A stretch of DNA of 64,000 bases from Gardnerella piotii. GTDB taxonomy: Bacteria > Actinomycetota > Actinomycetes > Actinomycetales > Bifidobacteriaceae. Below the pieces are notes generated by a model. It was not told the DNA's origin. It did not search any database and saw only the letters and a program-made list of their open reading frames with translations. This document shows, one piece after another, positions 1-64,000 of this stretch. The position numbers were made by a program, and so were the translations under genes. The stretch covers positions 1,178,001 to 1,242,000 of the forward strand of contig NZ_QJUV01000001.1 in the NCBI RefSeq assembly GCF_003397585.1. Direction: 5' to 3'. Position 1 is the stretch's first letter, and each line of letters begins with the position of its first letter.

Positions 1-1113
1 ATCAAACATAGAAGAAACAGGCTGCGAAGATTCTTCAGCAACAACAGGCTTTGCGGAAGGCGCGACTGGAGTTGTTGACTGAGCTGGGGCAACAGAATCA
101 ACTCCTGCTTGCATATCTACAAAAGCACCAGCCTTATCGTCTTCCACCTTAGGGTGGGAATCAAAACCAGCAGCAATAACAGTAACGCGAACTTCGTCTC
201 CGTAAGAATCGTCCAAAGAAAGACCCCAAATAATCTGGGCTTCTGGATGAATTGCCTTGCGAACAAGTTCTGTTGCAGCGCTTGCTTCTTGCAACTTCAA
301 ATCGCTTGGACCTGCAATATTAATCAAAGCACCGTGAGCGCCTTCAATGCTCTCTTCAAGCAATGGGGAGCTAATAGCAATTTCAGCAGCTTGAGTAGCT
401 CTGTCTTCTCCCTTTGCAGCGCCAATTCCAAACAGCGCGGTTCCAGCACCACGCAAAACGGCGGTAACATCCGAAAAATCAACATGAATATAAGAATTCA
501 TGGTAATCAAATCGGTAATACCTTGCACGCCTGCAAGCAATGCGGTATCTGCCGTCTTAAAAGCTTCAATAATTCCGATAGTTCGATCTGAAATTTCCAA
601 CAAACGATCGTTTGGAATAACAATCAAAGCATCGACTTCTTTACGAAGATTTTCAATACCAAGTTTTGCTGATGCAGCACGCTGAGGGCCTTCAAACCCG
701 AAAGGACGCGTAACTACTGCGATTGTTAAAGCACCTTGCTGGTGTGCAGCTCGCGCAACTATTGGGCTTGCACCTGTACCAGTTCCACCGCCCTCGCCGC
801 AAGTTACGAACACCATATCGGCGCCCTTTAATGCTTCTTCAATGTCGGATTGATGATCTTGTGCAGCTTTTGCACCCTTTTCTGGATCAGCACCAGCACC
901 GAGACCACGACTTGAAGCATCAGATAATGAAATCTTTACATCAGCGTCGGAACGCAACAAATCCTTAGCATCAGTGTTGATAGCTACGAATTCTACGTTC
1001 TGCAAACCCTCGGTGATCATTCGGTTGACGGCGTTACCACCGGCTCCACCGACGCCGACTACCTTGATTATGGTTTTGTCGTTGAAATTGTCAGTCTGGG
1101 CAATCTCGCTCAC
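1..1113 (-). CDS. ftsZ: Cell division GTPase FtsZ (3' end cut by window)
   Basis: FtsZ is the tubulin-like GTPase that polymerises into the Z ring at mid-cell. The visible 371 residues hold the whole GTPase core: the N-terminal GVGGAGGNAVNRM nucleotide-binding segment, the tubulin signature GEGGGTGTG, and the C-terminal subdomain through RVTVIAAGF. The sequence then enters the variable linker (Val/Ala/Ser-rich) and runs off the window after SSMFD, so the conserved C-terminal peptide is not seen. The start is a GTG at 1113 (SEIAQTDN...), preceded by a good Shine-Dalgarno AGGAGA. It lies at the other end of the window from the dcw cluster, so ftsZ is not adjacent to ftsQ here. Identification is secure. 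Confidence 0.96.
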   Translation of the reverse strand, partial: MSEIAQTDNFNDKTIIKVVGVGGAGGNAVNRMITEGLQNVEFVAINTDAKDLLRSDADVKISLSDASSRGLGAGADPEKGAKAAQDHQSDIEEALKGADMVFVTCGEGGGTGTGASPIVARAAHQQGALTIAVVTRPFGFEGPQRAASAKLGIENLRKEVDALIVIPNDRLLEISDRTIGIIEAFKTADTALLAGVQGITDLITMNSYIHVDFSDVTAVLRGAGTALFGIGAAKGEDRATQAAEIAISSPLLEESIEGAHGALINIAGPSDLKLQEASAATELVRKAIHPEAQIIWGLSLDDSYGDEVRVTVIAAGFDSHPKVEDDKAGAFVDMQAGVDSVAPAQSTTPVAPSAKPVVAEESSQPVSSMFD

Positions 1114-1342
1114 CGTTGTCTCCTGTCACTCACACGCACGTTTTACGCAATACTTTAGCGCAAAACGCTCGATAATGGCGACGTTTTACAAATAAAAACT
1201 TAAAAAATGTCACCGATTCGATAATACACCGTGCTATACGCAAATATTTAAGGCGTTTTATCAACAAAAGTTTGGAACATTAAGCAATAGTTTAGACGCC
1301 ATTTTTAACAGCCACTAAACCCTAGAAAACTCTAGAAAAACG

Positions 1343-2497
1343 CTAGTAGCTAGCATCCATTGGATCATTGCCAAAAAGCTCTTTGCGCTCCTCGCTAGTA
1401 GTAATTCTTGAATCCAACCAGCCATATGGCAAATGAACTTTTTTAGCAAAACGAACTCGACCACGCGGCGTGTCTAAAATCTGCTCAGGAAGCTTAAGTG
1501 ACGAATCTAACGCATCAATATTGCGTTGAACGTCATCAATAGACTCGCATTCCATAAAGCTTTTGCGAGTTCCTCCTCCAACTGGGAAGCCTTTCAAATA
1601 CCAAGCAATATGCTTTCGCAAGTCATGAACTGCCATTCGCTCATCGCCATCATAAAAGTCAACAAGAAGCTCCAAATGCCTTAAAATCACCTTGCAAACT
1701 TCGCCAAGACTTGGATTAACGCGATTATCGCTGCCATTGCAGGCAGAGCGAATATCTGCAAAAATCCAAGGACGCCCCTGGCAGCCTCTACCAATAGCAA
1801 CGCCTGCACACCCTGTTTCTTTAAACATTGCAAGAGCGTCGTCCGCGCCCCAGATATCACCATTGCCAAAAACAGGAATATCTAAAGCCTCTACAAGCTC
1901 GCCAATACGGCTCCAATCGGAATGACCACCATAATATTCTGCAGTGGTACGCGCATGCAAAGTAACAGCCGCACAACCCTCTTCTTGCGCAATATGGCCA
2001 GCTTGCATAAAAGTCTCGTGAGCTTCGTCAATTCCAACACGGAATTTAGCTGTAACAGGAATTCCCGCTGGATTACACACGCTTACAACGCGATGTAAAA
2101 TCTCTTGAAGCAAATCTGTTTTCCAAGGAAGAGCAGAACCGCCGCCGCGCCTTGTAACTTTAGGAACTGGGCAGCCAAAGTTTAAGTCAACGTGATCTGC
2201 CATATTTTCGTCAACAACAATTCGAGCAGCTTGCTCCACAATTAAAGGATCTACTCCGTAAAGTTGCAAGGAGCGCACTTTCTCGCTAGGCGCAAAACGG
2301 CATAAACGCAAGGCTTTTGGATTTCTTGCGACTAGTGCGCGTGCAGTAATCATTTCTGCAACATACAAGCCATCTGGCCCGTACTCTCGGCAAATCACGC
2401 GAAAAGGCCAGTTAGTAATACCAGCCATTGGAGATAAAACAACAGGAGTTGCAATATGAATTTTCCCTAAATCCACTGGTTTAATAGAAAAATCCAT
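1343..2497 (-). CDS. dusB: tRNA-dihydrouridine synthase (Dus family)
   Basis: FMN-dependent enzyme that reduces uridines to dihydrouridine in the tRNA D-loop, using NADPH. The 384 residues form a TIM barrel typical of Dus: VVLSPMAGITNWPFR at the N terminus, the catalytic-Cys motif NFGCPVPKVTRRGGG near residue 110, TAKFRVGID, FGNGDIW, and the C-terminal helical domain with HLELLVDFYDG. Length fits the actinobacterial family. The start at 2497 has CGGAG about 10 nt upstream. It lies 81 bp downstream of glyS on the same strand and may be co-transcribed. The subfamily (DusB) is inferred from actinobacteria usually having a DusB-like enzyme. Confidence 0.9.
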   Translation of the reverse strand: MDFSIKPVDLGKIHIATPVVLSPMAGITNWPFRVICREYGPDGLYVAEMITARALVARNPKALRLCRFAPSEKVRSLQLYGVDPLIVEQAARIVVDENMADHVDLNFGCPVPKVTRRGGGSALPWKTDLLQEILHRVVSVCNPAGIPVTAKFRVGIDEAHETFMQAGHIAQEEGCAAVTLHARTTAEYYGGHSDWSRIGELVEALDIPVFGNGDIWGADDALAMFKETGCAGVAIGRGCQGRPWIFADIRSACNGSDNRVNPSLGEVCKVILRHLELLVDFYDGDERMAVHDLRKHIAWYLKGFPVGGGTRKSFMECESIDDVQRNIDALDSSLKLPEQILDTPRGRVRFAKKVHLPYGWLDSRITTSEERKELFGNDPMDASY

Positions 2498-2578
2498 ATT
2501 GCTTTAACTCCGTTCACTTTAATATTTTTGCTAGCGATTTTACGCGATTTTTTACTAGCGACTTTTACTAAATACTTA

Positions 2579-4099
2579 TTAGTACAATCCGCCAGCTTGA
2601 GCAATCTTTACAGGCTGCGACTCGTCAACGCCGCCTTCCTTAGAAACATCCACACCGCCATCTGCAGCGCGAGTTCCAACAATCTCTACAGGACCTTGCG
2701 GATACTTAACGCGCTTTTCATTAATGCGGCTTGCTACGTAATCTGCAACCTTATCTAATGAAACACGCTCTTGTTGCATAGTGTCGCGCTCGCGAATTGT
2801 AACAGCGTGATCTTCCAAAGTATCGAAGTCAACTGTTACGCACAAAGGAGTACCAATCTCGTCTTCGCGGCGATAGCGGCGACCAATAGCGCCAGCCTCA
2901 TCGTAGTCAATAACCCAATCATGCTGTCGAAGATCCGCAGCCAAATCTTGAGCAACCGATTGCAATTCTGGCTTCTTGCTCAATGGCAAAACAGCAGCCT
3001 TAACAGGAGCCAAACGAGGGTCAAGTCTAAGAACAGTGCGCTTATCCACTCCACCCTTAGTGTTTGGAGCCTCGTCAACGTCGTAAGCATCAACCAAGAA
3101 CGCCATAAGCGAGCGCGTAAGGCCAGCAGCAGGCTCAATAACGTAAGGCACGTACTTTTCGCCAGTTGCCTGGTTAAAGTAGCTCAAATCCTCGCCAGAA
3201 TGCTTAGCATGAGCAGACAAATCGTAGTCGGTACGGTTTGCAATGCCTTCAAGCTCTCCCCAGTCAGATCCTTGGAATCCGAATTTGTATTCAATATCTA
3301 CAGTGCGCTTGGAATAATGGCTTAGCTTCTCTTTAGGATGCTCATACATGCGCAAATTCTCTGGCTTTACACCCAAATCAACATACCAATTTACGCGTGT
3401 ATCAATCCAATACTGATGCCAAGCTTCGTCGGTTCCAGGCTCTACAAAGAACTCCATTTCCATCTGCTCAAACTCGCGAGTGCGGAAGATGAAGTTTCCA
3501 GGCGTAATCTCGTTACGGAAAGACTTACCAATGTTTGCAATGCCGAATGGCGGCTTTTGACGCGTAGAAGTCATAACGTTCTTAAAATCAACGAAAATAC
3601 CCTGCGCTGTTTCTGGTCGCAAGTAATGCAAGCTGTTTTCGTCTTCTACTGGCCCCAAATGAGTGCGAAGCATCATGTTAAAATCGCGAGGCTCCGTCCA
3701 ATTTCCGCGAGTACCGCAATCTGGGCAAGCAATGTCTTTTAAGCCATTCTCTGGCATCTTGTCGCCATGCTTTTCGGCATAAGACTCTTCCAACTTATCT
3801 GCACGATGGCGCTTATGGCAATTCAAGCACTCAATAAGAGGATCGTTGAATACAGAAACGTGACCAGACGCAACCCAAACTTGAGAAGGCAAAATAACAG
3901 ACGTATCTACGCCAACAACATCGCCACGAGTAGTGACCATATAACGCCACCATTCGCGCTTAATATTATCTTTTAATGCAACGCCCAAAGGGCCATAATC
4001 CCACGCGGAGCGAGTTCCGCCGTAAATCTCTCCAGCTGGAAACACAAATCCACGACGCTTAGCCAGCGACACAACTTCATCAAGTTTTGAAACAGCCAC
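2579..4099 (-). CDS. glyS: Glycyl-tRNA synthetase (alpha2 type)
   Basis: Class II aminoacyl-tRNA synthetase charging tRNA-Gly in the cytoplasm. It is the single-chain eukaryal/archaeal-like type found in actinobacteria, not the alpha/beta GlyQS. Visible motifs: the N-terminal [13 protein letters not shown], a Cys pair region ([16 protein letters not shown]) probably binding zinc, motif 2 with SFRNEITP and [13 protein letters not shown], motif 3 with GLTRSLMAF, and a C-terminal anticodon-binding domain ending in VDESQ. I place the start at a GTG (4099; [10 protein letters not shown]) because AAGGTG lies just before it; an upstream ATG at 4117 has no such site. It faces away from the gene at 4285 across a 185-bp promoter region. 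Confidence 0.94.
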
Positions 4100-4284
4100 A
4101 ATACACCTTTTTCGCAAATCTAGAAAATTCGGGTGAAACGGTGTTTATTATAGAAAAACCCTGTGACGCTAATAGAAACGTATAAAGCTACATAAACGTA
4201 TAAGGCAACATATATAAGCTAAGCGAATACAATAAAGTGTAAGCATAATTTTGAACACACATTTGCATTTTGAAAGGATCTAAA

Positions 4285-4674
4285 ATGAGCGAAAACAATG
4301 TTGAAAAGACTAACGATAACAAGACTTGCGATACTTGCAATAACAAAAATTCCCACAAAACTAACACAGTTGCAGCATTATGCATTGCTCCTAGCGGAGT
4401 TGGCGAAGAACTTAGCGAATACGTAGCAGATTGCGTTAAAGTGATTCGTGATTCTGGATTAAAAAACGAAACAAACGCAATGTTTACAAACATCGAAGGT
4501 GAATTCGACGACGTTATGCGCGTTGTAAAAGATGCAACTATGGTTCTTGTTGAAAAAGGCTACCGCACAGGCGTTATATTAAAACTAGACATTCGTCCTG
4601 GTTTTAGCGGCCAAATAGACGCAAAAGCTGCTCTTGTAGACAAGATTCTTGAAGAACGAAATAAAGAAAAATAA
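4285..4674 (+). CDS. MTH1187/YkoF-family thiamine-binding protein (DUF77)
   Basis: Small cytoplasmic protein of the MTH1187 family; members bind thiamine or its pyrimidine moiety and often accompany ECF thiamine transporters. After an Asn/Lys/Cys-rich N-terminal stretch (about 30 residues) the family fold is clear: VAALCIAPSGVGEELSEYV, then TNIEGEFDDVMRVVKDA and GYRTGVILKLDIRPG. Length 129 residues; family members are near 100, so the N-terminal extension is extra. The start is the ATG at 4285, with AAAGGA 6 nt upstream, not the one at 4270. The M20 amidohydrolase follows after 64 bp on the same strand. The thiamine role is inferred from the family and from the TPP-regulated genes nearby. Confidence 0.82.
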   Translation: MSENNVEKTNDNKTCDTCNNKNSHKTNTVAALCIAPSGVGEELSEYVADCVKVIRDSGLKNETNAMFTNIEGEFDDVMRVVKDATMVLVEKGYRTGVILKLDIRPGFSGQIDAKAALVDKILEERNKEK

Positions 4675-4738
4675 AACTAAAATCAAATAATCTCAAAACT
4701 CAACAAAGTTATAACAAAACAAAAGAAAGCAGGAATTT

Positions 4739-5968
4739 ATGCTGCAACTTACGGCAGTTCAGAAAATATTATCCGATTTATATGAAACCCAAGCAGAACG
4801 AGAAAGACAATACAAATACTTTCATCAACATCCTGAACTGTCAATGAAAGAAGATCATACAGCTCAAACAATTATTGATATTCTTAGCAAAGCTGGGATT
4901 GAAACAAAGCGAGTTGGCAAAACAGGCGTTGTGGCAGAGATTAAAAACGGCGAAGGTCCTGTTGTTGCTATGAGAGCGGATATCGATGCGCTTCCAATTA
5001 AAGAAAATTCAGGAAAAGATTACAATTCAACAGTTAGCACGCAAGACGAAAATGGCAAAACGGTCGGAGTTTCACACGCTTGCGGTCACGATTTTCATAT
5101 TTCCAGCCTACTTGGTGCATTGAAGGCTTTTAACAAGCATAAAGATGCTTGGAGAGGAACGTACATTGGTGTTTTTCAGCCTGGAGAAGAAACAGCTCAA
5201 GGCGCAAAAAGCTTGGTGGAAAATGGCATTACACGCATTATTCCAAAGCCTGACGTTTACCTTGGTCAGCATGTGTTGGGCGCTATTCCTGCAGGAACAG
5301 TTGGTATTCGATCGGGCGCGTTCTTAACTACTGCAGCTTCGATTCGTGTGCACATTTTTGGTAAAGGTTCACATGGTTCTATGCCTGAGTTGAGTGTTGA
5401 CCCAGTGATTGTTGCTTCGTCAATTGTGCTTAAATTGCAAACGATTGTGTCTCGCGAACTTGCAGCTAAAGATTACGCAATAGTTACAGTCGGCGCAATA
5501 AACGCTGGAAGCAAGTCAAACATTATTCCAGACGATGCGGAACTTTTGATTAATACTAGAACATACAGCGAAGATACTCAAAAATTTGTTCACTCTGCCA
5601 TTGAGCGAATTGTGCGCGGAGAGTGCGAGCTTGCAAGATGTCCTAAGAAACCAGAATTTACATACTATGACCGCTATCCGCTTACGAATAATGATCAGAA
5701 TTCATCTTTGCGCGTGCGTAAAGCTTTTGATGAATACTTTGGAGAAGACTCTGTAAATATTTCGCGCGCTTCTGCTTCAGAAGATTTTTCTATAGTCGCG
5801 AACGCTTTCAATACACCTTACGCATACTGGGGATTAGGTGGATTTGAAGACATGAAAAATGCTCCAGGAAACCACAATCCAGCTTTTGCTCCAGATTTGC
5901 AACCAACTCTAAATCGTGGACTTGAATCAGCTGTTGTTGCAGCTTGCGCATGGCTAGCTTGCGACTAA
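4739..5968 (+). CDS. M20-family amidohydrolase (hippurate/N-acyl-amino-acid hydrolase type)
   Basis: Predicted cytoplasmic metal-dependent amidohydrolase of family M20D, which removes acyl groups from amino acids or related amides. Visible motifs: HPELSMKEDHTA near the N terminus, MRADIDALPI, the metal-binding HACGHDFH, the catalytic pair in PGEETAQGA, the dimerisation domain with GKGSHGSMPE, and SASEDFS plus the terminal GNHNPAFAPD metal ligand. All expected metal ligands appear present; 409 residues is normal. It sits directly after the thiamine-binding protein gene. A role in pyrimidine salvage, as for the M20-like YlmB deformylase, is conceivable but is only a context inference; substrate cannot be read from sequence. 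Confidence 0.85.
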   Translation: MLQLTAVQKILSDLYETQAERERQYKYFHQHPELSMKEDHTAQTIIDILSKAGIETKRVGKTGVVAEIKNGEGPVVAMRADIDALPIKENSGKDYNSTVSTQDENGKTVGVSHACGHDFHISSLLGALKAFNKHKDAWRGTYIGVFQPGEETAQGAKSLVENGITRIIPKPDVYLGQHVLGAIPAGTVGIRSGAFLTTAASIRVHIFGKGSHGSMPELSVDPVIVASSIVLKLQTIVSRELAAKDYAIVTVGAINAGSKSNIIPDDAELLINTRTYSEDTQKFVHSAIERIVRGECELARCPKKPEFTYYDRYPLTNNDQNSSLRVRKAFDEYFGEDSVNISRASASEDFSIVANAFNTPYAYWGLGGFEDMKNAPGNHNPAFAPDLQPTLNRGLESAVVAACAWLACD

Positions 5969-5994
5969 TAAATTAATTCTACTAACAGATAAGT

Positions 5995-6789
5995 TTAAGC
6001 GGTTTTTACGCCACCAAATCTGCGGTCGCGATGCGCATAACGGTCGATTGACCTCCACAGCGCTTCGCGACCATAATCTGGGAAAAGTTCTGGCACAAAA
6101 TCAAGCTCCGCATAAGACGCTTGCCAAGGCAAAAAGTTGCTAGTGCGCTGCTCTCCCGAAGTGCGAATCACAAGATCGCAATCTGGAATATCTGGATTAT
6201 ACAAATGTTCTGCAATCATCTTCTCACTAATGCGATCGCCCTTAATTTTGCCGCTTTTAACTTCCCTAGCAATTGCTGCGCAAGCGTCTGCGATTTCCGC
6301 GCGACCACCATAATTTAAGCAAAAAACAACATCAATCGTAGTGTTATTTTTTGTAATCTCTTGAGCTTTTTCCAACTCGTCAATAACAGACTTCCACAAT
6401 TTCGGCCGTCTTCCAGCCCAGCGCACGCGCACTCCCCACTCATTCATTTGCGCAACTCTGCGGTGAATAATATCTCTAGAAAATCCCATCAAAAAATGCA
6501 CTTCTTGAGGAGATCTTTTCCAATTTTCGGTAGAAAACGTGTACAAGCTTAAGTAGCGAACACCTGCTTCTATTGCTCCTGCAATAGTGTCAAAAACCAC
6601 TGGTTCCGCCGCTTTATGCCCTTCTGTGCGAATCATTCCGCGCTCTTTGGCCCATCTGCCATTGCCGTCCATAATCACGCCTACATGGCGAGGAACTTTA
6701 CCTTTAGGAAAATCTGGCACACGGCTAGGATCACTAAATGGAGCCGCTGGAATATTTAACGAAGTGTAGTCAACGTTTTCAAAACTCAT
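5995..6789 (-). CDS. uppS: Undecaprenyl diphosphate synthase (isoprenyl transferase)
   Basis: Cis-prenyltransferase condensing isopentenyl diphosphate into the C55 lipid carrier used for peptidoglycan and other wall polymers. The 264 residues carry the family signatures: GVIMDGNGRWAKERG with the catalytic Asp, EGHKA, LSLYTFSTENWKR, and the C-terminal RTSGEQRTSNFLPWQ followed by YAELDF. It ends 26 bp from the converging M20 gene. In mycobacteria recO and uppS are neighbours; here the thiamine-related genes lie between them. Confidence 0.95.
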   Translation of the reverse strand: MSFENVDYTSLNIPAAPFSDPSRVPDFPKGKVPRHVGVIMDGNGRWAKERGMIRTEGHKAAEPVVFDTIAGAIEAGVRYLSLYTFSTENWKRSPQEVHFLMGFSRDIIHRRVAQMNEWGVRVRWAGRRPKLWKSVIDELEKAQEITKNNTTIDVVFCLNYGGRAEIADACAAIAREVKSGKIKGDRISEKMIAEHLYNPDIPDCDLVIRTSGEQRTSNFLPWQASYAELDFVPELFPDYGREALWRSIDRYAHRDRRFGGVKTA

Positions 6790-6910
6790 AGTTAAAATCT
6801 AACAACCCCATTGAACGAATAGCTAAAGCGTTTTGCAAAGCTAAATAAAAGCATGCAAAATCAAGTAAAAAATCAACTAAAAAGTCCGCTATAAAGCACA
6901 CTAAAATCCG

Positions 6911-8152
6911 CTATAGTTCTTGTAAAGCTTCCAATAAATAATTCAAATATCTTTTCCCAAAGCAAGATTTGTACCATCTAGCATGCTCTAAGAATCCAGT
7001 ATCGTAGCCCCAAATCTTAAAATCGTAAGATCCATTTGACTTTAAGTAATAGTCTACAAATTCTACGCATTGCTCGATTTGACTTACAGATAAAACAAGC
7101 GGAAGCAGCTCTTTTTCAACATCTGTTAATGATCGAACGCTAGCATATCCTTGCAAAATTGACTTAACTAAGTCCGTTCTAAATGAATCTTTTTTGCCAT
7201 TCGCAATATCTACCCATTGAATTGTGTTGCGTTCTAAAGTCATTGCCAAATCGTAGATTGCTGTGTTTTTATACGCCATTCCAAAATCAAACACTGCACT
7301 TGGAGCGCTACCTTCCCACATAAAATTAGATATATGCGGATCTCCATGAGTCCACTGCTTTTTTAGATTCGCATACCCCAAATCGTAAATTTTTTTGCAT
7401 GTTGGAGCAAATTCACTTAAATCTTTTACAAAATCACGATTCTGCTCTTTTAAGAATTTCGCTAAATCAGGTCTATTTTCCAACCAAACTTCTGCAGCTT
7501 TTTGCACATCTTCGCTTGCACAAAGACTAAATCTTGATTGAAAAGCGTTGATTTCCTTAGGATTTGGCTCGTCAAAACTTTGCGAAGCTAAGGCGATTTT
7601 TGCCATCATTACTCCAAGATTTTTGGCTTCTTCACACGTTTTAGGCGGATCCCAAGTGTACGCGTCTTTGTATCTATCTTCTCCGCCAGCTTTTAAAGTC
7701 ACTTCGTAAGCGCAATCACCTATTACAAGAAGAGTGCCGTCTACGTAAATATTGCCAGAAGTATCGTCACAAGTATCGCCAGAAGCATTCTTTTCTAAAC
7801 CTAAAAACTCGCTATTTTTGTTAAAATACAAGTACTTTGGCGTGCTTATTTTGTCTTGTAAAAGATGCTCCGCAAAACGATGATACGGCCTAATTGTGCT
7901 TGCTTGCCTAACTTTTGTGCTGCATCTTTTAATATAAACGTCCAAACTTTGCGATTTCTTTGACGAATCATCTTTGTAATGCACACGAATCAATGAACCT
8001 GCAGCCATTGGACGCAAACTATGACTTAAAACGCAATCAGCTTCTAGCGGATCCTCTAAAAGAGAACACACAATATTTGCCTCATCTAAATCAACATTTG
8101 CCCATCTTTGAGCAACAATATCTAGCTGAGGGTCGTTGCTTTCGTTTTCCAT
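6911..8152 (-). CDS. Phosphotransferase of the aminoglycoside/choline/thiamine kinase fold
   Basis: Predicted small-molecule kinase of the APH superfamily. The catalytic Brenner motif HGDPHISNF and the metal-binding DFGMAY are intact in the C-terminal half. The N-terminal lobe is less typical (AAGSLIRVHY, then YIKRC, which may supply the ATP-binding Lys). Length 413 residues with the ATG at 8152, chosen because GGAG lies 5 nt upstream; a GTG at 8173 is possible. It is third behind ykoE and the ThiY-like gene (108-bp gap). E. coli ThiK, a thiamine kinase, has this fold, so a thiamine or HMP kinase role is a reasonable guess from context, not proven. Confidence 0.7.
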   Translation of the reverse strand: MENESNDPQLDIVAQRWANVDLDEANIVCSLLEDPLEADCVLSHSLRPMAAGSLIRVHYKDDSSKKSQSLDVYIKRCSTKVRQASTIRPYHRFAEHLLQDKISTPKYLYFNKNSEFLGLEKNASGDTCDDTSGNIYVDGTLLVIGDCAYEVTLKAGGEDRYKDAYTWDPPKTCEEAKNLGVMMAKIALASQSFDEPNPKEINAFQSRFSLCASEDVQKAAEVWLENRPDLAKFLKEQNRDFVKDLSEFAPTCKKIYDLGYANLKKQWTHGDPHISNFMWEGSAPSAVFDFGMAYKNTAIYDLAMTLERNTIQWVDIANGKKDSFRTDLVKSILQGYASVRSLTDVEKELLPLVLSVSQIEQCVEFVDYYLKSNGSYDFKIWGYDTGFLEHARWYKSCFGKRYLNYLLEALQEL

Positions 8153-8260
8153 ATTCGCTCCAATTATTGCCACAGGTTCATTGAATTGTGATATTTATTT
8201 GCGATTGTAATTGCGTTTGCAATCGTTATTATGCTTGCGATTCAAGCACATGCTGGCCGA

Positions 8261-9184
8261 CTATTCTGGCAAATACTCGTTTGTTACACATCCGCTTTCT
8301 AGGCTCTTTAGCGCGCAATCAAGAGGCACACTTAAGTGGCCATTTTCACCCATCCAACGAGTGTAGTTTTCCACCAAAGCCATGTCTGCTGTACCCCAAC
8401 GACCATTCTTGTCGTACCAAGACGGAATCACTTCGTCTAGCGAGGCGCGCAAAGCCTCTGGGCTAATATGGCAAAGCGCATTTTGCAAAGCATCAACGCC
8501 AGCCTGCGGGTCTTTTCCTGCAAGTTCATAGCCCTTAACTGTTGCGCTTGCAAAGTTGCGTATTAATTGCGGATTTCGCTCAATCATCTCTTGGCGAGCG
8601 CAAACATAGTAAGAATGATGAGGCGCTACGCCAATAGAATCGAATGGAAGAACAACAACTTGGTCAAATGGAAGCGAACCCTGGTATGGCTCCCACCAAG
8701 CTACGTTAATAAAAGCGTCGCACATTCCGCGCTCTACTGCTCGAATGTCTGGCTCCCATGGGCCTGGATCAATTGTAATCAGCTTGCTAAAATCGCCTCC
8801 GTCGGCAGCAACCGCCTGCTGAAGCTCTGTGTATAAGCGCTTAACACCCATAGGGATTACTACGCGCTTTCCTTCTAGATCTTTGAATCGCGTAATACCC
8901 GTGTTCTTATTTGTTATGATTCCACCAATTTGCGATTGATTCATTACAGCAAATGACGTTAGCTTATTTGCACCATTTTGATGAGCCAAAAGCTGATTTA
9001 AGCGAACAAGAGCTATGTCTACTTCTCCGCGCTCCAAGCATGCTGGAACATCTCCGCGCTCCGTATCTGTGCTTGTAAACTCTACATCTAATCCGTATTG
9101 TGCGTACAATCCGCGCTTTCTTGCAAGATACATACCTGCGTGATTCGTCCATGGATGCACATATTCAAGACGTACTCTTAGCAT
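8261..9184 (-). CDS. ThiY/THI5-like (NMT1 family) pyrimidine-binding protein without signal peptide
   Basis: Member of the NMT1/THI5-like fold, which includes periplasmic or lipoprotein HMP-precursor binding proteins (ThiY) and the fungal HMP synthase Thi5. The match is clear: LEYVHPWTNHAGMYLARKRG, LDVEFTSTD, GEVDIALVR, LEGKRVVIPMG, AWWEPYQG. The 307-residue protein starts directly with MLRVRLEY after an ideal AAAGGAG site, so it has no signal peptide or lipobox and should stay in the cytoplasm. The Cys cluster of fungal Thi5 is not present. It lies downstream of TPP-riboswitch-controlled ykoE, separated by a hairpin terminator, and upstream of an APH-fold kinase. Confidence 0.78.
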   Translation of the reverse strand: MLRVRLEYVHPWTNHAGMYLARKRGLYAQYGLDVEFTSTDTERGDVPACLERGEVDIALVRLNQLLAHQNGANKLTSFAVMNQSQIGGIITNKNTGITRFKDLEGKRVVIPMGVKRLYTELQQAVAADGGDFSKLITIDPGPWEPDIRAVERGMCDAFINVAWWEPYQGSLPFDQVVVLPFDSIGVAPHHSYYVCARQEMIERNPQLIRNFASATVKGYELAGKDPQAGVDALQNALCHISPEALRASLDEVIPSWYDKNGRWGTADMALVENYTRWMGENGHLSVPLDCALKSLESGCVTNEYLPE

Positions 9185-9204
9185 ATTAACTCCTTTGTTT
9201 TATA

Positions 9205-9297
9205 GTGATTTGTGATTTTATTTTGACTTTTATTTGCGACTTTTGCGCGCTGCTAACTTGCGACTTTATTTGCCACTTTTATTTGCGACTTTACAAA
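9205..9297. repeat. Degenerate ACTTTTATTTGCG repeats
   Basis: Non-coding stretch made of irregular copies of TTTGCGACTTT and TTTGCCACTTTTA (about five copies). Similar motifs occur in other intergenic regions of this window (near 2530–2575, 27775–27835 and 44500–44560). Confidence 0.6.
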
Positions 9298-9298
9298 A

Positions 9299-9323
9299 GT
9301 GGGCGAGGTAATTCCCCGCCCAC
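9299..9323 (-). terminator. Hairpin terminator after ykoE
   Basis: A 10-bp stem (GTGGGCG with one wobble/mismatch, loop of 5 nt) followed on the minus strand by TTTTG. It lies 30 bp past the ykoE stop, so it probably limits read-through into the ThiY-like gene. Confidence 0.7.
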
Positions 9324-9353
9324 AAATCAAATCTTACTAGCAAAAGTTAAGAC

Positions 9354-9974
9354 TTAAGCGCGTACTTCTTTGCCAGAAGCAAAACGGCTCAATGCGCCAG
9401 TAGCAGCAATACCCTTGTACAAGTACCACATAACTACACCACCAATTACAGCACCAGAAATCATGCTGCAAAGTGTGTGAATCATCATGAATGCGCCGAA
9501 GATTGGAACACCTGCGTAGTAGAACGGATAGGTTGAAACGATTCCACCCAAACCAGCTAACGCGCCAGAAAGTGCAGTCAAACCAACGTTCCACTTGCGA
9601 TACATAACAAACAAGAATGCAAACTCAGCGAACAAGCCCTGAACAAAACCAGGAAGAACGGTACCAATACCGCCCCAGTGGCTACCAACAGTCAACTCAA
9701 CCATTGCAGCAATAAACTCGCCGAATAGTGCAGCGCCTGGCTTGCGAACCATAATAGCAGCTAAAGGACCAGCGAAGTAGAACAAACCATAGTACAATGC
9801 GCTAACGCCTGGAACTGGAATAAGCTTAAGAGCAGCAGAAATAGGCTCACTAATCAAGCCGATGCCCCAGAAGATAATACCAGAAGCTACAGCAATAACA
9901 ACCGTGAGCGTAACATCGGCTACGTTCCAACGCAAGGATGGACGCACGGTCTCTTCTTCAACAGATGTACCCAT
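9354..9974 (-). CDS. ykoE: ECF transporter substrate-specificity (S) component, YkoE type
   Basis: Membrane S component of an energy-coupling-factor transporter for hydroxymethylpyrimidine or thiamine. The 206-residue protein is strongly hydrophobic with about five to six membrane segments (VTLTVVIAVASGIIFWG, YYGLFYFAGPLAAIMV, and others) and the family motif region VELTVGSHWGGIG. It is preceded by AAAGGAGACC at an ideal distance and by a TPP riboswitch. The usual partners YkoD (ATPase) and YkoC (transmembrane coupling protein) are not in the window, so it must use ECF modules encoded elsewhere. Confidence 0.88.
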   Translation of the reverse strand: MGTSVEEETVRPSLRWNVADVTLTVVIAVASGIIFWGIGLISEPISAALKLIPVPGVSALYYGLFYFAGPLAAIMVRKPGAALFGEFIAAMVELTVGSHWGGIGTVLPGFVQGLFAEFAFLFVMYRKWNVGLTALSGALAGLGGIVSTYPFYYAGVPIFGAFMMIHTLCSMISGAVIGGVVMWYLYKGIAATGALSRFASGKEVRA

Positions 9975-9976
9975 TA

Positions 9977-10017
9977 GGGTCTCCTTTCATCTTTAACCAA
10001 TCAAACAAAGGCGACCC
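9977..10017 (-). promoter_or_regulatory. Shine-Dalgarno-sequestering hairpin of ykoE
   Basis: On the minus strand GGGTCGCCTTT (10017–10007) can pair with AAAGGAGACCC (9987–9977), 10 of 11 positions, burying the ykoE ribosome-binding site. It starts right after the riboswitch, which points to translational control. Confidence 0.6.
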
Positions 10018-10115
10018 TGCAGAAAACTCCGTACGTCGGCATTACCCGATTCACGTTAAACGGTTAGACAGTAATCTTCTCAGCTCTTAAAAGAGCACCC
10101 GTGCCTGATATCATT
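10018..10115 (-). promoter_or_regulatory. TPP riboswitch (THI element)
   Basis: On the minus strand the conserved THI-box parts occur in order: ACGGGTGC, a short P3 hairpin GCTCTTTTAAGAGC, the CTGAGA pyrimidine-sensing motif, then ACCGTTTAACGTGA, TCGGGTAATGCCGACG and TACGGAG. This is the thiamine pyrophosphate aptamer. It precedes ykoE and is expected to lower its expression when TPP is plentiful. Confidence 0.93.
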
Positions 10116-10198
10116 CATATTGCATCAGACAGCGAGGACAAATTTTATAAAATTCAAACATAAAATTAACAAAATCGCTCATTAAGATAATAGAAACT

Positions 10199-10951
10199 CT
10201 AATCAAAATACAGCGAATTAGAATTTTTTTCACTTAAACGCATAGATCTAATAGGCTTTTCTAACCAATATTCACACCATTGTTCAACGCATTTAGATGT
10301 TAAATCGTCTATACTTGTTCCGTCTAAATTTTGCCAATCACCATTAATTAATGAAATCATTTGAAAACGCGCTAAATCATTGCACTTAATAGACTCTAAA
10401 GCATGATCTTTAGAGCACATAACTCCACCACTAGCTGCCGAGAAATAGTCTAAATCATTGCGTGTTGAACAAATAACGCACTCATTTAACCTAGGAGACC
10501 ATCCAGCTAATTGCAATGCTCTTAAAACGTACGAAAGCGCGATTGATTCAGCACTATGCAAACTTTTAGAAAGAGCAGACAAAGCAGCTATAAGAAGATT
10601 GTATTGTGAGCAAGAATCCGAATATTGTGCGCAAGACGAGACTAAATCGTCCGCAATCTCTGCAATCATGCTAGCACAACTATACAGATTGTAATCCGCA
10701 CAAATGCTACCAGCATAAGGCGAAACTAAAACCGCTTGAGAAATAACATCAAAAGTTTTGCCAGTTGCAAAAAGTGCATTAACACGCATAAATGGCTCTA
10801 AGCGCCCACCAAATCTAGATTTTAACCGCCTTACACCTTTTGCAACAGCTCGAACCTTGCCATGCTTTTTAGTGAGCATAACAATAACTCGATCAGCTTC
10901 CCCAAGAGGAAAAGTCTTAAGAACAACAGCTTCATCGTTATATAACGGCAT
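10199..10951 (-). CDS. recO: DNA repair protein RecO
   Basis: RecO works with RecF/RecR to load RecA on single-stranded DNA in gapped-strand repair. The 250-residue protein begins with the OB fold (LYNDEAVVLKTFPLGEADRVIVMLT, KHGKVRAVAKGVRR, RFGGRLEPF), followed by the helical domain and a Cys pair (CVICS ... GVMCSK) that resembles the RecO zinc site. Normal length. Ribosome-binding site is weak. The C terminus is unusually polar. Confidence 0.92.
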   Translation of the reverse strand: MPLYNDEAVVLKTFPLGEADRVIVMLTKKHGKVRAVAKGVRRLKSRFGGRLEPFMRVNALFATGKTFDVISQAVLVSPYAGSICADYNLYSCASMIAEIADDLVSSCAQYSDSCSQYNLLIAALSALSKSLHSAESIALSYVLRALQLAGWSPRLNECVICSTRNDLDYFSAASGGVMCSKDHALESIKCNDLARFQMISLINGDWQNLDGTSIDDLTSKCVEQWCEYWLEKPIRSMRLSEKNSNSLYFD

Positions 10952-11005
10952 TAATCAATAACTCTTAGCTTGTATAATCCCTAAATCTAAGTGAAAAATA
11001 GATTA

Positions 11006-12349
11006 TTAATTATGATTTGGGTTTACAAATCCGCCAAAATTAGATTCGCCAGTATCGTCAAAATCATCTGAATCATTATTTGCTTCGCGAGAAGAATCTT
11101 CAACCGAAGTGTCAAAATGGTTCATAACAGGGAACGAAAGATCTGGAATATCTAAATTAAGACTTTGCGAAGGCTCGAACTTAGGCGAAGCAAGAAGCGA
11201 AAGATTCAAATCTCCAATGGATTTAGAATCATTTGCATTGCTATTACTTGCATTGTTAGCATTTGCATTATTTACACCATCAGCATTCGCACTAACAACA
11301 TTCGCGCTATCTTCCTTCTTTTCTGCATCTTTAACTTTTCCAAAATCATTATTGTTAGTAGCAAAATTGTTGGAAGCAGCATTAGGAGCATAAGACGGAG
11401 GGAATGCTGGAGGCATAACAGTAGACGCTTGCGACATTTCGTCGTCTGTATCGTCACTAGCTTCAACACTCGCAGAGTGAGGAGTAAAAATCGCCTTCTG
11501 CGCATGATGCTCAACAGGAATAGATGGAGGAATTGCTGGAGGCATTAATGGAGATGGAGCTGGAGCTGCCGCAGGTTCAACAACACTAGGTTCAACAACA
11601 CTAGGCGCAGAAGATGTTTTAGAAACAACATTTTCTTGTAAATCATTATTAGACTTAGCAGAAACGCCAAAATTAGCAGAATCAACAGAATCACTAGGAT
11701 CGAAGTCTGTATACTTAGCAACTCGATCATAAGACTCAAGTCTGCTTAATAAGCGAACGCAAGCATTTAGATAATAGTCCACTTGACGCTCGTCATATCC
11801 TCGTTTTCCAGAACGTTGAGTAAACAGAACATTAGAAACAAACATTGCGTCAATTTTGTCTAAATCGCTTAAACTGCTTCCCCAAACTGGATTATATCCA
11901 AGAAGAACAGCAATCTTATCTAGCGACTTATTTACAACATTGTCTACTTGTTTTTTATCGTAAGAAGGCTTACGCGATTGCGCGGAATCAAAGCGCATTT
12001 TATAATCGCGCTGGGAATGAGAAAGCAAAACTCTATATTCTTCGTCTGCTTGTGCCTTCCAAACAATCTTGCCGCGATTAGAAATCTCGTACTGCGTAGT
12101 CTTATCTACAACTGCACGCTCTAATCTAGAAAGAGCAGCATCTACTTGAGGAATAGCATATCCTTCATCTTCTAAATCGAAAGATACGTCTTGAATATCT
12201 TTTTGAGTAAGACTAATGTCGCTAGATTCATACAAAGAATGAGCACGCTCAAGAAAATCATTAACTTGCTCTACGCTGTAACCCTTCTTGCGCTTACCTA
12301 CACGCTCAATACCCGAAGAATTACGCGCGGTATCAGGTTTACTCGCCAT
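11006..12349 (-). CDS. Protein with four DivIVA-like motifs and a long Asn/Pro-rich tail
   Basis: Not a named family member that I can assign further. The N-terminal 200 residues hold four copies of a GYxxxQVDxxL pattern typical of DivIVA-domain starts: GYSVEQV (about residue 23), GYAIPQVD (63), SYDKKQVD (129) and GYDERQVD (184). The rest is low-complexity: Pro/Ala/Val segments (PSVVEPSVVEPAAAPAP, and PPAIPPSIP) and an Asn/Ser/Asp-rich tail to residue 447. No signal peptide or membrane segment. The start is the ATG at 12349, with AGGAGG 10 nt upstream. A polar-growth or division scaffold role is an inference from the motif. Confidence 0.7.
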   Translation of the reverse strand: MASKPDTARNSSGIERVGKRKKGYSVEQVNDFLERAHSLYESSDISLTQKDIQDVSFDLEDEGYAIPQVDAALSRLERAVVDKTTQYEISNRGKIVWKAQADEEYRVLLSHSQRDYKMRFDSAQSRKPSYDKKQVDNVVNKSLDKIAVLLGYNPVWGSSLSDLDKIDAMFVSNVLFTQRSGKRGYDERQVDYYLNACVRLLSRLESYDRVAKYTDFDPSDSVDSANFGVSAKSNNDLQENVVSKTSSAPSVVEPSVVEPAAAPAPSPLMPPAIPPSIPVEHHAQKAIFTPHSASVEASDDTDDEMSQASTVMPPAFPPSYAPNAASNNFATNNNDFGKVKDAEKKEDSANVVSANADGVNNANANNASNSNANDSKSIGDLNLSLLASPKFEPSQSLNLDIPDLSFPVMNHFDTSVEDSSREANNDSDDFDDTGESNFGGFVNPNHN

Positions 12350-12513
12350 AAACAATAGACCTCCTGAACAGATTCGTATTCAATACACTTTACGCGATTG
12401 TTAAGACGCATAAACAAAAAACACGCAAGACACGCAAATGATATATGCGCAAAACACGCCTAAAACACAAATCAACGTTTCTAGTACACACCATACTGTA
12501 TCTTGTTTCAAGC

Positions 12514-13519
<1,006 letters not shown>

Positions 13520-13755
13520 AAAATTAATAGTATATGTAAATGTGCATAACCTACACTCTAAAAACCCTCACAAGATGCGGTTTTTGAAAAAATTTGAAAA
13601 AGTTATACACATTATTAATTTATTAGCAAAAATCACCATGTATCGAGTAGAATCTTTTATACGTGGTTAAAACTGTATAGTTAAAGACTATGTAAACAAA
13701 CATAAAATATACGCAAATATATTTAACTTAGGTACAAACTTCATAAGGATTGAAT

Positions 13756-15501
13756 ATGAGCGAAGAAGAAATTCACCAATGGCTTGTTAGCTGCTTTGGC
13801 CCCGAAGAAGGAGAAAGAGCTTGGTCTAACTTTGAAAATCTTCCTTTTGAAGTTCGCGATGACATTCTTACAAGATGTTCAAACGGAGGCCTTCCATCTC
13901 CAGAAGAAGTTCATTCGTTAATGAGTGCCTTTGCTAATGGCGGCTTAAACACGCCTTTTGAGATGACGGAAACACTTAAAGAAGGTCCAATCAATAAAAG
14001 ACTTGCTCAATTGCTTGCTTGCCAAAAAGCAACTGGAGACGGCGGTACAGTAAACGCACAAGTTGCAGATGCAACAAGAAGAGCGCTAAGTGAAGCAAAC
14101 TTATGGCTAGACGCGAATTGCAATCTAAATCCAGTATCTGGAACCCCCGATGTTCTTTCAAGAGAAGACTGGGTTAATGGAACTATAGATTCGTGGATTA
14201 AGTTTGCAAATCCTGTTGCCAAATCGGTTAGTAACGCTTTTTCGGATGTTATTGCCGAAAAATTTGGAGAAGACCAAGACTTAGAAGTAGAAGGATTATA
14301 CGACGGCGTTATGCCAATACCTATGCCAGATGGCGTAAAAAAGCCAGAACAAATGATGAGCCTTCTTGCTAACACGTCTTTTGCAATGCAATTAGGATAT
14401 GCTGCTGGAAATTTATCTCAAGAGATTCGCGGAAGCTTTGATCAAGGTATTTCACTTCTTAAAAACCCTGCAGGCGGTCTTGTTCCTTACAATTGCATAG
14501 ATTACGCAAAAAAGTGGGGATTAGACATTAGCGAAGTTATGAATTATCTAGCATTGCGAGAGCTTGCTCACGCACGATTGTTTGCATCTGCACCTTGGCT
14601 TATGCCTCGTTTTGAAGCACTAATAATAAAGTATGCAGCTGGAATTTCTATCGACTTAAGCGCTATGGAAGAACAGCTTAGAGATATTGAAGGAATGAAC
14701 CCAGAGTCTATTTCGGGAGCTGTTGACTTATGTAATATTGCTCGAAACGATACAGAAGGCCAAAAACAAGCATTAAAAGGGCTAGAAACACTTCTTGCGC
14801 TTAGTGAAGGTTGGGTGGATTGCGTTATTTGGCGTGCTGGAATGGCACACATTCCACACATTGAGCAGCTTAGAGAGATGACTAGGCGAGAACGCGCTGC
14901 GGGTGGCCCTTCCGAAATGACTTTCCAAGCTTTAACTGGATTAAAGTTGCGTCCTAGAGCAATGCGCGAAGCTGCATCAATGTGGGATGCAATTACAAAC
15001 GAAAAAGGCATTGAGGAACGCGATGCTATGTGGAATCACCCAGATCTTTTGCCAGAATTACCAGATTTTAGCGAAGATAAAGAAGATACTAAGGATAATA
15101 AAGATAAAGAAGATAATAAAGACAATAAAGACGATACTAATAAAGTAAATAAAAATAACGAAAACAACACTAATAGTCAAAACAATACGAATAGTCAAAA
15201 CAGCGATAATACAAATAAAAAAGAATCTGAACAAACAGATAGCAATGATTTAGAAAACGCAAATCTAGAAGAATTAAGCAAGAATATGCTTGATTTAGAA
15301 GATTTTAAGAACAGTGACGATTTAGAGCAAAAACTTAAAGACGTTAATTGGGACGACGAATTAAGTAAATTATTGGCATCTAGCGATAGTGACAGCCAAA
15401 ACGACGAGCAAGACTCAAACCAAGATTCCAATGCGAACTCTGGCGAAGATTCTGGTACAGACTCTGGCGAAGACTCTAATCAGCACAAAAGCGACGAATA
15501 A
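13756..15501 (+). CDS. DUF2342 zincin-like protein (zinc-dependent metalloprotease family, atypical motif)
   Basis: Member of the actinobacterial DUF2342/Zincin_2 family found next to YlbL-like proteases (Rv3194c–Rv3195 in M. tuberculosis). Core domain about residues 60–430 with PMPDGVKKPEQMMSLLANTS, then LALRELAHARLF: the family's HExxH zinc site reads R268-E-L-A-H272 here, so the first zinc-ligand His is missing. After about residue 437 comes a long Asp/Asn/Lys/Ser-rich tail of about 145 residues (DNKDKEDNKDNKDD and similar), disordered and repetitive. The start is the ATG at 13756 with AAGGA 6 nt upstream. Whether it is an active protease is doubtful. Confidence 0.8.
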   Translation: MSEEEIHQWLVSCFGPEEGERAWSNFENLPFEVRDDILTRCSNGGLPSPEEVHSLMSAFANGGLNTPFEMTETLKEGPINKRLAQLLACQKATGDGGTVNAQVADATRRALSEANLWLDANCNLNPVSGTPDVLSREDWVNGTIDSWIKFANPVAKSVSNAFSDVIAEKFGEDQDLEVEGLYDGVMPIPMPDGVKKPEQMMSLLANTSFAMQLGYAAGNLSQEIRGSFDQGISLLKNPAGGLVPYNCIDYAKKWGLDISEVMNYLALRELAHARLFASAPWLMPRFEALIIKYAAGISIDLSAMEEQLRDIEGMNPESISGAVDLCNIARNDTEGQKQALKGLETLLALSEGWVDCVIWRAGMAHIPHIEQLREMTRRERAAGGPSEMTFQALTGLKLRPRAMREAASMWDAITNEKGIEERDAMWNHPDLLPELPDFSEDKEDTKDNKDKEDNKDNKDDTNKVNKNNENNTNSQNNTNSQNSDNTNKKESEQTDSNDLENANLEELSKNMLDLEDFKNSDDLEQKLKDVNWDDELSKLLASSDSDSQNDEQDSNQDSNANSGEDSGTDSGEDSNQHKSDE

Positions 15502-15554
15502 AGTCATAAACTAATTTATAAGCGATTTACGTTAGAACAATTGCATAAATGCAT

Positions 15555-17195
15555 TTATTCTAAAAAGTGGCTTACAGACCTTTGCATTCCATTGCCGTAG
15601 TCTTTGCAAATTGCATAAGACATGTGCAAGGTTGCTTCCGCGCGCGTTATTGCAACATACATAAGTCTGCGCTCTTCTTCGTCTGTATCTTGAGTTCTAT
15701 TAACGCTTCCAAATGGAAGTAGTCCTTCGCTGCAGCCGATTAAAAACACGTGCTTAAATTCCAAGCCTTTAGATGCGTGAATCGTAGAAATCGTTACAGG
15801 AAGTAAAGATTTTTTGATTAAATCTACTTTTTCGCGCTCGCTTTCGCTTTCTTTTGCAAAGTCAATGTCTTTTGCATCGCCACTTTCAACGTATTTTTCT
15901 AAATCACTCAAATCGCTAGCGTTTGAATCTTCAAAATTGTTTTCTAAAACATCAATCTGCAAACCAGCATCTTTTCTAACAGAAAAATGTATTCCTAAAT
16001 CACCCAAAGTTTTGCAAAATATATTCTGTTGAGCATTAGTGCGAGTTAGAATAGCAAAATCCGTAGGACACGCTTTACCTGATTTAACAGCATTATAAAT
16101 TCGTTGAGCAACATCAACAGCTTCGTCGTAATCCGTGTTGTAAACAGTTTTAGTAACGCGAGCGCCACCCTTATTTTTTGACACGAGTCTTAAATAATCA
16201 CATCTAAAAGCAGACTTAGAAAGAACCCGATTAGCAAGCCCTACAATACGTTCCGTAGATCTGTAATCCGTATTTAGACTAATATCTGCACAAAGCGGCG
16301 CAAACTCGTTAGGAAATTCAAGTAAATCGTAGCTGCTTGCTCCTGCAAAAGAATAAATCGTTTGCGCAGGATCTCCAACAACGCAAATATTTCGATTATT
16401 GCCAAGCCAACATTTAAGAAGCTCATGTTGAAGAGGAGAAACATCCTGATACTCGTCAACAGTAACCCAGCCGATTTTGCTACGTATTTTCTCACATGCT
16501 TTAGGAAAAGTGCGCAAAACATGGCATGCAAGAAGTAGCAAATCGTTAAAATCAATAAGATTCCTTGTGTTTTTTTCTAACTCGTAAGCTTTATATGCTT
16601 CAACAAATTGATTAACGTCTAGAGCTGCAGGAAGATCTCGACTAACGCAAGAATATGCGCGCGCGTAATCATCTGGAGCAATAAGACTAACCTTTGCCCA
16701 GTTGATTTCTGCAATAATATCTCGTATTTGTGCAGAAGTCATATCTGCAAAATCTGTGTAGTGGATTAACGCTTGCTCAGTAACGCTTTTTGGATCATCC
16801 ATTATATTTGGAAAAGGAGCTTCGCAAACGTCATTCCAAACTCGTCTTAAATGCTGTAAAGCTGCAGAATGAAAAGTTGCAACAGTTGCATTATTTACGC
16901 CTAATTTTTTAAGGCGATTTTGCATTTCTTTAGCAGCTTTTACGGAAAAAGTAACAGCTAAAACGCGATTTTCGTCCCACTCTCCTTTTGCACACGCATA
17001 CGCGATTCTTCGTGTAATAGTGCGAGTCTTACCTGCTCCAGCGCATGCAGTAATGCGCACTGGTCCTTGTAACGCCATTGCTGCTTTGCGTTGAGAATCA
17101 TCTAAACCTTCTAGCAAAGATTGCGCATAATCTTTACCATGATTTTCGTTAGATTCGCGCTTTTTGCTTTCTAAAGACTCTTGAGTAGAAATCAT
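15555..17195 (-). CDS. UvrD/Rep-family ATP-dependent DNA helicase
   Basis: Superfamily 1A 3'-5' helicase. Motifs in order: LDDSQRKAAMAL (Q motif), Walker A ACAGAGKTRT, DFNDLLLLA, Walker B VDEYQDVSPLQ, motif III VVGDPAQTIYSFAGAS, LNTDYRST, the ISTIHASKGLEFKHV motif V region, and YVAITRAEATLHMSY. About 546 residues, shorter than classical UvrD (about 720), with no HRDC or C-terminal extension; it probably corresponds to actinobacterial UvrD2-like enzymes, given its place near DUF2342 and DUF3107 genes. The start is uncertain: ATG at 17195 is used; an in-frame ATG at 17234 would add a hydrophobic Phe/Cys-rich leader. Neither has a clear ribosome-binding site. Confidence 0.86.
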   Translation of the reverse strand: MISTQESLESKKRESNENHGKDYAQSLLEGLDDSQRKAAMALQGPVRITACAGAGKTRTITRRIAYACAKGEWDENRVLAVTFSVKAAKEMQNRLKKLGVNNATVATFHSAALQHLRRVWNDVCEAPFPNIMDDPKSVTEQALIHYTDFADMTSAQIRDIIAEINWAKVSLIAPDDYARAYSCVSRDLPAALDVNQFVEAYKAYELEKNTRNLIDFNDLLLLACHVLRTFPKACEKIRSKIGWVTVDEYQDVSPLQHELLKCWLGNNRNICVVGDPAQTIYSFAGASSYDLLEFPNEFAPLCADISLNTDYRSTERIVGLANRVLSKSAFRCDYLRLVSKNKGGARVTKTVYNTDYDEAVDVAQRIYNAVKSGKACPTDFAILTRTNAQQNIFCKTLGDLGIHFSVRKDAGLQIDVLENNFEDSNASDLSDLEKYVESGDAKDIDFAKESESEREKVDLIKKSLLPVTISTIHASKGLEFKHVFLIGCSEGLLPFGSVNRTQDTDEEERRLMYVAITRAEATLHMSYAICKDYGNGMQRSVSHFLE

Positions 17196-17297
17196 AATTC
17201 TATTGTTACAACAATTAAAGAAAAATAAAAGCATAAAACGCTAATGTGGTTAAAGGCTATTTAGCTATATCTCGTTGCTTTGTATTAATGTTGAACT

Positions 17298-18974
17298 GTG
17301 ACACAGATAAGCAGATTCAAGTTGGTAGCGCTGGCCTCATCGGTCATGCCAGAAGTACAATTCGCCGGAACGCGCCAAAGCGAGCAGGCAAACGCCACCG
17401 ATGCCGCTGCTGGCATATCTCACGCTGTTATTCAAGACGTTTCGGGCAGACTTTACGACATTTTTGTTAGCTCTAACGCTAAAGGTCAAAAACGTTTGCA
17501 CGATAGGGCGCGAGCAGCATGGGTATTGCAAAAAACTAAGGGGCTTGCAGCTCTTGGATTTGCTCACGAAGAAATGCTTAAGTTTGTTCCTGGGTCGCTT
17601 TCAAATAAGGCAAATCAAACTAACCAACAGAACCAAGCAAATCAACAAGATTCCACTAATAGTCAAAATCAAAACGAATTACATTTTGACTCAATAGGAG
17701 AAGCTGATTTTAACAATCCAACAGTGCTTATTTGTAATCATCTAAACGGAAATGCAAGAGAACTAAGTCTTCTTACAACAGATGATTGTGTAAACGCTGG
17801 AACTGCAATAGGCGCGATTCATAGACTAAGTCCGTCATTTTTAACTAAAAGCGATTATCCTTCTTTTACTACTGGTCAAATTCGCACGCAATTAACATCT
17901 TGGATTAAAAGATTGCGCCAAGCAGGCCATATTCCTACAGAAATAACAGATAATTGGTCTAGAGTTTTAGAAACTGATGGATTGTGGTCATTCGACACTT
18001 GCCCAGTTCACGGCGGATTCAAAGATGGTGATTTTCTATTTTCTGGGTCTACTATTACAGCTATAACCAATTGGCAAAGCATGCAAATCAACGATCCTGC
18101 TCGCGATTTAGCGTGGATTTTTGCAAAGCTTAACGAGCAGCATAGAAACGCTTTGCTAAGTGCATATGGAAGAATGCTTGGGTCTAGGTTAGATAGCATG
18201 ATTATGCTTCGAGCAAATCTTTGGCTGCAAATGGAGCAAGTTGGAGACTTTATTCAAGCTTTGCAACGCGCAGATACAACTGGAATAATGAGATTCAAAG
18301 CGCAAGTGGAACGTCTTGCTCACGAGCTTACTCGCATAAATAATTCTAGAGCAGCCAGCGCAAATCAAAACAATAATAGCGCAAATCCAGCGTCTTCTCT
18401 TACTGTAGGAGATATTGTTAAAGACGATATTGTTAAAGATAATTCTATTAAAGATGATGTTGTTAAAGACGATACTATATCTTCGGATGCTACTAACGAA
18501 AAAACTGTTGTAACACTCAAGCAAGAAGATCAAAAAGACTATAAAGATAATACATACGAACAAACTATAACTATAAACGACAACACTAATTCCACTGAAG
18601 CTGCCACTAAAACCGCCACTATTGCAGACGGCTTAGAAACGCAAGTTATAAGCAGCGTTAACAAAACTAACGATGTGAATAACAATGCAACGAACGAAGT
18701 TAGCGATAGCAATAATGATTTTGCAGATAAAGCTAATGCAAATAATAGTGTAGAAAGTGCAAATAGCGGCGAAAGTGTAGACAGTACCAATATTGTTGAA
18801 AATGTCAATATAAATAGCAACGATGGTAATGGCAATAATAGTAATGGCAATAAAAATGAAGATTTAGATAAGCCAGCAACGATTATTATTCCAATGCTAA
18901 AAGATGCAGAACTTGCTATTAAAGACGCAAAAAACAAACTAGAAAATAATACCGAAAACAGCGAAAACAATTAA
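17298..18974 (+). CDS. Degenerate APH-fold (kinase-like) protein with acidic Asn/Asp-rich tail
   Basis: Residues 1–340 resemble an actinobacterial phosphotransferase-like family that sits beside UvrD-type helicases. The catalytic loop reads H238-GGFKDGDFLF instead of HGDxxxxN, so the catalytic Asp is Gly, and the DFG-like segment reads ITNWQSMQINDPARD, so it is probably catalytically dead. Residues about 340–558 are low complexity, rich in Asn, Asp, Ser, Thr and Val, with an imperfect tandem IVKDD/NSIKDD repeat encoded at 18414–18478. There is a GTG start and no clear ribosome-binding site; the transcript may be leaderless. The gene is divergent from the helicase with about 100 bp between and is followed after 9 bp by DUF3107. 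Confidence 0.65.
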   Translation: MTQISRFKLVALASSVMPEVQFAGTRQSEQANATDAAAGISHAVIQDVSGRLYDIFVSSNAKGQKRLHDRARAAWVLQKTKGLAALGFAHEEMLKFVPGSLSNKANQTNQQNQANQQDSTNSQNQNELHFDSIGEADFNNPTVLICNHLNGNARELSLLTTDDCVNAGTAIGAIHRLSPSFLTKSDYPSFTTGQIRTQLTSWIKRLRQAGHIPTEITDNWSRVLETDGLWSFDTCPVHGGFKDGDFLFSGSTITAITNWQSMQINDPARDLAWIFAKLNEQHRNALLSAYGRMLGSRLDSMIMLRANLWLQMEQVGDFIQALQRADTTGIMRFKAQVERLAHELTRINNSRAASANQNNNSANPASSLTVGDIVKDDIVKDNSIKDDVVKDDTISSDATNEKTVVTLKQEDQKDYKDNTYEQTITINDNTNSTEAATKTATIADGLETQVISSVNKTNDVNNNATNEVSDSNNDFADKANANNSVESANSGESVDSTNIVENVNINSNDGNGNNSNGNKNEDLDKPATIIIPMLKDAELAIKDAKNKLENNTENSENN

Positions 18975-18983
18975 GGAATAAAA

Positions 18984-19208
18984 ATGAAGGTAACAATTGG
19001 CGTTAAGCACGTAAAAGACACTATTAGCTTTGAAAGCGACCAAAGCGAGCAAGATATACAAAACATTATTGAAAGCGCTATTAAAAACGCAAAAGCAATT
19101 AATCTTACAGATAAAAATAATCGAAAAATTTTTATTATGGCAGACTCTTTTGCATATGCGATTATAGGAGATACTCCAACTCATACTGTTGGTTTTAATG
19201 CGTTTTAA
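18984..19208 (+). CDS. DUF3107 family small protein
   Basis: A 74-residue cytoplasmic protein of the actinobacterial DUF3107 family (Rv3208A/TB9.4 type). Visible family features: MKVTIGVKHV at the start, the FESDQSEQDIQNIIESA helix, and the KIFIMADSFAYAIIGD strand. It follows the kinase-like gene by 9 bp with AGGAA before the ATG, so they are probably co-transcribed. Function unknown. Confidence 0.85.
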   Translation: MKVTIGVKHVKDTISFESDQSEQDIQNIIESAIKNAKAINLTDKNNRKIFIMADSFAYAIIGDTPTHTVGFNAF

Positions 19209-19250
19209 CAGCGCTAGAACACTGCTGAACACTGCTAGAACACTTAACAC
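19209..19250. repeat. Short tandem repeat GCT(A)GAACACT
   Basis: Three near-copies of an 10–11-bp unit (GCTAGAACACT, GCTGAACACT, GCTAGAACACT) directly after the DUF3107 stop. Confidence 0.7.
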
Positions 19251-19276
19251 GTTTATAACGTTTTAACAGCACAATT

Positions 19277-20173
19277 TTAATTCATCTGGTAATTTAGGAT
19301 TTTAGAAACAACATTGCAACTTGTTGTTTCTTCTCCGATTTTATTTGGCTTGCCACTGCCATGCCAATCGGATCCACCAGTAACAAGCAAATTCAAGTCT
19401 TTCGCTAACTCCAATAGTCTTTGTCTTTGCGTTAAAGAGTTGCCACGATGATATACTTCTAAACCGTTAAGACCAACGCTTGCATAGTGTTCTATTTGAG
19501 AATCCGAAAGAATAACAAGATTCCTACTATAATCCGCAGGATGCGCAATAACGCTTACTCCCCCAGCGTGTTTAATAACTTTAATAACCTCATCAACACT
19601 TGGAGATGGCGTTGGAATGTAGTATGGGCCGCGTGGAGCAACAGGACCTGCAAAAGCTTGCGACCTTGTTTCAAAAACGCCTGCAGCAACAAGAGCGTCT
19701 GCAATATGCGGGCGACCAATCGTAGTTAGCGCACCTTGCCCTGCTTGTGCAAGAACATCTTGCCAAGTAATCGGAAAGTCGTGCGACATAAGGTCAACCA
19801 TTTTGCGCGTGCGTTCCAATCTGCGTTTTCTTGTAGTTGCAAACATTTCATTAATGCACTCGTCGTTTGGATTGTAGTTATAAGCAAGCATGTGAACCGA
19901 TATATTTCCCTCTACAGCTGTTATCTCTGATCCAAAAATAACTGGAAAATCAGCGTTTTTAGCAGCTTCTTCAAAATCATGCCAACCAGCAGTAGTATCG
20001 TGATCGCTAATAGCTACTCCACTAAGACCAAGATTTTTAGCTTCATCTACTAATTCTTTTGGAGTTTTAGTGCCATCGGAATATAAAGTATGACAATGCA
20101 AATCCCACCCTAAATCTTGCGATTTAGAATCCAAATTAAAATCGTTATTCGCACTACTACCTATTACAGTCAT
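19277..20173 (-). CDS. PHP-domain phosphoesterase (YciV/RNase AM-like)
   Basis: Metal-dependent phosphoesterase of the PHP family; the closest characterised relatives (YciV/TrpH) are 5'-3' exonucleases acting on short oligonucleotides and on 5' ends of RNA. All metal-ligand motifs are visible: DLHCHTLYSDG, ISDHDT, GSEIT, GRPHIADAL, VIAHPADYSR and TGGSDWHG. About 298 residues is normal. The ATG at 20173 is taken; a TTG at 20218 would add 15 residues. It converges on DUF3107 and diverges from the VKOR gene. Confidence 0.85.
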   Translation of the reverse strand: MTVIGSSANNDFNLDSKSQDLGWDLHCHTLYSDGTKTPKELVDEAKNLGLSGVAISDHDTTAGWHDFEEAAKNADFPVIFGSEITAVEGNISVHMLAYNYNPNDECINEMFATTRKRRLERTRKMVDLMSHDFPITWQDVLAQAGQGALTTIGRPHIADALVAAGVFETRSQAFAGPVAPRGPYYIPTPSPSVDEVIKVIKHAGGVSVIAHPADYSRNLVILSDSQIEHYASVGLNGLEVYHRGNSLTQRQRLLELAKDLNLLVTGGSDWHGSGKPNKIGEETTSCNVVSKILNYQMN

Positions 20174-20251
20174 ATAATTATCGTAAACTGTGGCATGTAA
20201 CGTTTTAAGTCTAAACAATATCTAAATACATTAGCGCTTTGAGGAGTGTTT

Positions 20252-20878
20252 ATGGGTAGCCACAATAATCGCATGAATTCTTGGCGACACTCTGCCGCTT
20301 GGGTTTACATGATTATGCTTATTTCATCCGCAATTGCACTTTTAACATCGCTAATACTTTCTTCCGAGACTTTAGCTCTTGCACGCGCACCGCACAAGGC
20401 GCTTGGATGCGATGTAAACACCGTTGTTTCATGCTCTAAAGTGGCGCAATCTTGGCAAGCGGAATTCATAAGATTTGGAGAACTAAGCTTCCCTAATGCT
20501 TTCTTTGGAATTGCAGCAGAAAGCGTTTTCGTAACGATTGCTGTAGTTGGAATAGCAAAAGTAAAACTTCCAAAATGGCTAGCAACTTTTAGCTGGATTG
20601 GCGGATTAGGCGCACTCTTGTACGCTTATTGGCTGTTTACGCAATCTATGTTTGTTATACAAATTCTTTGCCCATGGTGCCTTGTTTTAATGTTTTGCAC
20701 AACTGTGCAATTTATGTCACTTACACACGCAACATTTAGCGTGCAAGAGATTGGATTAAAAAATAAGATTTTAAGTGCTTACTACCGACTAAATTACGAT
20801 TTAATTGTAGATTTGCTTTGGATTTTTGCTCTTGTATTGCTTATTTTAGGCAAATACGGAAATGCCATATTTGCTTAA
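20252..20878 (+). CDS. Vitamin K epoxide reductase (VKOR) family membrane protein
   Basis: Integral membrane quinone-linked oxidoreductase that reoxidises a DsbA-like thiol oxidase, the actinobacterial counterpart of DsbB. The 208 residues contain four to five membrane helices, the loop Cys pair CDVNTVVSC, the conserved Ser/Leu-containing GELSFPNAFFG loop, and the active-site CPWC in helix 4. The start ATG at 20252 has GAGGAG 5 nt upstream. No DsbA-like partner is encoded in the window. Confidence 0.9.
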   Translation: MGSHNNRMNSWRHSAAWVYMIMLISSAIALLTSLILSSETLALARAPHKALGCDVNTVVSCSKVAQSWQAEFIRFGELSFPNAFFGIAAESVFVTIAVVGIAKVKLPKWLATFSWIGGLGALLYAYWLFTQSMFVIQILCPWCLVLMFCTTVQFMSLTHATFSVQEIGLKNKILSAYYRLNYDLIVDLLWIFALVLLILGKYGNAIFA

Positions 20879-20916
20879 GTCGCAAGTAATAAGACGCAAG
20901 TAATAAGACGCAATTT
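20879..20916. repeat. 14-bp direct repeat
   Basis: CGCAAGTAATAAGA occurs twice in tandem with a third partial copy, between the convergent ends of the VKOR gene and murI. Confidence 0.75.
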
Positions 20917-20925
20917 AATTTTCAA

Positions 20926-21708
20926 TCAGAAATCACCATTAAGCAACGATTGCGATAGCTTAGCAATACGATTACTTGAATCGGAATTAGTAAGCAGAAC
21001 ACTTCCACTATTTTCGCTCGGCGCAAGCAGATCCTTAGATTCTAAAACGCTTTTAAGATGATGAATAGTGCCATCATTACCGTCTACAATATTCACGCAA
21101 TCAGGCAAAAACTCACGGAAGTAGCTTTTATAAAACACAAAATGAGTGCATCCTAAAACAACTGAATCAATATTCGTTAAATCGTAAGAATCAAAATACT
21201 TGTGCAAAGCACTCATAACAATATTTTTATTGCCTAAATCGCCATTTTCCACAATTTCTACCAAATCGGGGCAAGGCCTAGAAAAAATCTTGTGATTTTG
21301 CGTAAAACGATTCATAAGTTCTGCAAACTTGCGTTCTCTAAGAGTTAAAGGCGTAGCTGCAACGATTACGCGCTGAGGCTTGCCGCCACCCAAATCGCAA
21401 GCAAGCTTAAGAGCAGGCTCCATGCCAATAATCGGCATATTGTAATGTGCGCGCAAATCTTTTACAGCAGCAGAAGTGGCGGTATTGCAAGCAATTACAA
21501 CAGCTTTAACATTAAGACTTGCAAAATGCTCAACAATCTTAAAACTAAGATCTCGAACTTCTTGAGGAGTTTTTATGCCATAAGGCGCGTTTGCAGAATC
21601 GCCAAAATAAACAATGCGCTCGTTAGGCATAGATGCGTGAAGTTGACGAACTACAGAAATACCACCAAGACCTGAGTCAAACACACCAATCGGAGCGCAT
21701 GAAGTCAT
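20926..21708 (-). CDS. murI: Glutamate racemase
   Basis: Cofactor-independent racemase supplying D-glutamate for peptidoglycan. The two catalytic Cys are present in [13 protein letters not shown] and [11 protein letters not shown], and the N-terminal [13 protein letters not shown] and [11 protein letters not shown] motifs are textbook. 260 residues, normal. Strong GGAGG ribosome-binding site. Upstream lies a 568-bp gap with structured RNA candidates. Confidence 0.96.
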
Positions 21709-21804
21709 AAAAACCTCCTAATAGACTCTTATTATGTTACTTTTTAGCACAAACATAAGCTTTACAAAACGGAGTCAATAAGATTGCGCGTGTAGAAATT
21801 CTTA

Positions 21805-21881
21805 GTGAAACGCAAGCAGTGGCAGAGATAAACCTAGTAGCTAAGTACCACGGGTTTACCAATGCCCACTGCGCTGCGCAC
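21805..21881 (-). ncRNA. Candidate long-hairpin RNA upstream of murI
   Basis: On the minus strand GTG-CGCAG-GCAGTGG pairs with CCACTGC-TTGCG-CAC, and an inner TAAACC/GGTTTA plus TGGTA/TACTA continue the stem, giving a roughly 77-nt interrupted hairpin of about 26 pairs. Two pairs are G·U only on the minus strand, so that strand is favoured. It could be a murI leader element or a 6S-like small RNA; no family is recognised with certainty. Confidence 0.35.
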
Positions 21882-22007
21882 ATATGGAGCGTCCCCACTA
21901 ATGCAATGGCGAATTTATGCCCAAAGTGTTGCATGTTTTCTTATAAAACTGACAAATACAAACATGAGTAAATTTGTACTGTTGTTATAACGAATCTATA
22001 GGAAGGT

Positions 22008-22148
22008 ATGGAAATCGGAGTGTCGCATCACCTTGCTTTTTCACTTGAGCGTAGCATGAAAAAGCAAATTGATGCGATAGCGCTTGCTCAAAGTGGAAAG
22101 CCAATGCGCTTTCCACGCAAGCGCGACCCCGATTTCGCCTACACTTAG
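22008..22148 (+). CDS. Candidate 46-residue small protein in palindromic element
   Basis: ATG-initiated ORF of 46 codons beginning MEIGVSHHLAFSLERSMKK and ending RFPRKRDPDFAYT, with GGAAGG immediately upstream. The sequence is basic and not recognisable. It spans exactly the hairpin-rich element described separately, so its coding potential may be a by-product of the repeats. It is the only + strand ORF between murI and ileS. Confidence 0.3.
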   Translation: MEIGVSHHLAFSLERSMKKQIDAIALAQSGKPMRFPRKRDPDFAYT

Positions 22149-22156
22149 GCGAAATC
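22011..22156 (+). repeat. Hairpin-rich palindromic element (possible structured RNA)
   Basis: Six helices in 146 bp: GAAATCGG (22011–22018) with CCGATTTC (22129–22136); TGTCGCATCA (22021–22030) with TGATGCGATA (22070–22079), one G·U on this strand; a perfect 11-bp TTGCTTTTTCA stem (22033–22043 / 22057–22067); GCGCTTGC (22080–22087) with GCAAGCGC (22117–22124); GTGGAAAGC (22093–22101) with GCTTTCCAC (22108–22116); and a perfect 10-bp hairpin GATTTCGCCT/AGGCGAAATC (22131–22156) that competes with the first helix. Confidence 0.7.
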
Positions 22157-22276
22157 CGAAGACCAACAAAACGCACGCCACAAAACAAATAAACGCCTAA
22201 TTGCTTATATATCCAAAATAAAATTGCCTCCGCGCTAACTACATAACGCGAAGGCACACTATACAATACTTAGCTT

Positions 22277-25200
22277 TTACGCACGCTTAAGACTTACGCT
22301 AAGCTCGGTTGCACTAGGATCAGCCTCTGTAACTTCTAAGCTTGTAGCCAAAGTTTCTTCCGCAATCAAGTCACGGAACTGATTAACTTTAGCAACGTCC
22401 ACAGCTGGCACGCTCAAAGTCAAAGAGATTCTATCGCTAATATCTAAACCGTTCTCCTTGCGAGCATCTTGAACAGCACGAATAGCGTCGCGAGCGTAAC
22501 CTTCCGCAAGCAAATCGCTAGTCAAAGCAGTGTCAAGCATAACGAAACCGCCAGTTGGCATTGCAGCAGAAGCAGTATTTGCAGCCACTTGAGCATCCGA
22601 AGACTCAACGCGATTTACAAGCTCATATTCGCCTTGTTCAAGCGCAACTTCGCCATTTGGAGTATTAACAACAGGAACACCAGAGCCGTCAACACGCCAA
22701 TCACCACTCTTCGAAGCCTTAATAGCAAATTGCACCTGCTTACCCAAACGAGGACCAGCTGCGCGCGCATTCACCTTAAGCTCGTGAACAATCTTCAAAC
22801 CGTGGTCGCCTGCATCTTCCAAAGTGCAGAATGTAACATTCTTAACGTTAAGCTCGCGCTCAAGCACCTGCTCGTAAGGCTCTACAGCAGCAGTATTTTC
22901 TGCAACAACAGTCAAGTTTGCCAACGGCTGACGCACGCGCAACTGTTCTGCCTTACGCAACGAAAGCGTAGAAGAAACAACCTCGCGAACCTTATCCATA
23001 GCAGCAACCAAAGCATCATCGTGAGCAAGAACAGCACCAAGCTCAGTGACTTCGCCAGCCTTAGGGTTCTTCTCGCCATCTGAAAGCATTTGCGGCTCAA
23101 CCAAATAAGGCCAATCAGCCAAATGCACGGATTCGCCGCCAGTAAGACCACGCCACACAGCCTCCGCTTCCATAGGAGCAAGAGGGGAAATCGTGCGCAT
23201 AAACACTTCCAACACAGTGTAAAGCATGTTGAAAGCAGTCTCGTCTTCATTCCAGAATCGGTCACGGCTGCCGCGAATATACCAATTCGTAAGCACGTCA
23301 ATAAAATCGCCAACTGCCGCGCAAGCATCGCTAATCGCAAACTCGTTCAAGCACTTTTCTACGCGCTCAACAAGCAAACGCGTGCGAGCAAGCAAGTAGC
23401 GATCCATGTTACAAAGGCCTGCAACCTCGTCTGCGCGAAGCATACGAGCATCGTAGCCCTTACCACCATTTGCAGCGTTAGCATACAAAGTGAAGAAGTA
23501 GTAAGAGCTCCAAACTGGAAGCATAACCTGACGAACCGTATCCCTAATGCCGTCTGCAGTCACAATCAAATTGCCGCCGCGCAAAATTGGCGAAGACATG
23601 AGGAACCAGCGCATTGCGTCCGAACCGTATTCGTTGAAAACGCCATTAACATCTGGGTAGTTGCGCAAATGCTTACTCATCTTCTGACCGTCGGAACCAA
23701 GCACAATGCCGTGGCAAATCACGTTCTTAAAAGCTGGGCGATCAAATAGAGCCGTAGCCATAATGTGAAGTGTGTAGAACCATCCACGAGTCTGACCAAT
23801 GTATTCAACGATGTAATCGCATGGGAAGTGCTCTTCGAAGAAGTCCTTATTTTCAAAAGGATAATGGAACTGTGCAAAAGGCATAGAACCAGACTCAAAC
23901 CAGCAATCGAGAACGTCCGTAATGCGGTGCATTTGCGACTTTCCAGTAGGATCGTCTGGGTTTGGTCGAGTAAGGCGATCGATATACGGGCGATGCATAT
24001 TAACATTGCCATCGTCGTCGCGAGGATAGTCGCCAAAATCAGCCTTAAGCTCATCCAACGAACCATACACGTCTACGCGCGGATACTTTGGATCGTCACT
24101 CACCCACACTGGGATTGGCGAGCCCCAGAAGCGGTTACGGCTAATCGACCAATCACGAGCGTTAGAAAGCCACTTGCCGAACTGGCCGTCTTTAACGTTT
24201 CCAGGAATCCAATTAATCTCTTGATTAAGCTCAAGCAAACGCTTCTTAATCTTTGTAACAGAAACAAACCAGCTAGAAACAGGCTTGTAAATAAGCGGAG
24301 TTGCGCAACGCCAGCAATGAGGATAGCTGTGCACGTAGCTTTTTTCTTGGAACAGCAATGCGCGCTGATCTTCTGGCATTTGAGCAAGCGGGCCGTCTCC
24401 TGCACGCAAGTTGCGCAAAATTGGCAAGTTGGCATCGAAAACGTACAAGCCTTCGTAATCTGGGCAATCACTTGTAAACTTGCATCCTGCGTCAAGCACG
24501 TCAACGCTGCGAATTTCGTGCGCGTTAAGCGTGTTCATATCGTCCTCGCCGTAAGGAGCTTGGTGAACAAGGCCAGTACCTTCTGCAGTGTCAACATAAT
24601 CTGCTGTAAAAATCGTAAAAGCATTAGGACCAGGAGTACCACCTTCGGCGAGCGCAGATTCGCCAGCAAAGTATGGGAACACTGGGTAGTAACGCCAGCC
24701 TGCCATTTCAGCGCCCTTAAGTTCGCGCACAACCTCGTAGTTTTCGCCAAGTTCCTTAGTGTAAGATCCAAGCAAAGGCTTGCCAATGTAGAACTTTTTG
24801 CCTGCAAACTTGCCTTCAGTTGGACGAACTTCCACGTAGTCAATGTCTGCGCCAACTACGATTGCGAAGTTTGTTGGAACTGTCCAAGGAGTGGTGGTCC
24901 AGAATACTGCGTAAGCGTCGTCTTCGTCGCGAAGCTTAACGGCGACGGAAACAGTTGTATCCTGGCGGTTTTGGTACACATCCGCATCCATGCGAAGCTC
25001 GTGAGCGCTAAGAGGAGTCTGGTCCTTTGGGCAGTACGGAAGAACGCGGTAGCCCTTGTAAGCCAAGCCCTTATCGTAAAGCTGCTTAAACGCCCACATT
25101 ACGGATTCCATGTATGGAATATTCAGCGTTTTGTAGCCGCGCTCGAAATCAACCCAGCGAGCCTGACGATGCACGTAGTTTTGCCACTCATTTGTGTACT

Positions 25201-25687
25201 TCAAAACGCTGGCACGGCAAGCATCATTGAACTTTGCGATGCCCATTTTTTCGATTTGATCAACCGACTCAATGCCAAGTTCCTTCTGCGCTTCCAACTC
25301 TGCTGGAAGTCCGTGAGTATCCCAACCAAAAACGCGGTTTACTTTGCGTCCGCGCATGGTTTGATAGCGCGGAACAACGTCTTTTGCATAACCTGTAAGA
25401 AGGTGACCGTAGTGAGGAAGACCGTTTGCGAATGGAGGGCCGTCGAAGAACACGAACTCGTTTTGGCTACCCTTGCCAGACGGGCGGTATTCGATTGACT
25501 TGCGGAAAGTGTTATTTGCATCCCAATATTGAAGAACGGACTCTTCAAGCTTTGGGAAGGAAGGATTTGGTGCAACTTGCGCTCCAGCGTTTTCTTGCGT
25601 TGATACAGAAACACTTGCCTTTGGATATACGTTATTTGTAGACGTATTTTCGGATGCGTTTGCGGCTGGACTAGTGGATTCGCTCAC
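22277..25687 (-). CDS. ileS: Isoleucyl-tRNA synthetase
   Basis: Class Ia synthetase charging tRNA-Ile and editing valine. The HIGH-type motif is GLPHYGHLL, the KMSKS loop is GQKMSKHLRNYP, and the CP1 editing domain contains TTPWTVPTNFAI and GTGLVHQAPYGEDD. The C-terminal anticodon domain ends with SVSLKRA. Length 1136 residues from the GTG at 25687, chosen because GAGGAG lies upstream and because the T-box leader occupies the ORF extension further up. It is regulated by the T-box; the first 40 residues are Ser/Ala/Asn-rich and poorly conserved. Confidence 0.96.
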   Translation of the reverse strand: MSESTSPAANASENTSTNNVYPKASVSVSTQENAGAQVAPNPSFPKLEESVLQYWDANNTFRKSIEYRPSGKGSQNEFVFFDGPPFANGLPHYGHLLTGYAKDVVPRYQTMRGRKVNRVFGWDTHGLPAELEAQKELGIESVDQIEKMGIAKFNDACRASVLKYTNEWQNYVHRQARWVDFERGYKTLNIPYMESVMWAFKQLYDKGLAYKGYRVLPYCPKDQTPLSAHELRMDADVYQNRQDTTVSVAVKLRDEDDAYAVFWTTTPWTVPTNFAIVVGADIDYVEVRPTEGKFAGKKFYIGKPLLGSYTKELGENYEVVRELKGAEMAGWRYYPVFPYFAGESALAEGGTPGPNAFTIFTADYVDTAEGTGLVHQAPYGEDDMNTLNAHEIRSVDVLDAGCKFTSDCPDYEGLYVFDANLPILRNLRAGDGPLAQMPEDQRALLFQEKSYVHSYPHCWRCATPLIYKPVSSWFVSVTKIKKRLLELNQEINWIPGNVKDGQFGKWLSNARDWSISRNRFWGSPIPVWVSDDPKYPRVDVYGSLDELKADFGDYPRDDDGNVNMHRPYIDRLTRPNPDDPTGKSQMHRITDVLDCWFESGSMPFAQFHYPFENKDFFEEHFPCDYIVEYIGQTRGWFYTLHIMATALFDRPAFKNVICHGIVLGSDGQKMSKHLRNYPDVNGVFNEYGSDAMRWFLMSSPILRGGNLIVTADGIRDTVRQVMLPVWSSYYFFTLYANAANGGKGYDARMLRADEVAGLCNMDRYLLARTRLLVERVEKCLNEFAISDACAAVGDFIDVLTNWYIRGSRDRFWNEDETAFNMLYTVLEVFMRTISPLAPMEAEAVWRGLTGGESVHLADWPYLVEPQMLSDGEKNPKAGEVTELGAVLAHDDALVAAMDKVREVVSSTLSLRKAEQLRVRQPLANLTVVAENTAAVEPYEQVLERELNVKNVTFCTLEDAGDHGLKIVHELKVNARAAGPRLGKQVQFAIKASKSGDWRVDGSGVPVVNTPNGEVALEQGEYELVNRVESSDAQVAANTASAAMPTGGFVMLDTALTSDLLAEGYARDAIRAVQDARKENGLDISDRISLTLSVPAVDVAKVNQFRDLIAEETLATSLEVTEADPSATELSVSLKRA

Positions 25688-25689
25688 TG

Positions 25690-25905
25690 TGCTCTCCTCG
25701 CTCAACAGGGTGAATATTTCCCTGCGAGGACGACAGTTACTGCCGCGGTACCACCTCGCTTGCTGCAAAAATGCTTATGCAACTCTTGCAGCCTCTCGTG
25801 TTTGGCTATGCGGGCCAACCCCGTCGGTTCTAATAAGCAAGAATCTTACGAATCCTCGCCGTTCTTCCGAAAACTCCCCGCCGATAACGGATCATCGCTT
25901 AAGTT
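25690..25905 (-). promoter_or_regulatory. ileS T-box riboswitch (translational type)
   Basis: The minus strand carries the T-box sequence GAGGTGGTACCGCGG (25759–25744). Upstream, the likely specifier codon ATC (25885–25883) lies in GTTATCGG, followed by GGGGAGTTTTCGGAAGAACGG as in actinobacterial short-stem-I ileS leaders. Two exclusive helices are visible: CCTCGC (25729–25724) pairs either with GCGAGG of the T-box (25759–25754) or with GCGAGGA at the Shine-Dalgarno (25701–25695). Binding of uncharged tRNA-Ile should therefore free the ribosome site. Confidence 0.9.
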
Positions 25906-25975
25906 AGAAATAATCTAACACTATCCCCTAACATTAGGAAGATTTCGCGACTCGCGAATAATTTTCATGACATTT

Positions 25976-27061
25976 TCATGACATATTATCCAAAAATGCT
26001 TTAGCTTCATTAGCATTACTAAAAACAATGCCATCTTCAGCAATTTTGCCATCTATAATTTGATTAGCGTGATTCATAGCTTTAAGCGTTGGTTCGTTGG
26101 GAACAGGCAAGTTACTATTCAAGGTAATATTTTCTTTAATTTTATTTTTCCAATCATAAAATTCATTAATACTAGACATTCCAATGCATTCAATAACATT
26201 TTTGGAACAACTTGGCACTTCAACGCAAAGCGCACTTAGTAATTTCTCAATTTTCTCTAAAAACTCTAGATAATAGTTAGTGTCTAAGAATAAGTCGAAA
26301 TCTTTAATAAGCTGAAAAACTGTTGCATTGAAACTATGTGGTCTAGCACAATACAAACGTTCATCATGCGCACAAATATTTCTGAACTCTTTAATTCTTC
26401 TATAAGTAGAATCAATTTTTATTGACGTAATATCTTTTTGAGAACAGTGTGAAGAATTATAAAGTTCAGTATATTCCCTAGCAACCAAACCTCTCATGCA
26501 TCTAGTTTGAACTTTGTAAAACCAGAATATCTGTCCGAAAGTTAGGTCATTAGATAAAACCCATAATGGAACCTGACCATCGTGATTATTGATACAATGC
26601 CGTATGTATTCTTTCCCTAGATTTAATTTTTTATTATTTGACGTATTATTTTCTATAATTCGATTAAATGCTCTAACTAAACCGCGCGATTCCTTTGGAT
26701 CTTCATAATTAGCTTCATTAAGGTAAGCATTGACTTCATTATCGTGAATCTGGCTAAAACAATATGAACATGATGATCTTAACAATGCTTCTGTTCTAGT
26801 TGTAGCCGCAAAAATAATACCACGAAGTTCGCGATCAAATTTAAAAAGATAATAAATGTGTTCAAACTTTGTTCCTTGAACATATTTATTCGAATTTTTT
26901 GATTCAAGAAATGGATTTTTATACCCATTCACAACGCTATAGTAGCCTTCTCTTTCAAGTATTTCCATAGCTTTAAGCTCATCAGAAAACACTACTCCTC
27001 TAGACTTAAGCAATTTTATTTGCTGCTTGATAGTAGTAAAAGGCTTATAAATCACCATCAT
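25976..27061 (-). CDS. Abi_2-family abortive infection protein (AbiD/AbiF type, HEPN motif)
   Basis: Predicted phage-defence protein of the Abi_2 family. The N-terminal family signature is clear: KPFTTIKQQIKLLKSRG, EREGYYSVVNGYKNPF. In the middle are FDRELRGIIFAATTRTEALL and VPLWVLSNDLTFGQI, then FRNICAHDERLY, which fits the HEPN RNase Rx4H signature (about residue 230), so RNA cleavage is likely. The C-terminal 80 residues are variable. About 361 residues. The start at 27061 (MMVIYKP) follows GGTGGG; the second ATG at 27058 has better spacing. Compositionally very A+T-rich and placed beside tRNA-Arg between housekeeping genes, suggesting lateral gain. Confidence 0.85.
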   Translation of the reverse strand: MMVIYKPFTTIKQQIKLLKSRGVVFSDELKAMEILEREGYYSVVNGYKNPFLESKNSNKYVQGTKFEHIYYLFKFDRELRGIIFAATTRTEALLRSSCSYCFSQIHDNEVNAYLNEANYEDPKESRGLVRAFNRIIENNTSNNKKLNLGKEYIRHCINNHDGQVPLWVLSNDLTFGQIFWFYKVQTRCMRGLVAREYTELYNSSHCSQKDITSIKIDSTYRRIKEFRNICAHDERLYCARPHSFNATVFQLIKDFDLFLDTNYYLEFLEKIEKLLSALCVEVPSCSKNVIECIGMSSINEFYDWKNKIKENITLNSNLPVPNEPTLKAMNHANQIIDGKIAEDGIVFSNANEAKAFLDNMS

Positions 27062-27094
27062 TCCCACCAAATCCCCCGCCATTAGATGCACAAA

Positions 27095-27120
27095 GAGCCA
27101 ATCAATCACTTGATTGGCTC
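27095..27120 (-). terminator. Perfect 11-bp hairpin between tRNA-Arg and abi
   Basis: GAGCCAATCAA and its exact complement flank a 4-nt loop; on the minus strand TTTG follows. It lies 34 bp upstream of the abi start, so it may end tRNA-Arg transcripts or attenuate abi. Confidence 0.6.
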
Positions 27121-27240
27121 TTCGCGAACCAGACACAGCCTGGCTTCACCACGTATCTATTCTACAAAAGAAACTAATATTTGTCAAAAAATAAACAAAC
27201 TATATACAGCACACAACCAAATATAGCTATACACAAAAAG

Positions 27241-27313
27241 TGCCCCGAATCAGAATCGAACTGACGACACCCACTTTAGGAGAGTGGTGCTCTATCCACT
27301 GAGCTACCGAGGC
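27241..27313 (-). tRNA. tRNA-Arg (CCU)
   Basis: Minus-strand cloverleaf: acceptor GCCTCGG/TCGGGGC region, D arm GCTC/GAGC, anticodon stem CCACT/AGTGG with loop CTCCTAA (anticodon CCT), T arm with TTCGATT, discriminator A; CCA not encoded. 73 nt. Confidence 0.95.
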
Positions 27314-27430
27314 AGTTTAGTTGATTGCAGCGCGCAACACGCAAAACGAAACATGCGCACGCTTCTTGCAAAGCAACAAATGGCAATTATACACCATGGC
27401 GTGGTTTACGCGCTATAACGCACTCAAGAT

Positions 27431-27742
27431 TCACGATTCAAGATTCGACTGCGTTCCAGCAGTTGCTGCTGTAGCCGACTGCTCCGCTTGAGCCGCGTCC
27501 AACTTAGCGCGAACCGATGCAAGCAAGCCCTGCGCACGCTTTGCTAACGCCTCTCCAAGCTCCCATTGATGCATAGACTGATCTAAAGTCAAGCCGCCAG
27601 CCTCAAGCGCTTTAACAGCTTGCACAAGCTTTTCGCGCGCCTCTTCGTAAGGCATTGCGTCAATCGCAGCTCGCTCTTCGCTGCTAAGCGTGCTAATCGC
27701 ATCAACTTTTGCACCATTTTCGCGCGTAGTTTCGTCACTCAT
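27431..27742 (-). CDS. xseB: Exodeoxyribonuclease VII small subunit
   Basis: Small subunit of ExoVII, which degrades single-stranded DNA into oligonucleotides together with XseA. The core is typical: MPYEEAREKLVQAVKALEAGGLTLDQSMHQWELGEALAKR shows the conserved coiled-coil family pattern (residues about 25–65), followed by an Ala/Gln-rich tail. About 103 residues from the ATG at 27742, which has AAGG 6 nt upstream; an ATG two codons earlier is possible. It follows xseA by 80 bp. Confidence 0.93.
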   Translation of the reverse strand: MSDETTRENGAKVDAISTLSSEERAAIDAMPYEEAREKLVQAVKALEAGGLTLDQSMHQWELGEALAKRAQGLLASVRAKLDAAQAEQSATAATAGTQSNLES

Positions 27743-27779
27743 AATCATCCTTTTCTAATTTTTATTTAAAACTTTTTTT

Positions 27780-27830
27780 ATTTTACGACTTTACAGCTTT
27801 ATAACTTTACGACTTTACGACTTTACGACT
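27780..27830. repeat. 9-bp tandem repeat ACTTTACG over the xseA stop
   Basis: Copies of CTTTACGA (unit of 9 bp) run from within the last xseA codons through its TAA into the spacer. Because the unit is 9 bp, successive in-frame copies each read Lys-Ser-stop. Confidence 0.8.
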
Positions 27831-29130
27831 TTTCTACAGATGTAACATTAGCTGTGATCAAGCCACTTTTAAGAGTAACTGTTATATCGTCGCCAGTTTT
27901 TACACGACTAGAATCGTCAAGCACTTTCCCGCCGCTAATTTGCACAACCGCGTAACCGCGATTAAGCGTTGATTGCGGGCTAAGAGCTGTAATGCTGGCA
28001 TGTGCCTTTTCAACAGTCAAACTAGCGTCATCCAGCAGACGCACCAAACCATGCCTCATGCGTTCAATTGCTTGCTGAACAAACAACTCGTGCGGCTCCA
28101 ACATAGTGGTTGGCTGAGTAATACTTGGCCTATTCGCATATCCCTCAATAAGCTGAATCTCGTTGCTAACTCGCGCAGAAATCCTCATGCGCGCGTGTTG
28201 CAAGGCGTTATCAATCAACTGCCATTGCTCGTTAACATCTGGAACAACGCGCTTTGCTGCATCTGTAGGCGTAGAAGCTCGCATATCTGCCGCCAAATCA
28301 ATCAGCGTCCAATCGTCTTCGTGACCAATCGCAGAAACAATCGGAGTTACGCAAGCAGCCGTAGCGCGAACCACGCCCTCGTCCGAAAATCCAATCAAAT
28401 CTTCAAAACTACCGCCGCCGCGCGCAACAATAATCACATCAACCTCTGGGTCTGCGTCTAGCTGCTTAATGGCCGCAATAACGTCCGCTGGGCATTGCAC
28501 ACCCTGAACATGCGCGTGAACCACCTTAAAACGCGTTACAGGCCATCGCAAATTGACGTTTGTAATAACATCGCCCTCTGCGCGAGCTTGAGGCGCACAC
28601 ACCAGTCCAATGCACTTTGGAAACTCGGGCAGCGGCACCTTATTTTCCGCGTCGAACAAGCCTTCGCCTTTAAGCTTTTTGCGCAACTCGTCTATTTGCG
28701 CTTTTAAGTCGCCAGCACCAACACGCCTAATTTCGTCGGCAACAAAGCTCAATCGTGTTGCTTTTACCCAAATATCTGCCTTGCCGTGAACAACTACCCT
28801 ATCGCCCTGCCGCAAATCTTTCGCTTGCTGAACAAACTTGCTAAAGCCCATTATGGAGATTGAAACGTCTTCGTTGCTGTCTCTAAGCGTTACGTAGCCA
28901 GACGTAGACCTTCTCATGTTGATTTCAACAATCTGACCTTCTACCCAAGCAGCAGGCCACTTTTCTACAGCACCATGGAACTTTTGGCTTATAACGCTTA
29001 CTGGCCAAGGATTTTCTGCACTTGTTTCGCTTGCACGCAAAGGTAGCGTGCGATTAGATTGCGCTTTAGGCTGCAACTCTGAGCCTTGATGCTCATTTTG
29101 CAATTCTTGCAACACCATACTTAATGTCAT
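27823..29130 (-). CDS. xseA: Exodeoxyribonuclease VII large subunit
   Basis: Catalytic subunit of ExoVII. The N-terminal OB fold is visible (WVEGQIVEINMRRSTSGYVTLRD, GDRVVVHGKADI), then the nuclease domain: CIGLVCAPQARAEGDVITN, VIIVARGGGSFEDLIGF, and the conserved VSAIGHEDDWTLIDLAADMRASTPT, followed by the helical extension and C-terminal LNRGYAVVQ motif. About 435 residues from the ATG at 29130; other ATGs at 29163 and 29118 are possible and none has a good ribosome-binding site. First gene of xseA–xseB. Confidence 0.93.
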   Translation of the reverse strand: MTLSMVLQELQNEHQGSELQPKAQSNRTLPLRASETSAENPWPVSVISQKFHGAVEKWPAAWVEGQIVEINMRRSTSGYVTLRDSNEDVSISIMGFSKFVQQAKDLRQGDRVVVHGKADIWVKATRLSFVADEIRRVGAGDLKAQIDELRKKLKGEGLFDAENKVPLPEFPKCIGLVCAPQARAEGDVITNVNLRWPVTRFKVVHAHVQGVQCPADVIAAIKQLDADPEVDVIIVARGGGSFEDLIGFSDEGVVRATAACVTPIVSAIGHEDDWTLIDLAADMRASTPTDAAKRVVPDVNEQWQLIDNALQHARMRISARVSNEIQLIEGYANRPSITQPTTMLEPHELFVQQAIERMRHGLVRLLDDASLTVEKAHASITALSPQSTLNRGYAVVQISGGKVLDDSSRVKTGDDITVTLKSGLITANVTSVEKS

Positions 29131-29283
29131 GCTTACAGCTTGACTGTTAAGAAGGACAAACATGCAAACACGCCAATTTAACAAATGAGCATACAAAACA
29201 TAAAGCGCACTAACCAAATATTCCCCATGCTGTTACACATGGGGAATATAACTATTTAGACTTAAAGGTAACTAGTTAACACT

Positions 29284-32200
29284 TTACATGCGCATTTTGC
29301 GAACAAAAAGTGCAAAAGTGCCACTTAGCAGCAACAAAGCCAATGTAGCCAGTGTGAATACTATTCCAGCACCAGTCACACCTAACTTTGAAAGCATTCC
29401 CTCTGTATTAGTGTTCTTTGAAGAAGATAATGAGTTACTTAAGGAAGAATTAGCATTATTATTAGCATTCTTACTATTGCCATTAACATTGCTATTAGCA
29501 TTACCATTAGCACCTGCATATGCTCCTGAGTTAGTCTCAGAACCATTTACCTCATTATTATCTGCAATATTACTTGCAGATTCATAATCTTCATCACTAG
29601 ACGCAAAAGTAAATCCAGGATGACTTTCAGAATGTATCAAGTTATATTCTGCAATAGTCTCATCGAATGAAGTTGCATTAGCTGGAATAACCCACACATT
29701 AGTCCAAGCAATTTGTAATCCTCTGTTATCAATAAGAACAATTGTATGTTTACCCGAATATCCTTCTGGAATCTCAGCATAAAAATGAGGCTGACCTTTA
29801 TCATCCAAAACAACCTTTACGTAGCTAGCACCATCTTTGCCATGCAACAAAACAGGAAGAGAATAAATGTACGCATATGCATATACAACTTTATTCTTCT
29901 TAAGCTGCTCAATAATGTCACTATTTTGGCTAAGTCGAAGCTTCATAGGATTTTCGACACCTGCACGAGCAACATTGTTTTCATATTTACCAACTAAAAG
30001 ATTGCTCTTAAGAGCTTTTGTTAATTCAACAACACTCTTAGGAGCTGCTGGAACATGAGCGTTTGCATCTGGAGGAGCAGGAATTTCTTGCTTCTTTGGA
30101 ACATTTGGATTCACATTATGACCAGGCACATCTGGCTTAGAATGATCAGGCTTAACTGGTTCAGCATGCTTCTTTTTAACAAACGGAATGGAAGTTCGCT
30201 GATTATCACCAGCAGCTGAGTTTCCAGCATAATCAATAGCTTCTACGCGAAGAATATGATTACCTTCTGCCAGATCTTTAGCATGAATGACTGCCTTTAA
30301 TTCCAAATGATCCTTTTCAGGTTTATCTACTTCAGTATAGGAACTATATCCTTGAGTTAACGAAAGCAATGTACTTTCTACAGGATGAGGAGCTAAATTC
30401 GTATTAGAAACAGCACCGATTGGCTTGTCATCAACATATGCAGCTACAGATTTAAGATTTGCATCTTTAGCTTTTACAGCAACAGTATAGTCACCTTCTA
30501 CTGATTCACCGTCTTTCATGCTCACATCTACAGTTGGATTTGTTTTATCAACAACAACTGGAATGGAACCATAAACAGATGAATTAACCTTGTCTTCAAG
30601 CTCAAGAAAAACATGATCTCCATCTTCTACATCAACATCACGCTCAAATTCTTTTTTGTTTGCTTCTGGGCCATCACCATTTTCCAGAGAAGTAAACTCT
30701 GCAACAACAGAATGATTGATAGAAAGCCTATATCCAGAAGCGTTATCTTGAGCACTACCCTTAAACTTTACGGTATCTTTGTTTGTAAACAATGTATGAC
30801 CATATAATTGTGGATTAACAAAAGTAGCTTTTGGAGCTTCTTTATCAAACAAGAAAGCAACTGCAAAATCCATAAGCTTATTACCATCAGCAGTTTTTAC
30901 AACAGCACGGAAATCATTAATTCCAGTATGCATTGGCAAATCAATAGAGAAACTATGCGCTTGACTGTCTATCTTTGCAGCAATAGCTGACTCTAACATA
31001 TACTTGCCATCTTTATTAAGACGCGTAGAAGGAGTAAATTCTACACTCTTTATATCTGGACCAACAGTACCTTGCAAAGTAAAGGAGTCTAAGCTTGGTC
31101 CTGCAGTAATAGGATTAATCATCCAAATATTTGCTCCAAGTGGAGTTACATTACTTGGATAGAACACGCCATTGCTTACTTCCATAAAGTTCGGCTCGTT
31201 ACGGCCTTGAAGCTTAACAGACTTAATTTTAAGATTCTGACCATTACTTGCGCAGAGAGTAACCTGATACGCCTTAGCAGAAGGCTTTACTGTTACTTCA
31301 AATGTTCCATCCGAATTAATCGTTACTGGATCCTCTTTTGTCTCAGTGTCATCTACATCATCAGCAGATTCGCTGCTTGAATTAGAAGAACCAGGATCAG
31401 TAGAACCAGCTGCTTGCTTCACTTTATCCACTTGGTAACGAATTGTTAGCTCAAGCTTTTGCTTAGGTTGTGAACTATCTTTTACTTTGCCTTTTACAGT
31501 TACACTACCATCACTCAAAACAGGCAAACTTCCATCACTATCGCCACTATCCGTATTAGTAACACTAATACGCGGACGCTCTGGATTGTATGTTAACGTA
31601 AACTCTTCGCTAGCTATTTGCGTTTTGCATTTATCATCAGAGAATCCAAGCACCTTTACAGTGTTTTCACCACGTACTATTTTTATATTACTAGCAGTAA
31701 ACTTTGGTGCTTTATTTAGATTCACTTTAACTGTTGTTTTAACAATTGATCCATCGTATTTCTTGTAACTTGCTAGAACTTTCATGGATTTAACATCATC
31801 AGAAACATAACCTTCAAGATTTAACTTATTGTCATGCACTACAGATGTTCCAACCATCTTCCCGTCCATTTCCTTTCGACGAGAAATGAAGATTTTATGA
31901 TCTTTATTAGCAAACACTTTAACTACACGAGTTCCATTCATTCCTGCGTCTTTAGCAACAACAGAAATAAATGGCGTTGTGTTACCAACATTTATTTTGC
32001 ACACGCGCTTATGATGTACTTTATCTAAAGTGCAACCAGTTGCATCATCATACTTAAATACATCATCATCACCAACACGGCGAATAACTGGAAGACCAGG
32101 ATCTTCACTTAAGTTATCACTTAAAGTGATTGTTACAACGCCATTAGAATCACGGTCGGAAACATTCACATTAGGACCATGCGTATCTAGAGCAAACTTC

Positions 32201-35184
32201 ATGTCGTAGTTTTGCCACTGAAAGCCTTTGCCCAAACGAGCTTGAATGCGATACACGTAATTTCCATCCTCAAACCGCACAAACTGCGCGATTTTCGGAT
32301 CATAACGCTTACCATCAAAACGACCATTCACACCTTCATGGCCCATTGAATCTGCTGCAGAAGGCAAAGTAGGTCTAGAAACATTGTGGTCTTCACCTAA
32401 AACTCGTAATACCTTGCTTGCATTTTCATCCATAATCTCGTAGCGAATATCTGCCGCACTACGCAATAATGGCACATATGGTGTGATTAAATCATACCAT
32501 CCATCATCATTAGGTGAGAACATGAATCGTTTAGATCCATTTATCTTAACTTGCATACTTCCGTCTGCTGAATCAGACATAAGGGCAGTAGTTGAATCAA
32601 TTTCACCATTACTTTCATCGGAAGACTGGTTCGGAGCTGCAGGAGAAGGATTTTGTGCAGGATTAACAGGCTTAGCTGGTTTATCAGCATTCTTATACTT
32701 TTCACCAGGTTTAACCAAAATCTGCTCAGCATTCCAATTACCAACAAAACCAAGATATGGAACAGACAAATCAGGCTGACCTTTAGTCTTAGACTTTAAG
32801 CAAGCCCATCCTTCAATGTAATGGTTTTCCCCATATTGAGGATTCAATGTGAAAGTAATATCAACTGTTTTACCAGCCTCTACAATTACGGAAGACTTAT
32901 CTGCAGTTAATGTTTCTTTATCGTTCACAAATGTGGATGTTTTTTCACCAGGTTTATTTGTCTCGTTTACAACAACCTGATTCGGTATGCTATATTTAAC
33001 ATTCTCAGAACCATAATTGTGCAATGTTACATTAAACTTGCGTTCACCCTGCTTTAACTCATAAAGAGAAGCATATGCTTTACTTTCATTGCTGCGACTA
33101 TCTTTAGTAGTTGCAACAACATCCGTCTTAATGGCTTTGTCGAGCTGCGCTAAACCAGCGCCAATTTGTCTAGGAGCATACGGAACTTTTTTATTACCAT
33201 CATCCCGAGTAAGAATCTTAGCTGTATTCATCAACACTTGCTCAATACGATCAACTAATTCAGAAGGTTTAAGTTCTTTGCCCTTAAAACGCTTTTTATA
33301 ATTTTCCATCAGCAGAGCAGAAAGACCTGATATATTTGGGGCTGCCATAGAAGTACCAGACATACTTCTGTACTTATTATCATTCTGAGTAGACCACACA
33401 TTCCCACCAATACCAGAAATATGAGGCTTAAAATTAAGATCTGGAGTTGGACCCCAAGACGTAAATCTAGATGGCTTTAACGAATCTGGGTTAGCAATAG
33501 CAACGAAATCATTGGTGAAAGTTACTTCCACTTTTCCATTATTCTTTTTGATTGCTTGATAGATTGCCTCACCATCTTCATAGCGTATTGATGTTACAAA
33601 AACATCTTTAATCTTATCGACGCCTGCCATATCTAGGAATTGAGTAGGATCATCCTTTACATTGTATACAACAACACCTTCAGCACCTTTTTCTTTTGCG
33701 TTATTAACTTTTTCTGTAAACGCAATATCTCCGCGTTTAACTAATGCATATTTACCCTTTAAGTTAAGGTCTTTAACATCATCTTTTTTACCAAGGTTAA
33801 TATCAACAATTTCATGTGATTTTCCATCAGCTACACCTGTAGAAAGTGAGTAAGGAAAATCATTTTTCTTAGCATCATTAGAACCAGAGTTTGTAGCAGA
33901 TGCATTATTAACAAACCATTGCGCCTTGGTTTGTGTAACTTTTGAATTTTCAACAGAAGCAACACTAAAAGCATCTGGGAAGGAAGATGGAGACCCCAAA
34001 GTGCCATCATCCCATTTTCCAAACACATCATCTAATCCACCAGAATTCGAGAAGTTCAATCCAGAATTTCCAGCCGAAACAACAGGCAACACTCCAGCTT
34101 TTCTAGCCTTCATTAACGCTAACGCAGCAATACTTGAAGTAGAATCAAGTCCATTATCGGAGCCAATAGACATGTTTATAACGTCGGCACCAAGCTTAAC
34201 AGAATCTTCTATAGCTGCCACAACATCCGCATCACGGCATCCAGGCATATCTGGGTTGTTAGAAAACACTTTCATAGCAAGCAGCTGCGCATTAGGAGCT
34301 ATGCCATTAACACGATGATTGCTAGCTGCAGGAGCATTTTCTTCATCTCCATTAGCTCCAACAATTCCAGCAACATGCATGCCATGCTGTTCAGCATGAT
34401 TATCTTTCACTTCATTAGTTTCATCTGCATAATTAAATCCTGCAGGAACTTTATCTGTAAATCCTGGTTGTGGATTTAACTTTTTTGCACTTTTAGCAGA
34501 TGAATCCAGCTTCATATCTTTACTGTTAATATCAATTCCAGTATCGATTATTGAAACCAACATGCCAGTACCATCTAAGTTTTTATTACTTTCTCGGAAA
34601 GCCTGCGTAAGACCCTGAAGCTCACGAGCAAAATTTTCCAGCGGATAATATAAACGCTCTTTTTCTACAGATCTAACTTCTGGCTCATGGCGTAAAGCTT
34701 GCATACGGTTTGCTGGAATTGTTGCTTCAAAGCAATTCATTAAATATCCAAGCTGACGACGAACACCCATATTGTACTTTTTACGCCATTTAGCAATTAA
34801 ACGATTTTGCTCGTCTTTATTTGATTTTTCAGAAACAACTGAAGGATGACTCGGCTGCTTACGCAGAGTAACAATAACAGCAATAGGCTTATTAGGCACA
34901 CTAGCACTGTTCTTTATAGCATATTTTTCAAGCAATGCAGCTTTATTTGAATCTAAGTATAAATTCTCATCTCTAGTAAGCTTATGGCTTACAGAGTTAT
35001 TTTTATACATTCTAAACTGCTTTTTAATAGAAGATGCATTTGCATCATTTACATAAGCACTGTTATTACTAACTGAATTCTTAGTATCCGCAGCATTCGC
35101 TGCACCAAATGGCGCAATAAGGGTTGCTGTAGCAACTCCTAATGCAGCTAAGCGAGTTAAATATGATGCTCTTTTGAACTTCAT
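29284..35184 (-). CDS. Very large secreted subtilisin-like (S8) serine protease
   Basis: Cell-surface protease of 1966 residues. Order: signal peptide (LAALGVATATLIAPFGAANA), I9-type propeptide to about residue 190, catalytic domain with Asp near 213 (SIIDTGID), His near 268 (QHGMHVAGIVG) and Ser near 611 (SGTSMAAPN), a protease-associated domain inserted before the Ser (YALVKRGDIAFTEKV), Fn3-like and several beta-sandwich repeats (VVDKTNPTVDVS and similar), a Pro-rich segment, an Asn-rich spacer, then a terminal membrane helix and RKMRM. It resembles lactocepin/C5a-peptidase architecture. The usual LPxTG is replaced by LGVTG. The start ATG at 35184 has AAGGAG upstream. Confidence 0.93.
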   Translation of the reverse strand: MKFKRASYLTRLAALGVATATLIAPFGAANAADTKNSVSNNSAYVNDANASSIKKQFRMYKNNSVSHKLTRDENLYLDSNKAALLEKYAIKNSASVPNKPIAVIVTLRKQPSHPSVVSEKSNKDEQNRLIAKWRKKYNMGVRRQLGYLMNCFEATIPANRMQALRHEPEVRSVEKERLYYPLENFARELQGLTQAFRESNKNLDGTGMLVSIIDTGIDINSKDMKLDSSAKSAKKLNPQPGFTDKVPAGFNYADETNEVKDNHAEQHGMHVAGIVGANGDEENAPAASNHRVNGIAPNAQLLAMKVFSNNPDMPGCRDADVVAAIEDSVKLGADVINMSIGSDNGLDSTSSIAALALMKARKAGVLPVVSAGNSGLNFSNSGGLDDVFGKWDDGTLGSPSSFPDAFSVASVENSKVTQTKAQWFVNNASATNSGSNDAKKNDFPYSLSTGVADGKSHEIVDINLGKKDDVKDLNLKGKYALVKRGDIAFTEKVNNAKEKGAEGVVVYNVKDDPTQFLDMAGVDKIKDVFVTSIRYEDGEAIYQAIKKNNGKVEVTFTNDFVAIANPDSLKPSRFTSWGPTPDLNFKPHISGIGGNVWSTQNDNKYRSMSGTSMAAPNISGLSALLMENYKKRFKGKELKPSELVDRIEQVLMNTAKILTRDDGNKKVPYAPRQIGAGLAQLDKAIKTDVVATTKDSRSNESKAYASLYELKQGERKFNVTLHNYGSENVKYSIPNQVVVNETNKPGEKTSTFVNDKETLTADKSSVIVEAGKTVDITFTLNPQYGENHYIEGWACLKSKTKGQPDLSVPYLGFVGNWNAEQILVKPGEKYKNADKPAKPVNPAQNPSPAAPNQSSDESNGEIDSTTALMSDSADGSMQVKINGSKRFMFSPNDDGWYDLITPYVPLLRSAADIRYEIMDENASKVLRVLGEDHNVSRPTLPSAADSMGHEGVNGRFDGKRYDPKIAQFVRFEDGNYVYRIQARLGKGFQWQNYDMKFALDTHGPNVNVSDRDSNGVVTITLSDNLSEDPGLPVIRRVGDDDVFKYDDATGCTLDKVHHKRVCKINVGNTTPFISVVAKDAGMNGTRVVKVFANKDHKIFISRRKEMDGKMVGTSVVHDNKLNLEGYVSDDVKSMKVLASYKKYDGSIVKTTVKVNLNKAPKFTASNIKIVRGENTVKVLGFSDDKCKTQIASEEFTLTYNPERPRISVTNTDSGDSDGSLPVLSDGSVTVKGKVKDSSQPKQKLELTIRYQVDKVKQAAGSTDPGSSNSSSESADDVDDTETKEDPVTINSDGTFEVTVKPSAKAYQVTLCASNGQNLKIKSVKLQGRNEPNFMEVSNGVFYPSNVTPLGANIWMINPITAGPSLDSFTLQGTVGPDIKSVEFTPSTRLNKDGKYMLESAIAAKIDSQAHSFSIDLPMHTGINDFRAVVKTADGNKLMDFAVAFLFDKEAPKATFVNPQLYGHTLFTNKDTVKFKGSAQDNASGYRLSINHSVVAEFTSLENGDGPEANKKEFERDVDVEDGDHVFLELEDKVNSSVYGSIPVVVDKTNPTVDVSMKDGESVEGDYTVAVKAKDANLKSVAAYVDDKPIGAVSNTNLAPHPVESTLLSLTQGYSSYTEVDKPEKDHLELKAVIHAKDLAEGNHILRVEAIDYAGNSAAGDNQRTSIPFVKKKHAEPVKPDHSKPDVPGHNVNPNVPKKQEIPAPPDANAHVPAAPKSVVELTKALKSNLLVGKYENNVARAGVENPMKLRLSQNSDIIEQLKKNKVVYAYAYIYSLPVLLHGKDGASYVKVVLDDKGQPHFYAEIPEGYSGKHTIVLIDNRGLQIAWTNVWVIPANATSFDETIAEYNLIHSESHPGFTFASSDEDYESASNIADNNEVNGSETNSGAYAGANGNANSNVNGNSKNANNNANSSLSNSLSSSKNTNTEGMLSKLGVTGAGIVFTLATLALLLLSGTFALFVRKMRM

Positions 35185-35202
35185 AAATACGCTCTCCTTC
35201 AA

Positions 35203-35567
35203 TGAAATACTTATAAAATATTTTTCACAAGCCTAGCATTGAGGAAAATAAAAAAAAACATAAATATGTAAATTTTTATGCATAAACAGTTAACAAATAC
35301 GAATCAACCCACAAAGAACGGCGAAATATAGCCATTTCTAAAGAGAAAATTTTTCAGAACTGCGTTGATTATACAACTATAAATTAACATGTTGTTCACA
35401 CAAAAGATTGAAAAACTCGTTTTTTGTTACTATTTTCTATAAATATTGCTTATATTTATAAACATATGTTACTTTAGATAAACTTCTTATCGAAATTTTT
35501 CCGAAATATAAAATGTGAAACCAAAAAAGCGTTATAGCACTAATAACAAAACACGACACGCCGTAAC
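35203..35567. other. A+T-rich intergenic region
   Basis: About 365 bp with no convincing ORF or RNA. It must hold the promoter of the S8 protease gene (minus strand). Poly-A and TATAAATA-like tracts are frequent, so no single promoter can be chosen. Confidence 0.5.
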
Positions 35568-35595
35568 TTGCAAATAAAGCGATTCTGAGTATAGT
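35568..35595 (+). promoter_or_regulatory. Promoter of tRNA-Lys
   Basis: TTGCAA, a 16-bp spacer and TATAGT, 27 bp before the tRNA gene. Confidence 0.6.
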
Positions 35596-35622
35596 TATTA
35601 CTCGGCTCAAGAAAACGCCAAC

Positions 35623-35696
35623 GCCCCTTTAGCTCAGTTGGCTAGAGCAGCTGACTCTTAATCAGCGTGTCCAGGGTTCGAATCCCTGAGGGGGCA
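35623..35696 (+). tRNA. tRNA-Lys (CUU)
   Basis: Cloverleaf with acceptor GCCCCTT/AGGGGGC, D arm GCTC/GAGC, anticodon stem GCTGA/TCAGC with loop CTCTTAA (anticodon CTT), T arm CAGGG-TTCGAAT-CCCTG and discriminator A. 74 nt; CCA not encoded. Confidence 0.97.
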
Positions 35697-35703
35697 CAAA
35701 CAA

Positions 35704-35731
35704 AACCCAAGCTTTGCGGCTTGGGTTTTTT
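35704..35731 (+). terminator. Rho-independent terminator of tRNA-Lys
   Basis: ACCCAAGC / GCTTGGGT stem with a 6-nt loop followed by TTTTTT. Confidence 0.9.
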
Positions 35732-35777
35732 CGTATTTAGGCACATCTCCTACTGCCTACCTGCTTTGCTAATTATT

Positions 35778-35828
35778 CCTGTAAATACGGAGATTCAAGC
35801 ATAAAACTTATGCATCCATATTTACAGG
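35778..35828. terminator. Two-tier inverted repeat downstream of the LRR gene
   Basis: CCTGTAAATA (35778–35787) pairs perfectly with TATTTACAGG (35819–35828), and GCATAA/TTATGC forms an inner hairpin (35799–35813). It lies about 60 bp past the LRR gene stop. There is no strong T run, so its role as terminator is tentative. Confidence 0.5.
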
Positions 35829-35885
35829 GTTACACACAATTACATGCTTACGCATACTTACAGGCTTGCGCCCACACACCTATTT

Positions 35886-38391
35886 TTACAAAATATATTG
35901 CTTGAATTTGCATTTACAAATAGCAACAACTCCAAGCAATATGCTAAGCATTGCAACAATCGCTATTAAAGACGACTCAGAGCCAGTTGCTGGAATAGTT
36001 CCACGCGATTTATGCGATGCGGAGTTAATTCCAGCAGCAGTTTTGTGCCTATTAGCAGACTTAGCAAAAGCTACACCATTTTTAGATGCACCATTCCTAG
36101 AAGCATCTGGCTTTTGATTAAGGTACGGATTAGGCGTATTGCTATTTTCTGAACCAGTATTAGGCGTTGTGCCTATGTTTGAATCAGGTGTTACGTCTAT
36201 GTTCAAATATGGCTTAGGCAATATCTCTGGTTCCGTCATGTGTGTTTGACCCGAAGGGGTTTCAGGCTGATCTGGAGTTGGCGCAGGTGCAGGCGTGACA
36301 GGCGGATTCTGCGGATCTGGCGTTGGCGTTGGCTGCGGCGTTGGCGTCACTGGATGCGGCTGCGGCTCTGGCACTGGCTGAGGATGAGGCTGAGGTTGAG
36401 GCGTCACTGGCTGCGGCTGAGGTTGAGGCTTAGGCGTTGGCGGATTAAGCTGCGGCTTTGCCTTTACAGTAAAGCTTGCTTTAAACGTACACTTAGACCC
36501 ATCAACGTAACTTACCGTAACAGGAACTTCAACAGTCTGATCTTTATCAGTCGCTTCAGGTATTTTAAAATCATCTACCGTAACCGTAGGTGCCTTGTAA
36601 TAATACTGTGTAGTACAAGCATCTGGATCATCTACATTATAACAACTTTTATAGTAGGAATCACCAATCTTAATTGGATAAACCCTATCGTTATCGTCAT
36701 TATAATAATAAGGTCTGGAATCAGAACTAAATCCATCATCTGGATTATCATCATCATTTTGACAAGCGCTTGAACATCCATCTTCAGATTTATTAGGATC
36801 ACATAAATCGCATGCACTAGGAGTTTTACCTTCAGGAATCAAAGGATAGTTAAGTCTACTTGTTGTTGTAAATAATCCCTCGACCTGCTTTTTAACGTCC
36901 GTTTTAATAGAATCTACAGTTGGCTGTTTAGCAGGCGGATTTTTGCTAGACGAATCAATATTATCAATTTTCACATCACTGCTTTTAGCAGGCCACGTTT
37001 GAGCCATTGTTTTCGCGGTAACTATAAAGGTCAAATTATCAGCAGGAAAGTAGCCTTCTATATGATTATTAAACTCACCATTTTTGTAACATACAGGAAA
37101 TTCAAAAGTTTCTTTACCAGGGAAAAAGGCTGTCCAATCGTCAGGCGAATTAGAATTGGTGTAACCTGCCCAGGGATCATATCCACAAAATTCCAATCCT
37201 AAATCGCTTATTTTCCCACTGTAGCCCGATAATTTACTATTTTTTAGCGCATTCCTAAAATCAATTGACTGACCAAAATTAACTTCTATATTTATACGTT
37301 TAATTACATATTGACGTATAAGAAGCCTTCCATTAAATCTAAAGTCTGGACCATAATGAACCGTACTGGTTCCATTGTAACCATTCTCTCCCAGTTTTTT
37401 ATTTAAATCAAAATCGATTAATTTAACTCCATCATTTTTATCAATATGAATTAACTCATTTGTAAAAGTATATCTACTGTGATAGATGTCAAAAAAATTC
37501 ATATAAGCATACCGATAATTAAAGATGTAATCGGCATCTTTAATTTTTGTTGGTTTCACAATTTGATTAACATTATACCCATTTATAGCATCACTAGGAG
37601 TTATATTTTTTTCAATATGTTGGTCAGAAAAATCGTAAGAACAGTTATATTTATCTCTATCTACATTATTATTCCAGCTTATATTCTTTTTATAAGCAAT
37701 AGTGTAAATATTATAAACGTTGCTAATATTATTTGTTTTAGCATTAATTGTTTTAAGTTTTCCGTTACATAGACCAACAAGACTATCTACATTACTAATT
37801 TTGTTTGTACTTATGTCTAAAGATTCAAGATTTGTTAAACCAGATAATTTCGTAATATCACTTATATTATTCCAACTCAAATTCAAATTTTTAAGATTTG
37901 TTAAACTAGCTAACTGGGAAATATCACTTATCTTATTCTCACTCAAATTCAGATCTTCAAGATTTGGAAAATACTTTAAAAAGCTAATGTCACTAATACC
38001 CTTACCGCTTATTCCAAGCTTTTTAATATTCTCCATACCTTTTTTCGTTGGATGCCAATCGTTTACAGAACTAGGCAAAGTAACATCAGTGTCATACTCT
38101 TTTATGCTGTCATACAACGCTTGTTTAAGTGTTGGGTTATTAGCGAATAAATTATTTGTATCTTCTGTTTTTTCTGCATCTGCAGCACCGTTGGCATTTA
38201 AACTAGCTGACTGGTTAGGGATACCCCCCCCCCACTGGAATATTTTGCGCAAAAGCTGCGTGAGATTCGCAAGCTGGCATTATGCCAAAAAGCATGCAAA
38301 CAGCAATAATCGAAGCAACAAACAGCTTAAAAACTTTAGCCGTTAAACCACTTTTAATACGATTAACCAACATGCCAATAACCCCAGGCAT
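35886..38391 (-). CDS. LRR cell-wall surface protein, signal peptide out of frame at a G10 tract
   Basis: Two overlapping reading frames make one gene. The first (ATG 38391, with AAGG upstream) encodes a signal peptide (FVASIIAVCMLFGIMP, cleavage after SHAAFA) and stops at 38215. The second (787 residues, ends 35886) encodes the mature protein: internalin-like 22-residue leucine-rich repeats (DLNLSENKISDISQLASLTN), a ligand-binding-like middle part, a Cys/Asp-rich segment, a Rib/alpha-like domain (VEVPVTVSYVDGS), a Pro-Gln stalk, and a sortase signal IPATG with membrane helix and Lys tail. The frames meet in G10 at 38224–38233; nine or twelve G would join them. Likely an adhesin; phase-off in this sequence, or a homopolymer sequencing error. 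Confidence 0.85.
38224..38233 (-). repeat. Homopolymer G10 tract (slippage site)
   Basis: Ten consecutive G on the minus strand lie just after the signal peptide codons of the LRR gene. One base fewer puts the two frames together. Confidence 0.9.
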
Positions 38392-38525
38392 AAACTCAAC
38401 CTTCTTATTTAACAACTCAAATAAATGTTAACTCGTAAACGCAGCCACAAGCCGCAAGTCACTATTTTAGTAACCATCTGGAACAATTACATAAAAATGA
38501 ATAAAATACGAAAAACACAGAAAAC

Positions 38526-38560
38526 AAAAAGACCCCGCAAGAAAACTTACGGGGTCTTTT
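38526..38560 (-). terminator. Bidirectional terminator after tuf
   Basis: GACCCCG / CGGGGTC core (with AAG/CTT extension) flanked by A run and T run on both sides; on the minus strand TTTTTG follows. It closes the str operon. Confidence 0.88.
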
Positions 38561-38602
38561 CTAAGCCTTAGCTAATATCTTCAGATTAGAAAATCGAAAA
38601 TA

Positions 38603-39802
38603 CTAGGCAAGAATCTTGGTCACACGACCAGAGCCAACGGTACGGCCACCTTCACGAACTGCGAAGGTCAAGCCCTCTTCCATTGCGATAGCCTGGATCA
38701 ACTCAACAGTGAAGGTTGCGTGATCGCCTGGCTGAACCATTTCGATGCCGTCTGGCAAGGTGATAACGCCAGTAACATCGGTGGTACGGAAGTAGAACTG
38801 TGGACGGTAGTTGGAGAAGAATGGCGAGTGACGGCCACCTTCGTCCTTGGTCAAGACGTAAACTTCTCCTTCGAACTTGGTGTGTGGAGTCACAGAACCT
38901 GGAGCAGCCACAACCTGACCACGCTCAACGTCGGTACGGTTGATACCACGGAGAAGAAGACCAGTGTTATCGCCAGCCTCGGCCTCATCCATCTGCTTGT
39001 GGAAGGTCTCGATAGAGGTGACGGTGGTGGTCTGGGTATCGCGCAAACCAACGATCTCAACTGGGGTGTTGATTGGGAGCTTACCACGCTCAACACGACC
39101 GGTGACAACGGTACCACGACCGGAGATGGTGAACACATCTTCGATTGGCATCAAGAATGGCTTGTCAAGATCGTGAGTTGGGGTTGGGATGTACTCGTCA
39201 ACAGCCTTCATGAGTTCCTTGACGGTCTCTACCCACTTGTCGTGGTCTGGAGCGTCATCATGCAAAGCGCCGTAAGCGGAAGTACGGATGACTGGGCAAT
39301 CGCGATCGAAGCCGTTTTCGTCGAGGAGGTCACGAACCTCTTCTTCAACGAGGTCGATAAGCTCTTCGTCGTCAACCATATCGCACTTGTTCAAAGCAAC
39401 AAGAATTTTTGGAACGCCGACCTGCTTAGCAAGCAAGACGTGTTCACGGGTCTGAGCCATTGGGCCGTCGGTAGCAGCAACCACGAGGATTGCGCCATCC
39501 ATCTGAGCGGCACCAGTGATCATGTTCTTAACGTAATCAGCGTGGCCTGGAGCGTCCACGTGAGCATAGTGGCGTGCAGCCGTCTGATACTCGATGTGGG
39601 CGATGTTAATGGTAATGCCGCGCTCCTTCTCTTCTGGAGCGGCGTCGATCTGATCGAAGTCATACTGAGGGTTCAGATCTGGATATTCGCCATGAAGCAC
39701 CTTAGAAATAGCCGCGGTCAAGGTAGTCTTACCGTGATCAACGTGACCAATGGTACCAATGTTAACATGCGGCTTAGTACGCTCGTACTTTTCCTTTGCC
39801 AT
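38603..39802 (-). CDS. tuf: Elongation factor Tu
   Basis: GTPase delivering aminoacyl-tRNA to the ribosome. [11 protein letters not shown] (P loop), DAPGHADY (G3), NKCDM (G4) and SAYG (G5) motifs, then domains 2 and 3 with [12 protein letters not shown]. 399 residues, normal. Last gene of the str operon, 170 bp after fusA, with its own hairpin-rich leader and an AGGAGGA ribosome-binding site. Codon usage is clearly biased to a small codon set, as expected of a highly expressed gene. Confidence 0.98.
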
Positions 39803-39832
39803 GTGTTTGTCCTCCTGGACGTCTCGTAGTTC

Positions 39833-39940
39833 GCTTCACACTCTTATGTGAAGCCTCTAGCTACATATTTACTGGGTTTCTGGGTTAGGTGCCACTTCGG
39901 TGCCAGAACCCAGTCAACGTACGAAATTCTAGCGTTGACT
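39833..39940 (-). promoter_or_regulatory. Structured fusA–tuf spacer (three hairpins)
   Basis: GCTTCACA/TGTGAAGC (39833–39854, perfect 8 bp, 6-nt loop), CTGGGTT/AACCCAG (39880–39913) and AGTCAACG/CGTTGACT (39912–39940). The last two overlap by two bases. There are no long T runs, so they are more likely tuf leader or processing structures than terminators. Confidence 0.55.
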
Positions 39941-39972
39941 AGGGACACAAAACACCGAAGTAGCGTGCGCTT

Positions 39973-42102
39973 TTACTCGCCGCGCTGGGCTTTAATAATC
40001 TCGTCCGAAACAGCCTTTGGAACTTCCGCGTAAGAGTCCATTTGCATGGTGAACATTGCACGTCCCTGAGTCTTGGAACGAAGATCACCAATGTAGCCGA
40101 ACATCTCACTCAGTGGAACCTTAGCGTCAATAACCTTAACGCCAGTAGCGTCGGTCATAGACTGAATGTTTCCACGACGGGAGTTCAAATCGCCCATAAC
40201 GTCGCCCATGTACTCTTCTGGAGTACGAACTTCCACGGCCATAATTGGCTCGAGGATTACTGGGTGAGCCTTAGGAGCAGCTTCCTTGAAGCACATGGAA
40301 CCTGCAATCTTGAAGGCCATTTCCGAAGAATCAACGTCGTGAGTCTGACCGTCGGTAACGGTTGCTTTAACGCCAACCACTGGGAAGCCAGCCAAAACGC
40401 CAGATTCCATAGCTTCCTGCACACCTGCGTCGATGGAAGGAATGAATTCCTTAGTAATGTGGCCACCAGTGACCTCGTTAACAAACTGATAGACTTCGCC
40501 AGATTCTGGATCGATTGGCTCGAAGTTCATCAAAACCTTTGCGAACTGACCAGAACCACCAGTCTGCTTCTTGTGGGTGTATTCCTGGTTCATAACAGCC
40601 TTGCGAATAGTTTCGCGATAAGCAACCTGTGGCTTACCAACATTCGCTTCAACCTTGAACTCGCGGCGCATACGATCCACAATAATGTCGAGCTGAAGCT
40701 CGCCCATACCAGAAATCAAAGTCTGACCAGATTCTTCGTCGGTCTTAACCTGGAAGGTAGGATCTTCGTCGGAAAGCTTAGCCAAGGCCAAGCTCATCTT
40801 TTCCTGATCTGCCTTAGTCTTTGGCTCCACAGCAACCTCGATAACAGGATCTGGGAATGTCATGGATTCCAAGGAAATTGGGCTCTTCTCGTCGCACAAG
40901 GTATCGCCCGTGCTAACGTTCTTCAAACCAACGAAGGTGTAAATGTTTCCAGCTTCTGCAGAATCTACAGGATTTTCCTTATCTGCGTGCATCTGGAAGA
41001 TCTTACCAACGCGTTCCTTCTTGCTCTTAGTGGAATCGTACACGGAATCGCCTGGCTTAACTTCGCCAGAGTACACGCGCACGAACACAAGCTTGCCGTA
41101 GAACGGATGAGTGGAGATCTTAAAGACCAATGCAGCAAATGGATCTGTATTTACTGGCTTACGATCAATCTCAACGGATTCGTCGCTTGGATCAAAGCCC
41201 TTAATAGATGGAACATCTTCTGGGCTTGGAAGGAAGTCAACAACAGCATCCAGCATTGGCTGAACGCCCTTATCCTTAAATGCAGAACCGCAAGTTACTG
41301 GGAAGGCTTCGCGAGCAATAGTAAGCTTGCGAATACCCATGCGAATCTCTTCTTCGGAAAGCTCTCCCGATTCAAGATACTTCTCGAGCAACTCTTCGTC
41401 GGCTTCTGCAACCTGATCCATAAGCTCGGCACGATATTCTTCTGCACGCTCTTGCAAGTCGGCAGGAATGTCAACGGTGTCGTAGTGGGCACCCATATCG
41501 TCCTTAACGTCATTCCAAACGTAAGCCTTCATACGAATCAAGTCAACAACACCAAGGAAGTCGTTTTCAGCGCCGATTGGAAGCTGAATAACGAGTGGCT
41601 TAGCGCCAAGCTTTTCCTTAATGGTCTTAACAGAATAGTAGAAGTCTGCGCCCAACTTATCCATCTTGTTGATGAAGCAAATACGTGGAACGCTATACTT
41701 ATCTGCCTGACGCCAAACGGTTTCGGACTGAGGCTCCACGCCTTCCTTACCGTCGAACACTGCAACAGCACCGTCGAGAACACGCAAAGAACGCTCTACC
41801 TCTGCGGTAAAGTCAACGTGTCCTGGTGTATCGATGATGTTGATTTGATAGCGGTCATCTGTGTCATGGGTTTGACGCTGCCAGAAGCAAGTGGTTGCAG
41901 CAGACTGAATAGTAATACCGCGTTCCTGCTCCTGCGCCATAAAGTCCATGGTAGAAGCGCCATCGTGAGTTTCACCAATCTTGTAATTCTTACCAGTGTA
42001 GTAAAGAATACGCTCGGTGGTAGTAGTCTTACCAGCATCGATGTGCGCCATGATGCCGATGTTACGAACCATATTCAGGTCGTTAAGCACATCTTGTGCC
42101 AT
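39973..42102 (-). CDS. fusA: Elongation factor G
   Basis: Ribosomal translocase GTPase. P loop [36 protein letters not shown] and the domain IV/V region ([40 protein letters not shown]) are all intact. 709 residues, normal. Third gene of the str operon, 42 bp after rpsG. Confidence 0.98.
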
Positions 42103-42144
42103 ATTATTATCCTTAGCTCTTTAAGATACCGATTATCTTGTGGA

Positions 42145-42615
42145 TTACCAGCGATAGTGAGCAAAAGCCTTGTTTGCTTCTGCCATCTTGTGGGTATCCT
42201 CGCGGCGCTTTACAGAAGCACCCAAGCCATTGGAGGCATCGAGAATTTCGTTAGCTAAACGCTCAGCCATAGTCTTCTCACGACGAACGCGGGAGAAGTC
42301 TGTAAGCCAGCGCAACGACAAGGTGTTTGCACGAGCAGGCTTAACTTCGACTGGCACCTGGTAGGTTGCGCCACCAACGCGGCGGGAACGAACCTCGAGG
42401 CTTGGACGAATGTTATCGAGAGCGCGCTTCAAAACAGAAACTGGCTCCTGCTCGGTCTTTGCCTTCACCTGCTCAAGAGCGGTGTAGACGATGTTTTCTG
42501 CGATGGACTTCTTGCCATCGAGAAGAATTTTGTTAATCAACTGAGCCACGACGGTCGAGCCGTAGATTGGATCAGGAAGCAGCTGATGCTTTTTTGCAGG
42601 TCCTTTACGTGACAT
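42145..42615 (-). CDS. rpsG: 30S ribosomal protein S7
   Basis: Primary 16S rRNA-binding protein of the small subunit head. Full-length 156 residues with [10 protein letters not shown] at the N terminus, [19 protein letters not shown], the [15 protein letters not shown] motif and C-terminal [15 protein letters not shown]. Begins 3 bp after rpsL, so translationally coupled. Confidence 0.98.
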
Positions 42616-42618
42616 GTT

Positions 42619-42990
42619 TTACTTCGCCTTCTTTGCTCCATACAGGGAACGACCCTGCTTGCGGTCCTTAACACCCTGGGTATCGAGAGCGCCACGCACG
42701 ATGTGGTAACGCACACCTGGGAGATCCTTCACACGGCCACCGCGCACAAGCACAATGGAGTGCTCCTGCAAGTTGTGACCTTCGCCTGGAATATAGGCGG
42801 TTACTTCAATACCCGAGCTGAGGCGCACACGAGCAACCTTACGAAGCGCAGAGTTTGGCTTCTTAGGAGTGGTTGTGTACACACGAGTGCACACGCCACG
42901 ACGCAACGGGCTACCTTTCAAGGCCAAAGTCTTTGACTTCTTAGGCTTGGCCTGACGTCCCTTACGGACGAGTTGTTCAATCGTAGGCAA
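42619..42990 (-). CDS. rpsL: 30S ribosomal protein S12
   Basis: Decoding-centre protein. 123 residues with [12 protein letters not shown], the [18 protein letters not shown] loop, [27 protein letters not shown] and the basic end. The residue at the classical streptomycin position in TPKKPNS is Lys (sensitive form). It starts with TTG at 42990, with GGAG about 8 nt upstream. First gene of the str operon. Confidence 0.98.
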
Positions 42991-43214
42991 CTTAAGTTCT
43001 CCGATTCATTAATGTCTTCTATTTGGTGAAACCGCAGCACTGCAGCACACCTTAAACCTGAATCGGTTAAAGAGAAAAGCCACAGTCCACCGGCCCGATG
43101 GCCCTTGCACCTCCAGACGCACATTACTGCGCGCTATCTTTGGCACTTGGGATATCCCAACCAGCACGCCTATTACATAAGGCACGCCGTTGGCACACAC
43201 AAACTATTATTATA
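42991..43214 (-). promoter_or_regulatory. str operon leader and putative promoter
   Basis: A TATAAT (minus strand, 43214–43209) suggests transcription begins near 43200, giving a leader of about 210 nt. It is more G+C-rich than other spacers and holds a perfect palindrome TTGGGATATCCCAA (43147–43160) and the pair GGCCATCGGGCC. No known ribosomal-protein binding mimic was recognised. Confidence 0.5.
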
Positions 43215-43275
43215 CACATTTGCTTGACAATTAAAAACCGCTTAAGCAACTATGCACTGGAGCTACTCAAGCAAA

Positions 43276-44466
43276 CTACTTAAGAATCGGCCTTGCAGGA
43301 GCAGAAACATCCAAAAGCTGACGATTGCTGATTTTACTTGGATCGCTAATAATCGTTTCCACAATCGCCTTTTTAAGCTCCAAATCCGAAGAATCTCCCC
43401 AAACAACAATCCTATGAACTTCTCCGCTTGGGCCAGGGTAAGAAACCTCTGTTTCAACAGAATCCTGCGTTTTTGCACTAACACGAATAACGTGAGACCT
43501 AAAATCTTGAGAAAGCGAGCTTACAATTTTCAACGCTTCCTTAACAGCCCTGCTGTTTAGACTTTTATTAACGTCGCTAACTTCTATAACTGGTATTCCG
43601 CTAGTAGAGACGTTTTGAACAGCGTTTAAGACTCTACCCTTAACATCTACAGCAGTAAGTTTTTCGCCATCTTTTGCTTTAAGCATTGCAGCAGGCTTTT
43701 GCGCACGAACAGTTATTTGCAAACCGTGCGGAAATTGTTTTACAACCTTTGTTTCTGTTACGCCAGGTATGTTATTTAATTGCTCAATTATTTGTTGAGA
43801 AGAAACTAAAAACAGTGACTTATCTACCTGATTAGACGCAATTAACGCAATTTTCTGTTCACTCACCCATTCATTAGAGCCAAAAATGCGTATATTTTTA
43901 GAATCAAGACGGAAAAATGGAGATAAAAACAGCATCCAACAAAGCAAAGCGATTAACGCGAACGCAAGAAAAGCGTAGGCAAATCGCAGCAAAATGGTAC
44001 GTATTTTAGCAAAATTCTTTTCTTTTTCGCGAGCGCTAAAATCTATTACTTTAGGTCTAGATGCAATTCCAAGAGGACCAGAACTAGACTTTAACGTTTG
44101 CTTTACAAAATCAACTACGGAAAGTCTTCTTGCATCTACAAAAGCATTTTTAGCAGATTGATTTTCTAACGAGCTACTCGTAGTCGCCTTTTTGCTATTA
44201 GATAAATCATTTTTAGCTAATCTTGTAGAATCTTGTGAGTTTAGATTGGATTGAATTGACCTTTTATGCGCATCAAGATTAGAAGACTTAGAAAAATCAG
44301 TAGACTTAGGGAAATTATCAGTTGCAGCAAAAGTATCGGTTGTAGCAAAAGTGGATGTAATAGACCTAGTATTTTTAGAACTAGCAGATTTATTAGGCTT
44401 ATTAGGCTCGTTGGGCTCGTTGAATTCGTTATTGACGGCAGACTTGCCAAAAATCATTCGACCCAT
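43276..44466 (-). CDS. ftsQ: Cell division protein FtsQ/DivIB
   Basis: Bitopic divisome protein linking FtsZ-ring assembly with wall synthesis. A cytoplasmic N-terminal region of about 155 Ser/Asn/Lys-rich residues (NEPNEPNKPNKSASS) precedes one membrane helix (FAYAFLAFALIALLCWMLFL), then the POTRA domain (FRLDSKNIRIFGSNEWVSE, IPGVTETKVVKQFPHGLQI) and the beta domain (VTAVDVKGRVL-like segment). 396 residues; the long N terminus is typical of bifidobacterial forms. Last gene of the dcw cluster, 115 bp after murC. Confidence 0.9.
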   Translation of the reverse strand: MGRMIFGKSAVNNEFNEPNEPNKPNKSASSKNTRSITSTFATTDTFAATDNFPKSTDFSKSSNLDAHKRSIQSNLNSQDSTRLAKNDLSNSKKATTSSSLENQSAKNAFVDARRLSVVDFVKQTLKSSSGPLGIASRPKVIDFSAREKEKNFAKIRTILLRFAYAFLAFALIALLCWMLFLSPFFRLDSKNIRIFGSNEWVSEQKIALIASNQVDKSLFLVSSQQIIEQLNNIPGVTETKVVKQFPHGLQITVRAQKPAAMLKAKDGEKLTAVDVKGRVLNAVQNVSTSGIPVIEVSDVNKSLNSRAVKEALKIVSSLSQDFRSHVIRVSAKTQDSVETEVSYPGPSGEVHRIVVWGDSSDLELKKAIVETIISDPSKISNRQLLDVSAPARPILK

Positions 44467-44499
44467 AGCTATTCACTCACCTACTTCCACTTGCATCTA

Positions 44500-44560
44500 T
44501 ACGCGACTTTATTTACTACTTTATTTGCGACTTTACAGTTTGCTTATTATCACTTTTACC
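44500..44560. repeat. ACTTTATTTGCG-type degenerate repeats
   Basis: Copies of GCGACTTTA and TACTACTTTA between murC and ftsQ, matching the repeat style near 9205, 27780 and 2530. Confidence 0.55.
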
Positions 44561-44581
44561 GACTATTATTGCCAATTTAGC

Positions 44582-46090
44582 TTATCGCTTTAATCGCAAC
44601 TCTTCTAGCATAACAGACGTCATAGTGGTAATGCTTCCAGCACCAACCGTAAAAAGTACATCTCCACTATTAGCTCGGCGAGCAAGAAGCAAAGCACCAT
44701 CCTTCATGTCTTCTACAGCTTCAATATTGCAATTAAGCGCACATTCTTTAGCTGCGTTAACAATAGTCGAAGCGTGAATATTTGGAAAATCTTCTTGCTT
44801 TTCTCGAGCTGGGAAAATGCCCGTAACAATAACATCGTTTGCAAGAGATAAAGCAGAAGCAAATTCGCGCGCAAAAGAGCGCGTCCTAGAAAACAGATGT
44901 GGTTGGAAAAGCACGCGAATCGTAGAATCTGGGTATCTTCTTCTTGCGGCGTGCAAAAGAGCGTCGATTTCTGTAGGATGATGCGCGTAATCGTCTACAA
45001 CCGTTACTCCGCCAACGCATCCGCGAATGTCAAATCTTCTAGAAGCACCAAGGAAGCTCGAAGCTCCATCTGCTGCATCTTTAGGATTCATGCCCAAAAG
45101 TGTTGCTGCAATAATCGCAGCACACGCGTTTCTAGCATTGTGCAATCCTGGAATCATAAGATTAACGCTTATAGAATCGCCGTCAAAGTCAATAGCAAAC
45201 GACTCACTACCACTACCCGTCTGCTCGCTTTCGTGATTAATAAACGCAAACTTTACAAGGCTTTTTACTCTATTACTTAAGCAAGAAACACTATTCTTAC
45301 TACTTGCATAGGCGATTGTTTTTTTAAGAGAGTCATCGCTTAAATCCTCTAAAACAGCGCGAGCGCCATCATCGTCTGCACAAATCACAATATATCCAAG
45401 AGCGTGGCTTAAATGCTCAACAAACGCTGCGCGATAATTTTGCGCATTCTTATAATGGTCTAGGTGGTCCGCTTCTACGTTTGTAACAATTGCAATATAT
45501 GGATTGTATTTTTCAAAGCTGCCGTCGGATTCGTCCGCCTCCGCAACCATAACGCTTCCGCGCCCAGCATGACCTCCGTCTAATTCTCCGCCGCCCTGCG
45601 CTTGAATCGAACCGCCAATCGCATAACTCGGGTCTGCTAAATCGCCTTTACCGCAAACTTTTAAAATGTGAGCCAAAAGAGAGCTTGTTGTAGTCTTACC
45701 ATGCGCTCCCGCAACAGTCACACCTTTTTTAGAACTTAAAAGTAAAGATAAAATGTCACTTCTGTGAACAAGTTTTACGCCATTTTCGGCGGCCGCCACC
45801 ACTTCTGGATTGTTTGGCTTAATCGCGCTAGAGTACACAAGAATATCTGCATTTTTTACGTGGCTTGCACTTTGACCAATCTGTACACTTATGCCGAGTT
45901 CCTCTAAACGACTTGTGTGGTCGCTTTCTTTACTATCGCATCCGCTTACACTAACGCCTTCTTCGTGCAACATCTCTGCTAAAACGCTCATTCCAGCGCC
46001 ACCAATGCCAATAAAATGCACAGAACCTAAAGAATTTACAGTCTGATCTTTACTAAAAGCAGCACAAATAGGATTCATATTAATTTCCAT
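44582..46090 (-). CDS. murC: UDP-N-acetylmuramate–L-alanine ligase
   Basis: ATP-dependent cytoplasmic ligase adding L-Ala to UDP-MurNAc. N-terminal VHFIGIGGAGMSVLAEML, P loop GAHGKTTTSSLL, EADESDGSF, and the central/C-terminal TVVDDYAHHPTEID and FQPHLFSRT motifs. 502 residues, normal. Starts 2 bp after murG ends, so the two are coupled. Confidence 0.97.
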   Translation of the reverse strand: MEINMNPICAAFSKDQTVNSLGSVHFIGIGGAGMSVLAEMLHEEGVSVSGCDSKESDHTSRLEELGISVQIGQSASHVKNADILVYSSAIKPNNPEVVAAAENGVKLVHRSDILSLLLSSKKGVTVAGAHGKTTTSSLLAHILKVCGKGDLADPSYAIGGSIQAQGGGELDGGHAGRGSVMVAEADESDGSFEKYNPYIAIVTNVEADHLDHYKNAQNYRAAFVEHLSHALGYIVICADDDGARAVLEDLSDDSLKKTIAYASSKNSVSCLSNRVKSLVKFAFINHESEQTGSGSESFAIDFDGDSISVNLMIPGLHNARNACAAIIAATLLGMNPKDAADGASSFLGASRRFDIRGCVGGVTVVDDYAHHPTEIDALLHAARRRYPDSTIRVLFQPHLFSRTRSFAREFASALSLANDVIVTGIFPAREKQEDFPNIHASTIVNAAKECALNCNIEAVEDMKDGALLLARRANSGDVLFTVGAGSITTMTSVMLEELRLKR

Positions 46091-46092
46091 GA

Positions 46093-47337
46093 TTATTTTT
46101 TGCTTTCTTTTGCAATCTTAAGAATATGCTCTGCCATTACTCTTGCAGCATTACGAATGCCGTATTTCCAAGCTTTTTCACGCATTTGGCAAAGCTCGTC
46201 TGGGTTATTAAGCAATTTCAACACGTTAGCGCGAATCCAATCATCGCTAAAATCGCAATCGTTTACAATAATCGCTCCTCCTGCGTTTGCAACAGGCTGC
46301 GCGTTAAATCGCTGTTCGCCGTTTCCAATTGGAAGCGGCACGTAGATTGCAGGAACGCCAATCGCCGAAACTTCTGCAACAGTTCCTGCTCCCGATCTGC
46401 AAATCACTAAGTCCGCGCAAGCAAAAGCCCAATCAATTCGTTCTAAATATTCACAAATATGGTAATCACCAAGGCCTGCATGCTCTGGCTTAATGTCGTT
46501 TATTTGATTAAGACCAGCCGAACGCTCAACATTATCTTTAACTTCTTTAGATTTTCCGCTACCCGTAAGATGAATAATCTGCGCGCATTTTAGTAAATCG
46601 CCAGCAGCAATAGAAACAGCTTCGTTAATGCTTTTAGCACCCAAAGACCCGCCAGTTACAAGAATAATCGGCCTGCTAGGGTCTAGTCCAAGATTTTTAG
46701 CGCCTTCAAATCTAGCTAAATCAATGTCTTGAGTAATCTTTGCGCATAAATCAGATATGGATTTTCTAAGAGGAAGACCAACTCTTATAGCTCTGCTATT
46801 CGACGCCGCCCTTGCGACTAAACCAGTGCCTTCGTAAACACACCCAATCATGCTTGCCCAACGCGCTCCAAGCTTATTTGCCATTCCAGCACGCGCATTT
46901 TGCTCATGAATCACAATAGGCAAATGCATCTTATGCGCTTGTGCATAAACTGGCGCAGACGCGTAACCGCCAAATCCAACAACAATATTCGCATGCCTTT
47001 GCTCAAGAATCTTAGCAACCTTGCGCGTTTCGCGAATCCACTTAAAAGGAAACTTAAGCATGTACAAATTAGGTTTTCTAGGGAATGGGACTTTTTCAAT
47101 AACGTCTAATGGCAGCCCCGCTTTAGGAACTAGCGTTTTTTCTAAACCAGCATTAGTGCCAATAACACTGATTTCTACCGACTCATCTAAATCTTTTAAC
47201 GCATGCGCTACAGAAAGAAGAGGATTAACATGACCAGCAGTGCCCCCGCCTGCTAGAACAACATGCAAAGAATTGCTATCTTTATATTGATCTTGCGCCA
47301 ATTCGCCACCTACAATCTGCTTATTTAATAATCCCAA
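46093..47337 (-). CDS. murG: UDP-GlcNAc:undecaprenyl-PP-MurNAc-pentapeptide transferase
   Basis: Membrane-associated glycosyltransferase (GT28) that makes lipid II from lipid I. Glycine-rich loop [63 protein letters not shown], and [24 protein letters not shown]. 414 residues with an N-terminal extension of about 25 residues before the fold. Lies between ftsW and murC; the 178-bp gap upstream holds tandem repeats. Confidence 0.97.
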
Positions 47338-47515
47338 TCAGAAATCCCAATCAGAACTAATCTACTTAAAACTTTAATATATGACTTAACAATTAAATAT
47401 AAATTAAACAAAATTTTTACGAAAAGCGGATTTTATAATTTTATAATTTTATAATACTTTCCCAATTTTGATTAACACTTATTTTTGATTAACACTTGTT
47501 TAGATATTGAGCGGA
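47329..47515. repeat. Short tandem repeats between ftsW and murG
   Basis: Three types in one spacer: two copies of AATCCCAATCAGAA (47333–47360), three copies of ATTTTATA (47430–47455), and two copies of TTTTTGATTAACACTT (about 47465–47500). The first copy overlaps the murG start region. Confidence 0.65.
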
Positions 47516-48859
47516 TTAATCACCACTTTGCTGCCGCGATTTTGCACGCTTTAATGACCATTTATTCCCAAATTTTATGTTCGGATTGCTCTTAATAAAA
47601 CTATCCGCAACACCCATCGCAAGAAGACACATAACAAGAGAAGATCCACCTGCGGAAACAAATGGCATAGGAACGCCCATAACTGGCAAAACCTGAACAA
47701 CAACCAAAATGTTTATTAGTCCTTGGCCAACAATCCAAGTAGCAATGCTAATAAGAGATATTGAAACAAGCTTATTTGTTGATTGCAAGGCAGAAGTTAG
47801 CAAGCACCATCCAATTACAATGTAAAGAAGGATTACGCAAGAAGCAACAATAAAGCCCATCTCTTCGCCAATAATTGCAAAAATAAAATCGTTGTGAGCA
47901 TACGGCAAATAATTCCACTTTTCTCTAGAATTGCCTATGCCAACGCCCATTATTCCACCAGACGCCATTGCGTATTGCGCATGAATCGACTGAAAACAAA
48001 CGCCTCTAATCGACTTTGCATCGCATCCATGAATCGTAGCAAGAATACGACGCATACGATTTTGGCTAGTCACAACAAGCAATAAAACTGCTGCACAAGC
48101 CGTTAGAAGGGCCACAACAAGCCATTTTGTAGGAAATCCTCCAACATAAAACGCCACAACAGCAATAAGCAAAATAATAAGAGCTGTACCAAGATCCTTG
48201 CCTGCAACAACTAAAAGAACCGAAACACCCAAAGCTACAACTGTTGGAATATATGCGCGCATAGCAACACGCTTATAAGCCTTTTTTGCAAGAATAAGTG
48301 CCATTGGTAGCCAAATGCATATAGCAAGTTTGGTGATTTCTGCTGGTTGCATTGTAAGCGGGCCTATTTTAATCCAGCTAGCATTACCATTAACCTCGTG
48401 CCTAATACCTGGAACAAAAGTCAAAAATTGCATAAAAACCGATATTGCGTAAATGGTAATAATCCTGCTTTTATAAAAATCAACAGGAAGATGCGAAAAA
48501 ATCAAATATCCAGCAAGACCAATAACGCAATAAAACAGTTGGCTCATTCCAGAACCCCAAGGGCCAGCTCCGTAAGTAATCATCGTTACCGACGAGCTTG
48601 AAAACACCATAAATAAGCCAAAAACGGTTAATATTACAACAGATATTCTTAGTCCAAAAAGACACCACAATGGGTTAAAAATACTGCGAATACCAACGTA
48701 TTGCTTAAAAGCCTTTGTATTATCACTAAATGTTTCTTTAACGCCAAAAGCATTATTTGAAGACTCCACTTTACTGCCAAAAATGCCAAAACCGCGTTTT
48801 TTAAGCTTTTTAGGGCTTCTAGAACTTGATGAGCTAGCTTTTTTATTGTTCTCATTCAT
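47516..48859 (-). CDS. ftsW: Lipid II glycosyltransferase FtsW (SEDS family)
   Basis: Polytopic SEDS glycosyltransferase of the divisome, partner of FtsI. 448 residues with about 10 membrane helices; markers are [38 protein letters not shown], the catalytic-region [43 protein letters not shown], and the C-terminal [16 protein letters not shown]. The true start is ATG at 48859, overlapping the murD stop by 8 bp (ATGAATGA). Confidence 0.96.
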
Positions 48860-50420
48860 GGCTCTTAACCCATCGCTCAGATTCTTTAGCAAAACGATTG
48901 CCACGATCTGCGTAAGAAACAAATTGATCCATAGAAGCGCATGCTGGTGCCAGAAGAACAACATCTCCAGGCTGCGCGTACCTTCCAGCAGCTTGAACAG
49001 CTGTAGAAATAACTTTTTGACCCAAAGTAGAATCCGCGCTAAGAACTGGCGACTTTTCAACCTCTTTAAGAACGCGATCGTCTACAGAATCAAAAGATTC
49101 GAAACTTTCGCCATTCGCAGAAACTATTGTTACAGGAATACCCTGGCCTTTAGAATTAAGCGCTTCTACAATCGGCTTTTGATCTAGTCCAATAACAACA
49201 ACAGCCTTAATAATACTACGATTTTGATTAACTAAATCTTCAAAATGACCGCCTTTTGCAAGACCTCCAGCAATCAAAATTACGGATTTTTTACCAAAAC
49301 TAGAAATAGAAGCGGCAGCAGCATGAGCATTAGTAGCTTTGGAATCGTCCACAAAACGAATCGCGTGTTCTGGAAGACTATCTTTAGCATTTAACGTTGC
49401 AACAGTTTGAATCCTATGCCCTCCTGGAGCAAAGTTGCACAATGCTTTAACTGCGTTTTCAACGTCTTGTTTTAAGCCAAGAGTTAGAGCTAGCGCAGTT
49501 AGTGCGTCTGCAAGAAGATGAGGATACACGCTTCCATCTGGCTCACATAAGTGTTTTAGTTCTTTTAGCGCTACTATTTTGACTGGATCACCAACTTTTG
49601 CGCCAGAAACGCCACTTTTGTCTACAATCCAACCATTTTCAACGCCTATTTCTCCGCATTTTGGCGCGCAAAGTGTAAAACCAATTTTTTTACAACCATC
49701 TTTAACTTGTGCAACTTTTGCTAATTCGCTAACTCGTGAATCTTGAGCATTATACACAAGCGCTTTTTTAACGCCATTAAAAACTTTCGACTTATCTTTT
49801 GCGTAAGCTTCAATGCCGCCGTGCCAATCCAAATGGTCAGCCGCAATATTAGTAATCGCAGCGCAATCCAACTCTAAGGAATTAGTAAAATGAAGTTGGA
49901 AAGAGCTTAATTCAACACATAACGCGTCGTGTTCTTTTTCTAACGCAGCGTAAGAAACAGACTTGCCAATGTTGCCAACCGCAGGAGCATCTAGACCGCA
50001 AGCTGTAAGCATATCGGAAGTCATCTCTGTTGTAGATGTTTTGCCATTTGTTCCAGTAATTCCAATCCATGCAGCTGGAAGATTTGTTTTAAGCGACTTT
50101 ACGCGCACAAGCCACGCAAGCTCCACTTCGCTGATGACTGGAATATTGCGCTTTTGAGCCTCTAGAATAAAAGGCGTTCTAGGGTTAAAAACTGGCGATG
50201 TTACAACAGCATCAATCGTATTCCAATCGATTTTAGAAAAATCGTGGATTTGCGCTTCTTCCTTACGCTCGTCTGCGCTAATCGCATTAGCGCCAACAGT
50301 TTTAAGCACTTCCATGGCTCCTATGCCAGAAACACCCAATCCTGCTACAAGAACATTATGGAACGGGAACTCATTGTGCAAAGAGAACTCCTTGCACAAA
50401 TCATTTGCAACATTGCTCAT
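48852..50420 (-). CDS. murD: UDP-N-acetylmuramoylalanine–D-glutamate ligase
   Basis: Adds D-Glu, supplied by MurI (also in this window), to UDP-MurNAc-L-Ala. N-terminal [19 protein letters not shown] loop [50 protein letters not shown] and [13 protein letters not shown]. 522 residues, slightly longer than usual because of an insert in the central domain. Follows mraY by 9 bp. Confidence 0.97.
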
Positions 50421-50429
50421 ATAATCACC

Positions 50430-51533
50430 CTAAATCAACAATCCAGAACGGCCTGCCCAATCCGCATAGAACGTCATCAACGCAGACAAGACAAACATAA
50501 GCTCAATCATCCAAAAACGAACAACAACTTTGCCTTCTGCCCATCCAACAAGCTCAAAATGATGATGAATTGGCGCCATTTTGAACACGCGCTTATGCGT
50601 TAACTTAAAACAGCCAACCTGAATCACATCACTGCAAGTTTCTGCAACGAACAGTCCGCCTAAAATAACAGCCAAAAACTCTGTGTGAGTAGCAATGGAA
50701 AGTGCAGCAAAAAGACCACCTAAAGCCAAGGAACCAGTGTCTCCCATAAACACTTGAGCAGGATTTGAGTTGTACCACAAGAATCCAAAGCAAGCAACGG
50801 CGGCACAAACAGAAATAATTGTTAAATCAAGCGGATCCGATACAGCATAAGAGAATCCAAAGTGACCGCCGCCTTTAACATGGTAGCTTTCCCAAAAAGC
50901 AATAAGCGCATATCCTGCAAAAGCAATCATAGAAGATCCAGCAGCAAGGCCGTCTAATCCATCTGTAAGATTTACTGCATTAGACCATGCAGCCATTAAA
51001 AAGTTTACCCAAACAATAAAAATTACGATTCCTATTGCTTTGCCAAACATAGAAAAATCAAAGAATGGCTTTTCTATAAAACTCATGCCAGGCTGCGCGC
51101 TTGCAATGCCCGACTGAGTTGGAAGCATAAGAGCTAAAAGCGCATAAATGCTTGCAAAAATAATCTGACCAAACAACTTTGCACGCACAGAAAGACCAAG
51201 ATTTTGCTTTTTTCTAACCTTTGCAAAATCATCAATAAAACCTAAAAAGCCCATTGAAAGCATTGCAAAAAGAACAAGAACTGCAGACCAAGAAGGCGTT
51301 CTGCCAACAGAAAAATACCTGTACAAAGCAGATGCAGCCCATCCAACCACAACAGCAAGATTAATAACAACACCGCCCATTGTAGGCGTGCCTCGCTTAA
51401 CTAAATGTGATTGCGGACCGTCTTGGCGAATGTATTGTCCGTAATTTAATCGGTGTACTAAGCGGATTAAAAGCGGCGTGCCAACAATAGTGACTATTAG
51501 CGAAACCACTATTCCCACAATAAGCGCAATCAC
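50430..51533 (-). CDS. mraY: Phospho-N-acetylmuramoyl-pentapeptide transferase
   Basis: Membrane enzyme making lipid I. 367 residues, about 10 helices, with RQDGPQSHLVKRGTPTMGG, the catalytic Asp pair in FIDDFAKVRKKQNLGL, NLTDGLDGLAAG, GDTGSLALGGLFAALS and the MAPIHHHFELVGWAEGKVV loop. GTG start; GTGA overlap of 4 bp with the murF stop, so tightly coupled. Confidence 0.97.
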   Translation of the reverse strand: MIALIVGIVVSLIVTIVGTPLLIRLVHRLNYGQYIRQDGPQSHLVKRGTPTMGGVVINLAVVVGWAASALYRYFSVGRTPSWSAVLVLFAMLSMGFLGFIDDFAKVRKKQNLGLSVRAKLFGQIIFASIYALLALMLPTQSGIASAQPGMSFIEKPFFDFSMFGKAIGIVIFIVWVNFLMAAWSNAVNLTDGLDGLAAGSSMIAFAGYALIAFWESYHVKGGGHFGFSYAVSDPLDLTIISVCAAVACFGFLWYNSNPAQVFMGDTGSLALGGLFAALSIATHTEFLAVILGGLFVAETCSDVIQVGCFKLTHKRVFKMAPIHHHFELVGWAEGKVVVRFWMIELMFVLSALMTFYADWAGRSGLLI

Positions 51534-53365
51534 AGGTTAACCTCCGTATGTTTGTTAAGGCTAGCGTTAAGACTCTTACTAAGTTTAGCCCAGCTTTCAG
51601 CCAAAACACTCAGCCCCGAAGCATGAGACCCCTTTAACAACACAACAGTACTAGAATGCTCACCCACAAGACTCCAAACAATATTATTCGCCTCAATACA
51701 ATCATGCACAAAGTACACGTTGTTTTTAGCATCAACATTGTTATTTTGATACTTATTTACAATGTTATTTATGTTATTTCTGTTATTTTGCCAATTATCT
51801 CTAGCACCTTTAGCTATGCAAGAAGCTAATTCATCTAATTTTTCACTCGTGGAAGATCCAACGGAAATTATTGCGTCAATATTCTTTTGTGCAACATATT
51901 TTCCTATAGACTCATGCATGTTATATTCGTCTTTTCCAAGTTCCAGCATTGAGCCTAAAACAGCGATTCTAAAAAGTTTGGCAGATGAAGACTTGGCAGA
52001 ATCGGCAGAATTTGCAGAATCGTCGGAGTTAGAAGAGTTAGCGGAATTAGAAGAATCATTGGACTCATAAGAGCATAATCCGTCAATTCCTGCTTTCATA
52101 GAGTCTGGATTTGCATTAAACGAATCGTCAATAAGTGTAAATTTTTTATCATCTTTGCAAATAACAGAAATTTGCATACGATGCGGGCTAATATGCGAAA
52201 CTTTATTCAAAACTAGAGCAATGTTTTTAAGACTCATTCCAAAATATCGTGCAACATTTGATGCAGCAAGAGCATTCATAACATTGTGCGCGCCAGGAAG
52301 CGCAAGATGTAGTGTTGTACTATTTTCACTAATTGCACTATTTTCACTAGTCGCGATTTTTTCGCTTTCGATAATCGTAAATTTTGCACAACCACTTTCG
52401 TCTAAAGAAATATCTTGCGCGCGCAATTGATAATTACCATTATTCGATGCATCAAAATTGCCATTATTATCAACATTTAAGCCAAACCAGCGAACTTTAT
52501 CTTGATCAGCCAGCTTGCTCATAGCTGCAACGCGAAAATCATCTGCATTCAAAATTGCAACACCATGAGGCAAAAGTCCCCTAACAATCTCACTCTTAGC
52601 TTGCGCAATTTTTTCTACAGATCCAAATTCGCCCAAATGAGCAACACCAACTTTTAATACAACCGATAAGTCTGGAGGCGCAATAGTTGTGAGCATTGCA
52701 ATTTCTCCAACATGATTTGCACCCATCTCCGCAATAAGGAATCGCGTATTCTCGTTTACACGCAAAGACGTTAATGGCAATCCAATCTCGTTATTAAAAG
52801 ACCCAACGGGCGCAACTGTATTACCAAGCGTTGAAAGCAAAGCATTAAGCATATCTTTTGTGGTAGTTTTTCCAACGGAACCAGTTATGCCAATAATGCT
52901 AAATGGCGTATTTAACGCGCGGCGGCGAACTAAATTATGTTTTGCTAAAAGCCCAAGCGCTTCAACCGAATTTTTAACAACGATTTGAGCAATCTTGTTT
53001 TGCACACTTTCATCTAGCAAAACAGCATGTTCCACAATCGCAGCTTTGGCTCCAAGTTGAGCTGCTTTTTGAACAAAATCGTGTCCGTCTACTCGCTCGC
53101 CCTTTATAGCAATAAATACCGCTCCGCAAGCAACGTTACGCGAATCACTTGTAGCGAAATTAACAATATCGGTGCCTTTTACCGAATCGCAAGATGCCGA
53201 ATCGCACGACGCCGACGAACCGCATAAAAGCTCGCTTGCGTTAACAGCATCTGCTACCTCTTTAATGCTCATAGGCATCATATGAGTGCTATCTTGCGTA
53301 AAAACAGTGTCTGTAATTTTATTTTGCTTGCTATTTTGCTTGCTATTTTGCTCTATTGAAAACAT
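51530..53365 (-). CDS. murF: UDP-MurNAc-tripeptide–D-Ala-D-Ala ligase
   Basis: Adds D-Ala-D-Ala to complete the stem peptide. DSRNVACGAVFIAIKGERVDGHDF in domain 1, P loop GITGSVGKTTTKDML, FNNEIGLPLT, LIAEMGANHVGEI, and IDDSFNANPDSMKAGI in domain 3. At 611 residues it is longer than typical (about 450–500): there is a Ser/Asn/Asp-rich insert (SNSANSSNSDDSANSADS) near residue 430 and an Asn-rich loop near 540. The start at 53365 includes a small repeated SKQNSKQN stretch; a later Met (MPMSIKEV) could be the real start. Confidence 0.95.
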   Translation of the reverse strand: MFSIEQNSKQNSKQNKITDTVFTQDSTHMMPMSIKEVADAVNASELLCGSSASCDSASCDSVKGTDIVNFATSDSRNVACGAVFIAIKGERVDGHDFVQKAAQLGAKAAIVEHAVLLDESVQNKIAQIVVKNSVEALGLLAKHNLVRRRALNTPFSIIGITGSVGKTTTKDMLNALLSTLGNTVAPVGSFNNEIGLPLTSLRVNENTRFLIAEMGANHVGEIAMLTTIAPPDLSVVLKVGVAHLGEFGSVEKIAQAKSEIVRGLLPHGVAILNADDFRVAAMSKLADQDKVRWFGLNVDNNGNFDASNNGNYQLRAQDISLDESGCAKFTIIESEKIATSENSAISENSTTLHLALPGAHNVMNALAASNVARYFGMSLKNIALVLNKVSHISPHRMQISVICKDDKKFTLIDDSFNANPDSMKAGIDGLCSYESNDSSNSANSSNSDDSANSADSAKSSSAKLFRIAVLGSMLELGKDEYNMHESIGKYVAQKNIDAIISVGSSTSEKLDELASCIAKGARDNWQNNRNNINNIVNKYQNNNVDAKNNVYFVHDCIEANNIVWSLVGEHSSTVVLLKGSHASGLSVLAESWAKLSKSLNASLNKHTEVNL

Positions 53366-53388
53366 TTTCTGCTCTTAAATATTGGTTT

Positions 53389-54570
53389 CTATTTTAGTTC
53401 GTGAGATACTCGCAACGCGCTCTTAATTGTTCCTCTTCTAACACCAGCAGCAAGAACCATTGCGATTGAAAGAGAAAGATGTTTACTAACACTTTTGCCG
53501 CCGATTTGATCTGCTAATGCAGCTAACTCATCGGATTCCCTAGAACGCATTACACAATAAGATCTTTCGTGACTTATAAATCCATACCTTTGTTGCAAAT
53601 TATAAAAACTCATTACAGGGCGCGCAGATTTTATGCTTGATTCGTCAATCTTGGAATCGTTCTTGTAATCAATCTTAGAATCATCTTTTTTATTACTATA
53701 TATAAGTGATTCCGATGATTCTTTAGACTTAGACTCATGCGAATCTTGCGAATCTTCTGAATTAGCATCCACTTTAGATTTGGCTTCTAATGTGCCGCTT
53801 GCTTGCGACTTATCTTTTGAATTTGCCAAACTTGAATCATATGCCAAATCGCCACCACTGTGTTCAATAGCTTGCGAACTGGAATCTGACTTATACAAAT
53901 CAAGACTTCCTGCCATTGCTAGCGCATTATTGCTTTCAACTCCAAGAACATCAATGTTTACAGATTGCAAAGCGTCTTTTTTAAGAGTTGCAGAATTTAG
54001 CGCTATAACAACAGCTGCAGCACCATCTTCTACGCATACCGACAAATTGTGCTGAATATCAACTATTCCAAGCGGATATTCTAAATCCAGTTCTCGCTGA
54101 AGAGAATTAGACCCTGCAGCGCTTATAACACCAATTGGATTGCCAAGCATATGAAGAAAATCAGCTAATCGTATAACATTTGCATAGACTTCGTCATCAT
54201 CGTCGCCAGCAACCGCAAAAGTCGCTATAAAAGAAGATGGATCATTATTAACATCGCAAGCAAGTTTACCCAAAGTTACTGGATTGTTGGAAGAAACTAA
54301 AAGTGGAATACCAACGCTCATAGCTTCGGACCTAAACTCTGGAGTAACCATTGCTGCATATGCTCCAGCATCTCTAGCAGCTTCCAATTGTCTTTTATCT
54401 ACGCGATTTGCAGGAATAAAAAGACACCCAGGCTTAACATTCCTAACATCACACGCTAAAGACGTAATTGTTATTCCAGAAGCAAAAGATGGTATTACTT
54501 CAAAACCGTATTGTTGTGCAGCAAAACCAAGAGTTACTCTTGTTCTAGAAAATTCATCAACAGCATTCAT
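53389..54570 (-). CDS. MurE-like protein lacking the ATP-binding loop (pseudo-ligase)
   Basis: It occupies the position of murE between ftsI and murF. Residues 20–110 match domain 1 of Mur ligases (ITSLACDVRNVKPGCLFIPA, QLEAARDAGAYAAMVTPEF). Where the GTNGKTT P loop should be it reads GVISAAGSNSLQRE (about residue 150), with no Lys-Thr. A DIQHNLSVCVEDGAAAVV segment parallels the following strand of the central domain. Residues about 230–310 are Ser/Lys/Asp-rich low complexity, and the C-terminal ligase domain is shortened. 393 residues against about 480–500 for MurE. Real MurE must be elsewhere if this is inactive. Confidence 0.65.
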   Translation of the reverse strand: MNAVDEFSRTRVTLGFAAQQYGFEVIPSFASGITITSLACDVRNVKPGCLFIPANRVDKRQLEAARDAGAYAAMVTPEFRSEAMSVGIPLLVSSNNPVTLGKLACDVNNDPSSFIATFAVAGDDDDEVYANVIRLADFLHMLGNPIGVISAAGSNSLQRELDLEYPLGIVDIQHNLSVCVEDGAAAVVIALNSATLKKDALQSVNIDVLGVESNNALAMAGSLDLYKSDSSSQAIEHSGGDLAYDSSLANSKDKSQASGTLEAKSKVDANSEDSQDSHESKSKESSESLIYSNKKDDSKIDYKNDSKIDESSIKSARPVMSFYNLQQRYGFISHERSYCVMRSRESDELAALADQIGGKSVSKHLSLSIAMVLAAGVRRGTIKSALRVSHELK

Positions 54571-54598
54571 ACTCGCACTCGCCCTCGCTCGCTATCTA

Positions 54599-56653
54599 TT
54601 ACCATTGTACAGCAATAGGATTGGTGCGAGGCGTCGATACTGGAACGTTGTACTTTTGCATTAGGAACTCGCCTATTGTTTTTATAATAGGCGCCGCAGT
54701 ATAAACACCGAATGTACCTTCTGGATTGCTTAATGCTACAGTTATTGCAAAACGTGGATTATCTACAGGCAATATTGCTGCGCAATCTGCAACTGTAGAG
54801 CTAAGCGCTCCGCCAAATCCAGCAACTTCTGCAGTACCACTCTTTGCAGCAATTCGATATCCATTAACAGATATGTAGCTACCGTAATATTCTGCAGTGG
54901 ACTCCATAGCGTTTAACATTTGATCAGCTACATGATCATCTAAAACGCGAACTCCTTGAGGTCTTTTATGCTCATTAACTCTTCCGTGTGAGTCAATTAC
55001 CGACTTAATAATAGATTGCTGCAACCTTACGCCCTTATTTGCAATTGTTGCAATTGCATTTGTAATTTGCAAAGCGTTAGTTGCGTATCCCTGACCAAAA
55101 AGTACAGTATTTTGCTTACGAATATCCCAAGCTTGAACACTTGGTAGCAAACCTTGCGATTCGCCTTGCAAACCCAATCCAGTGTATTGGCCAATTCCAA
55201 ACTTAGACAAGAATTCGTAACGCTTATTATTCGGATATTTTTCGCCAGCAAGAATCATACCTACGTTAGATGATTCCTTTAAAATGCCAGCCAAAGTAAG
55301 CTTCATAACACCATGGCTATGAGAATCATGGAAAAGCTGACCGTGGCTTTCAATACTTCCAGGAACAGAGAATTTATCTGCTAATTGACGAGCACCAGTT
55401 TGAACCATGCCTGCAACTGAGAATACTTTGCCAATAGAACCTGGTTCAAATACTTGGCTAACTGCTTTAGAAACAGATGCCCTAGCCTCAGTACTTCCAG
55501 CCTTAATGCTGTCACTATCTTCAATGGCAACAATCTCTCCAGTGCGAATATCTTGAACAACAGCAACGCCCCATCCAGCTTTATACCTATTCATGCCGTC
55601 TAGAAGAGCCTTTTTAACATACCAATCTACATCGCTATCAACAGTTAGCTTTATGTCGTTACCGTTTATGGCATCTTTATATTCGCTTACAGTTCCAGGA
55701 ATTTTCTCGTTTCCAATATTATTTCCTTGATATTTTTGATACCCATCTTTACCAGTCAAAACTTTATCTTGAGAAAGCTCTAGTCCAGATTCACCAATTT
55801 CACCTCTTCTACCCTTTGCTTCCTTACGAGCACTTTCTTCAGCATCTTTAACAGAGCCGATTAAAGCACCAAGAATAGGGCCGCTAGAGTATACGCGTTC
55901 GCTACTGTTTTCTGCATAAACACAACCAGAAAGATTAAGTTTGTCTATTGCACGCTTAACAGAAGGCTTAACATTTCGTTTAATAACAGCGTAACGTCCT
56001 ACGCCTGCAATCTTGCCGCCAATTTCCACAGAGCTCATATGCAAAATTGGAGCTAAAAGACGAGCCACCGCCACAGCACCCGTACCTTCAACATCCTTAC
56101 CATTAATCGCATGACAATTACCAGCAGTTTGCTTTGTGCAAGGAGTTGGCTTAAAGGATTGCGCATTCATAGGATCTGCGATTATATTGTATCTTTCAAC
56201 ACTTTGAGCTAAAACAGAACCATTTGCATCTAAAATACGACCTCTACGAGCAAGTATTGGACGAGTTCTGCTACGTTCTGCCTGCGCCGCCTGAGCAGTA
56301 GAACGTGCATTGATTAACTGTATAAAGCTAAGTTTTACTATTGCTACAGATGCAATAAACGCGAATATCATTGCAACAGCAATACACTTTTTTGCAAAAA
56401 CCGTGTTTCGTATAACGCTAGTTTGAGCGCCATAACGTGCATTAGCTCCAGAAGAAGCATAACCAGAACCAGAACGCGCGGCATTACTGCCGTATGATCT
56501 GTACAACTTACTCGTATTGAATCTGCTCTTGCTGATTTTGCTCACTCTGCTTGTAATAGAGCGCAACTTTTTACCAGCAAGTTTGGCATAATACAATACT
56601 GTTTTCATTTTGCCTGAGTATTTGGCGAAACGTTGCTTGATTAGGCGGTTCAT
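54599..56653 (-). CDS. ftsI: Penicillin-binding protein FtsI (PBP2B/PBP3 class)
   Basis: Septal class B transpeptidase. N-terminal cytoplasmic Arg/Lys/Ser-rich tail, one membrane helix (IAVAMIFAFIASVAIVKLSF), PBP dimer domain (RTRPILARRGRILDANGSVLA), and transpeptidase domain with the Ser-x-x-Lys motif EPGSIGKVF (about residue 400), SxN in KESSNVGM and the KSG in AAKSGTAEVAGF. 684 residues. The start ATG at 56653 overlaps the ftsL-like stop (TGATG), with GGAG upstream. Confidence 0.95.
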   Translation of the reverse strand: MNRLIKQRFAKYSGKMKTVLYYAKLAGKKLRSITSRVSKISKSRFNTSKLYRSYGSNAARSGSGYASSGANARYGAQTSVIRNTVFAKKCIAVAMIFAFIASVAIVKLSFIQLINARSTAQAAQAERSRTRPILARRGRILDANGSVLAQSVERYNIIADPMNAQSFKPTPCTKQTAGNCHAINGKDVEGTGAVAVARLLAPILHMSSVEIGGKIAGVGRYAVIKRNVKPSVKRAIDKLNLSGCVYAENSSERVYSSGPILGALIGSVKDAEESARKEAKGRRGEIGESGLELSQDKVLTGKDGYQKYQGNNIGNEKIPGTVSEYKDAINGNDIKLTVDSDVDWYVKKALLDGMNRYKAGWGVAVVQDIRTGEIVAIEDSDSIKAGSTEARASVSKAVSQVFEPGSIGKVFSVAGMVQTGARQLADKFSVPGSIESHGQLFHDSHSHGVMKLTLAGILKESSNVGMILAGEKYPNNKRYEFLSKFGIGQYTGLGLQGESQGLLPSVQAWDIRKQNTVLFGQGYATNALQITNAIATIANKGVRLQQSIIKSVIDSHGRVNEHKRPQGVRVLDDHVADQMLNAMESTAEYYGSYISVNGYRIAAKSGTAEVAGFGGALSSTVADCAAILPVDNPRFAITVALSNPEGTFGVYTAAPIIKTIGEFLMQKYNVPVSTPRTNPIAVQW

Positions 56654-57297
56654 CAATGTTTCTCCTTATTTTTTTGTTCTGGCTGTTGTTTAGTTTGTTG
56701 TTTAGTTTTGTCTGATTTAGTTTTATCTGGTTTAGTTTGTTGTTGTTTAAGTTTTTGCTGTGCTTGCTCTGGCTTAGCTTTTTGAGCTTCAATAGCAGCT
56801 TGTTCTGCCTTCTTTTTATTGGCATAAGCACTTAAATCAACTGTTATTGCTCCCTGTTGTGGAATCATTCCCATATCTTGTGCTTTTGCTGGAAGATCCG
56901 CTTCTAGCGCATCTAACTTTGTTTGCGCAGTTTCCACATCTTGACGAAGCCTAGAGATACTTGATTGAGTGGCAGCTTGTTCAAAAGATATCTCCGCCAT
57001 TTTTGTGCGCAATAACAAAGACGTAGTAGGCGTAACAAAAAGGAAAATAACAACAATAATCAAGTTGAAAAGAGGAGCCTTACGAGTGTTACTCCACTCT
57101 ATAACTCTATGTAAGTTATTCATTACTGTGTAAGACCTACGGTCAGAGGCACTAAACACTAATGGAATCGACTTTAAAACACGATTTTGCCTTGAATTAT
57201 TACCAGCTGCTTTATCATTTACTCGCCCAGCAGGAGCAGATGAACTTGCATAAGACGCAGCAATCCTAGAAGCACGGTTTTTACTTGGCTTATCCAT
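56653..57297 (-). CDS. ftsL: FtsL-like division protein with K/Q-rich tail
   Basis: Bitopic protein in the ftsL position between rsmH and ftsI. Cytoplasmic N terminus about 75 residues, one membrane helix (LFNLIIVVIFLFVTPTTSLLL), an extracellular coiled coil (SISRLRQDVETAQTKLDAL) and a QDMGMIPQQGAITVDL segment that parallels the post-coil FtsL region. It ends in a 60-residue Lys/Gln/Pro repeat-rich tail (TKPDKTKSDKTKQQTKQQ). Sequence conservation is too low for a certain call; topology and position support it. Overlaps rsmH and ftsI by one base each. Confidence 0.8.
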   Translation of the reverse strand: MDKPSKNRASRIAASYASSSAPAGRVNDKAAGNNSRQNRVLKSIPLVFSASDRRSYTVMNNLHRVIEWSNTRKAPLFNLIIVVIFLFVTPTTSLLLRTKMAEISFEQAATQSSISRLRQDVETAQTKLDALEADLPAKAQDMGMIPQQGAITVDLSAYANKKKAEQAAIEAQKAKPEQAQQKLKQQQTKPDKTKSDKTKQQTKQQPEQKNKEKH

Positions 57298-58367
57298 TAG
57301 AACCTGCCTCCTTTGCTGTTATTTACACCATTCGCTTTAGAAGAAGAACGATGCAAAGATGAATCTTCTCCTTGAGCAATAGCTGTAAAGTCTTTAATCC
57401 ACCTATCTGGAATATCTCTAATAAGCTCCACTGCGCGTAAGCGAACAGAAGAAGACCTTGTATTATTTGCAATTTCTTCTTTAGATGCTTTAATAGCTCC
57501 GCGAGTTAAAGACTTAAAGAAAGGTTTTGCACTTTGCGGAATAATTGGCATATTTGCTGGAACATCTACTTCTAAGCCTTTATTCATAAAACGCTTAACT
57601 GTAATATCTTCCAAAGAATGATAAGACTCAACAACAATTCTGCCGCCGTTATTTAAGCGCAAAGCAAGCTTTGGCAGAGTCCTAGAAAGCTTATCTAATT
57701 CTCCATTAACTTCGATTCTAAGAGCCTGAAAAACTCGTTTAGCTGGATTTCCTGGAGCACGATGAGCACGCGGAATAACATGATCCACTAAATCAACAAG
57801 TTGACCAGATGTTTTTATTGGATTCTCTTGTCTAACTTGCACTATTTTTCTTGCGATTGGCCCAGAAAAACGTTCTTGACCATACTCACGGAATATTTGA
57901 GCAAGACTGGATGCGCTGTAGGTAGCAAGAATGGTTTCAGCAGTAACACTTTGAGTTGTATCCATGCGCATATCTAAGACTGTGTTATGAGAATAAGAAA
58001 ATCCTCTATCTTCCTCGTCTATTTGCAAACTAGAAAGACCCAAGTCCATAAACGCTGCGTCAATCTTATCGATTTCTAAATCTTCAAGAACTTTGTCAAC
58101 TTCATCAAATGCAGCATGCACTGGAATAAAACGATTTTCTAATCCTTCTTCGCGCATTCTTCGTGTAGCTAATTCAAGAGCTTCACTATCTCTATCTATT
58201 CCAATAAGAGTTGCAAGTGGAGCAGCTTTAAGAAAAGCTGTTGCGTGACCCGCAAGCCCAAGAGTGCAATCAACAACAATAGAATCTTTGTAATCTAATG
58301 CTGGAGAAACAAGATCTACGCAATCTTCCAACAGTACTGGCGCATGAATTGTAGATAAATCTTTCAT
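57297..58367 (-). CDS. rsmH: 16S rRNA (cytosine1402-N4)-methyltransferase
   Basis: SAM-dependent methyltransferase modifying C1402 in the ribosomal P site. HAPVLLEDCVDLV at the start, SAM-binding VVDCTLGLAGHATAFL, DAAFMDLGLSSLQIDEEDRGFSY, ILATYSASSLAQIFREYGQE, RVFQALRIEVNGEL and ESYHSLEDITVKRF. 356 residues. ATGA overlap of 4 bp with mraZ upstream. Confidence 0.96.
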   Translation of the reverse strand: MKDLSTIHAPVLLEDCVDLVSPALDYKDSIVVDCTLGLAGHATAFLKAAPLATLIGIDRDSEALELATRRMREEGLENRFIPVHAAFDEVDKVLEDLEIDKIDAAFMDLGLSSLQIDEEDRGFSYSHNTVLDMRMDTTQSVTAETILATYSASSLAQIFREYGQERFSGPIARKIVQVRQENPIKTSGQLVDLVDHVIPRAHRAPGNPAKRVFQALRIEVNGELDKLSRTLPKLALRLNNGGRIVVESYHSLEDITVKRFMNKGLEVDVPANMPIIPQSAKPFFKSLTRGAIKASKEEIANNTRSSSVRLRAVELIRDIPDRWIKDFTAIAQGEDSSLHRSSSKANGVNNSKGGRF

Positions 58368-59143
58368 TGTGCCACCGCCGGAAGAACATCATTTGCAATA
58401 TCTGCATAATCTTGCTCTTTATCTGCAAGATAATTGTTCCAAGCAGATTTGTTCCATATTTCTGCGCGAGTTCCAACACCAATTACAACAATCTCATCTC
58501 CAAGATTGGCATAATCTCTTAGCATTGGAGGAACCACTATACGTCCTTGCTTATCTGGCTCCTGATCAACAGCGCCAGAAAGGAAGACTCTAAGGTAGTC
58601 TCTTGCAGACTTATTACTCATAGATGTGAGCTGAATCTGAGTTGTAATACGCTCAAACTCTTGCATTGGAAGAACATAAACGCATCGCTCTTGTCCGCGA
58701 GCCATAACAAAACCATCGCCCAACTGGGATCTGAATTTTGCTGGTAAAGCCACACGACCCTTTGCATCTATTTTTGGAGAATAAGTTCCAAGAAGTATCG
58801 GATTCTTTACGTGATTATTAGCCTGACTTTGCAAATTATTAGCACCAAAAACCGCGTCTTGAGGCAAAGGAGTGGATGTAAAAGCCGAAGACGTAGGTTG
58901 AGGTTGCATAACAGGCTGCATAACATGCATTTGCGGCATTTGCTGCGCTTGATACATTTGCGGCATTTGCGGCATCACATAATAAGGCTGAGCGTACGCT
59001 TGAGAATTTTGCATTGGCATATGCGCATCTTGGGCATTAGCTTGAGCCGTATTTTGAGAATCATAACCAGATGGATTTTGAGCATGCTTAAAGGAGGAAT
59101 TGGCTTTATCTTGCGCATTTGCGCCAGCATTGTTACTAGCCAT
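58364..59143 (-). CDS. mraZ: MraZ transcriptional regulator with long N-terminal extension
   Basis: AbrB-like (SpoVT/AbrB swapped-hairpin) regulator binding repeated TGGG-type boxes before the dcw operon. The usual MraZ fold starts only near residue 117: LLGTYSPKIDAKGRVALPAKF, the second half DKQGRIVVPPMLRDYA. Family length is about 143–150; here 259, due to an Ala/Asn/Gln then Met-Pro-Gln-rich leader (QMPQMYQAQQMPQMHVMQP). The start ATG at 59143 has a perfect AGGAGG site, so the extension is translated. First gene of the dcw cluster. Confidence 0.95.
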   Translation of the reverse strand: MASNNAGANAQDKANSSFKHAQNPSGYDSQNTAQANAQDAHMPMQNSQAYAQPYYVMPQMPQMYQAQQMPQMHVMQPVMQPQPTSSAFTSTPLPQDAVFGANNLQSQANNHVKNPILLGTYSPKIDAKGRVALPAKFRSQLGDGFVMARGQERCVYVLPMQEFERITTQIQLTSMSNKSARDYLRVFLSGAVDQEPDKQGRIVVPPMLRDYANLGDEIVVIGVGTRAEIWNKSAWNNYLADKEQDYADIANDVLPAVAQ

Positions 59144-59188
59144 AAATCCACCTCCTTTTCAACATGCAATATGCCACTTGCACATCGT

Positions 59189-59225
59189 TCACCATTTTAC
59201 CCCATTTCTCACCAAAAATCCCCAC
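59189..59225 (-). promoter_or_regulatory. MraZ operator: four boxes spaced 10 bp
   Basis: On the minus strand TGGGGA, TGGTGA, TGGGGT and TGGTGA begin every 10 bp (boxes at 59219–59224, 59209–59214, 59199–59204, 59189–59194), just upstream of mraZ. This is the arrangement of the MraZ-binding repeats, implying autorepression of the dcw operon. TATTAT/TATAAA-like -10 candidates lie immediately upstream. Confidence 0.85.
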
Positions 59226-59342
59226 TTTTTTATAAAAAAATAATATTTTTTTAACTTAGATTGGAAACATGCAACGTGTATTAGCCTCGAGGTATACTTA
59301 AACGCCTAGTTTTAGCCCAACTTTTAAGAAGAACGGACACAA

Positions 59343-61619
59343 ATGTCTACGTACTCCTCACAACTCAGCGAAGAACAACAAGCTGTTGATTGCGCTTACA
59401 GCCGATTAGATAACTTGCGTTCAACAATCCGAGCAAGGCTTGATTCTGTACGCGCTGCAGGCTCGCATGGCTCACCAACTCAGCGAACAGAACGAGATTC
59501 TTTTGCAACAATGTACGAAGATCGTTTAACGCAACTTAGAGCTGTAGAAGATAGACTCGTGTTCGGCAGACTAGACGACCGAGAAGGCATAAGACGTTAC
59601 ATTGGAAGAATCGGTTTACTAAGCGAAAATCACGACCCAATCTTAACTGATTGGAGAGCAGAAGCAGCCAGACCATTCTACGAAACAACTCCTTCAAATC
59701 ATGGAGACATTGTTATGCGTAGGCACATAACTCTTAAATTCCGAGAAGTTGTAGGAGTTGAAGACGAGATTCTAGATATTCATTCAGACGAAGTAAACAA
59801 AGCATCTAAGCAAGGAACACTTACTGGCGAAGGTGCATTGCTTGCTTCTCTAGGTTCTCGTAGAACTGGAAAAATGACGGATATTGTTGCAACCATTCAG
59901 GCAGAACAAGACCGCATTATTCGCGCTCCTCTAGACCGTACAATTGTTGTTCAAGGCGGACCTGGTACAGGCAAAACTGCAGTAGCTTTGCACAGAGCAG
60001 CATACTTGCTCTACACGCATCGCAGAAAGCTTGAAAGATCAGGCGTTTTGATCGTAGGACCAAGCTCCGCATTCTTAAGATACATAGATCAAGTTTTGCC
60101 ATCTTTGGGTGAAACTGGTGTTGTTAGCAGAACTATAGCGGATCTAATCCCAAATATTCATGCAACAGTGCAAGACACTCCTCATGCAGCAAAACTTAAG
60201 GGAATGTACCGCATGAAAAACGTTATTCAAAACGCTATTTGCGCAAGAATACGCATTCCTAAAGATTTGCCAACACTACGCATAAATGGTTTTGCTGTGC
60301 AATTAAAGAAGGAAGATATAGAGCTTGCGCAATTAGACGCTCAGCGCACACACCAGCCTCATAACCAGGCGCGTAAAACCTTTGTAAAGTCAGTTATAAG
60401 TTCGCTTAGAAACAGGTATCTAGAACAGCTTGATTATGTTCCTTCCCAAGCGGAGATATCCGATATTACTTCGCAACTTAGAATGGAAAATAAGCTCAAG
60501 ATTACATTAAATCTTGCTTGGCTACCTATGAATGCCAATTGGCTTATAGACCAACTCTTTTCTAAACCTGAACAACTTCGCATATATGCTCCTTGGTTAA
60601 GTGAAAATGATATTCGTGCATTAATTAGACCAAAAGGAAGTCCTTTAACTCAGTCCGACATCCCACTTCTTGACGAAGCTATGGAGCTACTAGGCCCAGA
60701 TCCAAAGATTGAAGCACAAAACGCTGCCCTCGCTCGTAAAAAACTCGAAGAACAGCAATATGCTTCCGATACTCTTGCACAAAATGGCATAGGAAATGGC
60801 ATTATTACCGCCGATATGCTTATTGAGAATATTCAAGGTAACGATGCAAGTATGGTTGCAAATCTTGCCGCGTCGGATAGAGAGTGGACTTATGGTCATG
60901 TTGTTGTAGATGAAGCGCAAGAGCTTACTGCAATGGATTGGCGAATGCTAATACGCAGGTGCCCTTCACGCTCATTTACAATTGTTGGCGATGTTGCACA
61001 AACCTCCTCTTTAGGTGGTACACATAGTTGGCAAAAAAACATGAGCTCATTGTTTGGAAACGAAAACTGGGATCTTTATGAACTAACAATTAATTACCGT
61101 AATCCTAAAGAAGTTTCTGAAGCTGCAGGAAAAGTTGCAAATAATTCTGGCTTATATATATCAACAGTTAATGCAGTTAGATCTGTTCCAGATTCGCTTG
61201 TTACACATACGGTTCAGAATCAAAATGAGCTTAATAATATGCTTGCTAAATATTGCATTGATCTATTTAACGAATTTGTTTCCGAAGACGGAAGCGGACG
61301 CGTAGCAATTATTGTTCCTCAAGAACTAATAGAGCATGCAAACAAAATCGTTAAAAATACTCTTAGCAAGAATCTTTCAACTAAGGAATATGCACGCATA
61401 ATTCAGCAAAACTTTGACGATAGCCAAATTAGCGTTTGCAGTGCGGAAGATGTTAAGGGATTGGAATACGATGCGGTAATCCTAATGCAACCTTCTGCTA
61501 TAGAACAAGAAGCAGCATCCAGACTTAGCGCAGCGGCAAATCTATACGTTGCAATGACAAGACCAACACAGCGTCTTGTTGTCTTGCGCACACAAGACGA
61601 CGCCAATTTTTCAAAGTAA
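59343..61619 (+). CDS. HelD/HelR-type RNA polymerase recycling ATPase
   Basis: UvrD-like superfamily 1 motor of the HelD class, which removes RNA polymerase from DNA and RNA; in some actinobacteria HelR gives rifampicin tolerance. N-terminal coiled coil (SEEQQAVDCAYSRLDNL to about residue 75), then IIRAPLDRTIVVQGGPGTGKTAVALHRA with Walker A, VVVDEAQELTAMDW, IVGDVAQTSSLGG, LTINYRNPKEV, VCSAEDVKGLEYDAVIL and LYVAMTRPTQRLV. 758 residues. Divergent from mraZ. The HelD assignment rests on the N-terminal coiled coil and the long insert between motor motifs. Confidence 0.85.
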   Translation: MSTYSSQLSEEQQAVDCAYSRLDNLRSTIRARLDSVRAAGSHGSPTQRTERDSFATMYEDRLTQLRAVEDRLVFGRLDDREGIRRYIGRIGLLSENHDPILTDWRAEAARPFYETTPSNHGDIVMRRHITLKFREVVGVEDEILDIHSDEVNKASKQGTLTGEGALLASLGSRRTGKMTDIVATIQAEQDRIIRAPLDRTIVVQGGPGTGKTAVALHRAAYLLYTHRRKLERSGVLIVGPSSAFLRYIDQVLPSLGETGVVSRTIADLIPNIHATVQDTPHAAKLKGMYRMKNVIQNAICARIRIPKDLPTLRINGFAVQLKKEDIELAQLDAQRTHQPHNQARKTFVKSVISSLRNRYLEQLDYVPSQAEISDITSQLRMENKLKITLNLAWLPMNANWLIDQLFSKPEQLRIYAPWLSENDIRALIRPKGSPLTQSDIPLLDEAMELLGPDPKIEAQNAALARKKLEEQQYASDTLAQNGIGNGIITADMLIENIQGNDASMVANLAASDREWTYGHVVVDEAQELTAMDWRMLIRRCPSRSFTIVGDVAQTSSLGGTHSWQKNMSSLFGNENWDLYELTINYRNPKEVSEAAGKVANNSGLYISTVNAVRSVPDSLVTHTVQNQNELNNMLAKYCIDLFNEFVSEDGSGRVAIIVPQELIEHANKIVKNTLSKNLSTKEYARIIQQNFDDSQISVCSAEDVKGLEYDAVILMQPSAIEQEAASRLSAAANLYVAMTRPTQRLVVLRTQDDANFSK

Positions 61620-61669
61620 TGATCGCGAAGTAAAAGTACTGAGTAAACCCAACTATTAACAACCTTGTT

Positions 61670-61702
61670 ATTTGTTTGACCCTTTAATTGGGTCAAACAA
61701 AT
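61670..61702. terminator. Perfect 13-bp inverted repeat between helD-like gene and nrdR
   Basis: ATTTGTTTGACCC (61670–61682) and GGGTCAAACAAAT (61690–61702) around a 7-nt loop. The genes converge here, so a bidirectional terminator is the simplest explanation. Confidence 0.75.
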
Positions 61703-61853
61703 CAGGTTATCCCTCACACTATAACCATATTTATTCTAAGACTCAACGATTCGCTAACAAACAGCAAATCAACATTCACACAAACTCAAATACTCAAACT
61801 TATACTTTTAGCAATATTCACAAAGTGTTCACTCAATGTAAAACATTGCACAA

Positions 61854-62300
61854 TCACTTGCTTTTCTTAAGATCATCTATTGAACGTTCAAAATCTTCCA
61901 AACCAGTAAAATTCTGATATACGCTAGCAAAACGAAGATACGCCACCTCGTCTAATTCACGCAACGGCTTTAATATTGCTTTTCCAACATCTTCGGATGT
62001 GATTTGAGCTAATCCACGAGCACGTAAATCAGCTTCAACTTCCATTCCAAGAGTCTTTAGCTCCTCAGAATCTATTGGTCTACCCTGGCAAGCTTTTCCA
62101 ACACCAGCAACCACTTTTGCTCTATCAAAAGGTTCCACAGAACCAGAACGCTTCATAACAAGCAATTGCGTAGTTTCTACTGTTGTAAAACGATTACCAC
62201 ACATCTGACACTCGCGCCTACGACGGATTGAATATCCATCCTCGCTGATTCTAGTGTCAATAACCTTAGTATCGGAATTCTTACAAAAAGGACAATGCAT
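61854..62300 (-). CDS. nrdR: Transcriptional repressor NrdR
   Basis: ATP/dATP-sensing repressor of ribonucleotide reductase genes. N-terminal zinc ribbon MHCPFCKNSDTKVIDTR with CQMCGNRF, RRRRECQ, TTVETTQLLV, and the ATP-cone (VMKRSGSVEPFDRAKVVAGV through EVAYLRFASVYQNF). 148 residues, normal. In mycobacteria nrdR also lies beside the LysM gene and lexA, as here. Confidence 0.97.
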   Translation of the reverse strand: MHCPFCKNSDTKVIDTRISEDGYSIRRRRECQMCGNRFTTVETTQLLVMKRSGSVEPFDRAKVVAGVGKACQGRPIDSEELKTLGMEVEADLRARGLAQITSEDVGKAILKPLRELDEVAYLRFASVYQNFTGLEDFERSIDDLKKSK

Positions 62301-62351
62301 ATATACAGCATACTAAAAATTAATTAAATATGTTATATATATTTCAATGTT

Positions 62352-62576
62352 TTATATAAATAAATCGATTTTTTCATATTTTTCCTCGTATATTTTATAA
62401 AATTTATCGCAAAACACTCGAATAGATGGATATATAGATACATCCATAACAACAAGTGGTTCAACAATTGGCTTAACGCTTAGATCATTACAACTGCAAC
62501 ATGCAGAATCATCGCAATAATATAATGCAAACAAATCATATGAGTCTGACGAATTATATTCATAATCTGAACTCAT
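62352..62576 (-). CDS. Small Cys-rich protein of unknown function
   Basis: 74 residues: an acidic Tyr/Ser/Asp-rich start (SSDYEYNSSDSYDLF), a Cys cluster CDDSACCSC, then VVMDVSIYPSIRVFCDKFYK and a Lys/Glu-rich end. It has a good GGAG site 7 nt before its ATG and sits between nrdR and the LysM gene, all on the minus strand. No family recognised; the Cys cluster could bind a metal. Confidence 0.5.
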   Translation of the reverse strand: MSSDYEYNSSDSYDLFALYYCDDSACCSCNDLSVKPIVEPLVVMDVSIYPSIRVFCDKFYKIYEEKYEKIDLFI

Positions 62577-62612
62577 AAATACTCCATTCTAATAATATTT
62601 GTAATAACAAAA

Positions 62613-62975
62613 TCAGTCGTCAATAAAAGGTACTCGTATAGACTGCCCTACTTCTAAATCTGTAGAATCAAGATTATTTAATTGCATAAGGTAATCAACA
62701 GAATCAGAAATATTGCCATTTTTATCTGTTATTGATTTTGCATAACTCCACAAGGTATCTCCAGGTCGAACAGTATACGTTACAAAGGATTTTGATACGG
62801 CCGAAACAGCTGGCTTTGGCATAAAAATAATCCAAACAAAACAAACTAACGCAGAAAAAACTATAAAACGAATAAATAATTTATTTTTGCGTTTTTTGTA
62901 ACCCTTATTAGCCAGAGCGGCACGATTTAGCGTTGAATAACTAATACCATTAGAAGAGTTCGAGTTCTTATACAT
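62613..62975 (-). CDS. LysM-domain membrane protein (Rv2719c/YneA-type)
   Basis: 120-residue bitopic protein: basic cytoplasmic N terminus, one membrane helix (FIRFIVFSALVCFVWIIFM) and an extracellular LysM domain (YTVRPGDTLWSYAKSITD to LEVGQSIRVPF) that binds peptidoglycan. It is divergent from lexA with SOS boxes in between, the same arrangement as mycobacterial Rv2719c and functionally like B. subtilis YneA and corynebacterial DivS, which delay division after DNA damage. That role is inferred from position, topology and the boxes. AAAGGA ribosome-binding site. Confidence 0.85.
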   Translation of the reverse strand: MYKNSNSSNGISYSTLNRAALANKGYKKRKNKLFIRFIVFSALVCFVWIIFMPKPAVSAVSKSFVTYTVRPGDTLWSYAKSITDKNGNISDSVDYLMQLNNLDSTDLEVGQSIRVPFIDD

Positions 62976-63004
62976 AACTATCCTTTCTTACTCTTTAATT
63001 GACA

Positions 63005-63018
63005 TGAACATTTGTTCT
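63005..63018. promoter_or_regulatory. SOS (LexA) box proximal to the LysM gene
   Basis: TGAACATTTGTTCT is close to the actinobacterial/Gram-positive LexA palindrome CGAACRNNYGTTCG. It lies 30 bp upstream of the LysM gene. Confidence 0.7.
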
Positions 63019-63071
63019 ATCGAACAAGTGTATTAATCTTGACACATTTGTTCTAAAGATGCAACGGCGTG

Positions 63072-63087
63072 TCGAACATATGTTTGA
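63072..63087. promoter_or_regulatory. SOS (LexA) box proximal to lexA
   Basis: TCGAACATATGTTTGA matches the LexA consensus nearly perfectly, 49 bp before lexA and just upstream of a TATTAG-like -10. It implies lexA autoregulation. Confidence 0.85.
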
Positions 63088-63135
63088 TTTTTTTAGAAAA
63101 GTGTATTAGAATGTAAAACAACGAAAGGAGACACC

Positions 63136-63858
63136 ATGAATACCACCCAAAACGAGCTTAGTGATTCTGCGGCGCACAACGCTGAGCCACTAACAGATCG
63201 CCAGAGAAAAATCATGGATGCTATACAGCAATGCCTCGAAGAACATGGATTCCCTCCATCATTTAGAGAAATAGGTGAAGCTGTAGGCTTAAGAAGTCCT
63301 TCTTCCGTAAAACATCAATTACGAGCACTCGAGATGAAAGGATTAATACGAATAAGCGCAAATAAAGGTAGAGCAATTGAAGTTATTGGAGATTTTATAC
63401 AAAAGAATAAAGAAAAAGCCCATGCATTGCTTGAAAAACAATCAGCTATCGATGTGAGCATGTATAACAGTGAGTCTTTGATAAACTCTCACGATGTTCC
63501 TCTTGTTGGAAGAATCGCTGCAGGAACACCTATAACAGCTGAACAACATGTTGAAGATGTTATGCGTTTACCAGAAAGACTTACTGGAAGCGGAAATCTG
63601 TTCATGCTAGAAGTACACGGAGATTCAATGATTGACGCAGCAATTTGCGACGGTGATTATGTTGTTGTGCGAGAACAGAACGAAGCAACAAATGGAGATA
63701 TTGTTGCTGCGCTGCTAGATAACGAAGCAACTGTAAAGACGTTTAGAAAAGAAAATGGTCACGTTTGGCTTATGCCTCACAATCCAGCGTATTCCCCTAT
63801 AGATGGGTCTCACGCAAAGATAATGGGCAAAGTTGTTACCATTTTAAGAAAAATTTAA
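63136..63858 (+). CDS. lexA: SOS repressor LexA
   Basis: Self-cleaving repressor of the SOS regulon. N-terminal winged helix (LTDRQRKIMDAIQQCLEEHG, PSFREIGEAVGLRSPSSVKHQL), a linker, Ala-Gly cleavage site in VGRIAAGTP (about residue 128), catalytic Ser in EVHGDSMIDAAI (about 163) and Lys in NEATVKTF (about 200). 240 residues. GAAAGGAG site. Autoregulated by the upstream boxes. Confidence 0.97.
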   Translation: MNTTQNELSDSAAHNAEPLTDRQRKIMDAIQQCLEEHGFPPSFREIGEAVGLRSPSSVKHQLRALEMKGLIRISANKGRAIEVIGDFIQKNKEKAHALLEKQSAIDVSMYNSESLINSHDVPLVGRIAAGTPITAEQHVEDVMRLPERLTGSGNLFMLEVHGDSMIDAAICDGDYVVVREQNEATNGDIVAALLDNEATVKTFRKENGHVWLMPHNPAYSPIDGSHAKIMGKVVTILRKI

Positions 63859-63943
63859 TGATTTAAGAGATTTACAAGATTTACTAGATTAAAACAGCTA
63901 AAGAGCAATACTGTTAAACGGATACAAATAAGCATATAAATAA

Positions 63944-63989
63944 AATCGCTGTGACCTATAAATCATATAGATTCTAAATCACAGCGATT
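63944..63989 (+). terminator. Inverted repeat downstream of lexA
   Basis: AATCGCTGTGA (63944–63954) pairs perfectly with TCACAGCGATT (63979–63989); an inner CTATA/TATAG sits in the loop. Without a T run it is only a probable terminator. Confidence 0.55.
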
Positions 63990-64000
63990 AGAGAAAATAG

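Follow-up and report, generated by a model that had tools for sequence, protein, structure and literature searches.

A 149-nt stretch between murI and ileS in Gardnerella piotii (positions 22008–22156 of the 64,000-nucleotide piece of contig analyzed here, called the window) is dense in inverted repeats, and the question it raises is what kind of element this is. An earlier note, drawn from the letters alone, had described six helices here and proposed either a palindromic mobile unit with a peptide or a new structured RNA. The best reading of the data below is that the stretch belongs to a previously undescribed repeat family; it is not a peptide gene, and it is not a regulatory RNA tied to a single site. 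On the fuller statement, that these non-autonomous palindromic mobile repeats are modular, conserve structure, act as DNA and form a family specific to Gardnerella, of which the window unit is one copy, we place a probability of about three in four.

The unit between murI and ileS

All six helices proposed for this gap are present. The parts of the unit and its immediate surroundings are as follows.

22011..22156, + strand: a single unit of the modular repeat family, made up of the closing helix and hairpins A to C; covariance model match at 22021–22124, 91.3 bits
22023..22077, + strand: hairpin A; outer stem 22023–22030/22070–22077, inner stem 22033–22043/22057–22067
22080..22124, + strand: hairpin B; outer stem 22080–22087/22117–22124, inner stem 22093–22101/22108–22116
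22131..22156, + strand: hairpin C, the variable third module, with an 11-bp stem (22131–22141/22146–22156)
22011..22136, + strand: closing helix (22011–22018/22129–22136), which overlaps hairpin C and is mutually exclusive with it
22008..22148, + strand: 46-codon ORF, judged incidental; the frame runs through the unit and is not conserved
22215..22256, − strand: probable ileS intrinsic terminator, a GC-rich hairpin followed by a T-rich run, between ileS and the element

The two stems of hairpin A are separated by a 2 × 2 internal loop, CC (22031–22032) opposite AT (22068–22069), and hairpin B carries a 5-nt bulge, TCAAA, at 22088–22092. As RNA, the 149-nt stretch folds at −70.8 kcal/mol on the + strand (z = −8.8 relative to dinucleotide shuffles) and at −77.1 on the − strand (z = −9.8), and as single-stranded DNA the + strand has a z of −9.1 on the same basis. 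These values lie far beyond those of the shuffles; in the + strand folds none of 200 shuffles matched the real folding energy. No run of T follows hairpin C on the + strand or hairpin A on the − strand, so the unit lacks the form of an intrinsic terminator. An Rfam scan of the element returned no family at threshold (best score 22.5 bits, against a gathering score of 70), and membership of a known Rfam family was rejected, the sub-threshold models being of microRNA type and the like.

Terminator-like hairpins are also present 3′ of ileS in other species. The probable terminator hairpin of the window strain (22215–22256, − strand; TGCCTTCGCG..CGCGGAGGCA) is similar to the inner stem of one A module, and the repeat family may have been its source in this strain; the ileS terminator in other species differs (ACGTGCCG).

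Copies in Gardnerella and their gene context

Used as a query against its own genome (1.51 Mb in five contigs), the element returned dispersed partial copies, and the exact pattern of hairpin B occurs there at seven sites. Among 84,980 species genomes this exact pattern was found in 28 stretches, every one from Gardnerella or from a genome named Bifidobacteriaceae bacterium. A covariance model (R1; 105 positions spanning hairpins A and B, built from 21 copies) gave 56 matches in the own genome at E ≤ 1e-3, with 150 of the 1128 first-look candidates scored; since some matches are opposite-strand echoes and the scoring covered this fraction of candidates, the resulting figure of about 50 units is approximate. 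The window holds a single unit. Each of ten further Gardnerella genomes has 24–98 matches to R1 (E ≤ 0.01); of four other Bifidobacterium genomes, three have none and the fourth has three weak ones (E about 1e-3). At E ≤ 1e-4 matches occur in 5 of 121 Bifidobacteriaceae genomes (16 genera); these five are all 1.5–1.7 Mb in size and, judging from their named relatives, should be Gardnerella. The repeat family is restricted to Gardnerella and absent from the other Bifidobacteriaceae sampled. Plasmid and phage collections gave no match to the repeat unit, and the one viral contig that was matched carries a serine-recombinase cassette of Gardnerella type. A search of the open literature, which leaves subscription papers outside its scope, found no published description of the family. 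The many dispersed copies in the own chromosome and across Gardnerella point to a mobile unit, and the palindromic mobile unit of the earlier note was right in outline: about 50 dispersed copies, empty and filled sites and covarying stems all speak for it.

None of 86 clusters of units lies inside a predicted gene. They occupy 52 tandem, 14 convergent and 5 divergent gaps, a further 15, at locus ends, are unassigned, and the background of gaps longer than 100 bp comprises 49 tandem, 8 convergent and 16 divergent, counts that are approximate because the gene calls come from a simple hexamer model. Units favor convergent over divergent gaps (14:5 versus 8:16, p = 0.014). Within tandem gaps 26 units have the same orientation as the genes and 23 the opposite one (p = 0.78), and proximity within 50 bp does not differ significantly between gene 3′ ends (18 of 88) and 5′ starts (9 of 69; p = 0.29). 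Some units begin within the last codons of the upstream gene.

A peptide-coding mobile unit of the Rickettsia palindromic element type would account for the 46-codon ORF that spans the unit, and the + strand frame does exist. However, the orthologous copy in G009, the closest one at ∼90% identity to the window unit, has its ATG replaced, carries a frameshift and contains stops. Only 1 nt separates the GGAAGG from the ATG, and a normal Shine-Dalgarno site would lie farther upstream. Rickettsia palindromic elements are likewise dispersed palindromic units and insert in frame into genes, whereas the Gardnerella units are intergenic in all 86 clusters and have no conserved peptide. In this defining respect the likeness to the Rickettsia elements fails, and a peptide-coding unit is hardly credible.

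The earlier note had also read one G·U pair, possible only on the + strand, as a sign of + strand transcription, and the shared bases of hairpin C and the closing helix as a regulatory switch. The pair is there (G22022·U22078), but the near-even orientations in tandem gaps and the low share of G·U among all paired cells (1.3%) leave + strand transcription unsupported. The mutually exclusive helices 22011–22018/22129–22136 and 22131–22156 are likewise real, and a + strand RNA that switches between them to control murI or ileS would use just such an arrangement. The ileS locus of other genomes argues against it. Part of the flank is common to nine genomes and the unit within it differs. The window strain and G009 have a full unit; G031 (B stem GCGCCGAC/GTCGGCGC, bulge TCAAT) and NR047 also have a full unit, with stems of different sequence; G041 and G043 have hairpin A alone; and G014, G044 and G047 keep a ∼20-bp remnant. 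In 1500E ileS adjoins murI with no unit between them. The closing helix, 8 bp in the window, is 7 bp in G009 and only 3 bp in both G031 and NR047, and is thus conserved only in G009; hairpin C is retained in G031 and NR047 with a different sequence, an unrelated 14-bp stem in the same place. Moreover, the flanking genes lie on the minus strand and vary between species, and the ∼50 copies adjoin unrelated genes in either orientation, unlike a cis-regulatory RNA with a fixed orientation beside one class of gene. The switch reading of the window unit is largely refuted, and we regard such an RNA as very improbable.

Downstream of ileS in G009 (L023:793–1315) lie two short overlapping genes that by eye have a BrnT/BrnA-type toxin-antitoxin look. 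Most Gardnerella species have this pair in the interval from ileS to the hairpin unit; it is absent in the window strain and G014.

A broader RNA explanation holds that the units function as RNA structures at the 3′ ends of mRNAs, either as terminators that work in both orientations and lack a U tract or as RNase barriers, and have spread because they are useful there. The excess in convergent gaps and the units that start inside the last codons of a gene agree with it, as does a hairpin at the 3′ end of a gene that we take to be pepC-like. This hairpin is kept in four species. The gene's final codons, Ala-Leu-Ala-stop, lie in the 5′ arm of the hairpin; they show synonymous differences, and the 3′ arm has matching changes. 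The persistence of the hairpin could reflect a function at some sites. Nevertheless, orientation relative to tandem genes is random, proximity to 3′ ends and to 5′ starts does not differ significantly, there is no U tract, an intrinsic terminator already follows ileS ahead of the unit, and genomes readily dispense with the unit at the ileS locus. We consider this explanation quite unlikely as an account of the family.

In the gap between the pepC-like gene and a DAHP-synthase-like gene (L054:4030–4500 and L039:1445–1640), tandem hairpins lie beside A and B. In these hairpins, upstream of the DAHP-synthase-like gene, the foot is fixed (..CACCGACCACACCAA.. TGTGGT) and the stems vary.

Constant shapes and changing stems

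A unit spans 100–150 bp and strings together two to three hairpins: A (stem, 2 × 2 internal loop, stem), B (a stem with a 4–5-nt bulge) and a simple, very variable C. The shape of hairpin A in the window is kept in other copies and its stem sequence differs. Examples of A types are GCGCTCCGA-CC-TGCCTTTTCGC.., GCGAATCGA-CT-TGCAT.. and GCGCTTTGA-CT-GAGCTTGAAAT..; B types include GCTTGC-TCAAA-GTTGAAAGCAC, GATTTGGC-TCAAA-TGTAAAGTCC, GCCGC-TCAAG-GCAGAAGC and GCCAC-TCAAG-GCAGAAGC; and many C types occur 3′ of B. Modules with different stem sequences are interchanged between copies, and the shapes persist.

In 133 aligned copies (107 distinct) 96.8% of cells show standard pairing. Covariation is abundant: compensatory changes occur in 29 of 31 pairs among the 107 distinct copies, and double-change cells number 561 as against 112 in shuffles, counts that are inflated by whole-module replacement, the alternative modules all retaining the same loop geometry. 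The bulge of hairpin B reads T[CT]A.. in nearly all of the distinct copies, mostly TCAAA, and is conserved across copies whose stems differ. When the same hairpin B scan was run with 16 other bulge pentamers, 15 gave no match and one gave a single match.

The pairing cells comprise 3104 Watson-Crick, 41 G·U and 22 A·C. G·U thus makes up only 1.3% of paired cells, a scarcity which suggests that complementarity is maintained at the DNA level more than by selection on RNA; the slight excess of G·U over A·C is consistent with some possible RNA-level selection in the orientation of the model. How the arms stay complementary in DNA has template switching at replication forks as its main rival explanation. 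In the full form of this rival, template-switch mutagenesis would create the hairpins where they stand, and ordinary recombination and duplication would then spread them, with no transposition-like process involved. Such an origin would fit the unusually perfect stems with few G·U pairs, the pepC-end hairpin, whose 3′ arm copies coding sequence and which is fully perfect in L039, and the gain and loss of whole hairpins at the ileS locus. It would, however, erase the B bulge and the A internal loop that nearly all copies carry, and near-identical modules at many unrelated sites and in many species, together with a whole unit inserted in a loop (see below), also speak against it. We judge this origin unlikely for the family.

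Gain of units and the search for a mobilizer

Returning to the preferred reading, a family of mobile repeats acting as DNA, filled and empty sites can be compared directly. L033 carries a unit where L056, with nearly identical flanks, has a short spacer instead. The apical loop of an A hairpin holds a complete A-B-C unit of ∼121 bp in L016 and L060, and the same A hairpin is uninterrupted in L071 and L107. Together with the remnants at orthologous ileS sites, these pairs show that whole blocks are acquired and lost and that units decay. A MITE would have terminal inverted repeats in common with a resident IS and would leave target-site duplications; no such duplication was seen at the L016/L107 and L033/L056 sites, and no fixed terminal repeat of the units was found.

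As a mechanism, such units might spread as DNA at moments when it is single-stranded and can fold into hairpins, as at replication forks, through a putative structure-recognizing recombinase or transposase supplied in trans or through template switching at the fork. The conserved bulge is the best candidate for a recognition feature, and the arms would stay complementary by palindrome correction or by selection. Any effect on neighboring mRNA 3′ ends would be secondary, and the window unit, lying between murI and the terminator of ileS, would be a passenger there. More specifically, a candidate Gardnerella protein that recognizes the T[CT]A-type bulge in single-stranded hairpins could paste whole hairpin units, sometimes into loops of other units; recognition would then depend on hairpin shape instead of sequence, and stem sequences could drift freely in units that stay mobile. 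We offer this protein as a tentative proposal, with the odds against it.

Known repeat families give partial parallels. BOX elements of Streptococcus pneumoniae are small interspersed intergenic modular repeats with extensive secondary structure and many copies per genome, and their ends have been compared with those of the resident transposon ISSpn2 (PMC3049150). The Gardnerella family is like them in its dispersed intergenic copies of combinable structured modules. It is unlike them in that the identity of a module is its shape (bulge or internal loop), with stems that differ and compensate, in that each module is itself a hairpin and units nest in loops, and in that no resident-transposon partner was found. 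GTAG- and CGTC-tagged REPs, the RAYT-linked ones among them, are many-copy extragenic palindromes with alternative complementary stem residues, often clustered, and the CGTC families are likewise without a known transposase (PMC3733652, whose text makes no mention of Gardnerella, Bifidobacterium or Actinobacteria). REPs are single hairpins of 20–40 bp; a Gardnerella unit measures 100–150 bp, holds two to three hairpins and carries a 5-nt bulge. Tags and transposase differ as well: in Gardnerella an unpaired GTAG tag at the hairpin foot is near-absent (3 of 111 upstream and 4 of 111 downstream, 7/111 together), a CGTC tag adjoins the hairpin in just 34 of 111, on the minus side, downstream of B, and Y1 transposase (PF01797; IS200-type/RAYT) was found in none of six Gardnerella genomes with controls positive. 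Mitochondrial double-hairpin or repetitive hairpin-forming elements (in sponges, PMC2800124, and in fungi) are likewise proliferating intergenic hairpins, sometimes inserted in tandem; in the sponge elements the stems are kept and the loops vary, whereas in the bacterial Gardnerella family the stems vary with compensation and the bulge and internal loop are conserved. Membership tests for the sequence-defined families fail, and the class of modular interspersed repeats fits in kind.

In bacteria, small palindromic repeats shape both the ends of genes and the plasticity of the genome; sequence is what defines most families, and a RAYT or an IS is what they are linked to. The Gardnerella family is defined by a conserved shape and covarying stems, and is confined to a single genus found in the human vaginal microbiota. 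With dozens of copies per 1.5-Mb genome and with gain, nesting and decay visible in a series of species, the spread of hairpin repeats without a known transposase becomes directly testable here, and the units are possible markers for strain typing. The family is also a warning that covariation alone is no proof of a functional RNA.

Two other candidates were rejected. Integron attC sites were dismissed on inspection, the alternative B modules having no shared GTT/AAC core. A serine recombinase encoded near some copies was set aside as mobilizer; most copies of the unit are far from its gene, and its boundary repeat also occurs without a hairpin unit. That gene belongs to an array-like region of the own genome (C2:564056–597032; L016 from 14028 on, L017 and L018), also seen in L155, L056 and L071, in which a ∼180-bp boundary repeat (GTTAACATCCTGTGCACTCGACC...) recurs between cassettes. 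The cassettes encode the serine recombinase (Resolvase+Recombinase) and DUF4097, ABC-F-like and DUF4357 proteins, and their DNA shows ∼98–99% identity from one Gardnerella species to another and to the copy on one viral contig.
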